From Pseudoxanthomonas broegbernensis (GTDB lineage: Bacteria; Pseudomonadota; Gammaproteobacteria; Xanthomonadales; Xanthomonadaceae): a stretch of DNA of 64,000 bases. The notes under the pieces are model-generated. The model was not told the origin of the DNA. It made no database searches and saw nothing but the letters and a program-made list of their open reading frames with translations. Shown here piece by piece: positions 1-64,000 of this stretch (position 1 is the stretch's first letter; every line of letters starts with the position of its first letter). The DNA is taken from positions 248,001 through 312,000 of the forward strand of contig NZ_JACHGU010000005.1 in the NCBI RefSeq assembly GCF_014202435.1, written 5' to 3'. A program made the translations under genes and the position numbers.

Positions 1-218
1 CGATCCTGGGCAACGTCGCCGACGCCACCCTGTTCGTCGTGCAGTCCGGCAGCACCAAGATCGGCAACGCCCAGGCGGTGATCAAGCGGCTGCTGGGCGT
101 GCGTGCGCGGATCATCGGCGTGCTGCTGACCAAGTACAACGCCAGGACCGCCGGCTATGGCTACCAGTACGAGAGCTACTACGCCTACGGCGCCCGTCCG
201 CAACTGACCAAGCGGTAG
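1..218 (+). CDS. Polysaccharide tyrosine autokinase (Wzc/BY-kinase), C-terminal fragment
   Basis: This is the last 71 codons of a gene that begins before the window, read from base 3 to the TAG at 216-218. The visible part matches the C-terminal end of the cytoplasmic P-loop kinase domain of polysaccharide co-polymerases: a strand of the type ATLFVVQSGST, then a lysine-rich helix, then GVLLTKYNAR. It ends in a tyrosine cluster (YGYQYESYYAYG), the usual autophosphorylation tail of bacterial tyrosine kinases. Such kinases control chain length and export of capsule or exopolysaccharide, together with a phosphatase such as the CpsB-type protein at 17748. The Walker A motif and periplasmic domain lie outside the window, so chain-length function is inferred from the family. 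Confidence 0.8.
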   Translation, partial: ILGNVADATLFVVQSGSTKIGNAQAVIKRLLGVRARIIGVLLTKYNARTAGYGYQYESYYAYGARPQLTKR

Positions 219-226
219 CCGCGGAC

Positions 227-1765
227 GTGCCCGGGGAAGACGCACTCTCGCTGGCGATCGACCTCTTCCGCACGCCGTCGCTGCGGCACGCCGCCCGTGC
301 CAAGCCGGTGCCGGACCGCACCGGCGAGCTGCTGCTGCTGGCCGCCGGCCAGCCGGCGCGGCTGGACGAGGCGGCCGCGCGCACCGGCATGGACGCGGCC
401 GAGCTGCTGGAAGCCGCGCGCTTCTTCGTGCGCGAGGTGCTGCTGCATCCGGATGCCGACGACTACCGCGTGCTCGGCCTGCGCCAGGGCGCCGACTTCG
501 ACAGCATCAAGGCGCATCACCGCATCCTGCAGGCCTGGCTGCACCCCGACCGCGCCGATTCGCAGGCCGAGCAGGCCTTCGCCGCGCGCGTCAACGTGGC
601 CTGGAACCGGTTGCGGCTGGCGCAGCGCAACCCGCAGCCCGCCGACGAGGCGCAGGTGGGGGACCCGGCGCCGCCGCCTGACGGCGACGAACCCGAGCCG
701 GCAGCGGTGTACTCGCCGCGATGGATCCGGATCGACCCGGACGAGGAGCGCCGCCCCCGCAGCCACGTGGCGGTGCCGATCGCGCTGCTGCTGGTGTGCG
801 GGCTGCTGCTCTGGCTCATCGCCCGGCAGGCGCCGCCGCCCGCCGAGACGCCCCCGGCGGAGAAGCAGGAATCGCCCGTCGCCTTCCTGTTCGACGGGCT
901 GCGGCTGCAATCGCCCGAGGACGCGCCCGAGCCGGCGGCGGCCGATGCCGGGCCGCATCCCGCCCCCCCGGCCGCCGAGCCCGTGGCCGGCACCCGTGCC
1001 GCGACCGGCCAATCGTCGGCCTCCCGGGCGGCACCCGTCCCATCGCGCACCGCCGGTGCCGATCCGGCGCGTATCGCGCCCCCGCCACCGCGCAGGGCCG
1101 CCCCCGATCCCGGCCCCGCCGCACCGACGACCACCGCGACAACCACGGAAGCGGCCACCGCCGCCGCACGGCGGCTTCCCGCGCCGGCACCCGCCACATC
1201 CATGAAGGCCGTGGCATCGGAGACGGCTGCGTCCGCGGCCAGCGGCACTGCGCACCCACCAGCGGGAATCGCCGGTGCAGGCAGCGGGATGCCCGCGCGC
1301 AGCGACGAGGCACACCCGCCGGCCACCCCGGCGGATGCCGGGCCACGCCGCGCCGCCACGGCAACAGCCCGGCCGGTCGCGGCCGCCATCGCGGATGCAA
1401 CGGCCGGCGAGCCCTCCGCCGCATACCAACCGCTCCATCCCGAGCTGGCCCAGGCACGGCTGGAGTCGCTGCTGGTCTTCGTCGCCCAGCACCGGGTGAA
1501 TCCGCCGCCGATCTGGAGGAACGTGCGTGCCATGGAGACGGCCGAACGCATCCGCCAATCGCTGGTCGAGCACGGCACCCACCGTTTCCCCACGCTGGTG
1601 AGGGAGCAGACACGCTGGACCCACCAGCCCGGGCGCGCATGGGCCGTGGTCCCGGTGGCATGGCCCGCGCCCGATCCGTCCATCCAGCGCCTGCACGCCG
1701 AACTGACCTGGCGCGACGGTGACTGGATGATCGATTCGGTGGCCCTGGAAGACGCCGCCCCATGA
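227..1765 (+). CDS. Membrane-anchored J-domain protein with long Pro/Ala linker
   Basis: A 512-residue protein starting at GTG, 8 bases after the upstream kinase stop. Residues about 78-125 form a DnaJ-like J domain with the diagnostic HPD triplet at 106-108 (WLHPDRA), after a short helical N-terminal domain. A single transmembrane helix lies at about 181-199. A Pro/Ala/Thr-rich low-complexity stretch of roughly 230 residues follows, then a folded C-terminal domain from about residue 400 ending in a Trp-containing beta-rich segment. The topology suggests a cytoplasmic J domain and a periplasmic tail. J domains stimulate Hsp70 ATPase, so this protein may recruit DnaK to the polysaccharide export machine; that is inference from its place in the locus. 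Its stop overlaps the next start (ATGA). The real start could also be a nearby downstream GTG. Confidence 0.75.
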   Translation: MPGEDALSLAIDLFRTPSLRHAARAKPVPDRTGELLLLAAGQPARLDEAAARTGMDAAELLEAARFFVREVLLHPDADDYRVLGLRQGADFDSIKAHHRILQAWLHPDRADSQAEQAFAARVNVAWNRLRLAQRNPQPADEAQVGDPAPPPDGDEPEPAAVYSPRWIRIDPDEERRPRSHVAVPIALLLVCGLLLWLIARQAPPPAETPPAEKQESPVAFLFDGLRLQSPEDAPEPAAADAGPHPAPPAAEPVAGTRAATGQSSASRAAPVPSRTAGADPARIAPPPPRRAAPDPGPAAPTTTATTTEAATAAARRLPAPAPATSMKAVASETAASAASGTAHPPAGIAGAGSGMPARSDEAHPPATPADAGPRRAATATARPVAAAIADATAGEPSAAYQPLHPELAQARLESLLVFVAQHRVNPPPIWRNVRAMETAERIRQSLVEHGTHRFPTLVREQTRWTHQPGRAWAVVPVAWPAPDPSIQRLHAELTWRDGDWMIDSVALEDAAP

Positions 1766-2991
1766 ACGCATCGCGCACATGGAAGCGCCCGCTGCTGCTC
1801 GCCGCCCTCTGCGCCGGCCTGGCCTTCGCCGCCTGGCGCATCGTCGCGCACAGCGCCGCCGACATCCTGGCCGGGACCGATCCGCAAGGCGCGCTGGCGT
1901 GGATTCCCGGGCATCCGGACGCCCTGCTGGCGCTGGCCGAACGGCAACTGGCCGACGGCCGCGTCGACCAGGCTGCCGACACCGCCCGGCGCCTGCTGGC
2001 ACGGGCGCCATTGGAAGGCCGCGCCTGGCGCATCCTGGCCCAGTACGAAACCGCGCGCGGCCATACCGACGAGGCCAGGCGGCATTACATCGCGGCCATC
2101 CGGTCCAGCCCGCACGACATCGCCGCGCGCGCCTGGCTGCTGCGCGACCATCTCGCCCACCAGCGCTACACCGACGCGCTGGCCGAGATCGATCGCATCC
2201 TGCGCATCTCGCCGCGGCTGGGCCGCACCCTGGTGCCGATCCTGGCGCAGATGGCCGCCGCCGATCCCACCTTCGCCGACGCCCTGGTCCCGCTGCTGTC
2301 CCGACAGCCGCGCTGGCGCGCGCCGCTGCTGCGCGAGATCCAGAGCGGCAAGCACCCGCAGGCCGAGCGCGTGCTCGGGCAACTGCAACGGGCCGGCGAC
2401 CTGAGCCCCGCCGAGCACCAGGGCTGGATCGAGGCATTGATGGCCCGGCGACACTGGGACGAGGCCTATGCGAACTGGACGTCCATCCTGCCCGCCGATG
2501 CGCGCCTGTCGCCGGTGTTCAACGGCGACTTCGGGCGGCCGATCGGCGGCTACGGGTTCGACTGGCGCATCGCCCGGGTACCCGGGGTCAACGTCGACAT
2601 CCGGCCCGACGCCGATCCGCGCCAGGGGATGGCGGCGCGCGTGCGCTTCAACCATCGGCCCGCCGCGCATGCGGGCCTGCAGCAGGCGCTGCTGCTGGCG
2701 CCCGGCCGCTACCGCTTCCAGGTGCGGATGCGCGCCGAGGCCCTGCGCAGCGACGCCGGGCTGGAATGGGTGTTGCTGTGCGCCAAGGGCGGCCACGGCC
2801 TGCTGGGCGCCAGCGAGCGCATCCAGGGCACGTTCGGATGGACCACGATGAACTGGACGGCCGAGGTTCCCGAAAACTGCCCGGGGCAATGGCTCCGCCT
2901 GCGCAACCCGGTGCCTTCGGGCATCGGCCAGTACGTGTCGGGCGAGGTCTGGATCGACGATGTCTCAGCCAAGCCGGAGACGACGCGATAG
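1762..2991 (+). CDS. TPR-repeat membrane-anchored protein of the polysaccharide locus
   Basis: A 409-residue protein whose ATG overlaps the stop of the J-domain gene, so the two are probably translationally coupled. An N-terminal hydrophobic helix (residues about 9-27) acts as anchor or signal. Tetratricopeptide-like helix pairs follow over about 40-250, with the recurring pattern of small residues and RRLLARAP/AEIDRILRISP helices. The C-terminal 150 residues are beta-rich and resemble carbohydrate-binding or jelly-roll modules found at the end of exopolysaccharide TPR proteins. I recognise the architecture, not a named family. In this context it is probably a periplasmic scaffold for polysaccharide assembly. 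No catalytic motif was seen. Confidence 0.7.
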   Translation: MNASRTWKRPLLLAALCAGLAFAAWRIVAHSAADILAGTDPQGALAWIPGHPDALLALAERQLADGRVDQAADTARRLLARAPLEGRAWRILAQYETARGHTDEARRHYIAAIRSSPHDIAARAWLLRDHLAHQRYTDALAEIDRILRISPRLGRTLVPILAQMAAADPTFADALVPLLSRQPRWRAPLLREIQSGKHPQAERVLGQLQRAGDLSPAEHQGWIEALMARRHWDEAYANWTSILPADARLSPVFNGDFGRPIGGYGFDWRIARVPGVNVDIRPDADPRQGMAARVRFNHRPAAHAGLQQALLLAPGRYRFQVRMRAEALRSDAGLEWVLLCAKGGHGLLGASERIQGTFGWTTMNWTAEVPENCPGQWLRLRNPVPSGIGQYVSGEVWIDDVSAKPETTR

Positions 2992-3070
2992 CTCGCACAA
3001 CTCTTGCTCCATGCCCCGCATGCCGAATCGGCGGTTCAGCCTGGAGCCGGCAAAATGACGACCATTCGTA

Positions 3071-3099
3071 TTGCAACCCCTGGCGAACGCGACTAGCGT
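3071..3099 (+). promoter_or_regulatory. Possible sigma70 promoter for the FecR-like secreted protein
   Basis: A TTGCAA hexamer (3071-3076) and a TAGCGT hexamer (3094-3099) are separated by 17 bases, about 50 bases before the start of the next gene. The match is moderate (4/6 and 3/6), but spacing is ideal and a new transcription start is expected after the gap behind the TPR gene. Confidence 0.4.
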
Positions 3100-3149
3100 A
3101 CCTCTGGGGCAGTTCCTCCGGGGCTTCGTACTACTAAGGAACGACGGTC

Positions 3150-3602
3150 ATGAAGAAGAAGGTTTCCCTGCTCGCGGCTGGCCTGGCGCTCGGCCTGTCG
3201 GCACTGACGACGGCAGCCGCACAGGAAGGCGTCGCGGCCCAGGAACCGGTCGCCACCCTGCAAGTCACCTCCGGCAGCGTGCAGGCCAGCGGGCTCGACG
3301 GCGAGTTCATCCCCGCCCAGTCCGGCGTGCAGCTCGCACCGGGCAACCGTGTCTTGGTCCCGTCCGGCGGCTCGGCCACGGTGATCTATCCCAACGGATG
3401 CCAGGTCAATCTCACCACGCCGGGCGTGCATACGGTCACTCCCACCTGCACTCCCGCGCTGGCGCGCACCACCACCGGCGGCAGCACGGTCAGCGGCGGC
3501 GCAGCGGTAGGCATCATCGCCGGCGGCGTGGCCCTGACCGCGCTCACCATGGAAGAGACCCTGGGCGACGAAGACGACGAACGTCCGCCGGTCAGCCGCT
3601 GA
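3150..3602 (+). CDS. Secreted FecR-like small protein
   Basis: A 150-residue protein with a clear signal peptide: MKKK, a hydrophobic core and cleavage after an AAA/AQE region near residue 25. The mature part (about 34-95) resembles a FecR-type beta domain: an LQVTSGSVQ strand, a 'G-x-F-x-P-A-Q-x-G' turn, a GNRVLVPSGGSATV segment, and two cysteines that could form a disulfide. A Gly-rich hydrophobic stretch at about 113-130 may be a second membrane segment, followed by an acidic tail. ATG is preceded by an AAGGA-type ribosome-binding site. It stands alone between a possible promoter and a hairpin terminator. The role is unknown; its position just before the ligase/polymerase gene suggests a periplasmic part of the polysaccharide system. 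Confidence 0.75.
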   Translation: MKKKVSLLAAGLALGLSALTTAAAQEGVAAQEPVATLQVTSGSVQASGLDGEFIPAQSGVQLAPGNRVLVPSGGSATVIYPNGCQVNLTTPGVHTVTPTCTPALARTTTGGSTVSGGAAVGIIAGGVALTALTMEETLGDEDDERPPVSR

Positions 3603-3683
3603 GTCCATGCACTTCCTGGCGCAGGTGCCGGCGCCCCCCGCACGCCTACCCGCCCGCGGCGCATGGCACGGAGCGGAATCGGA

Positions 3684-3712
3684 CGGGACGGGCGCATGCC
3701 CGTCCCGTTCTT
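3684..3712 (+). terminator. Hairpin terminator or attenuator after the FecR-like gene
   Basis: A perfect 10-bp stem CGGGACGGGC / GCCCGTCCCG with a GCAT loop is followed by TTCTT. It lies 80 bases after the FecR-like gene and only about 25 bases before the ATG of the next gene, so it may act as a partial terminator for the downstream operon. Confidence 0.65.
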
Positions 3713-3734
3713 GCATCGGCGGGCACGGCAATCC

Positions 3735-5105
3735 ATGAACCACTGGCTTCCGGAACGCACGGGGGCCGGGCTGTTCTACATGGCCGCCGCGCTGCTGGTG
3801 CTGGCATTCCTCACCGGTGGCGGCGCGTCCGACCGCGGCATCGGCGATGCGGCCACCCAACTGCTCGCCTGCGCCGTGCTGCCCCTCGCGCTCCATTGCC
3901 TGTCCAAGCGCGCGCAGCCGATACCGCGGCTGCGCTGGATCCTGCTGCTGGCCACGCTGGTCCCGGCGGGCATCGCGCTGCAACTGGCCGCCGGCCTCAC
4001 CCGCACGCCCTGGGCCACCGAACGCGCGCTGTGGTCGATCCTGCCGGCGCTCGCCGCCTTCGTGTCGGCCCTGGCCCTGCCGCGGCGGCGCCAGGTCCAC
4101 CTGGCCTGGACGATCGTGTCGCTGGCCGCCGCCAGCCTGATCCTGGGCTACCTGCAACTGGGCGCACCGCAGGACAGCATCCTCAACCCGTTCCCCGAAC
4201 TGCCGCCGGTGCTCAACGGCGTGTTCGCCAACCAGAACCACCAGGCCACCGCCATCGGCATCGCCCTGGTGCTGCTGGCCGCCTGGGCGTTCGATCCACG
4301 CCGCCGCCTGGACGAGGAGGACGCCCCGCCGCATTCGCGCACGGCCGGGCTGATCGCGGCCGGCGGGCTGGCCTTGCTGCTGCTGGTCGCCCTGCCCCTC
4401 GTCGGCTCGCGGGCCATGGCCCTGATCAGCATCGGCGCCCTGTTGCTGGTGCCGGCCGCCACCGGGTGGCTGCGGCAGCGCCTGGGCCGACGCGGGCGGC
4501 GCAGGCAGGGCACCTTCCTGCTGCTGGGAGGGCTGGTGGCCGGCGCGCTGGTGCTGGTGGCGCTCAGCGGCTGGATCAAGGTCGACTACTCCTCTGAAAC
4601 GCGGATCGCGATGGCCCGGGCCACCGCCGCCCTGGCCGCCGATGCCATGCCCTGGGGAAGCGGCATCGGCAGCTTCGTCCAGTGGTTCGACGCGCACACC
4701 CCGGACGAGGCGCTGCAATGGGCCTACGTCAACCACGCCCACAACGAGTACGCGCAGTGGTGGCTGGAAAGCGGCATCCTCGGGCTGGCGTGGATCGCGC
4801 TGCTGGCCGTGGGCATGGCCTGGAGCCTGCCGCGCTGCGCATGGCGCGCCGACGCGCAGCCGGACGGGCTGGCCGCCGGGAGCTGGCTCGCGGTGGCGGT
4901 GGTGCTTGCCCACAGCTTCGTGGACTACCCGCTGCGCACCCCGGCGATCATGACCGTGGCCGCCTTCCTGGCCGGCGTGGCGGCGCAGGCCGCGGCGCTT
5001 CGCCTCGGCGCGCCTCCCCTCTCCCCGGCGGTGCGCCGATCCGGTACCCCGGCGGAGGAATCCATGCTCGGCCGCGACCCGGCGCCATGGCCCGGGTCCG
5101 ATTGA
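3735..5105 (+). CDS. O-antigen ligase/polymerase-family membrane protein (Wzy_C type)
   Basis: A 456-residue polytopic protein with about 10-12 predicted membrane helices. The large-loop signatures of the WaaL/Wzy superfamily are visible: FANQNHQATAIGIAL around residue 170 and NHAHNEYAQWWLESG around residue 333, the latter containing the conserved His/Glu region used by glycan polymerases and ligases. The ATG at 3735 was chosen over upstream in-frame starts because the first helix follows directly and the upstream stretch overlaps the hairpin. The product either polymerises repeat units or transfers the finished glycan. The locus also has an EpsG-type protein (14216), so one of the two is probably the polymerase and the other a ligase or a polymerase for another glycan. 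Confidence 0.8.
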   Translation: MNHWLPERTGAGLFYMAAALLVLAFLTGGGASDRGIGDAATQLLACAVLPLALHCLSKRAQPIPRLRWILLLATLVPAGIALQLAAGLTRTPWATERALWSILPALAAFVSALALPRRRQVHLAWTIVSLAAASLILGYLQLGAPQDSILNPFPELPPVLNGVFANQNHQATAIGIALVLLAAWAFDPRRRLDEEDAPPHSRTAGLIAAGGLALLLLVALPLVGSRAMALISIGALLLVPAATGWLRQRLGRRGRRRQGTFLLLGGLVAGALVLVALSGWIKVDYSSETRIAMARATAALAADAMPWGSGIGSFVQWFDAHTPDEALQWAYVNHAHNEYAQWWLESGILGLAWIALLAVGMAWSLPRCAWRADAQPDGLAAGSWLAVAVVLAHSFVDYPLRTPAIMTVAAFLAGVAAQAAALRLGAPPLSPAVRRSGTPAEESMLGRDPAPWPGSD

Positions 5106-5149
5106 AATACGCGCACGCCGGCGGCGATCCGGCCCCCACGGCGGCCGCT

Positions 5150-5180
5150 TTGGCCAGGCACTCGGGGGAGCGGTCATAAT
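5150..5180 (+). promoter_or_regulatory. Weak promoter candidate before tviB
   Basis: TTGGCC (5150-5155) and CATAAT (5175-5180) are spaced by 19 bases in the 130-base gap between the ligase-like gene and the dehydrogenase gene. The -10 match is good, the -35 and spacing are poor. Confidence 0.3.
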
Positions 5181-5236
5181 CCGGGCTGGAACGGACGGCG
5201 ATATCCATCGTCTCCCGCGGCCGCGAGGAATCACGG

Positions 5237-6520
<1,284 letters not shown>

Positions 6521-6533
6521 ACCGGAGGAAGGA

Positions 6534-7541
6534 ATGAAGGTACTGGTCACCGGCACGGCGGGCTTCATCGGCTCGCACGTCGCCATGCGCCTGCTGGAAC
6601 GCGGCGACAGCGTCGTGGGCATCGACAGCCTCAACGACTACTACGACGTCTCCCTGAAGAAGGCGCGCCTGGCCCGCTTCCAGGACCACCCCGCCTACAC
6701 CCACGTGCACGCCGACCTGGCCGACCGCGACGCGGTGGAAGCGATGTTCGCCGCCCACAGACCCGACCGGGTGATCAACCTGGCCGCCCAGGCCGGCGTG
6801 CGCTACGCCGCGCAGAACCCGCACGTGTACGTGAGCAGCAACGTCACCGGCTTCCTGCACCTCCTGGAAGGCTGCCGCCACCATGGCGTGCAGCACCTGG
6901 TGTTCGCCTCCACCAGTTCCATCTACGGCGCCAACACGGCGATGCCGTTCTCCGAGCACCGGCCCACCGAGCATCCGCTGACCCTGTACGCGGCCACCAA
7001 GAAGGCCAACGAGCAGATGGCGCACGGCTACGCGCACCTGTACGGGATTCCCTGCACCGGCCTGCGCTTCTTCACCGTCTACGGCCCATGGGGCCGCCCG
7101 GACATGGCGCTGTTCCTGTTCACCCGCGCCATCCTGGCCGGCGAGCCGATCAAGGTGTTCAACCACGGCCGCCACAAGCGCAGCTTCACCTATATCGACG
7201 ACATCGTGGAGGGCGTGATCCGCACCCTGGACCGGCCGCCGGGCAAGGACCCGCGATGGAACAGCGACGCGCCCGACCCGGCCACCAGCGGCGTGGCCCC
7301 GTACCGGATCTACAACATCGGCAACGAGCAATCGGTGGAGCTGCTGCGCTACATCGAGGTGCTGGAGCGGGAACTGGGGCGCAAGGCAAAGATGGAGATG
7401 CTGCCGCTGCAGGCGGGCGACGTGCCGGATACGGAGGCGGATGTGGCGGACTTGATCGGGGACGTGGGCTACAGGCCCGGAGTCTCGGTGGAAGAAGGCG
7501 TGGCGCGTTTCGTGAAGTGGTATCTCGACTACTACGGCTGA
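6534..7541 (+). CDS. NAD-dependent UDP-uronate 4-epimerase, CapI-like
   Basis: A 335-residue extended short-chain dehydrogenase/reductase. The NAD-binding motif is [11 protein letters not shown] at the N-terminus, then [17 protein letters not shown], a phrase typical of UDP-glucuronate 4-epimerases. Catalytic residues are in STSSIYG and Y-x3-K (YAATKKANE). The ATG at 6534 follows a strong GGAGGAAGG ribosome-binding site, which sets the start 13 bases after tviB. It interconverts a UDP-uronate with its C4 epimer in the cytoplasm, supplying a sugar for the polysaccharide. Whether it uses UDP-GlcA or the N-acetylated TviB product cannot be settled from the sequence. Confidence 0.87.
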
Positions 7542-7570
7542 CCCGCCACGAAGGCACATGGGAGCTAACG

Positions 7571-8434
7571 ATGAATAGCCCGCACCTGCTCTCGGTGGAG
7601 TCGCATTTCGCCTTCGGCAAGAATTGGCTGGACTACGCGCGGAAGATCGACGAGCAGAAGATCGCGCAAGCCATCGTCGACCTGCAGCGATTGAGCGGGC
7701 GCGAACGATTCGATGGCATGTCCTTCCTCGACATCGGATGTGGCTCAGGACTCCACTCCTTGGCGGCGGCGCGCATGGGGGCGGTTCGCGTGACCGGGGT
7801 CGACATCGATCCGGATTCGATCGATGCATCTCGCGCAACGCTCGCAAGGTTCGCGCCGCTTGCTGACGCCCGGTTCGACCAGGCGAGCGTCTTCGACATG
7901 CGAGCCGAGGAGTACCGGGATTTCGACCTGGTCTACTCCTGGGGAGTCTTGCACCATACCGGTGACATGTACCGCGCCCTGGCCGTCGCCTCTTCCCTTG
8001 TGCGGCCCGGGGGAACCTTCATGGTCGCCCTGTACCGGAAGACACCCTTCTGCGGCATGTGGCGCATCATCAAGCGCTGGTACGCATCGGCGCCGCCGTC
8101 ATCCCAGGAGCGGGCCAGGAAGATCAGGGTAGCCCTGCACCGCCTTGCCTTCCGGCTCAGGGGCCGTAGTCACCAGGAATACATCCGCAACTATGGACAG
8201 TGCCGGGGGATGGACTACTACAACGACATCCACGACTGGATGGGCGGGTACCCATATGAGTCGATCTCGAAGGTGCAATGCCACGCGTTCTTCCAACAGC
8301 GCGAATTCGAGTTGGAGCGCGAATTCGTCGCTGTGCCCAAGCGCCTTTCGGGCCTGCTGGGCTCTGGTTGCGACGAGTATGTTTTCCGCAGGAGAACTGG
8401 CCCAGCATCTGCCACGCGCAATCCAACCGCCTGA
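7571..8434 (+). CDS. SAM-dependent methyltransferase of the polysaccharide locus
   Basis: A 287-residue class I methyltransferase. SAM-binding motif I is FLDIGCGSGLHSL near residue 55, the acidic end of strand 2 is GVDID, and a later motif reads YSWGVLHHTGD, as in the Methyltransf_11/12 group. The C-terminal half, with the WYASAPPSSQERARK and YNDIHDWMGGYPYE regions, resembles methyltransferases from O-antigen clusters that methylate sugars or lipid-linked glycans. It opens the stretch (about 7.57-14.2 kb) whose base and codon use looks less GC-biased than the flanks. Acceptor unknown. Confidence 0.78.
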   Translation: MNSPHLLSVESHFAFGKNWLDYARKIDEQKIAQAIVDLQRLSGRERFDGMSFLDIGCGSGLHSLAAARMGAVRVTGVDIDPDSIDASRATLARFAPLADARFDQASVFDMRAEEYRDFDLVYSWGVLHHTGDMYRALAVASSLVRPGGTFMVALYRKTPFCGMWRIIKRWYASAPPSSQERARKIRVALHRLAFRLRGRSHQEYIRNYGQCRGMDYYNDIHDWMGGYPYESISKVQCHAFFQQREFELEREFVAVPKRLSGLLGSGCDEYVFRRRTGPASATRNPTA

Positions 8435-8531
8435 TTGAGCGCGCAGTGATGAGGCAGCCAAACGTTTCCGCCGCCCAGGGCGCCGGCAAGAGCAGCAAGA
8501 ACCGTTCGACTGGAACGCGGTAGCCGCCTGG

Positions 8532-9956
8532 ATGCTCGTCCGTCATTCCTTCCACTACCTGCTGGCACGCGGAATCCCAGGCCTGGTCAATTTCGCGGCC
8601 CTGGCGATCTATACGCGGCTGCTGACCGCCGGCGAGTTCGGACGATACGCACTCATCCTGTCGATAGTCGGACTGGTGAATGTTCTGTTCTTTCAGTGGC
8701 TGACCCTCGTTGTCGCGCGCTTCGTGCCCCGATCCGTGGACAAGCCCCACAACACCCTGCAACACGTCCTGTCCCTGTTCCTCTTGCTTTCGGCAGCGGC
8801 CCTTGCCGTTGCCCTGGCTGCGGGGATTCTCTGGCCCGTGCCCGGCCTCGCCTGGTTGATTGCATTGGCCGCCATGCTCGCCATCGCCCAGGCATGGCAC
8901 GAGTTGAATCTTGTCCTGGCGTCGGCACGCCTGGAGCCCGGCCGTTACGGGCGCCAGTTGGGCGCAAAGGCCATCCTGTCCGTACTGACAGGCGCAGTGC
9001 TGGCATGGCTTGGCTGGGGCGCGGCCGGACCTGTCGCAGGCCTGATCCTGGGCTCTTTCCTTGGGTGGTGGCTGTTCTCCCGCGACACGTGGAAGAACGC
9101 TCCCCCTCGCTGGCCTCCGCCCCAGGCGCTGCACGAGTACAGGGCGTACGGACTGCCCCTTGCAATCACTTTCGGAATGTTCTGGATTACCTCCAGCTCG
9201 GATCGGCTGATCATCGCCGCCCTGATCGATGAGTCGGCCGCAGGCTATTACGCCGTCGGCTACGATCTCGCTCAGCAGAGCCTGGGCTTGTTGCTCAGCA
9301 TCGTCAATACGGCAGCCGCACCCCTCGCCATTCGATACCTGGAGACGGAGGGAGTCGAGGCCGCCAGCAGGCAGATGCACCACAATGGCGAACTCATGGT
9401 CGCGCTGGCGATGGCAGGCGCAGCCGGCCTGGTCGCCATCGGCCCACAGCTCATCCAATTGTTCGTGGGCAGCGAGTTCCGCTCCGGCGCCCTAGTCGTC
9501 TTTCCCTGGATCGCGGTAACCGCGGCCGTCGTAGGCATAAAGGCATTTCATTTCGACATTGCCTTCCATCTCTCGCGTCAGTCGCGTCGACTGCTGCTGA
9601 CCAGCGGCCTGGCTGCCGGAATGAGTGTAGCGCTCAATTTCCTGCTCATCCCCCGCTACGGTATCGTGGGGTCCGCCTGGGCCAGCTTGGCCGGATTCAC
9701 CTTGGCCAGCGTGGCCAGTGCGGTTCTTGGGAAAAAGGTCTTTCCTATGCCGAACCCGTTCCCTCTTCTGATGAAGGGCCTGTTGGTTGCATCGGCCACG
9801 TTCCTTGCGGCGCGGCTGGCCTCCCAGTGGCAAGTCCGCCCCGAACTGCAACTGGCGTGCGGGTTGTTGCTTGGAGGCGGTGCCGCTCTTGCGGCCGCGA
9901 TCCTTCTGGACGTCTCGCGGATGCGGCAAAACCTCATGAGCCGCTTGCTGCGATGA
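8532..9956 (+). CDS. Wzx-type lipid-linked oligosaccharide flippase (PST/MOP family)
   Basis: A 474-residue integral membrane protein with about 12-14 hydrophobic helices, starting in a typical polysaccharide-transporter way (ARGIPGLVNFAALAIYTRLLTAGEFGRYALI). Such proteins flip undecaprenyl-diphosphate-linked repeat units across the inner membrane. A 97-base gap separates it from the methyltransferase, and its stop overlaps the start of the following glycosyltransferase (ATGA), so translation is probably coupled. Confidence 0.82.
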   Translation: MLVRHSFHYLLARGIPGLVNFAALAIYTRLLTAGEFGRYALILSIVGLVNVLFFQWLTLVVARFVPRSVDKPHNTLQHVLSLFLLLSAAALAVALAAGILWPVPGLAWLIALAAMLAIAQAWHELNLVLASARLEPGRYGRQLGAKAILSVLTGAVLAWLGWGAAGPVAGLILGSFLGWWLFSRDTWKNAPPRWPPPQALHEYRAYGLPLAITFGMFWITSSSDRLIIAALIDESAAGYYAVGYDLAQQSLGLLLSIVNTAAAPLAIRYLETEGVEAASRQMHHNGELMVALAMAGAAGLVAIGPQLIQLFVGSEFRSGALVVFPWIAVTAAVVGIKAFHFDIAFHLSRQSRRLLLTSGLAAGMSVALNFLLIPRYGIVGSAWASLAGFTLASVASAVLGKKVFPMPNPFPLLMKGLLVASATFLAARLASQWQVRPELQLACGLLLGGGAALAAAILLDVSRMRQNLMSRLLR

Positions 9957-11044
9957 CCGATGTTGCTATCTATATGCCCTCGCTGAGGGGGGGAGGTACG
10001 GAGCGGGCCATGCTCACCCTCGCCAACGGCTTCGCGGCACGCGGCGTACGGACGGATCTTGTGCTCGCTTTGGCAGAAGGGCCATATCTGATCGATGTCG
10101 CTCCTGCCGTACGCGTGGTCGACCTGGATTCGCGCCGCGTATCCACCAGCTTGCCCGGCCTGGCTCGCTATCTGCGCCGCGAGCAGCCGCGCGCCATGCT
10201 GTCGGCCCTTAGCCACGCCAATGTGATCGCCGCAGTGGCAAAAGGCCTGTCGCGCGGGTCAACCCGATTGGTGGTCAGCGAGCGCACCCATGTTTCGCAG
10301 AATTTGCATCGATCCGGGTCGCTTCGAGATCGCGCGATGCTTCCGGTGATGCGGTTTGCCTATCGCAATGCGGATGCCATCGTCGCCGTGTCCCACGGGG
10401 TGGCGGACGATTTGCGGAACGCCATATCCGTCCCCAAAGAGCGTATCCACGTAATCTACAACCCTGTCGTCACGCCGGGTCTGGAAGGTCTTGCCAGCGC
10501 TCCCATCGATCACCCCTGGCTGCGCGGCGGGGAGCCACCCGTTGTCCTGGCCGCCGGCCGGTTGACGCCGGCCAAGGACTACCCAACATTGCTCAGGGCG
10601 TTCGCCAAGGTACGCAGGCAGCGCGATTGCCGCTTGGTCATCCTGGGCGAGGGCGAACTGCGCCATTCACTCGAGATGCTGATCGGCGACTTGGGCCTCG
10701 GCAGTTGCGTCCAGTTGCCCGGATTCGCCGACAACCCTTTCGCATGGATGCGGCATGCGGCGTTGTTCGTGCTTTCATCGGCCTGGGAAGGCCTCCCGAA
10801 TGTCCTGATCCAAGCCATGGCTTGCGGCACTCCCGTCATCAGTACGGATTGCCCAAGCGGTCCGCGCGAGATACTGGAGGACGGAAAGTGGGGCACCCTG
10901 GTACCGGTGGCGGATGCCGATGCGCTGTCCGAAGCCATCATCGAGCGGTTGGGGGAGACGGGCCCGAACGATCCCCGGGTACGTGCGTCTTACTTCGGTG
11001 TCGACCGGTCTCTGGACAGCTATCTCGGATTGCTTCTTGGCTAG
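9953..11044 (+). CDS. Glycosyltransferase, GT4 family
   Basis: A 363-residue GT-B retaining glycosyltransferase. The N-terminal domain begins VAIYMPSLRGGGTERAML, a phrase common in GT4 enzymes of O-antigen loci. The C-terminal donor domain has AAGRLTPAKDYPTLLRAF and the E-x7-E motif in WEGLPNVLIQAMACGTPVIS. The ATG at 9953 overlaps the stop of wzx; a longer in-frame extension exists but lies inside wzx. It adds one sugar to the lipid-linked unit; donor and linkage are unknown. Confidence 0.85.
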   Translation: MTDVAIYMPSLRGGGTERAMLTLANGFAARGVRTDLVLALAEGPYLIDVAPAVRVVDLDSRRVSTSLPGLARYLRREQPRAMLSALSHANVIAAVAKGLSRGSTRLVVSERTHVSQNLHRSGSLRDRAMLPVMRFAYRNADAIVAVSHGVADDLRNAISVPKERIHVIYNPVVTPGLEGLASAPIDHPWLRGGEPPVVLAAGRLTPAKDYPTLLRAFAKVRRQRDCRLVILGEGELRHSLEMLIGDLGLGSCVQLPGFADNPFAWMRHAALFVLSSAWEGLPNVLIQAMACGTPVISTDCPSGPREILEDGKWGTLVPVADADALSEAIIERLGETGPNDPRVRASYFGVDRSLDSYLGLLLG

Positions 11045-11091
11045 CATGGTCCTCGCCCCAAATGCGCCGACCCATCGGATAGAGCCCTAGA

Positions 11092-12261
11092 ATGACCACG
11101 CTCCCGGACGAAGCCGGGGCCCCGGCCCATATCGCCCACATCATCGCCGGCCTGTCCCAGGGTGGCGCGGAGAACGCTCTATACCGGCTGGTTTCGGTGC
11201 AGCCGGACCCTTCGAAGCATCTGGTGTTCAGCCTTACCGATGAAGGCATCTTCGGGCCGCGTCTACGCGCCCTCGGGGTAGAGGTGCACTGCTTGGGATT
11301 GCGTCGGGGCGCCATTCCTTCGCCGCTGGCATTGCTGCGGCTCGTACGGGGGCTGCGTCAGGCGCGGCCGGCCCTGGTGCAGACCTGGATGTACCACGCC
11401 GATCTGCTCGGGGGGGTGGCGGCGCGTGCAGCCGGCATTCCGGTGTGTTGGGGAATCCGACACAGCGATCTTTCCGCACAACACAACAAATGGTCGACCC
11501 GCCTGACGGCGAAGGCCTGCGCGCGTCTTTCGCGCTGGATACCGACCATGGCCGTGTCCTGCAGCGCGCGCGCCGCCGATGTCCATCGCGCACTCGGATA
11601 CAAGGTGCCTTTCGAGATCGTGCACAACGGACTGGACGTGACGGCCTGGCGACCGCAGCCGTCATGGCGGGCCACAGTACGCAGCGAGTTGGGCATAGGC
11701 CCCGAGGAGTTCGTCCTCGCGCATGCGGGGCGAAGCGATCCTCAGAAGGACCACCCCACGCTGGCCGAGGCCTTTGCCCGCGTTCACGCCCTCAGGCCAC
11801 AGACTCGCCTGCTGATCTGTGGAAAAGGACTGGCTCGCGGCGATGCCTACTTCGACGCTCTACCTTTCACTCCCCGGGCGCGCATGGCGGTGCTGGCCCT
11901 CGGGCCTCGGGATGATCTGCCGCGACTTTGGCAAGCTGCCGATGCCTTCACGCTGTCATCGGCTCTCGGAGAAGCATTCCCCAATGTGGTGGCGGAGGCG
12001 ATGTCCTGCGGCCTGCCCTGCGTGGTGACGGATGTGGGGGATGCGGCGGATATCGTTGGGGATACCGGCCGAGTCGTACCGCCCTCCGACCCGGCCGCCC
12101 TGGCTGCGGCGATGCTGGAGCTTTGCAACATGCCGCCACCGGAGCGGCTTCAACTGGGTGCGGCCGCACGTCACCGCGTGCTGGAGCATTTCACGCTGGC
12201 GCGTATGGCGGCTGGATTCGGCCGGGTCTGGAACGATGTCATGGCCGGAGGAAAAACCTGA
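11092..12261 (+). CDS. Glycosyltransferase, GT4 family
   Basis: A 389-residue GT4 enzyme. The N-terminal acceptor domain starts with AHIIAGLSQGGAENALYRL and contains GIRHSDLS. The donor domain has AHAGRSDPQKDHPTLAEAF and the E-x7-E region GEAFPNVVAEAMSCGLPCVVTD. It lies 47 bases after the preceding glycosyltransferase, and its TGA overlaps the ATG of asnB by one base. Donor and acceptor are unknown. Confidence 0.85.
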   Translation: MTTLPDEAGAPAHIAHIIAGLSQGGAENALYRLVSVQPDPSKHLVFSLTDEGIFGPRLRALGVEVHCLGLRRGAIPSPLALLRLVRGLRQARPALVQTWMYHADLLGGVAARAAGIPVCWGIRHSDLSAQHNKWSTRLTAKACARLSRWIPTMAVSCSARAADVHRALGYKVPFEIVHNGLDVTAWRPQPSWRATVRSELGIGPEEFVLAHAGRSDPQKDHPTLAEAFARVHALRPQTRLLICGKGLARGDAYFDALPFTPRARMAVLALGPRDDLPRLWQAADAFTLSSALGEAFPNVVAEAMSCGLPCVVTDVGDAADIVGDTGRVVPPSDPAALAAAMLELCNMPPPERLQLGAAARHRVLEHFTLARMAAGFGRVWNDVMAGGKT

Positions 12262-14216
12262 TGTGCGGGTTGGCCGGAGGCTGGAGCCGCATGCGGTTCG
12301 ACACGCTCACGCAAGCGCTGCCGCGGATGATGCAGGCCTTGGCCCATCGCGGGCCGGACGATGACGGTCGCTGGTCCGAGGCGGAGGCGGGAATCGCGCT
12401 GGGGCACCGTCGCCTGTCGATCGTTGACCTGTCGCCGTCAGGGCATCAGCCTATGGTTTCACCCAGTGGGCGCTGGGTGATCGTCTTCAATGGCGAGATC
12501 TACAATCATCTCCAAATCCGGGAGATCTTGGAGCGCACCGGCTGCGCACCCGCATGGCACGGACACTCGGATACCGAAACCTTGCTGGCGGCCATCGAAT
12601 CCTGGGGAGTGGAGGCCACGCTGGAGCATAGCGAAGGAATGTTCGCCTTCGCCTTGTGGGACAGGAGCCAGCGGGCGCTCTGGCTGGCCCGGGACCGGCT
12701 GGGCGAGAAGCCCATGTACTACGGCTGGAATCGTGGGGTTTTCCTGTTCGGCTCGGAATTGAAGGCCATCCGCGCCTTCCCCGAGTTCGACGCCTCGGTG
12801 GATCGCCAAGCGCTGGCTCTTTACTTGCGCCACAACGCCGTGCCTGCCCCCTTCAGCATCTACGAAGGAATTCACAAACTGCCGCCTGGCCATTGGCTGC
12901 GGATAGGGTTGCGCGAACTCGAAACCGCGCAGTTGCCGAAGCCAACGGCTTACTGGACGACCAGCCGGCGGGCGCAGGCCGGACAAGCCAATCCCTTCGA
13001 AGGAAGCGAGCAGGAAGCGGCCGATGCCCTGGAACGCCTCCTGCGCGATGCCGTAGGCCGGCAAATGGTGGCCGACGTGCCGCTGGGGGCCTTCCTGTCC
13101 GGGGGCGTCGATTCTTCGTTGGTGGTGGCGCTGATGCAGGCGCAGTCCGTACGGCCCGTGCGGACGTTCTCCATCGGCTTCCACGAAGTCGCCTACAATG
13201 AAGCGCAGCATGCCGCGGCGGTGGCTCGGCACTTGGGGACGGACCACACCGAGTTGTACGTCACCCCGGAAGACGCGATGGCGGTCATTCCTCGGCTGCC
13301 GAAGATCTACGACGAACCGTTTGCGGATTCCTCGCAGATTCCCACCTTCCTGGTCTCGCAACTGGCTCGCCGCCATGTCACGGTCGCCCTGTCCGGCGAC
13401 GGCGGCGATGAACTGTTCGGCGGGTATTCCCGCTACTTCCTGGCCGCACGGATATGGAAGTGGATGCAGGCGATCCCCGCCCCGCCGCGACGCCTGGCTT
13501 CCGCCGCGATCACAGGACTCTCCATCAGCACCTGGAATGCCTTGTACGGCATGGCCTCCCCCATCATCCCCGCCGGACGGCGGTGGCGCCTGCCCGGCGA
13601 CAAGATGCACAAAGCCGCTGGCGTACTGGCTGCGAGCGATGACCGTTCGTTTTATCGCGAGTTGATCACCCACTGGCAACCTGAAACCTTGATGCCAGGC
13701 GTGCAGGAACCCCCATACGGGTCCGACAGGGGCGAAGGGCCGCTCAGCTTCTTCGATCGCATGATGCTCGAAGACGCATGCCACTACCTGCCGGACGACA
13801 TCCTGGCAAAGGTGGACCGTGCGGCCATGGCCTGCAGCCTGGAGACGCGCGTGCCGCTGCTGGACCACCGTGTTTTCGAGTTCGCCTGGCGCCTGCCTGC
13901 AGGCCTCAAGGTGCGCGCAGGCGCGGGCAAGTACCTGCTGAAGCAGGTGCTGTACCGGCATGTGCCGCCCGCACTGATCGATCGACCCAAGATGGGCTTC
14001 GGGGTACCGATCGGCGACTGGCTGCGTGGCCCGCTCAAGGAATGGGCGGCCGATCTTCTGGACGAGTCGCGGTTGAGGAGCGAGGGCTATTTCGCTCCGG
14101 CACCCATCGTCCGCGCGTGGAACGAACACCAGGCCGGAAGCCGCAACTGGCAATACCACCTGTGGGACATCCTGATGTTCCAGTCCTGGCTGGCAACCGT
14201 ACGGCAGGACGGCTGA
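12261..14216 (+). CDS. asnB: Glutamine-hydrolysing asparagine synthase-like amidotransferase
   Basis: A 651-residue class II amidotransferase. The N-terminal nucleophile is Cys2 (MCGLAGG), followed by HRGPDD, LGHRRLSI and NGEIYNH. The synthetase domain has the PP-loop SGGVDSSLV near residue 285 and SGDGGDELFGGYSRY. In polysaccharide loci such AsnB homologues usually amidate a carboxyl group of a uronic acid in the glycan rather than making free asparagine. With TviB and the epimerase here, an amidated aminouronic acid is a reasonable guess. The start is fixed by the Cys2 requirement and by the one-base overlap with the previous stop. Confidence 0.85.
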   Translation: MCGLAGGWSRMRFDTLTQALPRMMQALAHRGPDDDGRWSEAEAGIALGHRRLSIVDLSPSGHQPMVSPSGRWVIVFNGEIYNHLQIREILERTGCAPAWHGHSDTETLLAAIESWGVEATLEHSEGMFAFALWDRSQRALWLARDRLGEKPMYYGWNRGVFLFGSELKAIRAFPEFDASVDRQALALYLRHNAVPAPFSIYEGIHKLPPGHWLRIGLRELETAQLPKPTAYWTTSRRAQAGQANPFEGSEQEAADALERLLRDAVGRQMVADVPLGAFLSGGVDSSLVVALMQAQSVRPVRTFSIGFHEVAYNEAQHAAAVARHLGTDHTELYVTPEDAMAVIPRLPKIYDEPFADSSQIPTFLVSQLARRHVTVALSGDGGDELFGGYSRYFLAARIWKWMQAIPAPPRRLASAAITGLSISTWNALYGMASPIIPAGRRWRLPGDKMHKAAGVLAASDDRSFYRELITHWQPETLMPGVQEPPYGSDRGEGPLSFFDRMMLEDACHYLPDDILAKVDRAAMACSLETRVPLLDHRVFEFAWRLPAGLKVRAGAGKYLLKQVLYRHVPPALIDRPKMGFGVPIGDWLRGPLKEWAADLLDESRLRSEGYFAPAPIVRAWNEHQAGSRNWQYHLWDILMFQSWLATVRQDG

Positions 14217-15259
14217 TGCTGGTGTACTGGCTGCTGTTCCTGATCCCGCTATGCGCCGTCCTGGTGCCGGGGCGGCTGCCGCCGCGGCCGGCGGCCGGGG
14301 CGTGGTGGATGGTCGGCCTATTGTTCGTCCTGGTGGCAGGGCTCCGCCATGAAGTCGGCGGCGACTGGTACAACTATCTGGGCCATTTCGAGGAAAGCTC
14401 CCGATACGGGTTCCTGTATGCCCTGGAGCAGGGAGACCCGGGCTACCACGGGCTCAACTGGCTGGTCGATCGCCTCGGCGGAAGCATCTACCACGTCAAT
14501 CTCGTCTGCGCCGCGATTTTCATGTGCGGCACGGTCGTATTCTGCCGCCGCCAGCCACGGCCCTGGCTGGCGCTGCTGGTCGCGGTGCCCTACCTGGTGA
14601 TCGTGGTGGGCATGGGCTACAGCCGACAGGCGGTGGCGGTGGGGTTCACGCTGATCGGCCTGGTGGCGCTGGGCGACCATCGCACGCGTGCGTTCGTCGT
14701 GTGGATAGCCCTCGGCGCGCTGTTCCATAAGTCCGCCGTACTGCTATTGCCGATCGCCGCGTTGGCCGCCAGCCGCAACCGTGCCCTCCGGTTCCTGCTT
14801 GTCGCGCTCATCACGGCGCTACTGTATTACCTGCTCCTGGCCGACTCGACCGAGGCGCTCTGGGAGAACTATGTGGAAGCCCAGTACCACTCGGAAGGCG
14901 GACTGGTCCGGGTACTGATGAATTCGGTGCCCGCCGTGCTGATGCTGCTGTGGGGGAAGAAACTTGTGCCCGATCCCACGCAGCGCAAGCTGTGGATGCT
15001 GATCGCCTGGCTGGCATTGGCATGCTTGCCACTGATTTCTCTCGCATCCACCGCCGTCGACCGCGTGGCGCTGTATCTGATTCCCTTGCAGTTGTTCGTG
15101 TTTTCCCGCATGCCGGGGCTGATGCGCAAGGACACGGGCGGACGCACTTTCCTGACGCTATCCGTGGTGGCGTACTACGCGGCGGTCGAGTTCGTCTGGC
15201 TCAATTTCGCCGATCACGCGCAGTATTGGCTGCCTTACCGGATGATGCCGCCATGGTGA
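14216..15259 (+). CDS. EpsG-family membrane protein, probable polysaccharide polymerase
   Basis: A 347-residue protein with about 10 membrane helices. The EpsG/Wzy signature is visible near the N-terminus: GLRHEVGGDWYNYL (the usual form is RxxxGxDxxxY), then a helix with YSRQAVAVGF and FHKSAVLLLP. Start and AsnB stop overlap (TGATG). The protein probably polymerises the repeat unit in the periplasm. A second Wzy/ligase-like protein is encoded at 3735. Confidence 0.8.
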   Translation: MLVYWLLFLIPLCAVLVPGRLPPRPAAGAWWMVGLLFVLVAGLRHEVGGDWYNYLGHFEESSRYGFLYALEQGDPGYHGLNWLVDRLGGSIYHVNLVCAAIFMCGTVVFCRRQPRPWLALLVAVPYLVIVVGMGYSRQAVAVGFTLIGLVALGDHRTRAFVVWIALGALFHKSAVLLLPIAALAASRNRALRFLLVALITALLYYLLLADSTEALWENYVEAQYHSEGGLVRVLMNSVPAVLMLLWGKKLVPDPTQRKLWMLIAWLALACLPLISLASTAVDRVALYLIPLQLFVFSRMPGLMRKDTGGRTFLTLSVVAYYAAVEFVWLNFADHAQYWLPYRMMPPW

Positions 15260-15359
15260 CCCTTCGGGCGTGCGCATGGCCGGCCATGGATAGCCGCCCG
15301 GCCTGCGTCCGCGCCGGGCAGGACGCCGACGCGGCACGGCAAGAAACCATTCGGTCGCG

Positions 15360-16496
15360 ATGAAACTCGTCCTCTACGCCAATACGGACTGGTATCTGTA
15401 CAACTTCCGCCATGCGCTGGCGGTCGCACTGCGTGATGCCGGACACGAGGTCCTGCTGGTGTCTCCCCCGGGCGATTACGGCCCAAGGCTCCGGGCATCG
15501 GGCTTGCGCTGGGAACCGCTGCCCATGGACCGCCGCAGCCTCGACCCCCTGCGCGAGGCCGTGCTGCTGTGGCGGCTGTGGCGGCTGTTCCGGCGCGAGC
15601 GACCGGCACTGGTGCATGGCTTCACCATCAAGTGCGCCGTGTACGGGGCATTGGTGGCGCGCTTGGCGGGCGTACGGGCACGGGTCGGCGCCGTGGCCGG
15701 CATGGGCTATGTCTTCACCAGCCATGATCGCAGGGCGCGGCGGCTGCGCCTGCCGGTGAAGCTGTTGATGCGCCTGGCCTTCGCCGGTCGTGGAACGAGG
15801 CTGGTCCTGCAGAATCCCGACGACGTATCCGTATTCCGGGAAGCGGGCCTGGTGCCGGAAGCGAAGATCCGGCTCATCGAAGGTTCGGGCGTGGATTGCG
15901 GGCGCTTTTCCCCCGCCGAGTCCAGGACGGGCGGGGCGCACCTGCGCGTGCTCCTTCCCGCCCGCCTGTTGTGGGACAAGGGCCTGGCCGAATACGCGGA
16001 AGCGGCGCGCCGGCTGCGCGCCGAGGGCCGGCGGACGGTCTTCCTGCTGGCGGGCACTTCGGACCCCGGCAACCCCGCGGCGGTGGACGAGTCGACCGTG
16101 GCCGGCTGGGTGGACGAAGGCCGGATCGAATGGCTGGGCCACGTGGACGACATGCCCACCCTGTTCCGGTCCGTCGACGTGGTGGTACTGCCCAGTTACC
16201 GGGAGGGCCTGCCCAAGGGATTGATCGAGGCCGGCGCCTGTGGCCTGGCATTGGTGACGACCGACGTGCCGGGCTGCCGCGAAGTGGTGCGGCACGAGGC
16301 CGACGGGCTGCTCGTCCCGCCGCGCGACGCGAGGGCGCTGGCCGAGGCGATCGGGCGGCTGGACGACGACCGGGCGCTGCTGGCGCGCCTGGGCCGGGCG
16401 GCACGGGCCAAGGCGGTGGAGCGCTTCGACGAGCGCATCGTCATCCAACGGACCCTCGAGGTCTATCGGGAACTCCTGGGCGGACCGCCTGGATGA
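15360..16496 (+). CDS. Glycosyltransferase, GT4 family
   Basis: A 378-residue GT-B enzyme. It begins KLVLYANTDWYLYNFRHAL, as in glycosyltransferases that add the second sugar to undecaprenyl-PP-linked HexNAc. The donor-domain motif is YREGLPKGLIEAGACGLALV with E-x7-E, then TTDVPGCREVV. Base composition returns to the GC-rich style of the locus ends. The 100-base gap before it shows no clear promoter. Confidence 0.85.
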   Translation: MKLVLYANTDWYLYNFRHALAVALRDAGHEVLLVSPPGDYGPRLRASGLRWEPLPMDRRSLDPLREAVLLWRLWRLFRRERPALVHGFTIKCAVYGALVARLAGVRARVGAVAGMGYVFTSHDRRARRLRLPVKLLMRLAFAGRGTRLVLQNPDDVSVFREAGLVPEAKIRLIEGSGVDCGRFSPAESRTGGAHLRVLLPARLLWDKGLAEYAEAARRLRAEGRRTVFLLAGTSDPGNPAAVDESTVAGWVDEGRIEWLGHVDDMPTLFRSVDVVVLPSYREGLPKGLIEAGACGLALVTTDVPGCREVVRHEADGLLVPPRDARALAEAIGRLDDDRALLARLGRAARAKAVERFDERIVIQRTLEVYRELLGGPPG

Positions 16497-16618
16497 GATT
16501 CCTCTGAAAATGGCGCAGAAACGCTCGCTTTCGGCGTCGTCACGCGGGGCGTGGAACGCTCCATCCTTGCCAAGGGGCCGGCTTTATGGTTTGAGGTACA
16601 GGGTCTCTGGAGGCGGGC

Positions 16619-17743
16619 ATGCTCGATATCTTGAAAGGGCTCGACTGGACCGCCGCGCTTGCGGCGCTCGGCGCGACCTTTTTGCTGCAGTGGATCCTGC
16701 AGCCGGTGGCCACGCGCCTGAAGCTGTTCGACTACCCCCGCGGACGCAGGGACCATGCCGCGCCGACGCCGGTGACCGGCGGGCTGGCGATGGGCGTGGG
16801 GGTCATCTTCGTCGGGCTGCTGCTGTCGCCCATCCGCGGCGACGGGTTCGCAGGCTTCGCCCTGGCCGCCTGCGTGCTGCTGGTGGTCGGCCTGCTGGAC
16901 GACCGCTACGACATCCGCTGGTACTGGCGCATCCTGGCCCAGGTGACGGCGGCGCTGATCATGATCTACGTCGGCGGCGTGCGCGTGCAGCAGCTCGGGC
17001 CGGTGTTCGGCCTGTCGGAGATGTCGCTGGGTGCGCTGTCGGTGCCGTTCACCGTGTTCGCCACGGTGGGCCTGATCAACGCGATCAACATGGTCGACGG
17101 GGCAGACGGGCTGGCCGGGATGCTGGTGTGGGCCGCGCTGCTGATGCTGTCGGCCGCCGCGCTGTACGCGGGCAACGAACTCATCGCCGAGCGCATGATG
17201 ATCCTGATGGGGGCGGTGGCCGCCTTCCTCGCCTACAACCTGCGCTTCCCGTGGCGGCCGCGCGCCAAGCTGTTCATGGGCGATGCGGGCAGCGCGTTTC
17301 TCGGGCTGGTGATCGCGTGGTTCTCGTTCCGCCTGACCCAGAACCCGGGCCACCCCGTGAATCCGGTGCTGACGCTGTGGTTCGTGCCGATCCCGATGAT
17401 GGATGCGCTGGTGCTGATCATCCGCCGGCTGCGCAACCGGCAATCGCCTTTCAACGGCGACCGCAACCACATGCACCACCTGATGCTCGAAGCGGGCTTC
17501 GGGCCGACCCAGGCCGCGCTCGCGCTGACCGCGTTCACCCTGCTGTGCGGCCTGACGGTGGGCCAGGCCATGCGCATGGACGTGCCGCACCCGGCGCTGC
17601 TGGGCGCGTTCGTACTCATGTGCGTGGGCTGGTACCTGCTTTCGGGCAGGCGCGAGCGCGCGGTATCGTTCTTCCGGCGCGTGCGCGCCGTGGTCCACCT
17701 CCCCTTTCCGCGCCGCGGCGGCGGCCATCCGGAGAAGCCCTGA
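16619..17743 (+). CDS. wecA: Undecaprenyl-phosphate HexNAc-1-phosphate transferase (WecA family)
   Basis: A 374-residue polyprenyl-phosphate sugar-1-phosphate transferase with about 10-11 membrane helices. MraY/WecA motifs are present: GLLDDRYDI, NMVDGADGLAG, KLFMGDAGSAFLG and the His-rich donor loop DRNHMHHL. It attaches HexNAc-1-phosphate to undecaprenyl phosphate and so starts each repeat unit. The ATG follows TGGAGGCGGGC. It is separated from the last glycosyltransferase by 122 bases that may hold a promoter, and from the phosphatase gene by 4 bases. WbpL-like specificity is possible. Confidence 0.85.
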   Translation: MLDILKGLDWTAALAALGATFLLQWILQPVATRLKLFDYPRGRRDHAAPTPVTGGLAMGVGVIFVGLLLSPIRGDGFAGFALAACVLLVVGLLDDRYDIRWYWRILAQVTAALIMIYVGGVRVQQLGPVFGLSEMSLGALSVPFTVFATVGLINAINMVDGADGLAGMLVWAALLMLSAAALYAGNELIAERMMILMGAVAAFLAYNLRFPWRPRAKLFMGDAGSAFLGLVIAWFSFRLTQNPGHPVNPVLTLWFVPIPMMDALVLIIRRLRNRQSPFNGDRNHMHHLMLEAGFGPTQAALALTAFTLLCGLTVGQAMRMDVPHPALLGAFVLMCVGWYLLSGRRERAVSFFRRVRAVVHLPFPRRGGGHPEKP

Positions 17744-17747
17744 CAGG

Positions 17748-18575
17748 ATGATCGACCTCCACTACCACCTGCTGCCCGGCATCGACGACGGCGCCAAGGA
17801 CCTGGGCATGGCGCTGGAGATGGCGCGCATGTCGGTGGCCGACGGGGTCGCCACCGTGGCCTGCACGCCGCACATCTACCCGGGCATGTACGAGAACACC
17901 CGTGCCGGCATCCTGGAGGCGATCGAGGCGTTCCGGCGGCGGCTGGCCGAGGCGGACGTGCCACTGCGCCTGGTGGAGGGCGCCGACGTCCACCTGGTGC
18001 CGGGGCTGCTGGACGGCATCCGCGGCGGCGCGGTCCCTACCCTGGCCGGTTCGCGCTACCTGCTGCTGGAACCCTCGCACCACGTGGCGCCGCCGCGCTT
18101 CGAGCAGTCGGTGTTCGAGTTCATGGCCGCGGGCCTGGTGCCGGTCATCACCCATCCCGAGCGCCTGAGCTGGGTGGAGCACGACTACGACGTGTTCGTC
18201 CGCCTGAGCCGGCGCGGGGCATGGATGCAGATCACCGCCGGCGCCCTGGCCGGGCGCTTCGGCAAGCGCGCGCAGTACTGGAGCGAGCGCTTCCTCGGCG
18301 AGGGCCACTGCATGATCCTGGCCACCGACGCGCACGATCCGCGCAGGCGTCCTCCGCTGCTGGCCGAGGCCCGCGACATCGCCCGCCGGTTGCTCGGCGA
18401 GGAGGAGGCGCGGCACCTGGTGGTCACCCGCCCGCAGGGCATCGTCGACGACCTGCCGCCGGATGCCTTGCCGCCGCCGCTGTTCGGCGACCCGGCATTC
18501 CATCCGCGCGCACCCGGCGGCGAAGGCTTCCTGGGCCGCCTGCTGCGCCCGTTCGGCGCCGGGGCGCGGCGATGA
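17748..18575 (+). CDS. CpsB/CapC-type tyrosine-protein phosphatase (PHP fold)
   Basis: A 275-residue metal-dependent phosphatase of the PHP superfamily. Metal ligands are visible in DLHYHLLPGIDDG at the N-terminus, CTPHIYPG near residue 45, THPERL near residue 136 and DAHD near residue 196. In Gram-positive and many Gram-negative polysaccharide loci this type dephosphorylates the BY-kinase tail, and the matching kinase tail is at 1-218. A Pro-rich C-terminal end of about 35 residues extends past the catalytic domain. It is the last gene of the plus-strand locus. Confidence 0.85.
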   Translation: MIDLHYHLLPGIDDGAKDLGMALEMARMSVADGVATVACTPHIYPGMYENTRAGILEAIEAFRRRLAEADVPLRLVEGADVHLVPGLLDGIRGGAVPTLAGSRYLLLEPSHHVAPPRFEQSVFEFMAAGLVPVITHPERLSWVEHDYDVFVRLSRRGAWMQITAGALAGRFGKRAQYWSERFLGEGHCMILATDAHDPRRRPPLLAEARDIARRLLGEEEARHLVVTRPQGIVDDLPPDALPPPLFGDPAFHPRAPGGEGFLGRLLRPFGAGARR

Positions 18576-18627
18576 GCGTGTGAGCCATCGCCGCGGGCGG
18601 ATGGACATCCCCCGTGGCCGGAGGCGG

Positions 18628-19485
18628 TCAGGCGCGGCGCGGGACGGCCGTATCCGTTGCCGTTGCCGCGCGCGCCTGCGGCACGCGCGCCGTCGCGGTG
18701 CGCGCATGGGTCGAGTACAGCGCCAGGCCGACGAAGGCCAGGCCGCCGACCAGGTTGCCCAGCACGGTGGGGATCTCGTTCCACACCAGGTAGTCGGCGA
18801 TGGAGAAGTCGCCGCCCAGCATCAGCCCGGCGGGAAACAGGAACATGTTGACCACCGAGTGCTCGAAGGCCATGGCGAAGAACAGCATGACCGGCATCCA
18901 CATGGCGATGACCTTGCCCGGCACCGAGGTGGACATCATCGCGCCGACCACGCCGGTGGAGACCATCCAGTTGCACAGCACGCCGCGCACGAACAGGGTC
19001 AGCATGCCGGCCATGCCGTGCTCGGCGTAGCCCACGGTGCGCGACTGCCCGATCGACCCCAGCTTCAGGCCCACCGCGTCCGGCGCCTGGCTGAAGGCGT
19101 AGGTGCAGACGATCGCCATCATCACCGCCACGGTCAGCGCCCCGGCGAAGTTGCCGGCGAACACCAGCCCCCAGTTGCGCAGCACGCCCTGCATGGTCAC
19201 CCCCGGGCGCCGGTCGATCAGCGCCAGCGGCACCAGGGTGAACACGCCGGTCAGCAGGTCGAAGCCCAGCAGGTAGAGCAGGCAGAAGCCCACCGGGAAT
19301 AGCAGCGCGCCCACCAACGGCACCCCGGTCTGCACCGCCACGGTGACCGCGAACGCGGCCGACAGGGCCAGGATCGCGCCGGCCATGTAGGCGCGGATGA
19401 GGGTGTCGCGCGTGGACATGAATATCTTCGACTCGCCGGCGTCGATCATCCGGGTGACGAATTCCTTGGGGAGTACGTAGGACAT
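18628..19485 (-). CDS. nirC: Formate/nitrite transporter family protein, probable nitrite channel NirC
   Basis: A 285-residue FNT-family protein with six membrane helices; LGFDLLTGVF and FEHSVVNMF are the re-entrant regions typical of the family. It is the most promoter-distal gene of the minus-strand nirB-nirD-nasA'-cobA set (46 bases after cobA), so nitrite uptake or export is the likely role. Its C-terminus is an Ala/Arg/Thr-rich cytoplasmic tail. Formate cannot be excluded as a substrate from sequence alone. Confidence 0.85.
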   Translation of the reverse strand: MSYVLPKEFVTRMIDAGESKIFMSTRDTLIRAYMAGAILALSAAFAVTVAVQTGVPLVGALLFPVGFCLLYLLGFDLLTGVFTLVPLALIDRRPGVTMQGVLRNWGLVFAGNFAGALTVAVMMAIVCTYAFSQAPDAVGLKLGSIGQSRTVGYAEHGMAGMLTLFVRGVLCNWMVSTGVVGAMMSTSVPGKVIAMWMPVMLFFAMAFEHSVVNMFLFPAGLMLGGDFSIADYLVWNEIPTVLGNLVGGLAFVGLALYSTHARTATARVPQARAATATDTAVPRRA

Positions 19486-19531
19486 GGTCGCTTCTCGGTT
19501 GGGGGGAGGCGGGGGAGCGGGGTGGAACGGA

Positions 19532-20344
19532 TCAGGCGGTGAGGGCGATCTCCCGCGATGGCGCGGCGACGGCCGCCGCCTCGGCCAGCGCGGCGCCGAC
19601 CAGGATCACGCCCGGATCGCCGGCGACGCAGGCACCGGCGGCCTGCGCCAGCCGGTCGAGGCGGGTGTGCATGCAGCGCTCGCCCGGCTGGCTGGCCGCC
19701 TGCACCAGGGCCACGGGGGTGTCGCCCGGCAGGTGGCGCAGCAGGCCGCGGGCGATCGCACCGATGCGGGCCATGCCCATGTAGATGGCCAGGGTGGTGC
19801 CGCTGCGCGCCAGCGCCCCCCAGTCCGGCTCGCCGTGGTCGGCGGTGTGGGCGGTGACGAAGGTGATGCCGTGGCAGTGCGCGCGATGGGTGAGCGATAC
19901 CCCCAGCGCGGCGGCGGCGGCGAAGGCGGCGCTGATGCCGTTGACGATGCGCACCGGCACCCCGGCCGCGCGCAGGAACGCGATCTCCTCGCCGGCGCGG
20001 CCGAACATCAGCGCATCGCCGCCCTTGACCCGGACCACGCGCAGGCCCTGCAGCGCGTAGCGGCGCATCAGCCGGCAGATGAAGGCCTGCGGGGTGGAGC
20101 GGCAGCCGCCGCGCTTGCCCACCCGCACCACCCGCGCGCGCGGGGCGAGGCTGGCGATGTCCGGGTCGACCAGTTCGTCCAGCAGCAGCACCTCGGCCGC
20201 GGCCAGCGCGCGCACCGCCTTGAGCGTGAGCAGTTCCAGGTCGCCGGGGCCGGCGGACAGCAGCACCACCTCGGCCGGGATGCGGCGCGGGGCGCAGGCG
20301 TCATCATGCGGTTCGGTCGCCATCGATGCCTCGGTCGGATTCAT
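19532..20344 (-). CDS. cobA: Uroporphyrinogen-III C-methyltransferase
   Basis: A 270-residue SUMT enzyme that methylates uroporphyrinogen III to precorrin-2 on the way to siroheme, the cofactor of NirB. Visible motifs are VVLLSAGPGDLELLTLKAVRAL at the start (VxLVGAGPGDxxLLTxxA pattern), VRVKGGDALMFGRAGEE and the GISAAFAAAAALGVSLTHR region. The ATG at 20344 overlaps the stop of the upstream nasA remnant (ATGA); an internal ATG at 20323 is also possible. It has no CysG-type dehydrogenase/ferrochelatase domain, so those steps must be encoded elsewhere. Confidence 0.9.
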   Translation of the reverse strand: MNPTEASMATEPHDDACAPRRIPAEVVLLSAGPGDLELLTLKAVRALAAAEVLLLDELVDPDIASLAPRARVVRVGKRGGCRSTPQAFICRLMRRYALQGLRVVRVKGGDALMFGRAGEEIAFLRAAGVPVRIVNGISAAFAAAAALGVSLTHRAHCHGITFVTAHTADHGEPDWGALARSGTTLAIYMGMARIGAIARGLLRHLPGDTPVALVQAASQPGERCMHTRLDRLAQAAGACVAGDPGVILVGAALAEAAAVAAPSREIALTA

Positions 20345-21825
20345 GGGCGGGTCCGGCGCGGGATGTCGGCCGGCACGGCGAAGGCGGCCAGCCGCGGCCC
20401 GTGCCAGGCCTGGCCTGCCAGGGCGGCGCGCAGCAGCGGCTCGCCGCCGCCGGGCTGGGCATCGGCCCAGAGCAGGCCATCGATGAAATCGCCGCGCCAG
20501 GCCACGCGCTTGAGCAGGCCCCGGCGCGCATCGCGGTGTTCGAGCGCATCCGCGCCCGGGGCCAGGGCCAGCGCGCGGTCCAGCGCCGCCAGCCATTGGG
20601 CCGGCATCGCGTCGGCCGAGGCCGCGCGCAGCACCAGCCAGGCGCTGCCGTCGCCCTCGGAAGAGGCGGGCCGCAGCGAGATGTTTGCATAGCCGCAGTC
20701 CCGCAGCAGCGGTTGCAGCGCCGCGCGCATGGCCGGCGCGTCGCCGCGGCGGGCGGCCAGCAGGTGCCAGCGCAGGCCGGCCGGTTCCACCCGCACCGCC
20801 GCGTGCTCGAATCCGGGCGGGCAGGCGCACGCCTCCTCGGGCGGGCCGCCGGCCGGGTCGTCGTCGCCACGCTCGGGGCCATGGACGGCCGCGAACACGA
20901 TGCCCGAGCCGACTTCGCCCGAGGTTTCCAGCGGCAGCACCCACTCGCCCCGCTTGCCGGCGATGCGCACCAGTCCGCCGTCCGCCAGGCCGCGGCGGAC
21001 GGCATCGTCCGGATGCATGCGCAGGACGGAGTGCGTGGCCGGCGCCTGCCCGGTGCGCGCCGGGCCGAGGGAGCCGTCGCGCAGGCGGCCGGTGAGCAGG
21101 CGCAGCGGAAAGCGCGCCGAGGTCGGCTCGGCCGCCGGCCGGTATCCGACCGGATCGAAGCGGTGGACCTGATCGGCGGACAGGGCGTGCGCGTCCCGCG
21201 TCGCGGCCATGGCACCGGCCCCGGGTGCGCGCGACGCGTCGAAGCCGCCGGCCAAGGAATGCAGGCCGGTGCCGGGCCGGCCGAGCTGGCCGGTGGCCAG
21301 GTGCAGGTGATGCAGCGCGCGGAGGCCGTCGCTGCCGTGCGCCGGCCGGACCAGGCCGCCGCCGTAGAGCGAAAGCGCCGCCGGGCTGCGGCCGAACCAT
21401 TCTGCCGCGGCGATCAGGTCGGTGGCGGGAATGCCGCAGATCCCGGCCGCCGTGCGCGGGCTGCAGTCGCGCAGCACCCGCTTGAGGGCGGCGAAGCCGG
21501 TGGTGCGCGCGGCGATGAAGTCCTGGGCAAGCAGCCCTTCCCAGACCAGGTGGTGGAGCATGCCGTTGAACAGGGCCACGTCGGTGCCCGGCTGGATCGC
21601 CAGGTGCAGGTCGGCCCGCGCGGCGGTGGCGGTGCGGCGCGGGTCGACCACGATCCAGCGCACCTGCCCGTCGCCCGCCCGGGCCGCTTGCAGCCGCCGC
21701 AAGGGCGTCGGGTGCGCGCAGGCGGCATCGCTGCCGGCGAACAGCACCAGCCCGGCACGTTCCGGGCCGTCGGCGCGGGAAGCAGCGCCCTGCCGATGCG
21801 GTCCGGGGCCGCCGCTGCCGTCCAT
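20341..21825 (-). pseudogene. nasA: Truncated assimilatory nitrate reductase (NasA-like molybdopterin oxidoreductase)
   Basis: A 494-codon frame that aligns with the middle and C-terminal part of NasA-type molybdopterin oxidoreductases. It starts at the equivalent of 'DLVLFVGSNAAWCHP' (here GLVLFAGSDAACAHP) and runs through WIVVDPRRTATAARADLHL, ATGQLGRPGTG and the MopB dinucleotide-binding region (LLTGRLRD...HPDDAVRRGLADG). The N-terminal [4Fe-4S] domain and first Mo-cofactor segment, expected to be about 150 residues, are absent, and no BFD-like [2Fe-2S] end is seen. Its ATG overlaps the nirD stop and its stop overlaps the cobA start, so coupling has survived. It cannot be a normal nitrate reductase. 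Either it is a decaying remnant kept for polarity, or a repurposed cofactor-binding protein. Confidence 0.7.
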
Positions 21826-22190
21826 CAGGCGGCCTCCGCCGGTGCCTCGGCGTCGGCCCGCGCCGCCGGCCGCAGCGACAGCCACACCTCGCCGTCGCGC
21901 ACCTGTACCGGGTAGCGGCGCGCGCAGCCCGCGTCCGGGGCGCAGGCCAGGCCGCTATCGAGCCGGATGTTCCAGCCATGCAGCGGGCAGGTCACGGTGT
22001 CGCCGCTGACGATGCCTTGCGACAGCGGCCCGCCCTTGTGCGGGCAGCGGTCGGCCAGTGCGAACACGCGCGCGGCGGCGGGCCGGAACAGGGCGATGTC
22101 CGCGTCCTGCGCGCGCCTGAGCACGCGCGACCCGAGCAGGGGGATGTCCTCGACGGCGCACACGCGCACCCAGGCTTCGGTTGCGGTCAT
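21825..22190 (-). CDS. nirD: Nitrite reductase small subunit (Rieske-like)
   Basis: A 121-residue NirD-type protein: WVRVCAVEDIPLLGSRVL at the start and a Rieske [2Fe-2S] pair CPHKGGPLSQG and CPLHGWNIRLDSG (C-x-H ... C-x2-H) near residues 50 and 70. It partners NirB to reduce nitrite to ammonium with NAD(P)H in the cytoplasm. It begins 2 bases after nirB; its stop overlaps the start of the truncated nasA. Confidence 0.9.
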   Translation of the reverse strand: MTATEAWVRVCAVEDIPLLGSRVLRRAQDADIALFRPAAARVFALADRCPHKGGPLSQGIVSGDTVTCPLHGWNIRLDSGLACAPDAGCARRYPVQVRDGEVWLSLRPAARADAEAPAEAA

Positions 22191-22192
22191 GG

Positions 22193-24664
22193 TCAGTCCT
22201 CCAGGGCCAAGGCGATCTGCCGGTCCGCCTTGGGCGGAGCCAGCGTCAGCGGGGTGTATTCGCGGGCCTGGGTGCCGGCGATGCGCGCCGCCCACGGGTC
22301 GGGCAGGCCCTCCAGCGCGTAGAGCAGCCGCTCGTACAGGGCGCGGCGGCTGTCGGCGTCCTCCACCACCTTCTGCTTGACGTGGTCCAGGCCCACGCGC
22401 TCGATGTAGTGCACGGTGCGGTCCAGGTAGTAGGCCTCCTCGCGGTAGAGCTGCAGGAACGCGCCCACGTGTTCCTTCACTTCGGCGGCGGTCTTCACCT
22501 TTGCCAGGAAGCGGGCGACCTCGGTCTTGATGCCGCCGTTGCCGCCGACGTGGATCTCCCAGCCCGAGTCCACCGCGATGATGCCCACGTCCTTGATGCC
22601 CGACTCGGCGCAGTTGCGCGGGCAGCCGGACACGGCCAGCTTGACCTTGTGCGGGCTCCACATGTTGGCCAGCATCGTCTCCAGCGCGATGCCCATGCCG
22701 GTGCTGTCCTGGGTGCCGAAGCGGCAGAACTCGCTGCCCACGCAGGTCTTCACCGTGCGGATGGACTTGCCGTAGGCGTGGCCGGAGTTCATGCCCAGGT
22801 CGCGCCAGACCTCCACCAGGTCTTCCTTCTTCACCCCCAGCAGGTCGATGCGCTGGCCGCCGGTGACCTTGACCATGGGGATGGCGTACTTGTCGGCCAC
22901 GTCGGCGATGCGGCGCAGCTCGGACGGGTTGGTCACCCCGCCCTTCATCTGCGGGATCACCGAGAACGTGCCGTCCTTCTGGATGTTGGCGTGGGCGCGC
23001 TCGTTGATGAAGCGGCTCTGCGGGTCGTCCACCGCCTCGCGCGGCCAGGTGGAGATCAGGTAGTAGTTGATCGCCGGGCGGCAGGTGGCGCAGCCGTTGG
23101 GCGTGCGCCATTCCATGAAGGCGTAGGCCTGGGCGTGGCTGACCAGGCGGTGCTCGCCGATGGCGCGGCGCACCTGGGCATGGGTGCGGTCGGTGCAGCC
23201 GCACACCGCCTTGGTCTTGGGCGTCTCCTGAAAGTTGGAGCCCAGGCAGTTCATCAGGATCTGCTCCACCAGGCCGGTGCACGAGCCGCACGAACTGGCC
23301 GCCTTGGTGTGCTTCTTCACCTCGTCCACGGTGAACAGGCCCTGCTCGCGCACCGCCTTGACGATGGTGCCCTTGCACACGCCGTTGCAGCCGCAGACCT
23401 CGTCGCCGTCGGCCATGCTCGCGGCGCGGTCCTGGCCGCCGGTGCCCGAGTCGCCCAGCGCGGTCTGGCCGAACACCAGGGTGTCGCGGCGCGCGTCGAT
23501 GCTGGCGCCGTCCTTGATCTGCTTGAAGTACCAGGCGCCGTCGCCGGTGTCGCCGTACAGGCAGGCGCCCACGAGCTTGTCGTCCTTGATCACCAGCTTC
23601 TTGTACAGGCCGCCGGCCGGGTCGGAGAGCACGATCTCCTCGGCGCCCTCCCCGCCCATGAACTCGCCGGCGGAGAACAGGTCGATGCCGGTGACCTTGA
23701 GCTTGGTCGAGGACACCGAACCGGCGTAGATGCCGATGCCGTAGGTGGCCAGGTGGTTGGCGCAGATCCTGGCCTGCTCGAACAGCGGCGCGACCAGGCC
23801 GTAGGCGATGCCGCGGTGGCTGGCGCACTCGCCCACCGCGTACACGCGCGGGTCGTAGGTCTGCAGGGTGTCGTCGACCACGATGCCGCGGTTGCAGTGG
23901 ATGCCGGCGGCCTGGGCCAGGGCGGCGTTGGGGCGGATGCCGGCGGCCATCACCACCAGGTCGGCGGGGATTTCCCCGCCGTCGGAGAAGCGCACCGCGG
24001 CGACCCTCCCGGTCTCGTCGCCGAGGATCTCGGTGGTGGAGGTGCCCAGGCGGAAGTCCAGGCCGCGCTGCGCCAGCGACTTCTCCAGCAGCGCGCCGGC
24101 CACCGGGTCGAGCTGGCGCTCCAGCAGCCAGCCAGCCAGGTGGACCACGGTCACGTCCATGCCGCGCAGCTTCAGGCCGTTGGCCGCCTCCAGCCCGAGC
24201 AGGCCGCCGCCGATCACCACCGCGCGCTTCTTCACCTTGGCGGCGTCGATCATCGCCTGGGTGTCGTGGATGTCGCGGTAGCCGATCACCCCTTCGAGGC
24301 CGTTCCCGGGAATCGGCAGGATGAAGGGCACCGAGCCGGTGGCCAGCAGCAGGCGGTCGTACTCGGCCTGCGTACCGTCGGCGGCGACCACCCTGCGCCG
24401 TGCGCGGTCGATCCGCACGACCTCCTTGCCCAGGTGCAGGACGATGCCGTTGTCCGCGTACCAGGACAGCGGGTTGAGCACGATCTCGTCGAAGGTCTGC
24501 TCGCCGGCCAGCACCGGCGAGAGCAGGATGCGGTTGTAGTTGGGATGCGGCTCGGCGCCGAAAACGGTGATCTCGTACATGTCCGGCACCAGCTTCAGCA
24601 GCTCTTCGAGCGTGCGGATGCCGGCCATTCCGTTGCCCACCACCACCAGTCGCGGCTTGCCCAT
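22193..24664 (-). CDS. nirB: NAD(P)H-dependent nitrite reductase, large subunit
   Basis: An 823-residue siroheme nitrite reductase reducing nitrite to ammonium. Order of domains: FAD/NAD(P)H domain (residues 1-about 400, VVGNGMAGIRTLEE and VIGGGLLGLEAANGL), BFD-like [2Fe-2S] region with four cysteines (CGCNGVCKG ... SCGSC), a second CxC cluster region (CGCTDRTHAQ), and the siroheme/[4Fe-4S] domain with TCVGSEFCRFG and SGCPRNCAES near residues 640-685. Length fits the family. It heads a tight operon with nirD, the nasA remnant, cobA and nirC. No FNR box close enough to its start was found, which suits an assimilatory rather than oxygen-regulated role. Confidence 0.95.
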   Translation of the reverse strand: MGKPRLVVVGNGMAGIRTLEELLKLVPDMYEITVFGAEPHPNYNRILLSPVLAGEQTFDEIVLNPLSWYADNGIVLHLGKEVVRIDRARRRVVAADGTQAEYDRLLLATGSVPFILPIPGNGLEGVIGYRDIHDTQAMIDAAKVKKRAVVIGGGLLGLEAANGLKLRGMDVTVVHLAGWLLERQLDPVAGALLEKSLAQRGLDFRLGTSTTEILGDETGRVAAVRFSDGGEIPADLVVMAAGIRPNAALAQAAGIHCNRGIVVDDTLQTYDPRVYAVGECASHRGIAYGLVAPLFEQARICANHLATYGIGIYAGSVSSTKLKVTGIDLFSAGEFMGGEGAEEIVLSDPAGGLYKKLVIKDDKLVGACLYGDTGDGAWYFKQIKDGASIDARRDTLVFGQTALGDSGTGGQDRAASMADGDEVCGCNGVCKGTIVKAVREQGLFTVDEVKKHTKAASSCGSCTGLVEQILMNCLGSNFQETPKTKAVCGCTDRTHAQVRRAIGEHRLVSHAQAYAFMEWRTPNGCATCRPAINYYLISTWPREAVDDPQSRFINERAHANIQKDGTFSVIPQMKGGVTNPSELRRIADVADKYAIPMVKVTGGQRIDLLGVKKEDLVEVWRDLGMNSGHAYGKSIRTVKTCVGSEFCRFGTQDSTGMGIALETMLANMWSPHKVKLAVSGCPRNCAESGIKDVGIIAVDSGWEIHVGGNGGIKTEVARFLAKVKTAAEVKEHVGAFLQLYREEAYYLDRTVHYIERVGLDHVKQKVVEDADSRRALYERLLYALEGLPDPWAARIAGTQAREYTPLTLAPPKADRQIALALED

Positions 24665-25009
24665 CGGTCGGTTCCCATCCTGCGTGTGCGGTCGTGTCGG
24701 CAGGTCCTACGCAACGGCCGTGCCAACTTCGCGCATGCGCGGCGGCGCGGCGCGCGAGCCTTTGCGCCCAAGGGGTTCGCGAGATTGCGGCGGCGGTGCG
24801 CGGCCGCGGCGGCTGGCCATGCGGGGGACCGCCCGCACCGTGCAGGTGCACCGGCGCACTCCCGTTGTGCATTGCAGCGAAGGCATCGGCATCCGCGCCG
24901 GCTTGCCGCGGCGCGCGCGCCCCTCACCTTGCTGAAGGCGGCGGAGGCGACCGCGGCGGATTGACCCACGTCAATGACGCTGGTCCGAGGCGGCCCCTAG
25001 CCTGTCCGC
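24665..25009 (+). other. Divergent nirB/hemN intergenic region
   Basis: 345 bases between two divergent genes. Apart from the FNR-type palindrome at its hemN end (24961-24974) and the hemN -10-like TAGCCT, no gene, RNA or repeat could be recognised. The nirB promoter must lie here but no convincing hexamer pair was found. Confidence 0.6.
24961..24974 (+). promoter_or_regulatory. FNR-type box before hemN (perfect palindrome)
   Basis: TTGAC-CCAC-GTCAA is a perfect inverted repeat of the Fnr/Anr type. Its centre (24967.5) is 41.5 bases before 25009, next to the hemN ATG at 25010. A TAGCCT hexamer at 24998-25003 sits where a class II FNR -10 should be. It lies 297 bases from nirB and is assigned to hemN-fnr. 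Confidence 0.8.
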
Positions 25010-26410
25010 ATGGCCAGCCTATCCACCGCCCTGTTCGACCCCGACCTGCTCCGGCGCTACGACGTGCCGGGGCCGCGCTACACCTCCTACCCGACCGCGC
25101 CGCAGTTCTCGCCCGGCTTCGGCGAGGCGGACCTGCGCAGGATGGCCGAGGCCACCAACGGCGACCCGATCCCGCGCCCGCTGTCGCTGTACGTGCACAT
25201 CCCGTTCTGCACCAGCCCGTGCTTCTACTGCGGCTGCAACCGCATCATCACCCGCGACACCGCGCGCGGCGAGGCCTACCTGACCCGCCTGTACCGCGAG
25301 ATCGGGATGATGTCGGCGCTGTTCGACCGCGACCGCGAGGTGGTGCAGTTGCACTTCGGCGGCGGCACGCCCAACTTCCTCTCGCCGGCGCAACTGGCCG
25401 AGACCGTGGACGTGATGCGCCGCCACTTCCACCTGGCCCGCGACGCGCACCTGGACTGCTCGATCGAGCTGGACCCGCGCTTCGTCTCGCCCGGGGAGAT
25501 CGGCCAGCTCGCCGAGGCCGGCTTCAACCGCACCAGCCTGGGCGTGCAGGACTTCGACCCGGCGGTGCAGGAGGCGGTCAACCGCATCCAGAGCGTGGAG
25601 CAGACCGTGGCGGTGATCCACGCCTGCCGCGCGTACGGCATGCGCTCGGTCAACGTGGACCTGATCTACGGCCTGCCGCGGCAGACCCTGGCCGGCTTCG
25701 ACCGCACCCTGGACGCGGCCCTGGACGCGCGCCCGGACCGCTTCGCCATCTACAGCTACGCGCACCTGCCCGCGCTGTTCCGCCCGCAGCGCCGCATCCG
25801 CGACGAGGAGCTGCCCGCCCCCGAGGTCAAGCTGGCCCTGCTGCAGCGGGCGATCGACCGCCTGGACCAGGCCGGCTACGTCTACATCGGCATGGACCAC
25901 TTCGCCCTGCCCGGCGACGACCTGGCCATCGCCCAGGCCCGCGGCGGCCTGCACCGCAACTTCATGGGCTACACCACCTGCGCCGACAGCGACCTGGTCG
26001 GCCTGGGGGTGAGCGCGATCAGCCACGTCGGCGAGAGCTTCAGCCAGAACCCGCGCGACCTGCACAGTTGGGAGCAGGCCATCGACGACGGCCGCCTGCC
26101 GGTATGGCGCGGCATGCGCATGAGCCAGGACGACGTGCTGCGCGCGGACGTGATCCAGCAGTTGATGTGCCACGGCGAACTGGACTTCGAGGCGGTCGGG
26201 CGGCGCCACGTCATCGACTTCCGCGAGTACTTCGCCGACGCCATGCAGCGGCTGGCCGTGCTGGCCGACGACGGCCTGGTGGAACTGAGCGCGGCCGGGC
26301 TGCGCGCCACTTCCCGGGGCAAGCTGCTGCTGCGTATCATAGCCATGTGCTTCGACCGCTACCTGCCCCGATCCGCGCCTGCGCCCACGCAGTTCTCGCG
26401 TACCGTCTGA
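25010..26410 (+). CDS. hemN: Oxygen-independent coproporphyrinogen III oxidase
   Basis: A 466-residue radical-SAM enzyme that decarboxylates coproporphyrinogen III to protoporphyrinogen IX without oxygen. The iron-sulfur/SAM site is C-x3-C-x2-C-x-C in IPFCTSPCFYCGCN near residues 65-75; the upstream GPRYTSYPTAPQF and downstream HFGGGTPNFLS and DLIYGLPRQT are HemN-specific. Length matches true HemN (about 457) rather than HemW. No ribosome-binding site precedes the ATG, in keeping with a possibly leaderless mRNA. It is followed 19 bases later by fnr. Confidence 0.93.
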   Translation: MASLSTALFDPDLLRRYDVPGPRYTSYPTAPQFSPGFGEADLRRMAEATNGDPIPRPLSLYVHIPFCTSPCFYCGCNRIITRDTARGEAYLTRLYREIGMMSALFDRDREVVQLHFGGGTPNFLSPAQLAETVDVMRRHFHLARDAHLDCSIELDPRFVSPGEIGQLAEAGFNRTSLGVQDFDPAVQEAVNRIQSVEQTVAVIHACRAYGMRSVNVDLIYGLPRQTLAGFDRTLDAALDARPDRFAIYSYAHLPALFRPQRRIRDEELPAPEVKLALLQRAIDRLDQAGYVYIGMDHFALPGDDLAIAQARGGLHRNFMGYTTCADSDLVGLGVSAISHVGESFSQNPRDLHSWEQAIDDGRLPVWRGMRMSQDDVLRADVIQQLMCHGELDFEAVGRRHVIDFREYFADAMQRLAVLADDGLVELSAAGLRATSRGKLLLRIIAMCFDRYLPRSAPAPTQFSRTV

Positions 26411-26429
26411 ACCGCCCGGAGCGGACGGG

Positions 26430-27185
26430 ATGAGTTCCGGCGTCGTCTTCCCGCGCACGGATGCCAGCATCCTGGCCGATGACGGCGATGCCCTGAATTT
26501 CTGCTCCACCTGCGCGTTCTCGCAGGCGTGCCTGTCCGAGGGCATGGACAAGGCCTCGCTGATGGACCTGCACGTGCTGGTCGAGCACGTCGGCCCGCTC
26601 AAGCCCGGCGACCACGTGTTCCGCGAGGGCGACCGCTTCGACGCGATCGCCGCGGTGCGCGCCGGCACGGTCAAGACCTACGTCACCGACCGCGACGGGC
26701 GCGAGCAGGTGCTGGGCTTCCACCTGCCCGGCGAGGTGATCGGCCTCAACGCGATCCACGGCGAGCACTACCCGTGCAACGCGGTGGCCCTGGACACGGT
26801 GATGCTGTGCCGGTTCTCGTTCCCGCGCATCGCCCTGCTGGCCACCCGCCTGCCCAACCTGCAGCAGCAGTTGTTCCGGCTGATGAGCCGCGACATCGGC
26901 GTGGCCTCGCTGTTCGCCGGCGACCATTCGGCCGACGAGCGCATGGCCGCGTTCCTGATAGGCCTGTCGCGGCGCCTGGCCTCGCGCGGGTTCTCGCCGC
27001 GCCGCTTCCAGTTGACCATGTCGCGCACCGACATCGCCAACTACCTGCGCCAGGCGCCGGAGACGGTGAGCCGGGTGCTGCGCCGGTTCGAGCGCGACGG
27101 CCTGGTGCAGATCAAGCAGCGCGACGTGGAGATCGTGGACCTGCCGCGCCTGGAGGCTATCGCGTTGGCGGTGCTGCGGCACTAG
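26430..27185 (+). CDS. fnr: Fnr/Anr-type oxygen-sensing transcription regulator
   Basis: A 251-residue Crp/Fnr-family regulator. Three N-terminal cysteines C25, C28 and C34 (FCSTCAFSQAC) and C116 (HYPCNAV) give the four ligands of an oxygen-labile [4Fe-4S] cluster, in the C-x2-C-x5-C...C arrangement of FNR. The cyclic-nucleotide-like sensor domain spans about 45-165. The C-terminal helix-turn-helix has SRTDIANYL and the recognition helix PETVSRVLRRF, with the E-x2-S-R residues that read TTGAT/TTGAC half-sites. Eight matching boxes lie within the next 14 kb, so it probably controls this island and, through the hemN box, itself. Confidence 0.93.
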   Translation: MSSGVVFPRTDASILADDGDALNFCSTCAFSQACLSEGMDKASLMDLHVLVEHVGPLKPGDHVFREGDRFDAIAAVRAGTVKTYVTDRDGREQVLGFHLPGEVIGLNAIHGEHYPCNAVALDTVMLCRFSFPRIALLATRLPNLQQQLFRLMSRDIGVASLFAGDHSADERMAAFLIGLSRRLASRGFSPRRFQLTMSRTDIANYLRQAPETVSRVLRRFERDGLVQIKQRDVEIVDLPRLEAIALAVLRH

Positions 27186-27196
27186 CCACCCGCGCC

Positions 27197-27272
27197 TTTG
27201 CAGGAGCGGCCTTGGCCGCGTGGCCATCGCCGCGGACCGGGAACGCCCCCCCGCGCCCCAGGGCGCTCCTCC
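27197..27272. repeat. Inverted pair of REP-like elements
   Basis: A plus-strand copy (27197-27225: TTTGCAGGAGCGGCCTTGGC...) and a minus-strand copy (27250-27272: GGAGCGCCCTGGGGCGC read in reverse) face each other between fnr and norB. Each contains a short GC-rich stem. The 'TGCAGGAGC' head recurs at 29821 and 60451, marking an intergenic repeat family. Confidence 0.6.
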
Positions 27273-27339
27273 GTGGAGCAACTCCGTCGTGCGTAGAGGC
27301 GGCCAACGGCCGTGCCCCGGGGGGCGGTCGCGGCGCGGC

Positions 27340-27353
27340 TTGACCTGGGTCAT
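27340..27353 (+). promoter_or_regulatory. FNR-type box before norB
   Basis: TTGAC-CTGG-GTCAT, one mismatch from a perfect dyad. 58 bases separate it from the norB ATG. A GAACAT hexamer at 27376-27381 is placed for a class II promoter with a start near 27388. Confidence 0.75.
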
Positions 27354-27411
27354 GGAGGCCCGGACGGCGCCCGCCGAACATGCAGGCGTTCTCCACACCG
27401 AGCGATACGCC

Positions 27412-29709
27412 ATGAACTCCACCCGCAAGCTATGGGCCGGACTCGCCGTCCTGCTCATCGCTTCGTTCGCCGTCCTGTTGTGGGTCGGCAGCGAAGTGCA
27501 CCGCCAGGCACCGCCCATGCCCGAAGCGGTGGTCAGCCAGGACGGGCAGATCCTCTATACCCGCCAGGACATCGAGACCGGACGCCAGGTCTGGCAGTCC
27601 ATCGGCGGCCAGCAGTTGGGTTCCATCTGGGGCCATGGCGGCTACGTCGCCCCGGACTGGGGCGCGGACTGGCTGCACCGCGAGGCCGAGGCGATCCTGG
27701 ACATCTGGGCCGCGCGCGAGCACGGCGCGGCCAGCCACAAGGACCTGGACGCCCCCACCCTGGCCGCCTACGCCACGCGGGTGCAGGCGCTGATGCGCCC
27801 CAACACCTACGACGCGGCCACCGGCGCCATCCAGGTCGACGCCGACCGCGCGCAGGCGATGCGCCAGGTCGCCGCGCACTACCAGCAGTTGTTCGGCAGC
27901 GACCCGGCCATGCGCGGCCTGCGCGAGGCCTACGCGATGCGCGAGGGCACCGTGCCCGACCCCGAGCACCGCCGCCAGTTGACCGGCTTCTACTGGTGGG
28001 CCGCGTGGTCCTCGGTCACCCTGCGCCCCAACGAGGGCATCAGCTACACCGCCAACTGGCCCTACGACGAGCTGGTCGGCAACACCGCCCCGCCCAGCAC
28101 CTTCCTGTGGACGGTGTTCAGCGTGCTGTTCCTGATCGCCGGCATCGCCCTGCTGGGCTGGCACTACGCGGTCAACCACGGCGACGAGATGGTGCCGGTG
28201 CTGCCCAAGAGCGACCCGCTGGCGGCGATCGAGGTCACCCCGTCCATGCGCGCCACCGCCAAGTACTTCTGGGTGGTGATCGCGCTGTTCCTGACCCAGA
28301 TCCTGCTGGGCGCGATCACCGCGCACTACCAGGTCGAGGGCCAGGAGGCGTACGGCTTCGCCCTGGCCGACGTGCTGCCCTACGCGCTGACCCGCACCTG
28401 GCACACCCAGTTGGCGGTGCTGTGGATCGCCACCGCGTGGCTGGGCATGGGCCTGTACATCGGCCCGGCCATCTCCGGGCACGAGCCCAGGTTCCAGCGC
28501 CTGGGGGTGAACGTGCTGTGGGCCTGCCTGCTGGTGATCGTGGTGGGCTCGTTCGTCGGCCAGTGGCTGGCGGTGATGCAGAAGCTGGGCCTGGAGCACA
28601 ACTTCTGGTTCGGCCACCAGGGCTGGGAATACGTGGACATGGGCCGCTTCTGGCAGTGGTTCCTGTTCATCGGCCTGGGCCTGTGGCTGCTGCTGGTCGG
28701 GCGCGCGCTGTGGCCGTCGATCCGCGGCGGCGGCGAGTCGCGCTCCATCGTCACGCTGCTGTTCCTGTCGACGGTGGCCATCGGCCTGTTCTACGCCGCG
28801 GGCCTGATGTGGGGCGAGCACACCCACCTGTCGATGGTCGAGTACTGGCGCTGGTGGGTGGTGCACCTGTGGGTGGAAGGCTTCTTCGAGGTCTTCGCGG
28901 TGGCGGTGATCGCCTTCCTGTTCACCCGCCTGGGCCTGCTGCAGGTACGCAGCGCGACGGTGGCGGTGCTGTTCGCCACCATCGTGTTCATGGCCGGCGG
29001 CGTGCTGGGCACCCTGCACCACCTGTACTTCACCGGCACGCCCACCGCGGTGATCGCGCTGGGCGCGAGCATCTCGGCGCTGGAGGTGGTGCCGCTGGCC
29101 TACGTCGGCTTCGAGGCCTACCAGAGCTACCGGCTGGGCAAGGCCACGCCATGGATGGCCAAGTACAAGTGGCCGATCACGTTCTTCATCGCGGTGGCGT
29201 TCTGGAACCTGGTGGGCGCGGGCCTGTTCGGCTTCCTGATCAACCCGCCGCTGCCGCTGTACTACATGCAGGGCCTGAACCTGACCCCGACCCACGGCCA
29301 CACCGCGCTGTTCGGCGTGTACGGCATGCTCGGCATCGGCCTGATGCTGTTCTGCCTGCGCGGGCTGAAGCCGGACGTGAAGTGGAGCGACAAGCTGCTG
29401 AAGACCAGCTTCTGGTCGCTGAACATCGGCCTGGCCGGCATGGCCGCCTTCACCCTGCTGCCGCTGGGCATCCTGCAGCTCAATGCCGCGCTCAAGCACG
29501 GCTACTGGTATGCGCGCTCGGCCGAGTTCATGCAGCAGCCGATCGTGGACCTGCTGGTGTGGATGCGGGTGCCGGCCGACACGCTGTTCAGCGTCGGCGC
29601 GCTGGCCCTGGCCTGGTTCGTGCTGCGGCTGTGGGTGGCGCCCAAGCGCGAGACGCCGGTGTCGGCGACCGCCGCCGCCGCGGCCACGGCGATCGCGCCG
29701 AACCGCTGA
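27412..29709 (+). CDS. norB: Quinol-dependent nitric oxide reductase (qNOR)
   Basis: A 765-residue single-subunit NO reductase that uses quinol to reduce two NO to N2O in the inner membrane. An N-terminal helix (about 7-27) is followed by the quinol-oxidase-like periplasmic domain (SIGGQQLGSIWGHGGYVAPDW region near residue 65). The heme-copper-oxidase-like core follows from about 225, with 12 further helices. The Fe_B/His and Glu active-site stretch is HLSMVEYWRWWVVHLWVEG near residue 480; the long N-terminal domain separates it from cNOR NorB. No norC-like cytochrome gene is adjacent, as expected for qNOR. The start at 27412 was chosen because the signal-anchor follows directly and it sits 58 bases after the FNR box. 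Confidence 0.94.
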   Translation: MNSTRKLWAGLAVLLIASFAVLLWVGSEVHRQAPPMPEAVVSQDGQILYTRQDIETGRQVWQSIGGQQLGSIWGHGGYVAPDWGADWLHREAEAILDIWAAREHGAASHKDLDAPTLAAYATRVQALMRPNTYDAATGAIQVDADRAQAMRQVAAHYQQLFGSDPAMRGLREAYAMREGTVPDPEHRRQLTGFYWWAAWSSVTLRPNEGISYTANWPYDELVGNTAPPSTFLWTVFSVLFLIAGIALLGWHYAVNHGDEMVPVLPKSDPLAAIEVTPSMRATAKYFWVVIALFLTQILLGAITAHYQVEGQEAYGFALADVLPYALTRTWHTQLAVLWIATAWLGMGLYIGPAISGHEPRFQRLGVNVLWACLLVIVVGSFVGQWLAVMQKLGLEHNFWFGHQGWEYVDMGRFWQWFLFIGLGLWLLLVGRALWPSIRGGGESRSIVTLLFLSTVAIGLFYAAGLMWGEHTHLSMVEYWRWWVVHLWVEGFFEVFAVAVIAFLFTRLGLLQVRSATVAVLFATIVFMAGGVLGTLHHLYFTGTPTAVIALGASISALEVVPLAYVGFEAYQSYRLGKATPWMAKYKWPITFFIAVAFWNLVGAGLFGFLINPPLPLYYMQGLNLTPTHGHTALFGVYGMLGIGLMLFCLRGLKPDVKWSDKLLKTSFWSLNIGLAGMAAFTLLPLGILQLNAALKHGYWYARSAEFMQQPIVDLLVWMRVPADTLFSVGALALAWFVLRLWVAPKRETPVSATAAAAATAIAPNR

Positions 29710-29734
29710 GGGCTCGCCGTCCTCGCAGGCGAAC

Positions 29735-29765
29735 ACCGGGGCCGCGCAATGCGGCCCCGGTCTTT
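29735..29765 (+). terminator. Rho-independent terminator after norB
   Basis: An 11-bp perfect stem ACCGGGGCCGC / GCGGCCCCGGT with a GCAAT loop is followed by CTTT, 25 bases after the norB stop. Confidence 0.75.
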
Positions 29766-29820
29766 CGGTCGCTGCCCGGTGGGCGCCGGCGGCCGCAAGA
29801 TGGCGGCGGCGACCCGCCTC

Positions 29821-29916
29821 TCTGCAGGAGCCGGGTCCAGCCGGCGAACGCCATCCCGTACGCCGGCGCCAACCAGGCCCCGGCGGCATGCCGCCGACCG
29901 GAGTCGGCTTCTACAA
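29821..29916. repeat. Inverted pair of REP-like elements
   Basis: A plus copy (29821-29847: TCTGCAGGAGCCGGGTCCAG...) and a minus copy (29893-29916, reading TTGTAGAAGCCGACTCCGGT... in reverse) flank a GC-rich spacer. They are the same repeat family as at 27197 and 60451. The rest of the 29710-29994 gap holds the norB terminator and a degenerate further copy near 29945-29985. Confidence 0.6.
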
Positions 29917-29994
29917 GGAACGCGGGCAAGAGACGCGGGGGAGGCGCTCCTGTCCATCGCGGCCGCAGGAGCGCACGGCCGATCCCGCGCGACG

Positions 29995-30258
29995 TCAGCG
30001 GTGCGAACACCCGCAACCGCAGCCACCGCCGCCCGGCGCGGCCGTATCCGCGTCCTCGTCCAGCAGTTCGGCCACCTCGCCCAGCTCCACCAGCACGCGC
30101 ATGACCTCGTCGGGCGGCAGCACGGTCAGCACCTTCATGCGGCCGTTGTCCGGGTCCAGGGCGACGTCGGCCCCGGGATCGAGCCGGCGCATGGCGGCGT
30201 GGATGGCCGCCAGTCGCGACGGTCCGGAGGAGGGGGCGTGGTCGGGCGCGCTGGGCAT
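29995..30258 (-). CDS. Small protein with C-terminal Gly/Cys tail
   Basis: An 87-residue protein of unknown function, convergent with norB. The central part (residues about 15-68) has a short alternating helix/strand pattern with a D-P-x-N-G-R-M-K-V-L-T-V core, loosely like a ferredoxin-like metal-binding fold. It ends GGGGCGCGCSHR, a Gly/Cys tail that could bind metal. It has its own FNR-type box on the upstream side (30351-30364), with a TACAGT hexamer at 30327-30322 in the -10 position, so it probably belongs to the anaerobic/NO set. No known family is named with confidence. Confidence 0.65.
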   Translation of the reverse strand: MPSAPDHAPSSGPSRLAAIHAAMRRLDPGADVALDPDNGRMKVLTVLPPDEVMRVLVELGEVAELLDEDADTAAPGGGGCGCGCSHR

Positions 30259-30350
30259 CGGCGTTCTCGCGGAGGATCGGGAACGGCGCGCGCCGCACGG
30301 GCGCGCGCCAGGGTGGCGGCGACTGTACCGTCACGCCGCCGGATGCAGCC

Positions 30351-30364
30351 TTGACCGGCATCAA
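30351..30364 (-). promoter_or_regulatory. FNR-type box for the minus-strand small Cys protein
   Basis: TTGAC-CGGC-ATCAA, a near-perfect dyad. On the minus strand its centre is about 41.5 bases upstream of a start near 30316, with TACAGT (30327-30322) as -10. It lies back to back with the nnrS box at 30395. Confidence 0.72.
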
Positions 30365-30394
30365 GCCGGTGCCCGATCCTCGATCCGGCCCGGC

Positions 30395-30408
30395 CTGACC
30401 CAGGTCAA
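30395..30408 (+). promoter_or_regulatory. FNR-type box before nnrS
   Basis: CTGAC-CCAG-GTCAA. Its centre at 30401.5 places a class II transcription start exactly at 30443, the A of the nnrS ATG, with CAGACT (30431-30436) in the -10 position. Confidence 0.7.
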
Positions 30409-30442
30409 GGCACCCTTCCCGCCGCGGCGACAGACTGCGGCC

Positions 30443-31684
30443 ATGCGCATCGAATACGTCCCCTTGCCCGGTCCACGCCAACGCACTTCGCCCGCCTGGC
30501 TGGCGCACGCGCCGCACCGCCTGATGTTCTTCATCGGCGCGGCCAACGTGCTGCTGGCGATGCTGTGGTGGGCGCTGTGGCTGGCGGCGGTGCGCTGGGG
30601 CGCGTGGACGCTGCCGCCGCCGGCGATACCGGCCGGCTGGCTGCACGCGTTCCTGATGCAGTACCTGGTGCTGCCCAGTTTCATATTCGGCTTCCTGCTG
30701 ACCGTGTTCCCGCGCTGGATGGGGCTGCCGGACCTGCAGCGCCACCACTACCTGCCGGTGGGCGCGGGGCTGATGGGCGGCCAGTTGGCCATGCTCCTGG
30801 GCGCGGCCGGCTGGGAGGCGGGACTGATGGTGGGGCTGTGGATGGCGCTGGCCGGCTGGAGCACGGCGCTGATCGTCCTGGGCCGGTTGCTGGCCGACGA
30901 GAAGGGGCGCACCTGGCATGCGCGCTCGTGCTTCGCCGCGCTGGCGCTGGGCTGGCTGGGGCTGGCGATGTTCATCGCCTTCGCCCTGGGCGCATCGCCG
31001 GACTGGGCCTTCGCCAGCATCAAGCTGGGCGGCTTCGGCCTGCTGCTGCCGGTGTACGTCACCGTGGCCCACCGCATGTTCCCGTTCTTCGCCGGCAACT
31101 CGGTGCCGGGCTATGTGCCGTGGCGGCCGCTGTGGTGGCTGGGCGCGGTGTGGGCGCTGCTGATGGTCCACCTGGGCCTGGAACTCGCGCATGCCTATGC
31201 CTGGCTGTGGCTGGCCGACCTGCCGCTGCTGGCGCTGGCCGGCTACGCGGTGTGGCGCTGGTGGCCACGGGCGAAGATGCCGGGGCTGCTGGCGGTGCTG
31301 TTCATCGGCACGGCCTGGCTGCCGGCGACCTTCGCCCTGTACTTGGCGCAGAGCTTCACCTACCTGCTCAGCGGCGAATTCATCCTCGGCCGCGCGCCGA
31401 TGCATGCGCTGTTCATCGGTTTCTTCGGCAGCCTGCTGGTGGCGATGGTCACCCGGGTGACGCAGGGCCATTCGGGCCGGCCGCTGCGGATGTACGGCAT
31501 CGCCTGGTTCGCCTTCGTGGCGATCCAGGGGGTCGCCACGGTGCGGGTGCTGGCCGACGTGCTGCCCGACCCGGGACTGTGGCAGGCGGTGGCCGCGGTG
31601 GGCTGGCTGGTGGCGCTGTCGCCCTGGGTGGCGCGCATCGGCGGCATCTACCTGTCGCCGCGCCGCGATGGACGCCCGGGGTGA
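30443..31684 (+). CDS. nnrS: NnrS family heme-copper membrane protein
   Basis: A 413-residue integral membrane protein with about 12 helices. NnrS-family marks are HAPHRLMFFIGAANVLLAMLWW at the N-terminus, HAFLMQYLVLPSFIFGFLLTVFPRWMG, AHRMFPFF near residue 212 and APMHALFIGFFGSLLVAMVTRVTQGHSGRP near residue 320. NnrS proteins help cells resist NO and nitrosative stress and occur in denitrification gene sets, which fits norB next door. No ribosome-binding site precedes the ATG. The stop lies inside the following sirB2-like gene. Confidence 0.9.
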   Translation: MRIEYVPLPGPRQRTSPAWLAHAPHRLMFFIGAANVLLAMLWWALWLAAVRWGAWTLPPPAIPAGWLHAFLMQYLVLPSFIFGFLLTVFPRWMGLPDLQRHHYLPVGAGLMGGQLAMLLGAAGWEAGLMVGLWMALAGWSTALIVLGRLLADEKGRTWHARSCFAALALGWLGLAMFIAFALGASPDWAFASIKLGGFGLLLPVYVTVAHRMFPFFAGNSVPGYVPWRPLWWLGAVWALLMVHLGLELAHAYAWLWLADLPLLALAGYAVWRWWPRAKMPGLLAVLFIGTAWLPATFALYLAQSFTYLLSGEFILGRAPMHALFIGFFGSLLVAMVTRVTQGHSGRPLRMYGIAWFAFVAIQGVATVRVLADVLPDPGLWQAVAAVGWLVALSPWVARIGGIYLSPRRDGRPG

Positions 31685-32096
31685 ATCGGTGATCGAGTTC
31701 TATCCGCAGATCAAGTGGGTGCACGTGGCCGCGATCATGGCCAGCGGCAGCCTGTTCGCGCTGCGCGGCGCCGGCGCGCTGGCCGGGATGCGCTGGCCGC
31801 TGGCCGCGCCGGTGCGGTACCTGAGCTACAGCATCGACACGGTGCTGCTGACCGCCGCGCTGATGCTGCTGACCATCCTGCCGGGCGCGCTGTTCGCCAA
31901 CGGCTGGCTGACCGTCAAGCTGGTGCTGCTGGTGGCCTACGTGGTGCTGGGAGTGCTGGCGCTGGGCCGGCGCGGCGGCCGCGGGCGCGGCCGGCGCGCG
32001 GCGTTCTACGTGGCCGCCCTGCTGGTCTACCTGCAGATGTACTGCATCGCCCGCGCCCACCACCCGCTGGGCGCGTTCTACCTGTTGTCCGGCTGA
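31668..32096 (+). CDS. SirB2-family membrane protein
   Basis: A 142-residue protein with four membrane helices. The family features are an early KWVHVAAIMASGSLFALRG segment and a final HHPLGAFYLL end. It overlaps the last 17 bases of nnrS, so it is probably cotranscribed; a GTG 21 bases further in could be the actual start. SirB2-like proteins are named after a regulator of invasion genes but their biochemical role is unknown. In several genomes they neighbour respiratory genes. Confidence 0.8.
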   Translation: MDARGESVIEFYPQIKWVHVAAIMASGSLFALRGAGALAGMRWPLAAPVRYLSYSIDTVLLTAALMLLTILPGALFANGWLTVKLVLLVAYVVLGVLALGRRGGRGRGRRAAFYVAALLVYLQMYCIARAHHPLGAFYLLSG

Positions 32097-32122
32097 GCCG
32101 CATCCGACGGAGGCGCCGCACC

Positions 32123-32251
32123 ATGGACCTGAGCGAAATGGAACTGCCCGACCCCTGCCTGCCGGCCTGTCCGCTGCTGCAGGAATCCTGGGACGCGGCC
32201 GGCATGTCGGCGCAGGCGCCCATGGGCGGGGAGTCGGCCGGCGAGGATTGA
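32123..32251 (+). CDS. Small 42-residue acidic protein, hypothetical
   Basis: A short frame starting 26 bases after the sirB2-like stop, with a GGAGG ribosome-binding site 9 bases before the ATG. The peptide contains LPDPCLPACPLLQESWDAAG, with two cysteines separated by three residues, and an acidic end. It has no recognised relatives. The good ribosome-binding site and operon position argue for a gene; the length and GC-rich setting argue against. Confidence 0.4.
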   Translation: MDLSEMELPDPCLPACPLLQESWDAAGMSAQAPMGGESAGED

Positions 32252-32336
32252 CCGTGCGGCGGCGCGCGTACGCGCGGCGGCCGGGTCGGCGGCCGAAGCC
32301 GGCTTCCGCACGGAGGCGGCCGCGAAGGTGGACGCG

Positions 32337-33002
32337 TCACGCGCGCCGCAACTGGAAGTCGGCGAATCCCTCGCCCAGGGTGGCGCCGTCCGGCGGCGTC
32401 CACGGCGCATGCCGCGACGGGTCCAGGCGGCACTCCTGCACCACCCAGCGGCGCACGCCGCGGCGCGCCAGTTCGCGGCCCAGCGCATGCAGCTCGGGTT
32501 CCGGGTACAGGTCCGGGTGCCAGGTGGTGCGGCATTCGTAGTCCACACCGCTGTCCAGCAGCCAATCCAGCGCATCCCACACCGCGGCGGCGCCGAGGCG
32601 GCGGCCGGTGATCGCGGCATGGCGCGCAGGCGGCGCCTTGATGTCCAGGCCCACCCAGTCCAGTTGCGGCAGCAGCCGGGCCAGGCGCAGCGGGTACATG
32701 CCGCCGGTATGCAGGGCGGTGGCGAAGCCCAGCTCGCGCACCACGCGCAGGGCGCCGCCCAGCCCCGGTTGCAGGGTCGGCTCGCCGCCGGAGAAGACCA
32801 CCCCGTCGAGCAGGCCGCGCCGCCGCCGCAGGAACGCGACCGCCCGTTCCCAGGCGATCGCGCGTTCGCCGCGCGCGGGCAGCAGTTCCGGGTTGTGGCA
32901 GTAGCCGCAGCGCCAGGGGCAGCCCTGCAGGAACAGGACCGCCGCCAGCTTTCCCGGGAAGTCGATCGTGGTCAGCGGCAGCATGCCGCCGATCCGGATC
33001 AT
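32337..33002 (-). CDS. nrdG: Anaerobic ribonucleotide reductase activating enzyme
   Basis: A 221-residue radical-SAM activase that puts the glycyl radical on class III ribonucleotide reductase. The Fe-S/SAM site is C-x3-C-x2-C in GCPWRCGYCHNPE near residue 30, followed by VVFSGGEPTLQ and VGLDIKAP. The wording (LTTIDFPGKLAAVLFLQGCPW) places it with the larger NrdG subtype found beside NrdD proteins of the Thermotoga/Pseudomonas type. Its ATG overlaps the stop of the small glycyl-radical gene by four bases (ATGA), so the two proteins should be made in similar amounts. Confidence 0.92.
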   Translation of the reverse strand: MIRIGGMLPLTTIDFPGKLAAVLFLQGCPWRCGYCHNPELLPARGERAIAWERAVAFLRRRRGLLDGVVFSGGEPTLQPGLGGALRVVRELGFATALHTGGMYPLRLARLLPQLDWVGLDIKAPPARHAAITGRRLGAAAVWDALDWLLDSGVDYECRTTWHPDLYPEPELHALGRELARRGVRRWVVQECRLDPSRHAPWTPPDGATLGEGFADFQLRRA

Positions 33003-33187
33003 GCCGCGCGTGCCGCTCCGGCCAGGACGGGGGCCGGCTCGGCGAAGAAGCGGCGTTCGGCATGCTCGCCCTGCTTGCCGATGTTGAAGCTGGAGACGGG
33101 ACGGTGGTAGCCCATCACGCGGGTCCAGACTTCGCAGGGCTGGCGTTCCTCGTCGCGCAGGGTGGGGGCAAGGGTGGCGGTGGTCAT
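32999..33187 (-). CDS. Detached glycyl-radical domain of anaerobic ribonucleotide reductase
   Basis: A 62-residue protein equal to the C-terminal tail of NrdD: RQPCEVWTRVMGYHRPVSSF contains the glycyl-radical motif R-V-M-G-Y with the radical Gly at residue 24, and NIGKQGEHAERR follows. In ordinary NrdD this segment is joined to the zinc-finger end of the catalytic chain. Here it has its own ATG and a strong AGGAG site 7 bases upstream, 219 bases after the nrdD stop. It is in the same frame as nrdD, but two in-frame TGA codons lie between. It should act in trans, like the spare glycyl-radical domain YfiD for pyruvate formate-lyase. Confidence 0.85.
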   Translation of the reverse strand: MTTATLAPTLRDEERQPCEVWTRVMGYHRPVSSFNIGKQGEHAERRFFAEPAPVLAGAARAA

Positions 33188-33259
33188 GGGTGTGCTCCTG
33201 TCGGGTTGGGCCGACCATCGGGAGATGGGCGGTGGGTGAAACGGATGGCGCTGGTTTCA

Positions 33260-33279
33260 CGCTGGCCGCGCAGCCAGCG
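33260..33279 (-). other. Hairpin in the nrdD / glycyl-domain spacer
   Basis: CGCTGGC and GCCAGCG form a 7-bp stem around a 6-base loop within the 219-base spacer between the two parts of NrdD. A second hairpin lies at 33352-33367. They could be processing or RNA-stability elements or chance GC-rich stems. Confidence 0.35.
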
Positions 33280-33351
33280 CGGCTCGACGCCGACGGACGA
33301 CCGGCCGGAGGCTGCCGGACGCTTTCCCGGCGGGGCCGGCCATCCGGCCGT

Positions 33352-33367
33352 GGCGAAGCGTTTCGCC
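33352..33367 (-). other. Hairpin just downstream of the nrdD stop
   Basis: GGCGAA-GCGT-TTCGCC, a 6-bp perfect stem with a 4-base loop, about 40 bases after the nrdD stop codon on the minus strand. There is no U-run, so it is not a typical terminator. Confidence 0.35.
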
Positions 33368-33406
33368 GGCACGTCGTCCTGTTCCGGCGGCGCGGGAACC
33401 ACGGCC

Positions 33407-35152
33407 TCAGGCCGCGCCCGCCAGCGCGCGCCGCTTCTGCGCCAGCTTCTCCTCGTCGCAGCGCGGGCAGAATGCGTGCTCGCCTTCCAGGTAGCCGTGC
33501 ACGGGACAGATCGAGAAGGTCGGGGTGATGGTGATGTAGGGCAGGCGGAAGCGGGTCAGCGCGCGCCGCACCAGGTCGCGGCAGGCCGCGCCGCTGGAGA
33601 CGCGCTCGCCCATGTACAGGTGCAGCACGGTGCCGCCGGTGTAGCGCGACTGCAGCGCCTCCTGCCGCTCCAGCGCCTCGAACGGGTCGTCGGTGAACCC
33701 CACCGGCAGTTGCGATGAATTGGTGTAGTAGGGCTTGTCGTCGCTGCCGGCCTGGAGGATGTCCGGCCAGCGCCGGCGGTCCTCCTTGGCGAAGCGGTAG
33801 GTGGTGCCCTCGGCCGGGGTGGCCTCCAGGTTGTAGAGGTGGCCGCTGCTTTCCTGGAACCGCACCATCCTCCCGCGGATGTGGTCGAGCAGGCGCAGGG
33901 CGAAGGCGTGGCCCCAGTCGCTGGCGAGGTCGTGGGCGTCGTGGGTGAAGTTGCGGATCATCTCGTTGATCCCGTTCACGCCCAGCGTGGAGAAGTGGTT
34001 GCGCAGGCTGCCCAGGTAGCGCTTGGTGTAGGGATACAGGCCGTCGTCGATGAGCTTCTGCACCACCTGGCGCTTGATCTCCAGGCTCTGCCGGCCCAGT
34101 TCCAGCAGCTCGTCCAGGCGCGCGTACAGCGCGGCCTCGTCGCCGCGGTACAGGTAGCCCAGGCGCGCGCAGTTGACCGTGACCACGCCCAGGCTGCCGG
34201 TCTGCTCGGCGCTGCCGAACAGGCCGTTGCCGCGCTTGAGCAGTTCGCGCAGGTCCAACTGCAGGCGGCAGCACATCGAGCGGATCATCCCCGGGTCCAG
34301 CTCGGAGTTGATGAAGTTCTGGAAGTACGGCAGGCCGTACTTGGCGGTCATCTCGAACAGGCGTTGCGCGTTGTCCGACTCCCAGGGGAAGTCGGCGGTG
34401 ATGTTGTAGGTGGGGATGGGGAAGGTGAACACCCGGCCCTTGGCGTCGCCCGCGCTCATCACCTCGATGTAGGCGCGGTTGATCATGTCCATCTCGGCCT
34501 GCAGGTCGCCGTAGGCGAACGGCATCTCCTGCCCGGCGATGAACGGGGTCTGCCCGCGCAGGTCGGCCGGGCACACCCAGTCGAAGGTGAGGTTGGTGAA
34601 CGGGGTCTGGGTGCCCCAGCGCGAAGGCACGTTGAGGTTGTAGATCAGCTCCTGGATGCACTGCCGCACCTGGTCGTAGGACAGCGCGTCCTTGCGCACG
34701 AACGGAGCCATGTAGGTGTCGAAGGAAGAGAACGCCTGGGCGCCGGCCCATTCGTTCTGCAGCGTGCCCAGGAAGTTGACGATCTGGCCCACCGCCGAGG
34801 ACAGGTGCTTGGGCGGACCGGCCTCGACCCGGTTGGGGATGCCGTTGAGCCCCTCGTACAGCAGGGTGCGCAGCGACCAGCCGGCGCAGTAGCCGGAAAG
34901 CATGTCCAGGTCGTGGATGTGCAGGTCGCCCTCGCGGTGGGCCCGGCCGATCTGCGCCGGGTAGATCCGCTCCAGCCAGTAGTTGGCGGTGACCTTGCCG
35001 GCCACGTTGAGGATCAGCCCGCCCAGCGAGTAGCCCTGGTTGGCATTGGCGTTGACCCGCCAGTCGGCCCGGCTGAGGTACTCCTCGACCGTGCCCACCG
35101 GGTCCACCATCGGCGGCCCAGGGTGCCGTCGCACGCTGTCCTGAACGTCCAT
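33407..35152 (-). CDS. nrdD: Anaerobic ribonucleoside-triphosphate reductase, catalytic part lacking the glycyl-radical tail
   Basis: A 581-residue class III ribonucleotide reductase that makes deoxynucleotides without oxygen. There is no N-terminal ATP-cone; the protein begins near VEEYLSRADWRVNANANQGYS. Visible features are HIHDLDMLSGYCAGWSLR, the thiyl-cysteine stretch LGVVTVNCARLGYLYRGDE, and the C-terminal zinc finger CPVHGYLEGEHAFCPRCDEE. It then stops at ALAGAA*, just where the glycyl-radical segment should begin. That segment is a separate gene at 32999-33187. The ATG at 35152 was chosen because FNR and NrdR sites lie just upstream; an inner ATG at 35110 is also possible. The catalytic chain alone should be inactive. 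Confidence 0.92.
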   Translation of the reverse strand: MDVQDSVRRHPGPPMVDPVGTVEEYLSRADWRVNANANQGYSLGGLILNVAGKVTANYWLERIYPAQIGRAHREGDLHIHDLDMLSGYCAGWSLRTLLYEGLNGIPNRVEAGPPKHLSSAVGQIVNFLGTLQNEWAGAQAFSSFDTYMAPFVRKDALSYDQVRQCIQELIYNLNVPSRWGTQTPFTNLTFDWVCPADLRGQTPFIAGQEMPFAYGDLQAEMDMINRAYIEVMSAGDAKGRVFTFPIPTYNITADFPWESDNAQRLFEMTAKYGLPYFQNFINSELDPGMIRSMCCRLQLDLRELLKRGNGLFGSAEQTGSLGVVTVNCARLGYLYRGDEAALYARLDELLELGRQSLEIKRQVVQKLIDDGLYPYTKRYLGSLRNHFSTLGVNGINEMIRNFTHDAHDLASDWGHAFALRLLDHIRGRMVRFQESSGHLYNLEATPAEGTTYRFAKEDRRRWPDILQAGSDDKPYYTNSSQLPVGFTDDPFEALERQEALQSRYTGGTVLHLYMGERVSSGAACRDLVRRALTRFRLPYITITPTFSICPVHGYLEGEHAFCPRCDEEKLAQKRRALAGAA

Positions 35153-35166
35153 CCCATCCCCTTGAT

Positions 35167-35182
35167 CCACAACATGTGGTGG
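35167..35182 (-). promoter_or_regulatory. nrdR box: NrdR-like box 1
   Basis: CCACAACATGTGGTGG, a 16-bp near-palindrome of the NrdR type, overlapping the predicted nrdD transcription start (about 35177). Its centre is exactly 31 bp (three helical turns) from box 2, the usual spacing of NrdR pairs. NrdR represses ribonucleotide reductase genes when nucleotides are plentiful. Confidence 0.7.
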
Positions 35183-35197
35183 GATCCTGGCACTTGA

Positions 35198-35213
35198 CCA
35201 CCACATGTTGTTT
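35198..35213 (-). promoter_or_regulatory. nrdR box: NrdR-like box 2
   Basis: CCACCACATGTTGTTT, matching box 1 in reverse over 14 bases. It sits between the predicted -10 and the FNR box of nrdD and overlaps the FNR box by two bases, so NrdR and Fnr binding may compete. Confidence 0.7.
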
Positions 35214-35225
35214 GACCTGGATCAA
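35212..35225 (-). promoter_or_regulatory. FNR-type box before nrdD
   Basis: TTGAC-CTGG-ATCAA, one mismatch from perfect symmetry. 59 bases separate it from the nrdD ATG. A CAGGAT hexamer (35189-35184) is in the -10 position for a class II promoter starting near 35177. Confidence 0.78.
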
Positions 35226-35408
35226 GCCGGCGCCACTTCCCGGCAACCGGGGGAGACAGGCTGTGATGGCCGTCGGCAATCCGTCGCCGGCGGGGCCCCC
35301 TACCCGGCCGGACCCTCGGCACGGGCGCCGTGCCCGGCGCCGGTCCATGCCTGGCCGGCCTGCGCCACGGCCGCGGCCCTCCTGGCCGGTGCGCGGGCGC
35401 GCCGGGGG

Positions 35409-36638
35409 TCAGTACGCGTACTGCAGTTGCAGCCAGAGCCGGTCGGTGTCCGCCGTGCGGGCGCGGTCGCCGCTGCGGTAGCGGGCCAGCTTCAGCAGGC
35501 CGCCCAGGCCCCTCACCCCGGGGATCGGGCGGGCGTAGGACAGGTCGATCTCGCGCCCGTAGCGGCCACCGCCGCGCTGCGGGGTGAAATCGTGGTACCC
35601 GGCCTGCAGGCTGCCGCCGGCCAGCGGCACCGCCGCGCCGGCATAGGCATCGTCCACGCCCTGCGCCGGGGTGGTGGCGAATACGTCGGCCCAGCCCTGG
35701 AAGACGTGCTTGGTGGCCAGCGGCGTCTGGAAGGCATGGTTGCCCGGCCCGTCGCCGCCGCCCAGCGACTCGTAGCCGGCCTTGAGCGTGGCCCCGCGCA
35801 GCGCATAGCCCAGCTCCGCCAGCAGGTAGCGGCTGTCCAGCCGCCACGGATTGCCATCCAGTTCGCGCTGGCGCGCGTATTCGGCGGCGTAGCTCCAGTC
35901 GCCGTGCCCGCCCTCCAGGCGCAGGCCGGTGGTGCGGCTGGCAAGGCTGCCCAACGGCGCGGCGGCGGCGACCGCGACGCCTTCCAGGTCCAGCCGGTAG
36001 TGGTAGGCGGTGGCGGTCAGCGCCGGCGCCAGGCGCCACCCGGCCCGCAGCAGGTGGCTGTGGCCTTCGATGTCGGCAGGATTGGCGCGGTGGGAGGCGG
36101 GGCTGTCCTCCGGCCCGAACACGGTGTTGATGCCGGCGATCCAGGCATAGTCCAGGGTCGTGCGCGGCGTGGGCGCCAGTTGCAGGCGCACGCCGTCGTA
36201 GGTCTGCTCGTTCTGCCGCCAGGCGCTGCCGCCGACGAAGCGCTGGTTGCCCAGGTTGATCCGCTGTCGGCCGAAGGTGGCCGCGTTGTCCCCGGCCGCG
36301 TAGCGGACCAGAGCCTGGTTGATCTCCGTACCGGCCGGGTCGGCGATCGCCGGATATCCGCTCCGGCCGTTGCGGGTGTCGTTGTAGCGGCCGCCGAGCC
36401 GGGCCACGCCGTCGGCCTCGGCCAGCGCCGACCAGCCATGCCGGGCCGCGGTGCGGTAGCCCAGCCGCGCGCGCAGCGTGTGCGCGTGCGCATCGTGGGC
36501 GATGCCCCGCTGCTGGGCATGCTCGTAGCGGTAGCGCAGGTCGAGGATCGGCCCGGCATCGCCGGCCGCGGCGGCCAGCGTCGGCACCAGGGCCAGGAAC
36601 AGCGGGGAGGTGCGGCGGATGAGGCGTGCGATCTGCAT
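35409..36638 (-). CDS. Outer-membrane porin, alginate-export/AlgE-like beta-barrel
   Basis: A 409-residue exported protein. The signal peptide is MQIARLIRRTSPLFLALVPTLAAAA, cut before GDAGP. The mature protein alternates aromatic/hydrophobic and polar residues in strand-sized pieces and ends in an aromatic C-terminal strand (LWLQLQYAY), as outer-membrane barrels do. AlgE-type phrases include RQRINLGNQRFVGG, QTYDGVRL and AGWRLAP. Related porins occur beside nitrate/nitrite or NO reductase genes. The start at 36638 gives the signal peptide at once and is 58 bases from a perfect FNR box (36697-36710), so it is probably induced without oxygen. Substrate unknown. Confidence 0.82.
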   Translation of the reverse strand: MQIARLIRRTSPLFLALVPTLAAAAGDAGPILDLRYRYEHAQQRGIAHDAHAHTLRARLGYRTAARHGWSALAEADGVARLGGRYNDTRNGRSGYPAIADPAGTEINQALVRYAAGDNAATFGRQRINLGNQRFVGGSAWRQNEQTYDGVRLQLAPTPRTTLDYAWIAGINTVFGPEDSPASHRANPADIEGHSHLLRAGWRLAPALTATAYHYRLDLEGVAVAAAAPLGSLASRTTGLRLEGGHGDWSYAAEYARQRELDGNPWRLDSRYLLAELGYALRGATLKAGYESLGGGDGPGNHAFQTPLATKHVFQGWADVFATTPAQGVDDAYAGAAVPLAGGSLQAGYHDFTPQRGGGRYGREIDLSYARPIPGVRGLGGLLKLARYRSGDRARTADTDRLWLQLQYAY

Positions 36639-36696
36639 GGCAGCGGTCCTGCGTGTGGGGTGCCCGCATGTTTGGACGCGCAGTGCGCGCGGCTCC

Positions 36697-36710
36697 TTGA
36701 TTCGGATCAA
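36697..36710 (-). promoter_or_regulatory. FNR box before the porin (perfect consensus)
   Basis: TTGAT-TCGG-ATCAA exactly matches the Escherichia coli FNR consensus. 58 bases separate it from the porin ATG, and CAAACA (36674-36669) is placed as -10 for a start near 36662. Confidence 0.85.
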
Positions 36711-36745
36711 TCCGGGCCCCCGGTGCGCGCCGATCGCCGCTCCGC

Positions 36746-36759
36746 CTGATGCAGGTCAA
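36746..36759 (+). promoter_or_regulatory. FNR-type box before the DUF2249 operon
   Basis: CTGAT-GCAG-GTCAA, two mismatches from the consensus, 58 bases before the DUF2249 ATG and only 36 bases from the divergent porin box. GAACGT (36782-36787) is in the -10 position. Confidence 0.65.
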
Positions 36760-36817
36760 GGCATCCGCATCGCGGCGCTGCGAACGTGGCATCGTCCGTT
36801 CGCCCACGAGTACCGCG

Positions 36818-37072
36818 ATGTCCGCGCCGCTGGACCTGCGCCACCTGCCTCCGCCCGAGCCCATGCACCGCATCCTCGATGCGCTGGACGCACTGGCGCC
36901 CGACGCACGCCTAGAGGCGCTGACGCCGCAGCGGCCCGGGCCGCTGCTGCCGGTGCTGGCGCAATGGGGCTACGCCTGGCGGATCGACGAACTGGAAGGC
37001 GGCGGCGCGCGCATCGCGATCTGCCGGCGCGAGGACGAGGCCGCGCTGCTGGCCGACCGCGCGGCGGGATGA
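36818..37072 (+). CDS. DUF2249 family protein
   Basis: An 84-residue small protein of the DUF2249 type: LDLRHLPPPEPMHRILDALDALAPDARLEAL followed by PGPLLPVLAQWGYAWRIDEL and a last strand with ARIAICRRE. The family is often found with denitrification and NO-related genes; a TusA-like fold is suspected but its function is not established. It starts an operon whose next ATG overlaps its stop (ATGA). An FNR-type box sits 58 bases upstream. Confidence 0.85.
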   Translation: MSAPLDLRHLPPPEPMHRILDALDALAPDARLEALTPQRPGPLLPVLAQWGYAWRIDELEGGGARIAICRREDEAALLADRAAG

Positions 37073-38328
37073 GCGGCCTGGCCCTGACCCGGGCACCGCC
37101 GCTGGGGCGCCCGCTGCGCTTCCTGGCCGCCTCGCCGCTATGGGGGATCGCCGCCGGATCGCTGCTTGCGCTGGATGGCGACGCGCTCGCGCTGGGCCGC
37201 TGGGCGCCGCCTGCGGTGGCGCTGGTGCATATGTTCACCCTGGGCGTGCTGGGCAACGCGATGCTCGGCAGCCTGCTGCAGTTCCTGCCGGTGGCCGCGG
37301 CCACGCCGGTGCCCGGCGCGCGCGCGTCGTTCCTGGCGCATGCGGCGCTGAACCTGGGCCTGGCGGTGTTCGTGGCCGGCCTGTACCGCTCGCACGCGCT
37401 GCTGGTGCCGGCTTCATCGCTGCTGGCCGCCGCCTTGCTCGCAGTGGCGCTGCCGCCGTTGCCGGCACTGCTGCGGCGCGGCGCGCAACGGCTGCTGCGC
37501 ACCGCCCTCGGCACCGCACTGCTGGCACTGGCGGCGACCGTGGCCCTGGGCGTGCTGGCGGCGGCGGTGCTGGGCGGCCGCGCCGCGTGGCCACTGGACC
37601 GGCTGGTCGACGCGCATGCCGCGCTGGGCATGGGCGGCTGGATGCTGGTGCTGCTGGCGGCGGTGGGCAGCGTGACCCTGCCGATGTTCCAGGGCACCGC
37701 GGCGGTGCGGCCGCGCGCGCTCGCCGCCTGGCTGGCGGCCACCCTGGCGCTGCTGGCCGCCGCCGCGCTCGCGCGCCTGCACGGTGCGCCGTCGTGGGTG
37801 CCGGCACTGGCCCTGGCGGTGCCGTCCATCGCATTCGCCGCGGCGGTGCTGTGGCTGCAATGGCATGCGCCGCACCGGCGCAACCCGGCGCTGGTGCGCT
37901 TCTGGCGGGCGGGCGTGCTGGCCCTGGGCCTGGCGGCCGCGGCCGCCTGCGCGGCGGGCGCCGGCGCACCGGCGCCGATGGCCATGCTCGCCGGCACGCT
38001 GGCCATCGGGATCGCGGTGCCGTTGCTGGTGAACGGCATGCTGCTGGAGATCGTCGGCTTCATCGCCTGGATCGACCTGCGCGGCCGCTGCCCGCGCGGG
38101 GTGCGCATCCCGGCGGTGGGACGCCTGCTGCCCGACGGCGACAAGCACGCCGCGCTGCTGGCGCACCTGGGCGCGTCGGCATTGCTGGCGGCGGCCGTGG
38201 CGTGGACACCGCTGGCCCCGCTGGCCGGCGCCGCGATGGCCGCCGCCTATGCCGTCAGCGGCGCCTGCCTGCTGCGCTGCCTGCGGCGCATGCGCGATTT
38301 CGCGCGCGACCACGGAGAACCGCGATGA
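37069..38328 (+). CDS. Polytopic membrane protein, oxidase-subunit-I/NnrS-like, unknown function
   Basis: A 419-residue Ala/Leu-rich protein with about 12 membrane helices. It carries conserved-looking histidines in helices: VALVHMFTLGVLGNAMLG near residue 56 and VDAHAALGMGGWMLVLL near residue 182. This resembles the heme-binding His pattern of NnrS and cytochrome oxidase subunit I relatives. It overlaps DUF2249 upstream and the DGC gene downstream by four bases each, so all three are probably translated as a unit. A heme or NO-related role is inferred from the pattern and the FNR-type promoter. Confidence 0.7.
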   Translation: MSGLALTRAPPLGRPLRFLAASPLWGIAAGSLLALDGDALALGRWAPPAVALVHMFTLGVLGNAMLGSLLQFLPVAAATPVPGARASFLAHAALNLGLAVFVAGLYRSHALLVPASSLLAAALLAVALPPLPALLRRGAQRLLRTALGTALLALAATVALGVLAAAVLGGRAAWPLDRLVDAHAALGMGGWMLVLLAAVGSVTLPMFQGTAAVRPRALAAWLAATLALLAAAALARLHGAPSWVPALALAVPSIAFAAAVLWLQWHAPHRRNPALVRFWRAGVLALGLAAAAACAAGAGAPAPMAMLAGTLAIGIAVPLLVNGMLLEIVGFIAWIDLRGRCPRGVRIPAVGRLLPDGDKHAALLAHLGASALLAAAVAWTPLAPLAGAAMAAAYAVSGACLLRCLRRMRDFARDHGEPR

Positions 38329-38771
38329 ACACCAAGCCCCCCCTCGTCTACAGTTGCTCGGGCTGTTCCAGCGCGGCGCAGATGGCCAACCAGATGGCGC
38401 TGTGGCTGGACCGGGCCGGCGCGGCGGAGATGTCGTGCATCGCCGGCGTCGGCGGCGGCGTCGCCGGGCTGGTGCGCACCGCGCAGTCCGGACGCCCGAT
38501 CCTGGCCCTGGACGGTTGCGTCCTGCACTGCGTGAGCGCGTGCCTGGAGCAGGCCGGCGTGCGCGCCGCCGCGCACCTGACCCTGTCCGACTACGGCGTG
38601 CGCAAGCGCAAGCACGCCGACTTCGATCCGGAACAGGCACGGGCGGTCTACGACGATGCGGTGCTGCCGGCGGCGCTGGCGCTGCACGCCGATGGCGGAA
38701 ATGGCACCGATGCCGCGCACGGAACCGGCGCGCCGGAGGCGCCCGACCCCGGCCGATCGGACCCGGCTTGA
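38325..38771 (+). CDS. DGC-domain putative zinc-binding protein
   Basis: A 148-residue protein of the DGC family: YSCSGCSSAAQMANQMALWLDRAG at the start, SCIAGVGGGV, and the name-giving ALDGCVLHCVSACLEQAG near residue 63. At least five cysteines in CxxC-like or spaced positions suggest zinc or Fe-S binding. The C-terminal 30 residues are a polar tail. Family function is unknown. It closes the DUF2249/membrane/DGC operon; its TGA lies inside the FNR-type box of the next gene. Confidence 0.85.
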   Translation: MNTKPPLVYSCSGCSSAAQMANQMALWLDRAGAAEMSCIAGVGGGVAGLVRTAQSGRPILALDGCVLHCVSACLEQAGVRAAAHLTLSDYGVRKRKHADFDPEQARAVYDDAVLPAALALHADGGNGTDAAHGTGAPEAPDPGRSDPA

Positions 38772-38781
38772 CCTAGATCAG
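38768..38781 (+). promoter_or_regulatory. FNR-type box before the chorismate mutase-UbiT fusion
   Basis: TTGAC-CTAG-ATCAG overlaps the stop codon of the DGC gene. 59 bases separate it from the next ATG. A good TAGCAT hexamer (38804-38809) is in the class II -10 position, predicting a start near 38816. Confidence 0.75.
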
Positions 38782-38840
38782 GAGGCGCATGCGCGCGTAC
38801 CGCTAGCATCGCTGCGCATCGTCACGTTGGCCCCGCGCGC

Positions 38841-39692
38841 ATGGATCTGCCACAACGCCTGTCGCCGTTGCCGCTTTCCGCGGACGGCCCCCCGCGCCGG
38901 ATCGCCACCGGCGCGCTGGCCGGCATGCGCCATGCGATCGACCGCATCGACGATGCCGTGGTGGCCCTGGCCGGCCTGCGCAGGCGCCTGGTCGATGCGG
39001 CCCATCGCAGCAAGCGCATGGCCGGGCTGCCGGTGCGCGACGGCGAACGCGAGACGCGGGTGCTGACGCGCGCGAGCCGGGTCGCCGCGCGCATGGCCGT
39101 GCCCGACGACACCGCCCGGGCGCTGATGCGCACCCTCATCTCCGACGCCTGCCGGCAGCAGGCCCGGACCGACCCGGTTGCGCCGCCGACGACCGCCGCC
39201 TTCCTGCCCGCCGCCGACCGGCTGCTGCGCCTGTTGCCGCCGCCGCGCCGCTGGCAGCCGCTGCTGCAGCGCCTGCCGCGCGCGGCGCACGCACCGCTGG
39301 CGGTGCGCCTGCTGCAGCGCGCCCTGGCCAGGCTGGACCCGGGCACCCTGGAGATCGTGCGCGACCGCCGCCTGGGCATCGCCGTGGACGACCTGGGCCT
39401 GGACTGGGTGCTGACTTGGCGCGACGGCCGCCTGCAGGCCTGCGACGCGCCGGCCGAGGCCATCGTGCGCGGCAGCGCCACCGACCTGCTGCTGCTGGCC
39501 GCGCGGCTGGAGGATGCCGACACCCTGTTCTTCCAGCGCCGCCTGGTGCTGACCGGCGACACCGAGCTGGGCCTGACCGTGCGCAACCTGCTCGACCGCC
39601 TGCCCTGGGAGGAACTGCCGCTGGGCCTGCGCATCGTCCTGCACCGCAGCGGCCGCCTGGCGCGCGCCGCGCGTGGCGCCCACCACGCCTGA
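38841..39692 (+). CDS. ubiT: Chorismate mutase (AroQ)-UbiT fusion protein
   Basis: A 283-residue fusion. Residues about 28-110 form an AroQ-type chorismate mutase helix domain: GMRHAIDRIDDAVVALAGLRRRL, then a lysine in AHRSK, then VRDGERETRVL and a final ISDACRQQ, matching the active-site Arg/Lys/Asp/Arg/Glu/Gln pattern of the PheA N-domain. Residues about 130-270 match UbiT (YhbT), an SCP2 lipid-binding protein needed for oxygen-independent ubiquinone synthesis: LDPGTLEIVRDRRLGIAVDD and DTLFFQRRLVLTGDTELGLT are close to the E. coli protein. The FNR-type promoter fits an anaerobic role. No ubiU/ubiV are in the window. Why a mutase, which drains chorismate, is fused to a ubiquinone factor is not clear. 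Confidence 0.85.
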   Translation: MDLPQRLSPLPLSADGPPRRIATGALAGMRHAIDRIDDAVVALAGLRRRLVDAAHRSKRMAGLPVRDGERETRVLTRASRVAARMAVPDDTARALMRTLISDACRQQARTDPVAPPTTAAFLPAADRLLRLLPPPRRWQPLLQRLPRAAHAPLAVRLLQRALARLDPGTLEIVRDRRLGIAVDDLGLDWVLTWRDGRLQACDAPAEAIVRGSATDLLLLAARLEDADTLFFQRRLVLTGDTELGLTVRNLLDRLPWEELPLGLRIVLHRSGRLARAARGAHHA

Positions 39693-39709
39693 CCGCCACT
39701 GGAACCGCC

Positions 39710-40741
39710 ATGCCCGCAATGCAAGCGCCGGCCGCCCCCCGCTGGCGCCCCGAACTGGAAGCGCAATACGCCGAACTGGGCGCCAGGCTCGAACCGCTGC
39801 TGCCGTGCCTGGAATGGCCGCTGCACCTGCCCTGGATCGACGCGATCAACACCCTCAAGCGCGAGCGCGGCGCGGTGATCATGGCCCACAGCTACCAGTC
39901 GCCGGAAATCTTCCACGGCGTGGCCGACGTGACCGGCGACTCGCTGGCCCTGGCCCGCGCGGCGGCCGACTGCGACGCCGGGCTGATCGTGCTGTGCGGC
40001 GTCCACTTCATGGCCGAGAGCGCGAAGATCCTCGCCCCGGACAAGACCGTGCTGATCCCGGACCCGGAGGCCGGCTGCTCGCTGGCGTCCTCGATCGCCG
40101 CCGCCGACGTGCGCGCGCTGCGCCGCCTGCATCCCGGCGCGCCGGTGGTCAGCTACGTCAACACCAGCGCCGAGGTGAAGGCCGAGTCCGACGCCTGCTG
40201 CACCTCGGCCAACGCCGCGCAGGTGGTCGAGGCAATGGCCGCGGACAGCGGCGCGGACAAGGTGATCTTCCTGCCCGACCGCTTCCTGGGCCACCACGTG
40301 GCCCAGCAGACCGGCATCGAGCTGGTGCTGTGGAACGGCCGCTGCGAGGTGCACGAGCAGTTCACCGCGCAGCAGGCGCGGCACGCCCGCGAGCGCTTCG
40401 ACGCGCGCCTGGTCGCCCATCCCGAGTGCCCGCCCGAAGTGCAGGACGAGGCCGACTTCGTCGGTTCCACCACCGCCATGGGCGCCTGGCTGGAGAAGGA
40501 GAAGCCGCGGCGGGTGGCGCTGATCACCGAATGTTCGATGGCCGACAACCTGCGCGTGCGCTTCCCCCAGGTGGAGTTCGTCAAGCCCTGCAACCTGTGC
40601 CCGCACATGCAGCGCATCACCTTGCCGGCCATCCACGCCTGCCTGCGCGACCTGAGCCACGAAGTGCGCGTGCCCGCGGCGGTGGCCGCGCGCGCGCGCC
40701 GCATTGGAGCGGATGCTGGCCGTGGGCCGGCACGACCGCGC
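39710..40741 (+). CDS. nadA: Quinolinate synthase; frame runs on into nadB
   Basis: An NadA of about 344 residues before the nadB ATG. It condenses iminoaspartate with dihydroxyacetone phosphate to quinolinate using a [4Fe-4S] cluster. Visible motifs are AHSYQSPEIFHGVADVTGDSLALAR, the first ligand region VLCGVHFMAESAKIL, EVKAESDACCTSANA, LITECSMADNL and the last ligand CNLCPHMQRITL. Near 40700 the frame changes: after ARARR the expected tail ALERMLAVGRHDRA*, with its TGA overlapping the nadB ATG, exists only in the next frame. The actual frame continues as IGADAG... straight into nadB with no stop until 42193. Loss of two bases from the GC dinucleotide run at 40685-40702 explains this. Confidence 0.9.
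40685..40702 (+). repeat. GC dinucleotide run at the nadA/nadB frame junction
   Basis: GCCGCGCGCGCGCGCCGC lies exactly where the nadA reading frame departs from its expected C-terminus. Such runs are prone to 2-base slippage and to sequencing error. Confidence 0.6.
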
Positions 40742-42193
40742 ATGAGCGCGCGCCGCGGCCTGCCGCTGGTGGTGGTCGGCAGCGGCGTGGCCGGGTTGTC
40801 GGTGGCGCTGGCGGCGGCGCCGCGGCCGGTGCTGGTGGTCGCCCGCGGCAGCGACGGCGGCGACAGCGCCAGCGCCCGCGCGCAGGGCGGCATCGCCGCC
40901 GCGGTGGGGCCGGGCGATACGCCGATGGCGCACGCGCACGACACCCTGGAGGCCGGCGCCCATCACAACGACGGCGCGTCGGTGCAGTACCTGGCCGCGC
41001 GGGCGCCGGCGGCGATCGCCCGCCTGCAGGCGCTGGGCATGGCGTTCGACCGCGACGGCGAGCGCCTGCGCCTGGGCCGCGAGGGCGGCCACCATGCCGA
41101 CCGCATCGTCCACGCAGGCGGCGATGCCAGCGGCGCGGCGCTGCTGGCCGCGCTGCTGCGCACGGCCCGGGCCGCCGGCCACATCCGGTTCCGCGAAGGC
41201 GTCCAGGCCGAGGCCCTGCTGCTGCGCGCCGATGCCGTCGCCGGCATACGCCTGTGCGACGCGCACGGCGACACGACGCTGGTCGAATGCACCGAAGCGG
41301 TGCTGGCCACCGGCGGCATCGGCGCGCTGTTCTCCGCCACCACCAATCCGGCCGGCGCCGACGGCAACGGGCTGATGCTGGGCCTGGCCGCCGGCGCCGC
41401 CGCGCGCGACCTGGAATTCGTCCAGTTCCACCCGACCGCGCTGGCGACCGGCGATGACGGCACGCTGCCGCTGGTCACCGAGGCCCTGCGCGGTGCCGGC
41501 GCGCGCCTGTGCGACGCGCACGGCCGCTCGCTGAGCGCCGGCCTGCACCCGCTGGGCGACCTGGCCCCGCGCGACCTGGTCGCGCGCTGGGTATGGAAGG
41601 AGACCTGCCGCAACGGACACGCCTGGCTGGACGCCACCTTGCTGGGCGACGCCTGGCCGGTGCGGTTTCCCACCGTGCACGCGGCCTGCCTGGCGCACGG
41701 CCTGGACCCGGCGCGGCAACGCATCCCGGTGGTGCCGGCCGCGCACTTCCACATGGGCGGCCTGGCCTGCGACCGCGACGGCCGTACCGGCGTGCGCGGC
41801 CTGTACGCGGTGGGCGAGGTGGCCTGCAACCGCGTCCACGGCGCCAACCGGCTGGCCAGCAATTCGCTGCTGGAAGGGCTGGTGTTCGGCCACCGCCTCG
41901 GACGCCGGCTGGCCGAGGCCGGCGCGCTGCCGCCGGTCGCGCACGGCGCGCACCGCTGGGCCGAGCGCGGCGCGGCGGCCGACCCGCAGGCGCTGGCCCG
42001 GCTGCGCGCATTGCTGTGGAACGCGATGGGCCCGGTGCGCGACGGCGGCACCCTCGCCTCCGCCCTGCGCACGCTGGATGGCGACATCGGCATGCCGGGC
42101 GGCTGGCAGCGGCGGCTGGCCATCCTGCTGCTGGCCACCGCGCTGCAACGCGGCGCCAGCCTGGGCGCGCACTACCGCAGCGACGCGGCATGA
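40742..42193 (+). CDS. nadB: L-aspartate oxidase
   Basis: A 483-residue FAD enzyme that oxidises aspartate to iminoaspartate, the NadA substrate. The FAD-binding start is VVVGSGVAGLSVALAAA; other marks are ARAQGGIAAAVGPGDT, EFVQFHPTAL, AAHFHMGGL and HGANRLASNSLLEGLVFG, all family signatures of the fumarate reductase/NadB flavoproteins. It is shorter than the E. coli enzyme, mostly in the C-terminal helical domain. Its ATG is in the same frame as nadA and there is no stop between, so the DNA as given can encode an 827-residue NadA-NadB fusion (39710-42193). If the nadA frame were restored the two genes would overlap by ATGA. Confidence 0.92.
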   Translation: MSARRGLPLVVVGSGVAGLSVALAAAPRPVLVVARGSDGGDSASARAQGGIAAAVGPGDTPMAHAHDTLEAGAHHNDGASVQYLAARAPAAIARLQALGMAFDRDGERLRLGREGGHHADRIVHAGGDASGAALLAALLRTARAAGHIRFREGVQAEALLLRADAVAGIRLCDAHGDTTLVECTEAVLATGGIGALFSATTNPAGADGNGLMLGLAAGAAARDLEFVQFHPTALATGDDGTLPLVTEALRGAGARLCDAHGRSLSAGLHPLGDLAPRDLVARWVWKETCRNGHAWLDATLLGDAWPVRFPTVHAACLAHGLDPARQRIPVVPAAHFHMGGLACDRDGRTGVRGLYAVGEVACNRVHGANRLASNSLLEGLVFGHRLGRRLAEAGALPPVAHGAHRWAERGAAADPQALARLRALLWNAMGPVRDGGTLASALRTLDGDIGMPGGWQRRLAILLLATALQRGASLGAHYRSDAA

Positions 42194-42235
42194 ACCAGGA
42201 GCGGCGGCGAGCGCCGGGCGACTGCGGACGGGCGC

Positions 42236-43012
42236 CTACGGCGGGGCCACGGTCGCGTAGCCCTCCCGCTGCAGCAAGCGCAGCGTGGCCTCGACGATCT
42301 CCACGCTGCGCCCGTGCGGCGCGCCTTCGTGCAGCAGGACGATGGCGCCCGGCCGCAGGCCGCGGCCGATCCGCCGCAGCACCTTGCCCGGGTCGGCGTC
42401 GACCGCGTCGTAGCCGCGCGCGCACCAGGCCACCCGGACCAGGCCGTGGCGGCGCAGCGACGCGGACACGAACGGATTGGTCATGCCCACCACCGAGCGG
42501 AACCAGCGCGGCGGCGCACCGGCGATCTGCGCCAGTGCCTGCTGCGCGTGGGCGATCTCCCGGCCCATCGCCCGCGGCCCCAGCGCCCAGAAGCGCGACT
42601 GCGGATGGGTGTGGCTGTGGTTGCCGATGCCGTGGCCGCGGCGCAGGATCTCGGCCACCAGGTGCGGCCGCGCCTGCGCACGCGCGCCGACCAGGAAGAA
42701 CGTCGCCCGCGCGCCGTGCCGTTCCAGCACGTCCAGGATCGCTGGGGTGTCGTCGGACGGGCCGTCGTCGATGGTCAGCCACGCCGCCCGCTCGGCGGTC
42801 GGCAGGCGGGCCAGCACCGGCCCGTAGAACGTGGCCCGCGGCAGGAACACCGGCACCAGGAACAGCGCGTGCGACAGCAGCAGCGCCGGCAGGCCCCACG
42901 GCCAGCCCAGCCGCCACCAGACGATCGCCACCGCGAGCTGAGAAAGCGCCAGCCATGCCGCCCAGGCATGCGGGCGGCGCGGAATGCAATGCTGTGTGTC
43001 CAGTGCGCTCAT
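42236..43012 (-). CDS. Polysaccharide deacetylase, NodB-like
   Basis: A 258-residue protein with one or two N-terminal membrane helices (about 15-60) and a carbohydrate esterase family 4 domain. Metal and catalytic motifs are LTIDDGPSDDTPAIL (first Asp pair) and NHSHTHPQSRFW (His pair), plus FRSVVGMTNP and LLHEGAPHG near the end. It probably removes acetyl groups from envelope polysaccharide. It faces nadB convergently with a 42-base gap. Confidence 0.85.
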   Translation of the reverse strand: MSALDTQHCIPRRPHAWAAWLALSQLAVAIVWWRLGWPWGLPALLLSHALFLVPVFLPRATFYGPVLARLPTAERAAWLTIDDGPSDDTPAILDVLERHGARATFFLVGARAQARPHLVAEILRRGHGIGNHSHTHPQSRFWALGPRAMGREIAHAQQALAQIAGAPPRWFRSVVGMTNPFVSASLRRHGLVRVAWCARGYDAVDADPGKVLRRIGRGLRPGAIVLLHEGAPHGRSVEIVEATLRLLQREGYATVAPP

Positions 43013-43077
43013 CGCCGCATCATGCCACGCGGCGTAGAATGACCCTTTCCGAACAACCCCACTGCCGCGAGTCTTCC

Positions 43078-44004
43078 ATGTCCCTCGACCCCGCCCTGCG
43101 TTCGCGCATCGAATCGCTGCTGCAAGCCAACCGCGTCGTGCTGTTCATGAAGGGCCAGCCCGGCATGCCGCAGTGCGGCTTCTCGGCCAAGGCCAGCGGC
43201 GTGCTGGAGGACCTGGGCGTGGAATACGGGCACGTCAACGTGCTGGCCGACCAGGACATCCGCGAGGGCATCAAGGCCTTCGGCAACTGGCCGACGATCC
43301 CGCAACTGTACGTGGACGGCGAGCTTGTGGGCGGCAGCGACATCGTCGAGCAGATGGCCGCCAGCGGCGAGCTGTCGCAGTTGCTGGGCCTGCCGCCGCC
43401 GGACCGCACCCCGCCGCGGGTGGCCGTCACCGAGGCCGCCGCCGAGAAACTGCGCGGTGCGCTGGGCGATGCCGGCGACGCGGCACTGACGCTGTCGATC
43501 GACGCGCGCTTCCAGCCGCGCTTCCAGATCGCCCCGCGCAACGACAACGCCATCGCGGTGGAGACGGCCGGCCTGCGCATCCAGTTCGACCCGGCCAGCG
43601 CACGGCGCGCCAACGGCATCACCATCGACTGGATCGACGACTTCCGCGGCCAGGGCCTGTCCATCGACAACCCCAACGCGCCCAAGCCGGTGCAGGCGAT
43701 CGCCCCGGCCGAGGCCGACCGCCAGGTCCGCGCCGGCGAGCTGGTGCTGGTGGACGTGCGGCCCGCGGACGAACGCGCCCAGGCCGCGGTCGCCGTGGCC
43801 CACCGCACCCTCGACGGCGAAGGCCGCGCCGAGCTGGAGGCGCTGCCGAAGGACGCGCGGCTGGCCTTCCTGTGCCACGTCGGCGGGCGCAGCGCCCAGG
43901 TCGCCGAGGAATTCCGTGCCCTCGGCTTCGGCCAGGTGTTCAACGTCGAGGGCGGCATCGACCGCTGGTCGTCCGAAGTGGACGGCAGCGTGCCGCGCTA
44001 CTGA
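43078..44004 (+). CDS. grxD: Grx4-type monothiol glutaredoxin fused to IscA-like and rhodanese domains
   Basis: A 308-residue three-domain protein. Residues 1-about 105 are a monothiol glutaredoxin with the active site CGFS (MPQCGFSAKA) and WPTIPQLYVDGELVGG. Residues about 115-195 have an IscA/HesB-like fold pattern (VAVTEAAAEKLRGAL ... IDWIDDFRGQGLSIDNPNA) but no cysteine, so they cannot bind a cluster in the usual way. Residues about 205-308 are a rhodanese with Cys in FLCHVGGRSAQVAEEF. Grx4 proteins carry [2Fe-2S] clusters for transfer. The fusion occurs in Xanthomonadaceae and relatives. Confidence 0.88.
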   Translation: MSLDPALRSRIESLLQANRVVLFMKGQPGMPQCGFSAKASGVLEDLGVEYGHVNVLADQDIREGIKAFGNWPTIPQLYVDGELVGGSDIVEQMAASGELSQLLGLPPPDRTPPRVAVTEAAAEKLRGALGDAGDAALTLSIDARFQPRFQIAPRNDNAIAVETAGLRIQFDPASARRANGITIDWIDDFRGQGLSIDNPNAPKPVQAIAPAEADRQVRAGELVLVDVRPADERAQAAVAVAHRTLDGEGRAELEALPKDARLAFLCHVGGRSAQVAEEFRALGFGQVFNVEGGIDRWSSEVDGSVPRY

Positions 44005-44070
44005 GCGCCCCGGCCCCGCAACCGCCCCGCGCCGCCGACTAAGGCCGGCGGCCTGGCGCCGGCGCCGACG

Positions 44071-44607
44071 TCAGAAGCCGCCGCCCGCCTCCAGCCAGGC
44101 CCGCTCCTGCGCCGTGCTTTCCCTGCCCAGGGCGCGGTTGCGGTGCGGGAAGCGGCCGAAGCGGGCGATGACGTCCTCGTGCGCCACCGCGAAATCCAGG
44201 TAGGTCGCATCGCCCAGGGCGCGGAACAATTCCACCGAGCGCCGCTGGTCGGCCGGGTCCTCCGAGTGCTCGAACGGCAGGTAGAAGAACGCGCGCAGCA
44301 CCGGCTCGAACGCGGCATCGTGCCCGGCCGCCAGCGCGCGCCCGGCGTAGTGCAGGGCCAGGCCGTCGGTGGCGAAGGCGTGGCCGCTGCCGCGGAACAC
44401 GTTGCGGGGAATCTGGTCGAGCAGCAGCAGCAGCGCCAGCGCGCCCTCCGGGCCGTCCAGCCACGGCTCCCGTTCGCGCCGCGCGGCGGCGTGGTGCGCG
44501 CCAAGGAAGCGCGCCTCGCACTGGCGGTCGAAGGCCTCGCCACCGTTGAACCAGGCATCGATGCCGGCTTCGCGCCAGAACCGCACCACCTCCTCGGCCG
44601 TCGTCAT
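44071..44607 (-). CDS. DUF924 family protein
   Basis: A 178-residue soluble helical protein of the DUF924 type, marked by VVRFWREAGIDAWFNGGEAFD, LLLDQIPRNVFRGSGHAFATD and FYLPFEHSEDPADQ. The fold is TPR-like and the biochemical role unknown. The ATG at 44607 follows an AAAGGAGAG site. It faces the glutaredoxin fusion convergently. Confidence 0.85.
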   Translation of the reverse strand: MTTAEEVVRFWREAGIDAWFNGGEAFDRQCEARFLGAHHAAARREREPWLDGPEGALALLLLLDQIPRNVFRGSGHAFATDGLALHYAGRALAAGHDAAFEPVLRAFFYLPFEHSEDPADQRRSVELFRALGDATYLDFAVAHEDVIARFGRFPHRNRALGRESTAQERAWLEAGGGF

Positions 44608-44873
44608 CGTCACTCTCCTTTCTTCACGCGTGCGCGCAGCATGCCGCAAACGGCGTGCAGGCCGCATGCGCGCGGCAGTCGCGGTGCGATGGGCTGGCCC
44701 GGGCCAGCCGGGCGCCGGAGTGCCGGCGCAGCCGGGCGGGGCCTGCGGGAGGCCGCGCCTCGCGCCCCCGTGCGCCCCCGGCGCGGCAGCCATGCGGTGG
44801 CGCCGATGGTCGCGCCCGACACCCGGTTTGCGCTAGGGTTCGAGTCCCGGCACGAGGTGGGCGCGGAGGCATC

Positions 44874-45815
44874 ATGCGTATCGGAATCGTGGTCGATTCG
44901 GCTTGCGACCTGCCGGCCGATTTCATCCGGCAGCACGGCATTGTGCTGTTGCCGATCACGGTGCGCATCGGCGAGGCGGAGCTGGTGGACCACCGCGACG
45001 AGGAGGCCACGCTGGCCTTCCTGCACGCGCACGTGGCCGAGCGCGGCCACGAGGCCCAGACCACGCCGTTCACCGTCGAGCAGATCCGCGACCTGTTCCT
45101 GCGGCGCCTGGTGATCGACTACGACCACGTGTTCTGCCTGACCATCTCCAAGCTGCGCAGCCAGATCCACGAGAACGCGCTGCAGGCAAGCTTCGCCATC
45201 CTCAACGACTACAAGCCGGTGCGCCAGTCGGCCGGCTACAACACCCCGTTCGCGCTGCGGGTGATCGATACGCTGAACCTGTTCGCCGGCCAGGCCATCA
45301 CCGCGGTGGAGGCGGTGCGCATGCGCCAGTCCGGCGCCAACGTGGCCCAGATCCGCGCGCGCCTGGAGCACCTGGCGGAGAACACCATCGGCTACATGAT
45401 CCCGCGCGACCTGTACTACCTGCGCGCCCGCGCGCGGGCCAAGGGCGACCGCAGCGTCGGCCTGGTCGGCGCGGCGCTGGGCAGCGCGCTGGACATCAAG
45501 CCGGTGCTGCGCGCCTGGCGCGGGGTCACCGAGCCGGTGGCCAAGGTCAAGGGATTCGAGGCGGCCGCGCGGAAGATGTTCCAGGTGGCGCAGGAGCGCG
45601 TGCGCGAAGGGCTGATGACGCCCACCCTGAGCCTGGGCTACGGCGGCGAGCTGGCCGAGATGCGCGCCCTGCCCGGCTACGACGAGCTGCGCCAGACCTG
45701 CCAGCGGCACGGGGTGGAGGTATTCGAGAGCCTGATGAGCCTGACCGGCATGGTCAACGTCGGCAAGGGCGCGGTGGCGGTGGCGTTCGCGTCCGAGCCG
45801 CACCGCTTCGGCTGA
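44874..45815 (+). CDS. DegV family protein
   Basis: A 313-residue DegV-type fatty-acid-binding protein. It begins IGIVVDSACDLPADFI (the usual VTDSTADLP motif), followed by ITVRIGEAELVDHRD, TTPFTVEQIRDLF and SQIHENALQAS. DegV/FakB proteins bind a fatty acid and present it to FakA-type kinases; no kinase gene is nearby. The 266-base gap before it shows no clear promoter. Confidence 0.87.
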   Translation: MRIGIVVDSACDLPADFIRQHGIVLLPITVRIGEAELVDHRDEEATLAFLHAHVAERGHEAQTTPFTVEQIRDLFLRRLVIDYDHVFCLTISKLRSQIHENALQASFAILNDYKPVRQSAGYNTPFALRVIDTLNLFAGQAITAVEAVRMRQSGANVAQIRARLEHLAENTIGYMIPRDLYYLRARARAKGDRSVGLVGAALGSALDIKPVLRAWRGVTEPVAKVKGFEAAARKMFQVAQERVREGLMTPTLSLGYGGELAEMRALPGYDELRQTCQRHGVEVFESLMSLTGMVNVGKGAVAVAFASEPHRFG

Positions 45816-45903
45816 GGCGGCCGGGTTGCCGCCCCGGGCACGATGGCGCAGGCTGGAGGCATCGGCGGCCGCGTCGGCGGCATCGCCCCCCGGGAGTTGT
45901 TCC

Positions 45904-46245
45904 ATGTCCGTGCGCTACCTGATCCGCCTGCCCCGCCCCGAGCGCGCGCGCGGCGCCGAACCGGCGCTGGCGTTCACCGCGCACGGCGCCGAGGCCTTCG
46001 CCGAGCAGTTGCAGGACGCCCTGCGCACCCCGGCGCTGTTCGAGCGCTGGCGGGCCATGCAGCCCGACCCCGACGAGGTCGACCCGGCCCTGGGTGCGAC
46101 CGACCCGCACGCCGCGGTCGGCGGCGACCAGCACGACCTGCACGTGGACCTGGTCGCCACGACCGGGCTGTCCGGCACGATCCTCAAGCATCGCCTGCGC
46201 CTGCTCGCCGGCAACCACTGGGAACTGCGCGACGTCCGCGCCTGA
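45904..46245 (+). CDS. Hypothetical protein
   Basis: A 113-residue protein with no recognised family. The sequence starts SVRYLIRLPRPERARG, has a helical middle (AEAFAEQLQDALRTPALFERWR) and ends LAGNHWELRDVRA. No signal peptide or membrane segment is present. It lies 88 bases after the DegV gene on the same strand; the ATG at 45904 was chosen over upstream starts because of the GGGAG site just before it. Confidence 0.65.
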   Translation: MSVRYLIRLPRPERARGAEPALAFTAHGAEAFAEQLQDALRTPALFERWRAMQPDPDEVDPALGATDPHAAVGGDQHDLHVDLVATTGLSGTILKHRLRLLAGNHWELRDVRA

Positions 46246-46290
46246 CCGCCGCGGCCGCGCGGCGCCCTCCCCTCCGTTCCCGCACGCGGG

Positions 46291-47757
46291 CTACGGGCCG
46301 CCGGCGGGCGCCGTCGTCCGGCCCTCCTCGCCCGGCACCCTGCGTTCGGCGACCCGGTTCCGGCCCTGGCGCTTGGCGTCGTACAACGCCGCGTCCGCCG
46401 CGGCGAGCAGGGCATCGGGCTCCGATCGGTCCACGGCATCGATCAACCCGACACCGAGGCTGACCGTGACCACGGCCGGCGGCGCCAGGCCCGGCAGCCG
46501 CATGCGCTCCACCGTGGCGCGCATGCGCTCGGCCACTTCCAGCACGCCCTCGCGCGAGGGCGACGGCACCACCACCGCGAACTCCTCGCCGCCATAGCGC
46601 GCGACGAGGTCCGCTCCGCGCATCGCGCAGGCCGCCAGCGCCAGCGCCACCTCCTGCAGGCACCGGTCCCCGGCCTGGTGCCCGTAGCGGTCGTTGAACC
46701 CCTTGAAGTGGTCCACGTCGGCCAGTATCAGCGCCATCCCGCGGCCGTCACGGCGGGCGCGGCTCCATTCCGAGCGCAATACCTGGTCGAACTGGCGGCG
46801 ATTGGCCACGCCGGTCAACCCGTCCAGCCGCGCCAAGGCATCCAGCGCCTCCTGCCGTTCCAGCAACCCGACCTGCATGAGGATGCTGCGCACGCCGAAG
46901 CCCAGCATTGCCGTCACGAAGCCGGCCACCGCCAGTCGCGGATGGCCATCGACGATCAGCGCCGACACGATCAGCAGCGCCAGCGGCAGGATCAGCGAAC
47001 CGCCCACGTCCACCATCCTCGCCAGGCGGGGCGACACCGGCCACGGGTCGCCGCCCCGCGACCGCACCCGCATGGCGGCCACCGCCAGCGCCAGGAACGG
47101 CAGGTCGATCACGACATCCACGCGGCCGCCGAAGCCGGCATCGGTGGAGAAGTGGTTGATGTAGCCGGCGACCAGCAGGTAGAGGCCCGAGAACAGCGCG
47201 AGCGTGCGGAAGAACGCGCGCCGGGCCGCCTCCGCGGTCGCCACGTACCGCACCAGCGCGGAAACGGCGATGAAGGCGTTCTCCAGGTCGAACATCAGCC
47301 TGAGGTTGTCCACGCCCTGCGCGTCGACGCGGCTGCCGGTGACAAACGAGAACGTGTGGACGAAAAACAGGTAGCCCAGCATCAGCGCCAGTGCGCCATC
47401 GATCAGGTCCACATACCGCGGCCCGCCGCGGGCGTGCGCCAGGACGAACACCAGGGGCACGCCATAGAGCACGTAGAGCAGCATGCTGGCGCCGGCCATG
47501 GCGGCGCTGCCCAGCCAGACTTGCTGGTGCATGTTGAGCGCCATCCCGCCGGCCCACAACACCATCGCCAGCGCCGCGGCGAACCAGCCGGACGCGGCCT
47601 GCCCGCGGCTGCCCCGCCACAGGCAGGCCACGGCCGCCAGCAGGGGCGCGCCGATCAGGAAGAGGAAGGAAAGCACGGCGGCATGGCCCGGCAGCAACGA
47701 CAAGGCCAGTCCGTGGCAGAGCAGGTACATCGCAGCCAATACCGCCGCCATGGGCAT
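46291..47757 (-). CDS. Membrane-bound GGDEF diguanylate cyclase
   Basis: A 488-residue protein. Residues 1-about 310 hold some eight to ten membrane helices. The C-terminal GGDEF domain (about 320-480) has ADVDHFKGFNDRYGHQAGD and the catalytic RYGGEEFAVV, an active GGEEF form. An RxxD inhibitory site (RGAD) lies five residues before the GGEEF motif, so product inhibition by c-di-GMP is expected. It makes c-di-GMP from two GTP. An HD-GYP protein at 50537 may degrade it. Confidence 0.9.
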   Translation of the reverse strand: MPMAAVLAAMYLLCHGLALSLLPGHAAVLSFLFLIGAPLLAAVACLWRGSRGQAASGWFAAALAMVLWAGGMALNMHQQVWLGSAAMAGASMLLYVLYGVPLVFVLAHARGGPRYVDLIDGALALMLGYLFFVHTFSFVTGSRVDAQGVDNLRLMFDLENAFIAVSALVRYVATAEAARRAFFRTLALFSGLYLLVAGYINHFSTDAGFGGRVDVVIDLPFLALAVAAMRVRSRGGDPWPVSPRLARMVDVGGSLILPLALLIVSALIVDGHPRLAVAGFVTAMLGFGVRSILMQVGLLERQEALDALARLDGLTGVANRRQFDQVLRSEWSRARRDGRGMALILADVDHFKGFNDRYGHQAGDRCLQEVALALAACAMRGADLVARYGGEEFAVVVPSPSREGVLEVAERMRATVERMRLPGLAPPAVVTVSLGVGLIDAVDRSEPDALLAAADAALYDAKRQGRNRVAERRVPGEEGRTTAPAGGP

Positions 47758-47893
47758 CTCTTCCCGGTACGGTGGAAGGCCACGATACCGCGTTCGCGGC
47801 CGGCCCCGTACCCGCGCCCTCGTACCCTACCGTCACGCAGGACGCAGGGCGCGGCATGCCGCCGGGATCATTCCGGAGTTGCGGCGGCCGCCC

Positions 47894-48787
47894 TCAATGC
47901 CCGCCGCAGCTCTCGCCGTGCCCGTGCGCCACCCCGGCGTGCGCCTTGGCCTGGCCATGCAGCGCGGCGGCATGGTGGGCGATGTGCTCGCCGATGAAGC
48001 TGGCGATGAAGTAATAGCTGTGGTCGTAGCCCGGACGCATGCGCAACTGCAGCGGATGCCCGGCGGCGGCGGCGGCGGCCTGCAGCAGTTGCGGGCGCAA
48101 TTGGCCGTCGAGGAATTCGTCGTCCCCGCCCTGGTCGATCAGCAGCGGCAGCTTCTCCTGCGCAGTCTTCACCAGCTCGCAGGCGTCGTACGCCTTCCAC
48201 GCCTCGCGGTCCGGCCCCAGGTAGGCGGCGAAAGCCTTTTCGCCCCACGGCACCCTCGACGGCGCGACGATCGGCGAGAACGCCGACACGCTGCGGTAGC
48301 GCCCCGGGTGGCGCAGCGCCGCCACCAGTGCGCCGTGGCCGCCCATCGAGTGGCCGCTGATGGCGCGCGCGTCCGTCGCCGGGAAGTTCGCCTCCACCAG
48401 CGCCGGCAGTTCGTCCACCACGTAGTCGTGCATGCGGTAGTGGGCGGCCCACGGCTGCCGGGTCGCGTTGAGGTAGAAACCGGCACCCTTGCCCAGGTCG
48501 TAGCCCTCGGCATCGGCCACGTCCTCGCCGCGCGGGCTGGTGTCGGGGGCGACGAGGATCACGCCATGCTCGGCCGCGTAGCGCTGCGCGCCGGCCTTGG
48601 TGATGAAGTTCTGCTCGGTGCAGGTCAGGCCGGAGAGCCAGTACAGCACCGGCAGACGGCGCTCCTGCGCCTGCGGCGGCAGGTAGACGGCGAAGTCCAT
48701 CGTGCAGCCCAGCACCGCGGATTCGTGCCGGTATACGTCCTGCCAGCCGCCGAAGCAGGCGCGGCGTTCAATGCGTTCCATCAACAA
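47894..48787 (-). CDS. fghA: S-formylglutathione hydrolase
   Basis: A 297-residue alpha/beta hydrolase of the esterase D family. It hydrolyses S-formylglutathione to formate and glutathione in formaldehyde detoxification. Motifs are [14 protein letters not shown], the nucleophile [12 protein letters not shown], the Asp in [12 protein letters not shown] and the His in [10 protein letters not shown] His/Gly-rich end ([16 protein letters not shown]) goes beyond the usual length. It lies 148 bases after frmA on the same strand. An internal ATG two residues in is equally likely as start. Confidence 0.92.
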
Positions 48788-48935
48788 CTCCTCGGCCCGG
48801 GTTTTTGCGGCCGTCTTCGGGTGGGGAAGCCCCCTTCGGTGGAAGGGGCGCGGCGAAGCCGCGGGGATCGGGCATATCGGGAGGCGGGGGCCCGGGTCCG
48901 CTTGCCGCGCGGACCCGGGAAGCGCCGCCCGCCGC

Positions 48936-50418
<1,483 letters not shown>

Positions 50419-50536
50419 CAGACCGGGCGGGTTCCCGCCCGACGCCGCCTAAAGTCGCCGGCGGGCCGGCCGCTAACGTCGCCGTACCAAGTTCCGCCGC
50501 GCACGCGGCGGAAATCCGTCTGGATGTCCGGGAACC

Positions 50537-51745
50537 ATGCTCAAAACCATTAGTGTCGGCCAGCTGCGGCCGGGGATGTACGTGCAGCGGCTGCATGGAC
50601 CCTGGCTGCAACACCCCTACTGGCGCTCGTCCTTCCTGGCCACCGACCGCGACGTGGAGCGGCTGCTGGCCAGCGAGGTGGAAACGGTGGAGATCGACGC
50701 CAGCCGCGGCGAGGACGTGCATGCGCCGGCCCCGGCGGCGGTGGCCGTCGATGCGCACGTCCCGGCATCGGCCGCGCGGCCCGCGCCGGCCGCCTCCGGC
50801 GATCCCGCCGCCGACCTGGACTCGGAGCTGAGCCGGGCCCGGCGCATCTGCCGCGAAGGCCGCGACGCGGTGGAGGCGCTGTTCCGCGAGGTCCGGCTGG
50901 GACGCACCATCGACCCGGGCGCGGTGATGCCGCTGGCCGAGGAGATCACCGCCTCGGTCATCCGCCACCCCGGCGCGCTGATCGGCATCGCCCGGCTCAA
51001 GACCGCCGACGACTACACCTACCTGCACTCGGTGGCGGTGAGCGCGCTGATGGCCGCGCTGGCCCGGCAGATGCGCCTGTCCGAGGACGAGTGCCGCCAG
51101 GCCGCGATGGGCGGGCTGCTGCACGACATGGGCAAGGCGCGCATGCCGCCGGAGATCCTCAACAAGCCCGCGCGCCTGACCGACGAGGAATTCGCGCTGA
51201 TGCGCACGCACCCGGAGGAAGGCGAGCGCCTGCTGCGCGAAAGCGGCATGGACAACGCCAGCGTGCTGCACATGGTCCGCCACCACCACGAGAAGTTCGA
51301 CGGCGGCGGCTATCCGGAACGGCTGCCGGCCGAGGCCATCCCGCTGCTCACCCGCATGAGCGCGGTGTGCGACGTCTACGACGCGGTCACCTCCAACCGG
51401 CCCTACAAGGAAGGCTGGGACCCGGGCGAGTCGCTGCGCCGCATGGCGTCGTGGAAGGGCCACTTCGACCCGGCCGTGCTCAAGGCCTTCGTCGCCACCG
51501 TGGGCATCTACCCCATCGGCACCCTGGTGCGCCTGTCCAGCGACCGCCTGGCCGTGGTCCTGGAGCAGCGCGGCACGGCGCTGTCCTCGCCGCTGGTGCG
51601 GGTGTTCTTCTCGGCCCGCTCGCGCAGCCAGATCCTGGTGCACGACGTGGACCTGTCCGCGGCGGGCTGCCCCGAGCGCATCGTCGGCCTGGAATCGCCG
51701 CGGCAATGGGGGTTCCGCGACCTGGAGAAGCTCTGGGCGCCTTGA
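50537..51745 (+). CDS. HD-GYP c-di-GMP phosphodiesterase
   Basis: A 402-residue protein. Residues 1-about 85 resemble the DUF3391 domain found before HD-GYP domains (ISVGQLRPGMYVQRLHGPW). After an Ala/Pro-rich linker the HD-GYP domain runs from about 160 to 340: the HD pair in LLHDMGKARMP, HHHEKFDGGGYPERL with the GYP, and AVCDVYDAVTSNRPYK. All metal and GYP residues are visible, so the enzyme should hydrolyse c-di-GMP. It is divergent from frmR. The partner cyclase may be the GGDEF protein at 46291. Confidence 0.92.
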   Translation: MLKTISVGQLRPGMYVQRLHGPWLQHPYWRSSFLATDRDVERLLASEVETVEIDASRGEDVHAPAPAAVAVDAHVPASAARPAPAASGDPAADLDSELSRARRICREGRDAVEALFREVRLGRTIDPGAVMPLAEEITASVIRHPGALIGIARLKTADDYTYLHSVAVSALMAALARQMRLSEDECRQAAMGGLLHDMGKARMPPEILNKPARLTDEEFALMRTHPEEGERLLRESGMDNASVLHMVRHHHEKFDGGGYPERLPAEAIPLLTRMSAVCDVYDAVTSNRPYKEGWDPGESLRRMASWKGHFDPAVLKAFVATVGIYPIGTLVRLSSDRLAVVLEQRGTALSSPLVRVFFSARSRSQILVHDVDLSAAGCPERIVGLESPRQWGFRDLEKLWAP

Positions 51746-51843
51746 GGCGGGCGGGTATCGGCCACGGGCCGGGCGCGTCTGGACAGGCACCGGCCCGCGC
51801 AACCACAATCGCCGGCCCGATAAATCCCAAGGAACGGTTTCAC

Positions 51844-52320
51844 ATGATCCAGCTTCGACGCGCCCGCCTGCTCCTCGCGCTCCTGAGCCTGTCCGTCGCC
51901 GTGGCCATGCTGGCCGGCTGCAAGCCCGGCGCAACCGGCGACGCCGGCCGGAACGCCACCGCCTCCACCGCCGCCAGGTCCACCGGCCCGCTCGACCCGC
52001 TGCTGGCCGAGCCCCAGGTGGGCGACCTGTGGGCGGCCGAGCTGTCGCATTTCTCCGGCGGCGAGTTCAGCCAGAACGGAAAGGAGCGGGAGACCGTGTA
52101 CGGCCTGATGAAGGTGATCGACGCCTCGCCCGACGACCTGGTCCTGGTCACCGAGACTGGCGCCTGGCCGAAGAAGCAGGGCGCGATCAACGACCTGCGC
52201 GGCGACCTGGCCGACATCGAGTGGGACGAGAACGAGAAGATCACCGTCCGCCGCAGCGAGATCGCCGGCCTGGTCGGCGAGGGCAGGATCGTCGAGGCCC
52301 GGCGCCTGGCCGGCGACTGA
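51844..52320 (+). CDS. Small putative lipoprotein, hypothetical
   Basis: A 158-residue exported protein with a lipoprotein signal: MIQLRRARLLLALLSLSVA and lipobox LAGC at residues 23-26. The mature domain (about 50-158) has mixed alpha/beta character with EPQVGDLWAAELSHFS and a charged end, and no known family was recognised. The ATG follows an AAGGAACGG site. It is closed by a strong bidirectional terminator. Confidence 0.75.
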   Translation: MIQLRRARLLLALLSLSVAVAMLAGCKPGATGDAGRNATASTAARSTGPLDPLLAEPQVGDLWAAELSHFSGGEFSQNGKERETVYGLMKVIDASPDDLVLVTETGAWPKKQGAINDLRGDLADIEWDENEKITVRRSEIAGLVGEGRIVEARRLAGD

Positions 52321-52343
52321 ACCCGGCGACACCCCGCAAGGCG

Positions 52344-52369
52344 AAAAGCCGGGCCCAGGCCCGGCTTTT
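52344..52369. terminator. Bidirectional Rho-independent terminator
   Basis: A 12-bp perfect stem AAAAGCCGGGCC / GGCCCGGCTTTT with a two-base loop. Its A-tract and T-tract allow termination from both sides, between the plus-strand lipoprotein gene and the minus-strand gshA. Confidence 0.88.
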
Positions 52370-52420
52370 CCTATTGGGAGCCGACTTCGGCCGGCGACAT
52401 GCCGCCGGCGCCTGGCCGGG

Positions 52421-53827
52421 TCAGTAGGCGAACTCGCGGAACACCCGGTCGATGTCGCCGTTCCAAGGGCCGTGGAACAGCTCCAGCTTGCGCTCGGCGG
52501 CGGTCTGCCCGGCCTGCGCCATCTCGATCAGCGGGTCGAGGAAGCGGGTCTCGTCGGCGCCGTTGGCGTTGAGCGCCGCGCGCCGGCGCAGGCCGGCCAC
52601 GGAGATCTTCAGCGCCTCGATGGCCAGCTCGCGCACCGTGGCGTCGCGGTTGCCGATGCGCGCCGGCAGCTTCAGCGCGTGCCGGGGCACGCCATCGCGC
52701 AGGGCGTGGCGTTCGGCGCGGGTGAAGTCCTTGACCAGGTCCCAGGCCGCGTCCAGCGCCGCGTCGTCGTACAGCAGGCCCACCCAGAACGCGGGCAGGG
52801 CGCACAGCCGGTTCCAGGGACCGCCGTCGGCGCCGCGCATCTCCAGGTACTTCTTCAGCCGCACCTCGGGGAAGGCGGTGGTCATGTGGTCGGACCAGTC
52901 GCGCAGGGTCGGCAGCGCGCCGGGCAGCACGTCCAGCTTCCCGGCCAGGAAGTCGCGGAACGACTTGCCGGCCGCGTCCACGTAGCGCCCTTCCCCATCG
53001 GCGCCGGCGCGGTAGGAGAAGTACATCGGCACGTCGAGCAGGTAGTCGATGTAGCGCTCGTAGCCGAAACCGTCCTCGAACACGAAGTCGAGCATGCCGG
53101 TGCGGTCGGCGTCGGTGTCGGTCCAGATGTGCGAGCGGTAGCTCAGGTAGCCGTTGGGCCTGCCTTCGGTGAACGGCGAGTCGGCGAACAGCGCGGTGGC
53201 CACCGGCTGCAGTGCCAGCGACACCCGGAACTTCTTCACCATGTCCGCCTCGGAGGCATAGTCCAGGTTGACCTGCACCGTGCAGGTGCGGGTCATCATG
53301 TCCAGGCCGAGGCTGCCCACCTTGGGCATGTAGTCGCGCATGATCCGGTAGCGGCCCTTGGGCATCCACGGCATCTGGTCGCGCCGCCACTTGGGCTGGA
53401 AGCCCATGCCCAGGAAGCCGATGTCCAGCCCGTCGGCCACCTGGCGCACCTCGTCCAGGTGGGTGCCCACCTCCACGCAGGTCTGGTGGACCGACTCCAG
53501 CGGCGCGCCGGACAGCTCCAGTTGCCCGGCCGGCTCCAGGGTGACCGAGGCGCCGTCGCGCAGCAGGGCGATGGTGCGCGCCGGCCCGTCGCCGATGCGC
53601 TCGCGCACCGGTTCCCAGCCGAAGCGGGTCATGCCCTCCAGCAGCGCCTCGATGCCGCGCTCGCCGTCGAACTCCGGCGCGCGCAGGTCGTCCAGGCGGA
53701 AGCCGAACTTCTCGTGCTCGGTGCCGATGCGCCAGTCGGCCTTCGGCTTCTCCCCGGACGCGACGTAGTCCAGCAACTGGCCGCGCCGGGTGATCGGGGT
53801 ATCGGGGGTATGGCTGGGGCTCGACAA
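52421..53827 (-). CDS. gshA: Glutamate-cysteine ligase, plant/proteobacterial type
   Basis: A 468-residue enzyme of the first step of glutathione synthesis, of the GshA type shared by plants and alpha/gamma-proteobacteria. Motifs are [46 protein letters not shown]-like [30 protein letters not shown] and [14 protein letters not shown]. No ATG starts the domain; a TTG at 53827 ([12 protein letters not shown]) gives the expected N-terminus, and the far upstream in-frame ATGs lie in a Pro/Arg-rich stretch not part of the family. Glutathione links it to the Grx4 fusion and the frm operon. Confidence 0.92.
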
Positions 53828-54052
53828 GGGCTGGCTCGTGGTGCGTCGGCGGCGCGCGGCGCGTGTGGAGCGCGCACTATAGCCTGCGCTACCGTCCCCG
53901 GAGGCCGCCTCCACCGCGCCACTGCATTCCGCCGGCGCGACCATCGCCGGCGACGCGGCCGGGCCGGCTCGTTTACCCTTGCACCCCCGCGGCGCGGCGC
54001 TCTTCGCCGTCGCGGCCATTACCTGGAACCGTAACCCTCTGGAGCCTCGCAC

Positions 54053-55027
54053 ATGATCCGACCGTCGTATCTCCCGGCCACGGCCGCGCTGCTGGCCCTG
54101 TCCTTCTGCGCCATCGCCCGCGCGCCCGAAGCGGCGCCTCCGCAGGTACCGGGCGTGTACCACCACGCGACCGGCCCCCTGCGGGTGACCGCGCTGCTCG
54201 ACGGCAACGTGGCCCTGTCGCAGCAACTGCTGGCGGGCGCCGCGGCGGACCGGGTCGCCGAGCTGCTCGAACGCGGCTTCGTGCCCGGCGATGCGCAGGG
54301 CGTGCAGACGGCGGTCAACGCATTCCTCGTCCGCGCCGGCGACACCCTGGTACTGGTGGACGCGGGCACGGGCGACTGCTTCGGCCCCGGCCTGGGCCGG
54401 GTGCCGGAGAACCTGCGCGCCGCCGGCTACGCGCCGGAGCAGGTCGACCACGTGCTGCTCACCCACGCCCACCCGGACCACATGTGCGGCCTGCGCGACG
54501 CGCAGGGCGCCGCCGTCTACCCGAATGCCACGGTCTGGCTGGCGCAGGCCGACGCCGACTACTGGCTGGACCCGGCCTCGGAGGCCAAGGCGCCGGAGGA
54601 CTCGCGCGCCACTTTCGCCATGGCGCGGCGCGCCATCGCCCCGTACCAGGCCGCCGGCCGGGTGCAGCGCTTCGTCCCCGGCCAGCCGGGGCTGCCCCTG
54701 GGCGCGGCCGCCCTGGACACGCACGGGCATACGCCCGGCCATGTCTCCTACCTGTTCGGCGAGGGCGGGCAGGGCCTGCTGGCGTGGGGCGACGTGCTGC
54801 ACTTCCACGCGGTGCAGTTCGCCCACCCGGAGGTGAGCATCGAGTTCGACAGCGACCGTACCGCCGCCATCGCCTCGCGCAAGCGCGTGCTGCAGCAGGC
54901 CAGCGGCGAGCGCTGGTGGGTGGCCGGCGCGCACCTGCCCTTCCCCGGCCTGGGCCACGTGCGCACCGAGGACGGAGCCTATGCCTGGGTGCCGGCCGAG
55001 TTCAGCCCGCTGCCCGACGAGCGCTGA
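54053..55027 (+). CDS. Secreted metallo-beta-lactamase-fold hydrolase
   Basis: A 324-residue exported protein. An N-terminal signal segment ([24 protein letters not shown]) precedes an MBL domain with the metal motif [11 protein letters not shown] near residue 138, further ligands in [14 protein letters not shown] and AWGDVLHFH. The closest families by pattern are periplasmic MBL hydrolases and lactonases, not true beta-lactamases. Substrate unknown. It is divergent from gshA and convergent with engB. Confidence 0.85.
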
Positions 55028-55044
55028 GCGCGCCGGCTTCGGCG

Positions 55045-55671
55045 TCAGGCCGGCTTCGGCGGCTGCGCCGGCCCCAGGCCCAGCCAGCCGGCCACCACCG
55101 CGCGCGCCTCGTCCACGCCCTGCTTGGACTCGCCCGAGAACGCCTGCACGCTCACGCTGTCGCCGTAGGCCGAGGCCAGTTCGCGGCGCACCGCGGCCGC
55201 GGCCTGCATCTGCTGGCCGCGGCCGAGCTTGTCGGCCTTGGTCAGCAGCGCGTGCGCCGGCAGGCTGCGCGATGCCGCGTAGTCCAGCATCTGCCGGTCG
55301 TAGTCCTTGAGCGGATGGCGGATGTCCATCACCACCACCAGGCCCTTCAGCGCCTGGCGGGTGCGGAAGTAGCGGTCGATGAACGCCTGCCAGTGCGCCT
55401 GCAGGTCCTGCGGCACCTTGGCGTAGCCGTAGCCGGGCAGGTCGACCAGGCAGCGCTGCGGCTCCACCTCGAAGAAGACCAGTTGCTGGGTGCGGCCGGG
55501 GGTCTTGGACACGCGCGCCAGCGCGTTCTGCCGGGTCAGGGCGTTGAGCGCGCTGGACTTGCCGGCATTGGAGCGGCCGGCGAAGGCGACCTCGTGGCCG
55601 CCATCGGGCGGCAGTTGCGCAGGGGTGTGCGCGGCGCCCAGATAGCGGGCCTTTTCGAGCGGACTGGACAT
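55045..55671 (-). CDS. engB: Ribosome biogenesis GTPase EngB/YihA (YsxC)
   Basis: A 208-residue TrmE-Era-EngA-like GTPase needed for large ribosomal subunit assembly. G-motifs: G1 [12 protein letters not shown] near residue 37, G3 [10 protein letters not shown]4 [10 protein letters not shown]. The ATG at 55671 ([15 protein letters not shown]) fits the family N-terminus better than the ATG 21 bases upstream. Confidence 0.93.
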
Positions 55672-55722
55672 GCGCATAGGATCGCACGGCACGCGGCCGC
55701 GGCGGCCATGGAAGGGGTTTCA

Positions 55723-55752
55723 TTGACCGTCGCGCCCCGGCTTGGGGATAAT
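55723..55752 (+). promoter_or_regulatory. Sigma70 promoter for cytochrome c4
   Basis: TTGACC (55723-55728), an 18-base spacer and GATAAT (55747-55752), giving a transcription start near 55759, 50 bases before the cytochrome ATG. Both hexamers match 5 of 6 consensus positions. Confidence 0.75.
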
Positions 55753-55808
55753 CCCGGTGTTTCGCGGCTGTTCACAGGCCGCATCGATCGGGTACCCGGA
55801 GCTCTAGC

Positions 55809-56600
55809 ATGCGCCACGCTCGCGTTATCGCCCTTGCCGGTCTGGCCGTCGTGGCCACCGCCGCCGTCGCCTACGCCGCCCAGACCACGGTGGTGCCGGT
55901 GCCGGACAACGCGCCGGTGGAGGCCGCCCCGCTGGAAGTGGACCTGAGCAAGACCCACTGGGGCGATGCCGAGGCCGGCGCCGAGAAGGCCGTGGCCTGC
56001 GCCGCCTGCCACGGCGCCGACGGCAACCCGACCGACCCGCAGTACCCGCGCCTGGCCGGCCAGAGCGAGCGCTACATGGCCCGCCAGCTTGCCCTGTTCG
56101 CCAGCGGCGAGCGCCATGGCGGCCTGGCCGCGGTGATGGCGCCGTTCGCGCAGATGCTCAGCCCGCAGGACATGCGCGACGTGGGCGCCTTCTTCGCCAC
56201 CCAGAAGGCCGGCGCCGGCGTGGCCGACGATGCCCTGGTCGAAGGCGACGGCCCCTATGCCGGCCTGAAGTTCTACGAGATCGGCCAGAAGCTGTACCGC
56301 GGCGGCGACCCGGAGCGCGGCATCCCCGCCTGCCTGGCCTGCCACGGCCCGGCCGGCGCCGGCAACCCGGGCCCGGCCTACCCGCACGTGGGCGGGCAGA
56401 TGGCCGACTACACCGCCCGCCGCCTGCAGGAGTACCAGGCAGGCGTGACCAGCGAGAAGGACCCGACGCTGTTCCACATCATGGCCCAGGTCGCCGGCAA
56501 GCTGACCGAACAGGAGATCGGCGCCCTGTCCAGCTACCTGCAGGGCCTGCACGACCGCGCCGACGACGTCGCCGAGGCGGGGATTCCGCCGCGCTCGTGA
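55809..56600 (+). CDS. Diheme cytochrome c4
   Basis: A 263-residue exported protein. After a signal peptide (MRHARVIALAGLAVVATAAVAYA) come two class I cytochrome c domains with heme sites CAACH (near residue 63) and CLACH (near residue 180), each followed by the G-P/A-D-G and Met-ligand regions (MAPFAQML...). Cytochrome c4 hands electrons to terminal oxidases or denitrification enzymes in the periplasm. It has a good promoter in front and a terminator behind, and stands as a single unit. Confidence 0.93.
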   Translation: MRHARVIALAGLAVVATAAVAYAAQTTVVPVPDNAPVEAAPLEVDLSKTHWGDAEAGAEKAVACAACHGADGNPTDPQYPRLAGQSERYMARQLALFASGERHGGLAAVMAPFAQMLSPQDMRDVGAFFATQKAGAGVADDALVEGDGPYAGLKFYEIGQKLYRGGDPERGIPACLACHGPAGAGNPGPAYPHVGGQMADYTARRLQEYQAGVTSEKDPTLFHIMAQVAGKLTEQEIGALSSYLQGLHDRADDVAEAGIPPRS

Positions 56601-56655
56601 ACTTTCGCGGTCCCGCCGCGGTCACAGACGTCGCGATTCCCTCCTCTCCTGTTTG

Positions 56656-56683
56656 CGCCGGCCCCTGGCCGGCGTCGTTTTTT
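56656..56683 (+). terminator. Rho-independent terminator after cytochrome c4
   Basis: An 8-bp perfect stem CGCCGGCC / GGCCGGCG with a three-base loop and a downstream T6 run, 55 bases after the stop. Confidence 0.82.
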
Positions 56684-56739
56684 ACGCCCTACGCGCCACC
56701 GCAGCCGCCACCGGACCCCCGCCAGGAAGCGCCGCCAAG

Positions 56740-57381
56740 ATGAAATCCCTGATCGCCGGACTGTTCCTCGCCGCGCTGGCCTGGCTGCCGGCCGCGCATG
56801 CCGCCGACACGCCGCAGGCCGGGCGCGACTACGTGGAGATCGACGTCGGCCCCTGGGCGCCGAAGGCGGGCCGGATCGAGGTGGCCGAGGTGTTCGGCTA
56901 CACCTGCCCGCACTGCGCGCACTTCGAGCCCATGCTGCGGCAATGGAAGGCGAAGCTGCCGCCCGACGTGGACCTGGTGCCGGTGCCGGCCGCCTTCGGC
57001 GGCGGCTGGGACGCCTGGGCGCGCGCGTACTTCGCCGCCCAGCGCCTGGGCGTGGCCGAGCGCACCCACCAGGCGGTGTTCGATGCGCTCCACCGCGACG
57101 GCACCCTGCCGCGCAACGCGACCGCGCAGGAACTGGCCGGCTTCTACGCCAACCACGGCGTCGATCCCGAGCGCTTCCGCGCCGCCCTGGCCGACCCGCA
57201 GGTCGATGCGCTGCTGCGCAAGTCCGCCGCCTTCGTCCGCGGTGCGGGGCTGGGCGGCACGCCGACGGTGATCGTCAACGGCCGCTACCGCGTGCTCGGC
57301 GAGCGCTACGAGGACGTGCTGCGCACCAGCCAATGGCTGATCGCGCGCGAGCGCTCGGCCCACGCCTCCACTTCCCGCTGA
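56740..57381 (+). CDS. dsbA: Thiol:disulfide interchange protein, DsbA-like
   Basis: A 213-residue exported protein. Signal peptide MKSLIAGLFLAALAWLPAAHA; the DsbA active site CPHC in EVFGYTCPHCAHFEPML; the cis-Pro loop in GLGGTPTVIVNGRY. It oxidises cysteines in secreted proteins. The next gene codes for a second DsbA-like protein, 46 bases downstream, which is about 60% alike by eye in the active-site region. Confidence 0.9.
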   Translation: MKSLIAGLFLAALAWLPAAHAADTPQAGRDYVEIDVGPWAPKAGRIEVAEVFGYTCPHCAHFEPMLRQWKAKLPPDVDLVPVPAAFGGGWDAWARAYFAAQRLGVAERTHQAVFDALHRDGTLPRNATAQELAGFYANHGVDPERFRAALADPQVDALLRKSAAFVRGAGLGGTPTVIVNGRYRVLGERYEDVLRTSQWLIARERSAHASTSR

Positions 57382-57427
57382 CGGCCCCCTGGCCGATCCT
57401 GTCCCCTTCCGCCGGAGAACCCCGCCC

Positions 57428-58240
57428 ATGAAAACGCGCCTGAGCCTGATCCTGCCGCTGCTGCTGAGCCTGGCCGCCTGTTCCGGCGCGCAGGCCCCAC
57501 CCCCGGCCGCGCAGGACACCGCCGCGCCCGTCGAGACGCAGGACGCCGCGCCGGCGGCCCAGGCCGATGCGGACACCGCCCCCGAGGCGACCGATGCCGC
57601 CGAGGCCGGCGCCGGGGAGGCCGGCGAAGCGGCCCCCCTGGCGCCGCGACCGCCCAGCGGACCGGCTCCGGTGGCCGGGGTGGACTACGTGGAGATCGCC
57701 AACGGCCAGCCGTTCCAGCCGGCGGCCGGCAAGATCGAGGTGGCCGAGGTGTTCGGCTACACCTGCCCGCACTGCGCCCAGTTCGAGCCGGTGCTCAACG
57801 CATGGAAGCGGCGCCAGCCGGCCGACGTGGAGGTGATCGCGGTGCCGGCCGCGTTCGGCGGCTTCTGGACCCCGTACGCGCGCGCCTTCTACACCGCCGA
57901 GGCGCTGGGCGTGCTGGCGCAGAGCCACGACGCCATGTTCGCGGCCATCCACCTGCAGCGCAGCCTGCCGGTGAACCCCAACGTCGGCGCCGAGCAGTTG
58001 GCCCCGTTCTACGCCCGCTACGGCGTGGACGCCAAGCGCTTCGCCGATACCTTCAACAGCTTCGGCGTGGACGCCAAGATCAACCGCGCCCGCCAGTTCG
58101 CGTCCAAGTCGAAGATCGAAGGCACCCCGTCGCTGGTGGTCGCCGGCAAGTACACCATCACGGTGGACCAGCAGGGTTTCGACAAGATGCTCAACACCGC
58201 CGAATGGCTGATCGCCCAGGAGCGCGGCGGCACGCGCTGA
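57428..58240 (+). CDS. DsbA-like lipoprotein
   Basis: A 270-residue relative of the preceding protein. It has a lipoprotein signal with lipobox LAAC (residues 16-19), then an Ala/Asp/Pro-rich linker to about residue 78, then a DsbA domain with CPHC in EVFGYTCPHCAQFEPVL and the cis-Pro GTPSLVV. It is thus an anchored second copy, probably produced by duplication and diversified for location or partner. The close spacing suggests one operon. Confidence 0.88.
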   Translation: MKTRLSLILPLLLSLAACSGAQAPPPAAQDTAAPVETQDAAPAAQADADTAPEATDAAEAGAGEAGEAAPLAPRPPSGPAPVAGVDYVEIANGQPFQPAAGKIEVAEVFGYTCPHCAQFEPVLNAWKRRQPADVEVIAVPAAFGGFWTPYARAFYTAEALGVLAQSHDAMFAAIHLQRSLPVNPNVGAEQLAPFYARYGVDAKRFADTFNSFGVDAKINRARQFASKSKIEGTPSLVVAGKYTITVDQQGFDKMLNTAEWLIAQERGGTR

Positions 58241-58264
58241 GCGCGCCACACCCCCCACGCACGC

Positions 58265-59086
58265 ATGGACACCCTCCCCCCCACCTTCGAATCGTCGGCC
58301 GACGCGCTCCTGGCCGACGCGGCATCGGGCACGCGCACCCTGCGCATGCTCAGCGCCAACATCCAGGCCGGCTCAAGCACCCGCCGCTACAGCGACTACC
58401 TGACCCGCAGTTGGTCGCACGCGCTGCCGTCGGGGAGCAAGCGCAGCAGCCTGGACGTGATCGCGCAACTGGCCGCCGGGCACGACATCGTCGGCCTGCA
58501 GGAAAGCGACCCGGGCAGCCTGCGCTCGGGCTTCACCAACCAGACCCGCTACCTGGCCCAGCGCGCCGGCTTCCACTACTGGACCCACCAGCCCAACCGC
58601 AGCGTCGGCGGCGTGGCCTCCAGCGCCAACGGCCTGCTCAGCCGGCTGGAACCGGTGAAGACGGTCGAGCACGCGCTGCCCGGCCGGATCAAGGGCCGCG
58701 GCGTGCTGCTGGCGCACTTCGGCGACGACCGCCAGGGCCTCACCGTGGCGGTGGCGCACCTGTCGCTGGGGGCCAAGTCGCGCCTGGTGCAGTTGTCCTT
58801 CATCGCCGAGGTGCTGAAGGACCATCCCAACACGGTGCTGATGGGCGACTTCAACTGCCTGGCCGACCAGCCGGAGATGAACGTCCTGTACCGCAACACG
58901 GGGCTGCGCCCGCCCGAGTGCGCGGTGCCGACCTTCCCGAGCTGGAAGCCGCAGCGGGCGATCGACCACATCCTGATCAGCGGCCAGTTGCGCTGCGCCG
59001 GCGCGCGCGCCCTGCCGGCCGCGTTCTCCGACCACCTGGCGCTGGCGATGGATATCGACGTGCCGGAGGCGGCGCTGCGGAGCTGA
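58265..59086 (+). CDS. Endonuclease/exonuclease/phosphatase family protein
   Basis: A 273-residue EEP-fold metal phosphoesterase. Motifs are LRMLSANIQAGSS at the start (metal Asn), VGLQESDPGS (metal Glu), VLMGDFNC and the final RAIDHILIS and FSDHLALAMD. No signal peptide is seen. It could act on nucleic acids, phosphoinositide-like or other phosphodiesters. It follows the second DsbA-like gene after 24 bases, probably by chance. Confidence 0.82.
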   Translation: MDTLPPTFESSADALLADAASGTRTLRMLSANIQAGSSTRRYSDYLTRSWSHALPSGSKRSSLDVIAQLAAGHDIVGLQESDPGSLRSGFTNQTRYLAQRAGFHYWTHQPNRSVGGVASSANGLLSRLEPVKTVEHALPGRIKGRGVLLAHFGDDRQGLTVAVAHLSLGAKSRLVQLSFIAEVLKDHPNTVLMGDFNCLADQPEMNVLYRNTGLRPPECAVPTFPSWKPQRAIDHILISGQLRCAGARALPAAFSDHLALAMDIDVPEAALRS

Positions 59087-59284
59087 GGGCGCGACGCCCC
59101 TCACGGGAGTGAAGCGCCGCCCGCCTGCTTCCCTTTTTTCGGCGAAGCCGAAGAGAGGGGGCATGGCCGTTTCCCTGACCGCATCAAGCGGAGCGGCTTC
59201 GGAAGGGGCCCCCGTCCGGAACTATGAAGCTCGACGGCGTTGCTGTTGCCGTTCGACGGCCCGCGTAGATGTACATGCCTGGCG

Positions 59285-59307
59285 GTCGCGCCCAAGGCGC
59301 CCCTACA
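59285..59307 (-). repeat. REP-like element
   Basis: Read on the minus strand: TGTAGGGGCGCCTTGGGCGC..., the same intergenic repeat family as at 27197 and 29821. The rest of the 279-base gap (59087-59365) shows no gene. Confidence 0.6.
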
Positions 59308-59365
59308 AGAAGCAGCGCAAGAGGCACACGGATGGCCCCGGAGAGGAGTGAAACCCCCCTGGCGC

Positions 59366-60142
59366 TCAGAACCCGTAGCGCAGGAAGCCGCCGTCCACCG
59401 CGATGCATTCGCCGGTGACATAGGCCGCCGCCGGCAGGCACAGGAAGGCGACCGCGCCGGCCACTTCCTCCGGCTCGCCGATCCGGCGCATCGGGGTGCG
59501 TTCCAGGACTTCGTCGTAGTAGTCCGGGTCCGACAGCGGGCCGGAGGTGCGGCGGGTGCGGATGTACCACGGCGCCACCGCGTTGACCCGGATGCCGTCG
59601 GCCGCCCATTCGCAAGCCAGGTTGCGGGTCATCTGGTGCAGCGCGGCCTTGGTCATGCCGTAGACCACGCCGCTGCGCACGTGGGTCAGGCCGGAGACGC
59701 TGCCGACGTTGACGATGCACGAGGCCGGGTGCCGCGCCAGCAGCGGGTGCGCGTAGCGCGACAGCTCGAAGGCCGAGAACAGGTTGGTCTCGAAGATCGA
59801 GCGCCATTCGTCCTCGGTGTAGTCCACCGCCGCCTTGGTGGCGTTGGCGCCGGCGTTGTTGACCAGGACGTGCAGGCCGTCGCCCTGGTCCTCGGCCCAG
59901 TCCAGGATCGCCTGGCGGTCGTCGTCGTCGGCCACGTCCGCGGCCATGGCCTGGACGTCCCGCGCCGGATGGCGGTCGGCCAGTTCGTCGCGCGCCTGCT
60001 GCAAGGCGTCCTCGCCGCGCGCGACCAGCAGCAGGTCCGCGCCCAGCGCGGCCAGCTCGTGCGCGATCGCAAGGCCGATGCCGGCGCTCGCCCCGGTCAC
60101 CAGCGCCAGTCTTCCGTCCAGCCGCCAACGGTTGCCGTCCAT
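59366..60142 (-). CDS. SDR family oxidoreductase
   Basis: A 258-residue classical short-chain dehydrogenase/reductase. The cofactor motif is TGASAGIGLAIA, the NNAG motif is present (LVNNAGANAT), Ser in VGSVSGLTHV and the Tyr/Lys pair in YGMTKAALHQ, with the C-terminal AVDGGFLRYGF. The sequence order resembles tropinone-reductase-like and 3-oxoacyl-ACP-reductase-like SDRs; an Arg in VARGED suggests NADPH. Substrate unknown. Confidence 0.88.
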   Translation of the reverse strand: MDGNRWRLDGRLALVTGASAGIGLAIAHELAALGADLLLVARGEDALQQARDELADRHPARDVQAMAADVADDDDRQAILDWAEDQGDGLHVLVNNAGANATKAAVDYTEDEWRSIFETNLFSAFELSRYAHPLLARHPASCIVNVGSVSGLTHVRSGVVYGMTKAALHQMTRNLACEWAADGIRVNAVAPWYIRTRRTSGPLSDPDYYDEVLERTPMRRIGEPEEVAGAVAFLCLPAAAYVTGECIAVDGGFLRYGF

Positions 60143-60184
60143 GGGGCGTAGGATACCTTCCGGTCCCATCGACGGAGCGAACCG

Positions 60185-60424
60185 ATGCATCGACTCATCC
60201 GTGCCCGTCCCTGCCTGGGCGTCGCCGCGGCGCTGTGCGCCATCGTCCTGGCCGGGTGCCGCCCCGAGCCGCCGCCGACCGAGCAGCCGCCGGAGCCGCA
60301 GGCGCATACCGAACTGCGCGATGCGATCCAGGCGCCGCAGCACAAGGCCGCCGCGGTCGAGGACGCGCTGCAGCAAGGCGCCGCCAGCCAGCGCGCGCAG
60401 ATCGACGCGGCCGAGGGCGGCTGA
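60185..60424 (+). CDS. Small lipoprotein, hypothetical
   Basis: A 79-residue protein with a lipoprotein signal (hydrophobic helix, lipobox LAGC at residues 22-25) and a short mature region rich in Pro, Glu and Gln that ends in a likely helix (KAAAVEDALQQGAASQRAQID). No known family. Divergent from the SDR gene, 42 bases away. Confidence 0.65.
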   Translation: MHRLIRARPCLGVAAALCAIVLAGCRPEPPPTEQPPEPQAHTELRDAIQAPQHKAAAVEDALQQGAASQRAQIDAAEGG

Positions 60425-60450
60425 CGACGCGCCCGGTTCCACCGCCGCTT

Positions 60451-60544
60451 CTTGCGGGAGCCGGCTTCCGCTGGCGACATCCCGGAGGTCCATGGAAGGC
60501 GGCCATGCGCGCAGGGCGGTCGCCGGCGGTACCCGGCTCCTGCA
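60451..60544. repeat. Inverted pair of REP-like elements
   Basis: A plus copy (60451-60477: CTTGCGGGAGCCGGCTTCCG...) and a minus copy (60521-60544: TGCAGGAGCCGGGTACC... in reverse) between the small lipoprotein gene and sppA. Same family as at 27197 and 29821. Confidence 0.6.
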
Positions 60545-60609
60545 TCAAAGCACCGCGGCTGGCCGTGCTACGCCCGCGCAAGCGGGCGCTCCGCCGGCAC
60601 GATGCCGCG

Positions 60610-62514
60610 CTACAGCCCGCAGAAACAGTAGGCCAGCGACTTCACCGGCGCGCCGTCGCGGTCCTTGAGCGCGCGCTCGACGAAACGCAGTTGCGCCTCG
60701 GTCTCCGGCATGGCGCGGGCCAGCGCGGCGCGGGCCAGGCCCGAGTCCTGCAGCAGCGCCGCGCCCAGGCGGCTGCCGGCGAAGCCGGACATGAACTGCG
60801 CGAACGGCGTGGCCGCCTTCTCGATGTAGTGCACCCGGTACTTGCCCTTCTCGCCCAGCTTGGCGCGCGCGGCGGCATCGGCGACGGCATCGGCCAGGCC
60901 GCCCAGCGCGTCGACCAGGCCGCGTTCCTTGGCCTGCGCGCCGCTCCACACCCGGCCGCGGGCGACCTCGTCGACCGCCTCCACCGGCTTGCCGCGCGCG
61001 GCGGCGACCTTGCCGGTGAAGTCGGCGTAGCCCTTGTCGATCACCGCCTGGATCACCTGGCCCACCGCCGGGTCCAGCGGCCGGGTCACGTCGAAGGCGC
61101 CGGCGAAGCGGGTGGTGCCCACGCCGTCGGTGTGCACGCCGATCTTGTCCAGGGTGCGGGTGAAGTTGGGGATCAGGCCGAAGATGCCGATCGAACCGGT
61201 GATCGTGGACGGGTCGGCATAGATGCGGTCGGCGTTCATGCTGATCCAGTAGCCGCCGGACGCGGCCAGGTCGCCCATCGACACCACCACCGGCTTGCCG
61301 GCCTCCTTCAGCAGCTCGACCTCGCGGCGGATCTGCTCGGAGGCAAACACCTCGCCGCCGGGCGAGTCCACGCGCAGCACCACGGCCTTGACGTGCTCGT
61401 CCTCGCGCGCCTGGCGCAGCAGCGCCGAAGTCGACTCGCCGCCGATGCGGCCGGCCGGCTGGTCGCCGCCGGTGATCTCGCCCTCGGCCACCACCACCGC
61501 CACCTGCGGGCGCTTGTCGATGGGCAGGCGCCGGGCATCGAGCTGCTGCAGGTAGCCGCCCAGGCCGATGCTGCGGAAGCCCAGGTCCGAATCCTCGTCG
61601 GCCACGCCGCGCTCGGCCATCAGCGCCATGACCTGCTCGCGGGTCATCAGGCCGTCGACCAGCTTCTGCTCCAGCGCATACCTGGCCAGGTCGCCGCCGG
61701 CGGCGGCGATGCCGGCCGGCAGGTCCTCGATGCCGGCCGCCAGCCGCGCGGCGTCGAGCTTGCGCGCGGCGGCGACGTCGCCCAGGTAGCGCTGCCACAG
61801 GTCGTTCATCCAGTACAGGTCCGCTTCCTTGGACTCGGGCGAGGCCGCGTCGAGGATGTAGGGCTCGGCCGCGGACTTGTACTCGCCCACCCGGAACAGG
61901 TGCACGTCCACGCCCAGCTTTTCCTGCAGGCCCTGGCGGTAGTACTGGCGGTAGCGGCCCAGGCCCTCCAGCAGCATGCCGCCCATGGGGTCCAGGTAGA
62001 TCTCGTCGGCCTGCGCCAGCAGCAGGTATTGCGACTGGCCGATGCCCTCGCCGAAGCCCACCACCTGCTTGCCGGCCGCGCGCAGCCCGGCCAGCGCGGC
62101 GGAAAGCTCGCGCAGCGAGGCGTAGCCGGAGGGCTGCAGCTTGTCCAGTTGCAGCAGCACGCGCTCGATGTGCTTGTCTTCCTTGGCCGCCTCGATCGCG
62201 CGCAGCAGGTCGCGCAGTTGCACCTCGTCGGCCGAGTCGTCGCCCAGCGCCTTGGCCAGCGCGCGGGTCACCGGGTCGGCGGTGAACTGCTCCACCAGCC
62301 GCCCTTCCGGCGCGATCACCAGGGTGGTGCGCTCGGTCAGCGGCTTGACCCCGCTGCCGCGGCCGACCGCGGCCACGAACACGATCAGGATCAGGAACAG
62401 CAACCCGAAGAACAGCAGGTTCAGGATCAGCCGGCGGGTGAAGTTCATCACGTCCCACAGCCCGACGAAGAAGGCGGCAATGGGATTGCGGCGGGGCAGC
62501 GGCGGCGGGTTCAT
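60610..62514 (-). CDS. sppA: Signal peptide peptidase SppA, 67 kDa type
   Basis: A 634-residue inner-membrane serine protease that degrades leftover signal peptides. One N-terminal membrane helix (about residues 25-50) precedes two tandem peptidase S49 domains. The catalytic Lys is in GEYKSAAEPYIL near residue 208 of the first domain, and the nucleophile Ser is in MGDLAASGGYWISM near residue 415 of the second. Length is as in E. coli SppA. Confidence 0.93.
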   Translation of the reverse strand: MNPPPLPRRNPIAAFFVGLWDVMNFTRRLILNLLFFGLLFLILIVFVAAVGRGSGVKPLTERTTLVIAPEGRLVEQFTADPVTRALAKALGDDSADEVQLRDLLRAIEAAKEDKHIERVLLQLDKLQPSGYASLRELSAALAGLRAAGKQVVGFGEGIGQSQYLLLAQADEIYLDPMGGMLLEGLGRYRQYYRQGLQEKLGVDVHLFRVGEYKSAAEPYILDAASPESKEADLYWMNDLWQRYLGDVAAARKLDAARLAAGIEDLPAGIAAAGGDLARYALEQKLVDGLMTREQVMALMAERGVADEDSDLGFRSIGLGGYLQQLDARRLPIDKRPQVAVVVAEGEITGGDQPAGRIGGESTSALLRQAREDEHVKAVVLRVDSPGGEVFASEQIRREVELLKEAGKPVVVSMGDLAASGGYWISMNADRIYADPSTITGSIGIFGLIPNFTRTLDKIGVHTDGVGTTRFAGAFDVTRPLDPAVGQVIQAVIDKGYADFTGKVAAARGKPVEAVDEVARGRVWSGAQAKERGLVDALGGLADAVADAAARAKLGEKGKYRVHYIEKAATPFAQFMSGFAGSRLGAALLQDSGLARAALARAMPETEAQLRFVERALKDRDGAPVKSLAYCFCGL

Positions 62515-62587
62515 CTGGGGCTCCTGCGGGCGACGACGGGCGTTCCTGGGTTCTTGCGATGCAGCATACCGGCAGCGGGGACGGGTT

Positions 62588-63994
62588 TCATGCGCCTGAA
62601 GTCACCGTGCCGGAAGGTGCGGGGCCGGGCATGGGCACGGGCGCGGGGAGGCGCCGCAGGCTGTACGCCAGGCGCCAGCCCATCAGCACCGCGGCGGCGG
62701 CCAGGCCCACGGTCAGCCCGGCCCACATGCCCTGCGGGCCGCCGCCCAGGCCCAGGCCCAGCCAGGCGCCCAGCGGCATGCCCAGGCCCCAGTACGAGGC
62801 CATCGCCAGGAACATCGGCACCCGGGTATCGCGCAGGCCGCGCAGGGCGCCGGCGGACATCACCTGGATGCCGTCCGGGAACTGGAACGCGGCCGCGTAC
62901 AGCAGCAGGACCGAGGCCAGCGCGGCCACCGCCGCGTCGCGGGTGTACACCGCCACGATGGCGTCGTGGCCCAGCAGCAACAGCAGCGCCGACAGGGTCT
63001 GGGTGGCCAGCACGATGACGTAGCCGGCGCGCGCGGCGCGGCGCACGCCATCCGGGTCGCCGCTGCCCAGGGCGCGGCCCACCCGCACCGTGGTCGCCTC
63101 GGCCAGGCCCATGGGCACCATGAAGCACAGTGCGGCCACGTTGATCGCGATCTGGTGCGCGGCCGCCGGCACCTCGCCCAGCCGTGCGATCAGCAGCGCG
63201 GTGACGATGAACAACCCGCCTTCCATCAGCACCGTGATCCCGATGGGCAGCCCGGTGGCCAGCAGCGCGCCGATCACGCGCGGGCGCGGCGCCTCCAGGC
63301 GCGCGAACAGCGCCAGCGGCGCGAACCGCCGCGAACGCGCCAGGTAGGCGGCGAACGCCAGCGCCTGCAGCCACATCACCGTGGCCGAGGCCGCGCCCAG
63401 GCCGGCCGCGCCCATTTCCGGCAGCGGCCCGGCGCCGAAGGTCAGCGCCCCGCCCAGCGGCGCCAGCACCGCCAGCCCGCCGAAGCCCAGCAGCATGGTC
63501 GGCAAGGTCCAGTGCAAGCCCTCGCTGAGGTAGCGCATGCAGAAGAACAGGATCAGCGCCGGCACGCCCCAGCGCACCGCGTGCGCGAACGCCACCGCGC
63601 CGGGAACGATGTCCGGGGCGATGCCGAACGCGCCCAGCGCCAGCGGCACCGCGCTCAGGAACGCGAACATCAGCGCGCCCAGCCCCAGTCCCAGCCACAG
63701 CGCCTGGCGGAACAGCGGCGCGATCTCGTGGCGGCGCCCGGCGCCGTCCAGTTGCGAGACCGAGGCGGTCAGCGCGATCAGGGTGCCGATGGGCACCATC
63801 ATCGGCAGCCACAGCAGCGCGGTGCCCACCGTCACCGAGGCCAGGGTGCGGGTGCCGTGGTGGCCGGCGATGACGTTGTCGACGAAGTTGATCAGGCCGG
63901 TGGACACGTGGCCCAGCACCAGCGGCAGGCCGAGCGTGGCGGTGGCGCGCAGTTCGTGGCGCAGGCGCGGCGCCGGCGGGGCGGGCGGATTCAT
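62588..63994 (-). CDS. MATE family multidrug efflux transporter
   Basis: A 468-residue cation-coupled exporter with 12 membrane helices in two similar halves. MATE features are LPLVLGHVSTGLINFVDNVIAGHHG in helix 1-2, LPIGITVLMEGGLFIVTALLIARLG in the second half and AAHQIAINVAALCFMVPMGL. The C-terminal tail is Pro-rich. NorM-like drug or cation export is likely; substrates unknown. Confidence 0.9.
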   Translation of the reverse strand: MNPPAPPAPRLRHELRATATLGLPLVLGHVSTGLINFVDNVIAGHHGTRTLASVTVGTALLWLPMMVPIGTLIALTASVSQLDGAGRRHEIAPLFRQALWLGLGLGALMFAFLSAVPLALGAFGIAPDIVPGAVAFAHAVRWGVPALILFFCMRYLSEGLHWTLPTMLLGFGGLAVLAPLGGALTFGAGPLPEMGAAGLGAASATVMWLQALAFAAYLARSRRFAPLALFARLEAPRPRVIGALLATGLPIGITVLMEGGLFIVTALLIARLGEVPAAAHQIAINVAALCFMVPMGLAEATTVRVGRALGSGDPDGVRRAARAGYVIVLATQTLSALLLLLGHDAIVAVYTRDAAVAALASVLLLYAAAFQFPDGIQVMSAGALRGLRDTRVPMFLAMASYWGLGMPLGAWLGLGLGGGPQGMWAGLTVGLAAAAVLMGWRLAYSLRRLPAPVPMPGPAPSGTVTSGA

Positions 63995-64000
63995 CGAGGG

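Follow-up and report, generated by a model that had tools for sequence, protein, structure and literature searches.

A class III ribonucleotide reductase operon whose glycyl-radical loop is encoded by a separate small gene points to a two-chain enzyme

The locus lies in a 64,000-nucleotide stretch of the Pseudoxanthomonas broegbernensis genome (contig NZ_JACHGU010000005.1, positions 248,001 to 312,000), which we call the window and whose numbering is used throughout. It holds an anaerobic ribonucleotide reductase (RNR) operon in which the glycyl-radical segment is encoded apart from the catalytic chain. From upstream to downstream, the features are as follows.

35212..35225, no strand assigned: FNR/Dnr-type box without mismatch, TTGACCTGGATCAA, preceding nrdD
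33407..35206, minus strand: nrdD, encoding the catalytic chain, which lacks the glycyl-radical loop (PF13597 2-534, NF006126 97-651)
34268..34273, minus strand: Cys pair of the finger-loop motif MCCR (Cys312-Cys313, numbered from 35206), a candidate for the thiyl site, identical in all 34 rows of alignment A2
33458..33508, minus strand: candidate zinc ligands C567, H570, C580 and C583, kept on the large chain, invariant in the same 34 rows
33188..33406, minus strand: 219-base spacer separating nrdD from the small gene, containing a second in-frame TGA
33195..33199, minus strand: AGGAG, the small gene's Shine-Dalgarno site, 7 bases ahead of its ATG (sequence)
32999..33187, minus strand: gene for a free glycyl-radical peptide, 62 aa, ATG start (PF13597 531-562)
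33110..33112, minus strand: codon for Gly26, the predicted radical glycine (RVMGY in RVMGYHRP; sequence)
32337..33002, minus strand: nrdG, NrdG2-type radical-SAM activase, 221 aa (TIGR02495)

The large chain scores 580 bits against PF13597, as befits the barrel of a class III RNR, and the downstream activase scores 193 bits against the NrdG2 model TIGR02495 (cut-off 131). An RVxGY loop is also present in the operon; it is encoded by the small ORF and not on the barrel's own chain, and the 62-aa peptide matches PF13597 531-562 with 31.6 bits (cut-off 26.2). In class III RNRs the glycine of this loop carries the radical. The finger-loop cysteines lie in MCCR at residues 311-314 (34 of 34 alignment rows), a motif described in PMC9669993. 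By likeness to known class III enzymes, C567, H570, C580 and C583 are candidate zinc ligands. The chain ends just past the zinc finger, as is common among relatives, with the C-terminus ...CPRCDEEKLAQKRRALAGAA followed by the stop TGA at 33409-33407; the further TGA in the spacer is codon 650 of the read-through frame. A preliminary description of this DNA had placed the end of nrdD at this point, with a separate 62-residue gene 219 bases downstream that has its own ATG and an AGGAG 7 bases before it, shares one frame with nrdD across two TGA codons, and overlaps nrdG as ATGA. Each of these features is borne out by the sequence.

Translation of nrdD from the first in-frame ATG (35206) would give 599 aa, and from the ATG at 35152 it would give 581 aa. 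The latter, implied by the preliminary description, is the likely start, and it leaves room upstream for the FNR/Dnr-type box at 35212-35225. When the window was scanned with the FNR/Dnr consensus, nine sites with at most one mismatch were found against 1.14 expected, a number reached in none of 100 shuffles.

Several lines of evidence indicate that the small gene is translated on its own. Across 89 loci the gap between nrdD and the small gene runs from -41 to 219 bases, and it is 298 in one further locus (L027). In 93 of 94 loci the small gene, read in its real frame, opens with an ATG behind a Shine-Dalgarno site, compared with 4 and 0 in the two shifted frames. This constancy of the start signal, set against varying frames and gaps, argues for independent translation and thus for two polypeptides; by sequence criteria the two are separately translated genes. 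We also considered that a single fused product might still arise through read-through of the stop, frameshifting or bypassing, or that the spacer might be an intron or intein. The two parts do share one frame in 31 of the 89 loci, but they are out of frame in the other 58, the gaps extend from overlaps to more than 200 bases, and the small gene has its own start signal nearly everywhere, so read-through or a programmed frameshift fails as an explanation. We rejected these possibilities as very improbable.

The peptide core, shared by 96 distinct peptides from bacteria and 58 from viruses, is under purifying selection, with a pooled pN/pS of 0.28 (2924 pairs, 112 bacterial loci), a value for which the pairs are not independent and the loci include a few intact ones. 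The radical glycine is present in all counted core peptides, but the search pattern itself demands it. Coupling to nrdG is common: where an activase-like ORF follows the small gene (92 loci), it starts at or before the small-gene stop in 53, as judged by the start-codon criterion of our script.

The split is widespread among close relatives. Among the 80 closest named loci, the same split is seen in 77, an intact gene in 2, and 1 is cut off by the end of its contig; such agreement in layout is beyond chance. Within the family of the window, all 14 NrdD-bearing genomes are split (395 genomes sampled), and the arrangement is also present in complete plasmid records. These observations bear on the simplest alternative, that a local pseudogene or a sequencing error cut nrdD in two. 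The shared frame of the two pieces and the two TGA codons in the window would fit such an accident; however, the same joint recurs in relatives and plasmids, and the small gene has its own ATG and Shine-Dalgarno site and is under purifying selection. We therefore reject this alternative, whose probability is now negligible. The preliminary description had proposed a survey of relatives and reasoned that uniformly intact relatives would count against a real split; the outcome is the opposite, with the split being the rule among close relatives. Its claim of a real split stands, but the split is not peculiar to this genome. The small gene is likewise separate as claimed, but it is not new to annotation, as small genes of this kind carry the name 'nrdD' in the RefSeq records of three different plasmids.

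In a broader sample of 398 genomes of the phylum, PF13597 is matched in 57; in 15 of these genomes a different ORF carries the glycine segment, and the match is unbroken to the profile end in 41. The split is therefore a feature of one branch and no general property of class III enzymes. Pseudomonas species are among the many Proteobacteria with the two-gene form, and in two genomes from another class of the phylum (G685 and G752) an NrdD of the E. coli-like kind is divided at this joint too. Cupriavidus necator H16 has a split operon encoding 676, 66 (H16_RS32675) and 239 aa, and NrdDG is essential for complete denitrification in this strain according to PMC2864759, citing Siedow et al. 1999. 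On a phylogeny of intact and split forms, deep forks are unresolved and the starred branches force at least two state changes; the split label requires at fewest 6 changes compared with a shuffled mean of 6.7. Given this value and the poorly resolved history, we do not claim a single origin of the split.

We propose that the operon encodes a functional two-chain class III RNR in which the radical is stored in trans, a reading to which we assign a probability of about 0.87. The large chain would provide barrel, thiyl cysteine and zinc finger, with the radical loop supplied by the 62-residue peptide. NrdG would place the radical on the peptide glycine, with the peptide either free or already docked, and docking would bring this glycine next to the NrdD thiyl cysteine. 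With two polypeptides made, the radical has to work in trans; we infer that the peptide serves NrdD, and that docking, activation, trans radical transfer and catalysis proceed between the two chains. The genome (32 contigs, 99.99% complete) is consistent with this proposal, as it encodes a single NrdD with the finger-loop and candidate zinc residues intact, and a search with PF01228, the glycyl-radical domain of the pyruvate formate-lyase type, returns no match in it. A structure model of the read-through sequence (pLDDT 74, pTM 0.75) has class III RNRs as its best Foldseek matches, though neither model nor matches are proof of docking: the rmsd is higher to 8p2s_B (6.0), which judged by length seems to hold the ordered radical domain, than to 8p2s_A (4.3), which seems to be without it. 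By sequence, the 62-aa peptide matches no solved structure at E up to 1. Charge complementarity between the large-chain tail and the peptide head was considered as well and is unsupported (mean net charge -0.4 and -0.9).

The single-chain NrdD/NrdG systems of E. coli, T4, Thermotoga maritima and Prevotella copri share the barrel, finger-loop cysteine, zinc finger, RVxGY loop and radical-SAM NrdG with this operon; unlike in them, the radical loop here is on its own 62-residue polypeptide, with the cut falling between zinc finger and glycine loop. In the split class II NrdJa/NrdJb and the split class I alpha of phage Aeh1, the cut falls in the catalytic chain itself. These two systems (NrdJa/NrdJb being from Pseudomonas aeruginosa) resemble the present one in that an RNR catalytic chain comes from two genes, as described in PMC3267527 and PMC4009431, but they belong to other RNR classes, and here just the radical carrier is split off.

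A further parallel in form is YfiD/GrcA, the autonomous glycyl radical cofactor of pyruvate formate-lyase, together with its phage version, T4 Y06I. These are also small, free glycyl-radical carriers acting in trans, a likeness that on our side is one of gene structure only. Such a precedent would allow the 62-aa peptide to be a spare part for oxygen-damaged enzyme and not an obligatory subunit, and the carriage of the peptide by viruses without NrdD would suit that role. However, the large chain of the split bacteria has no radical glycine of its own that could be damaged and rescued, so the peptide must serve every molecule, undamaged ones too, and must be obligatory in these bacteria. Additionally, it matches PF13597 only (E up to 1) and not PF01228. 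We consider the spare-part role improbable.

In the class III RNR literature as far as surveyed, the glycine that carries the radical belongs to the barrel's own chain, and a partial literature search, with key older papers outside its reach, found no discussion of an nrdD split. If the glycine is on a separate peptide, then activation, oxygen damage and repair become separable for study, and after oxygen cleavage only a cheap peptide would need replacing. With a synthetic peptide, the radical site could furthermore be given labels or unnatural residues, an approach relevant to the transfer of the radical from Gly to Cys.

Related peptides are also found in viruses. The viral family corresponds to PHROG 4132, of unknown function. 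In 79 of 80 viral contigs no NrdD barrel accompanies the peptide; a radical-SAM match is absent in 47 of the 48 tested, and the sampled neighbours are virion, tail or packaging genes in 8 of 16. Among isolated phage records we found distant matches only and no close relative. The presence of such tiny peptides alone in viral records raises the prospect of an interchangeable radical carrier. It is possible, at somewhat below even odds, that the glycyl-radical segment is an exchangeable subunit, and that phages carrying the peptide alone (about 40 to 150 residues) use host NrdG to load host NrdD with a fresh radical carrier, thereby raising or restoring dNTP synthesis during infection. The same absence of NrdD and radical-SAM genes would fit a decoy: a lone docking peptide could compete, tying up NrdG or NrdD of the host and thereby blocking the enzyme. 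Against this, the loop is RVMGY in the listed viral loci (seeds and pattern favour RVMGY), the remaining core is kept as in bacteria, and viral pN/pS is 0.30, close to the bacterial 0.28; a decoy would have no need to retain the glycine. We regard a decoy as unlikely. The lone viral copies suggest an unannotated phage route acting on host nucleotide metabolism. A similar lone viral protein is AJP62049.1 of the ANMV-1 virus, annotated as an anaerobic ribonucleoside triphosphate reductase, which holds CxxC pairs and an SRIVGYLRPV loop; it differs in coming from an archaeal virus, in its length of 144 aa and in its 45-55% identity over the matched loop.

A two-chain class III ribonucleotide reductase (RNR), in which the glycyl radical would be supplied in trans, is well supported by the genomics of this locus. 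The three genes of the preliminary description (nrdD, a 62-residue gene and nrdG) are present in the window at the positions claimed for them.

35212-35225, FNR/Dnr-type box, exact
35206, minus strand, start of the nrdD open frame
35152, minus strand, ATG implied by the preliminary description as the nrdD start
33407, minus strand, C-terminal end of NrdD, after SICPVHGY...CPRCDEEKLAQKRRALAGAA
33187 to 32999, minus strand, small gene with the radical glycine loop

As had been described, the small gene lies 219 bases downstream of nrdD with an AGGAG 7 bases ahead of its ATG, and its stop codon and the nrdG start codon overlap in an ATGA. It shares one frame with nrdD, with two TGA codons between, one ending nrdD and the other at codon 650 of the read-through frame. 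Because an exact FNR/Dnr-type box occupies 35212-35225, the ATG at 35152 is the likelier nrdD start than 35206. FNR/Dnr-like boxes with at most one mismatch number 9 in the window against 1.14 expected, a count reached in 0 of 100 shuffles; their positions include 24961, 30351, 35212 and 36697, and they perhaps mark an anaerobic gene cluster.

Profile searches place the large chain at positions 2-534 of PF13597 and 97-651 of NF006126, the small peptide at positions 531-562 of PF13597, and the third protein in TIGR02495 (NrdG2). MCCR and four candidate zinc ligands, retained in the large chain, are invariant across 34 aligned rows. A read-through fold predicted from a 34-row alignment has a pLDDT of 74 and a pTM of 0.75, with 94 for residues 681-690 just ahead of the glycine loop, 77-78 in the following blocks and below 50 in the linker; the best PDB matches of this model are class III RNRs. 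The genome holds one NrdD, with further RNR matches (TIGR02504) comprising one above the cut-off and two pieces below it, and a PF01228 search of the genome gave no match, so no PFL-type enzyme was found for the peptide to serve. RefSeq already labels the small gene nrdD. An NrdD with its glycine loop as a separate gene goes unmentioned in passages of PMC4493059, PMC9669993, PMC5645315, PMC9531940, PMC11226230, PMC3267527, PMC11528403, PMC3019208, PMC2864759, PMC11194802, PMC2795772, PMC4009431, PMC4860495, PMC4390871 and PMC8463856, which speaks for those passages and is no claim that the arrangement is unreported.

The two pieces appear to be translated separately. In 89 of 94 distinct loci (the tail pattern failed in the other 5), the gap between nrdD and the small gene has a median of 31 bases (range -41 to 219), and the two share a frame in 31 loci; L027, one of the loci dropped here, has a gap of 298 bases. 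Starts in the gap analysis were chosen by Shine-Dalgarno strength, which is biased; in the fairer shifted-frame control, the real frame offers an ATG with a Shine-Dalgarno site within reach at 93 of the 94 loci, the shifted frames at 4 and 0. Of the 95 split loci scanned, 92 have an activase-like ORF behind the small gene; its start may lie at or before the small-gene stop in 53 (an upper bound on overlap: 20 ATGA, 8 GTGA/TTGA and 25 other ATG overlaps), and a gap separates the two in 39. The pooled pN/pS of the peptide core is 0.28 (112 bacterial loci, a few of them intact; 2924 non-independent pairs with pS <= 0.6). The small gene of L145 (G701:C4) is some 9 kb away from nrdD, paired with a 231-aa ORF that contains an activase-like motif.

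NrdD occurs in 14 of 395 sampled genomes of the window's family and is split in all 14. Among the closest 80 of at least 589 confirmed named loci in the genome_contigs database, 77 are split, 2 are intact (L065, a Desulfovibrio MAG, and L070, Actinotalea) and one, L061, runs off its contig 138 bases past the nrdD stop. All 108 loci, duplicates counted, comprise 101 split, 4 intact (adding L101, Acidiphilium, and L105, Actinomyces, from beyond the closest 80), 2 without the motif (L016 and L103) and 1 at a contig end; phylum labels of MAGs (Omnitrophota, Elusimicrobia, others) may reflect contamination. Nine loci titled Pseudomonas are split. At L103:3501-3710, on Allochromatium vinosum plasmid pALVIN01, a lone glycyl-radical gene is annotated nrdD, with neither a barrel nor nrdG annotated within 3.5 kb.

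PF13597 (E <= 0.001) was found in 57 of 398 sampled genomes of the phylum: 41 have a single stop-free match reaching profile position 562, 15 carry the glycine piece on a different ORF (12 shown by a PF13597 match of its own, plus G685, G752 and G602), and the last, G725, has a weak match below the cut-off. The NrdD of G685 (L146:3058-5151), from another class of the phylum, scores like the E. coli type (103 bits on our own profile, most of that type giving 120-143). Its frame stops at a TAG (4954-4956) behind its CxxC pairs. An ATG at 4969 opens a 60-aa ORF that contains RITGYLVGTLDRFNNAK and runs into the start of a gene resembling NrdG on visual inspection. G752 resembles it in profile searches, with an E. 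coli-like split NrdD. Because other E. coli-type NrdDs fall among the 41 unbroken matches, splitting at the joint of zinc finger and glycine loop would most simply have arisen at least twice. Within the main clade, the tree mixes intact and split rows; its starred branches force at least two changes, the fewest being 6, of ambiguous direction.

The peptide also matched 99 stretches of viral contigs, the best 80 of which were kept (L161-L240). PF13597 searched over the whole viral records finds the glycine piece alone in 79 of these 80; the exception among the loci is L168, and among the records G793, which carries both the NrdD barrel and the glycine piece. In the 49 records with enough flank, PF04055 (radical SAM) matches two (G793, and G854 once), leaving 47 of 48 without a match once G793 is excluded, and PF02867 matches 0 of 49; the records are often fragments, so an absent match is no proof of absence. 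PHROG scans of 16 records, each covering one or two large neighbours of the peptide, gave virion, tail, packaging or lysis families in 8 (L161, L163, L165, L173, L174, L196, L216 and L238). In 4 others (L200, L208, L229 and L234) the families are DNA polymerase, helicase or integrase, which do not prove a virus. The neighbour in L212 is a metallophosphoesterase and that in L194 belongs to a PHROG family of unknown function; those in L187 and L222 matched no family. A match to phrog_4132 (unknown function) is shared by the peptides of the window and L161.

The 96 distinct bacterial peptides and the 58 from viruses agree in their core majority residues, R..CE.WTRVMGYHRP...N.GK..E...R, the collection pattern itself demanding [MV]G[YF].RP...N.GK, and the core Cys is present in 93% of the viral ones. 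Viral copies have a core pN/pS of 0.30 (390 pairs) and an ATG with a Shine-Dalgarno site in 35 of 58 in the real frame versus 4 and 0 in shifted frames. That phages supply the radical subunit would be a bold but testable reading. Ten viral copies (L169, L184, L185, L201, L207, L211, L213, L218, L219 and L228) have a Cys-rich head ahead of the radical loop, L173 and L222 being left out as their heads were judged upstream frame; the head is perhaps its own metal-binding module. In the published ANMV-1 record, CxxC pairs and the glycine loop occur together in a 144-aa protein that stands alone. A faecal scaffold deposited as phage (MT835493, L241:1033-3441) encodes in one open frame a full NrdD with a C-terminal domain that by eye is glutaredoxin-like.
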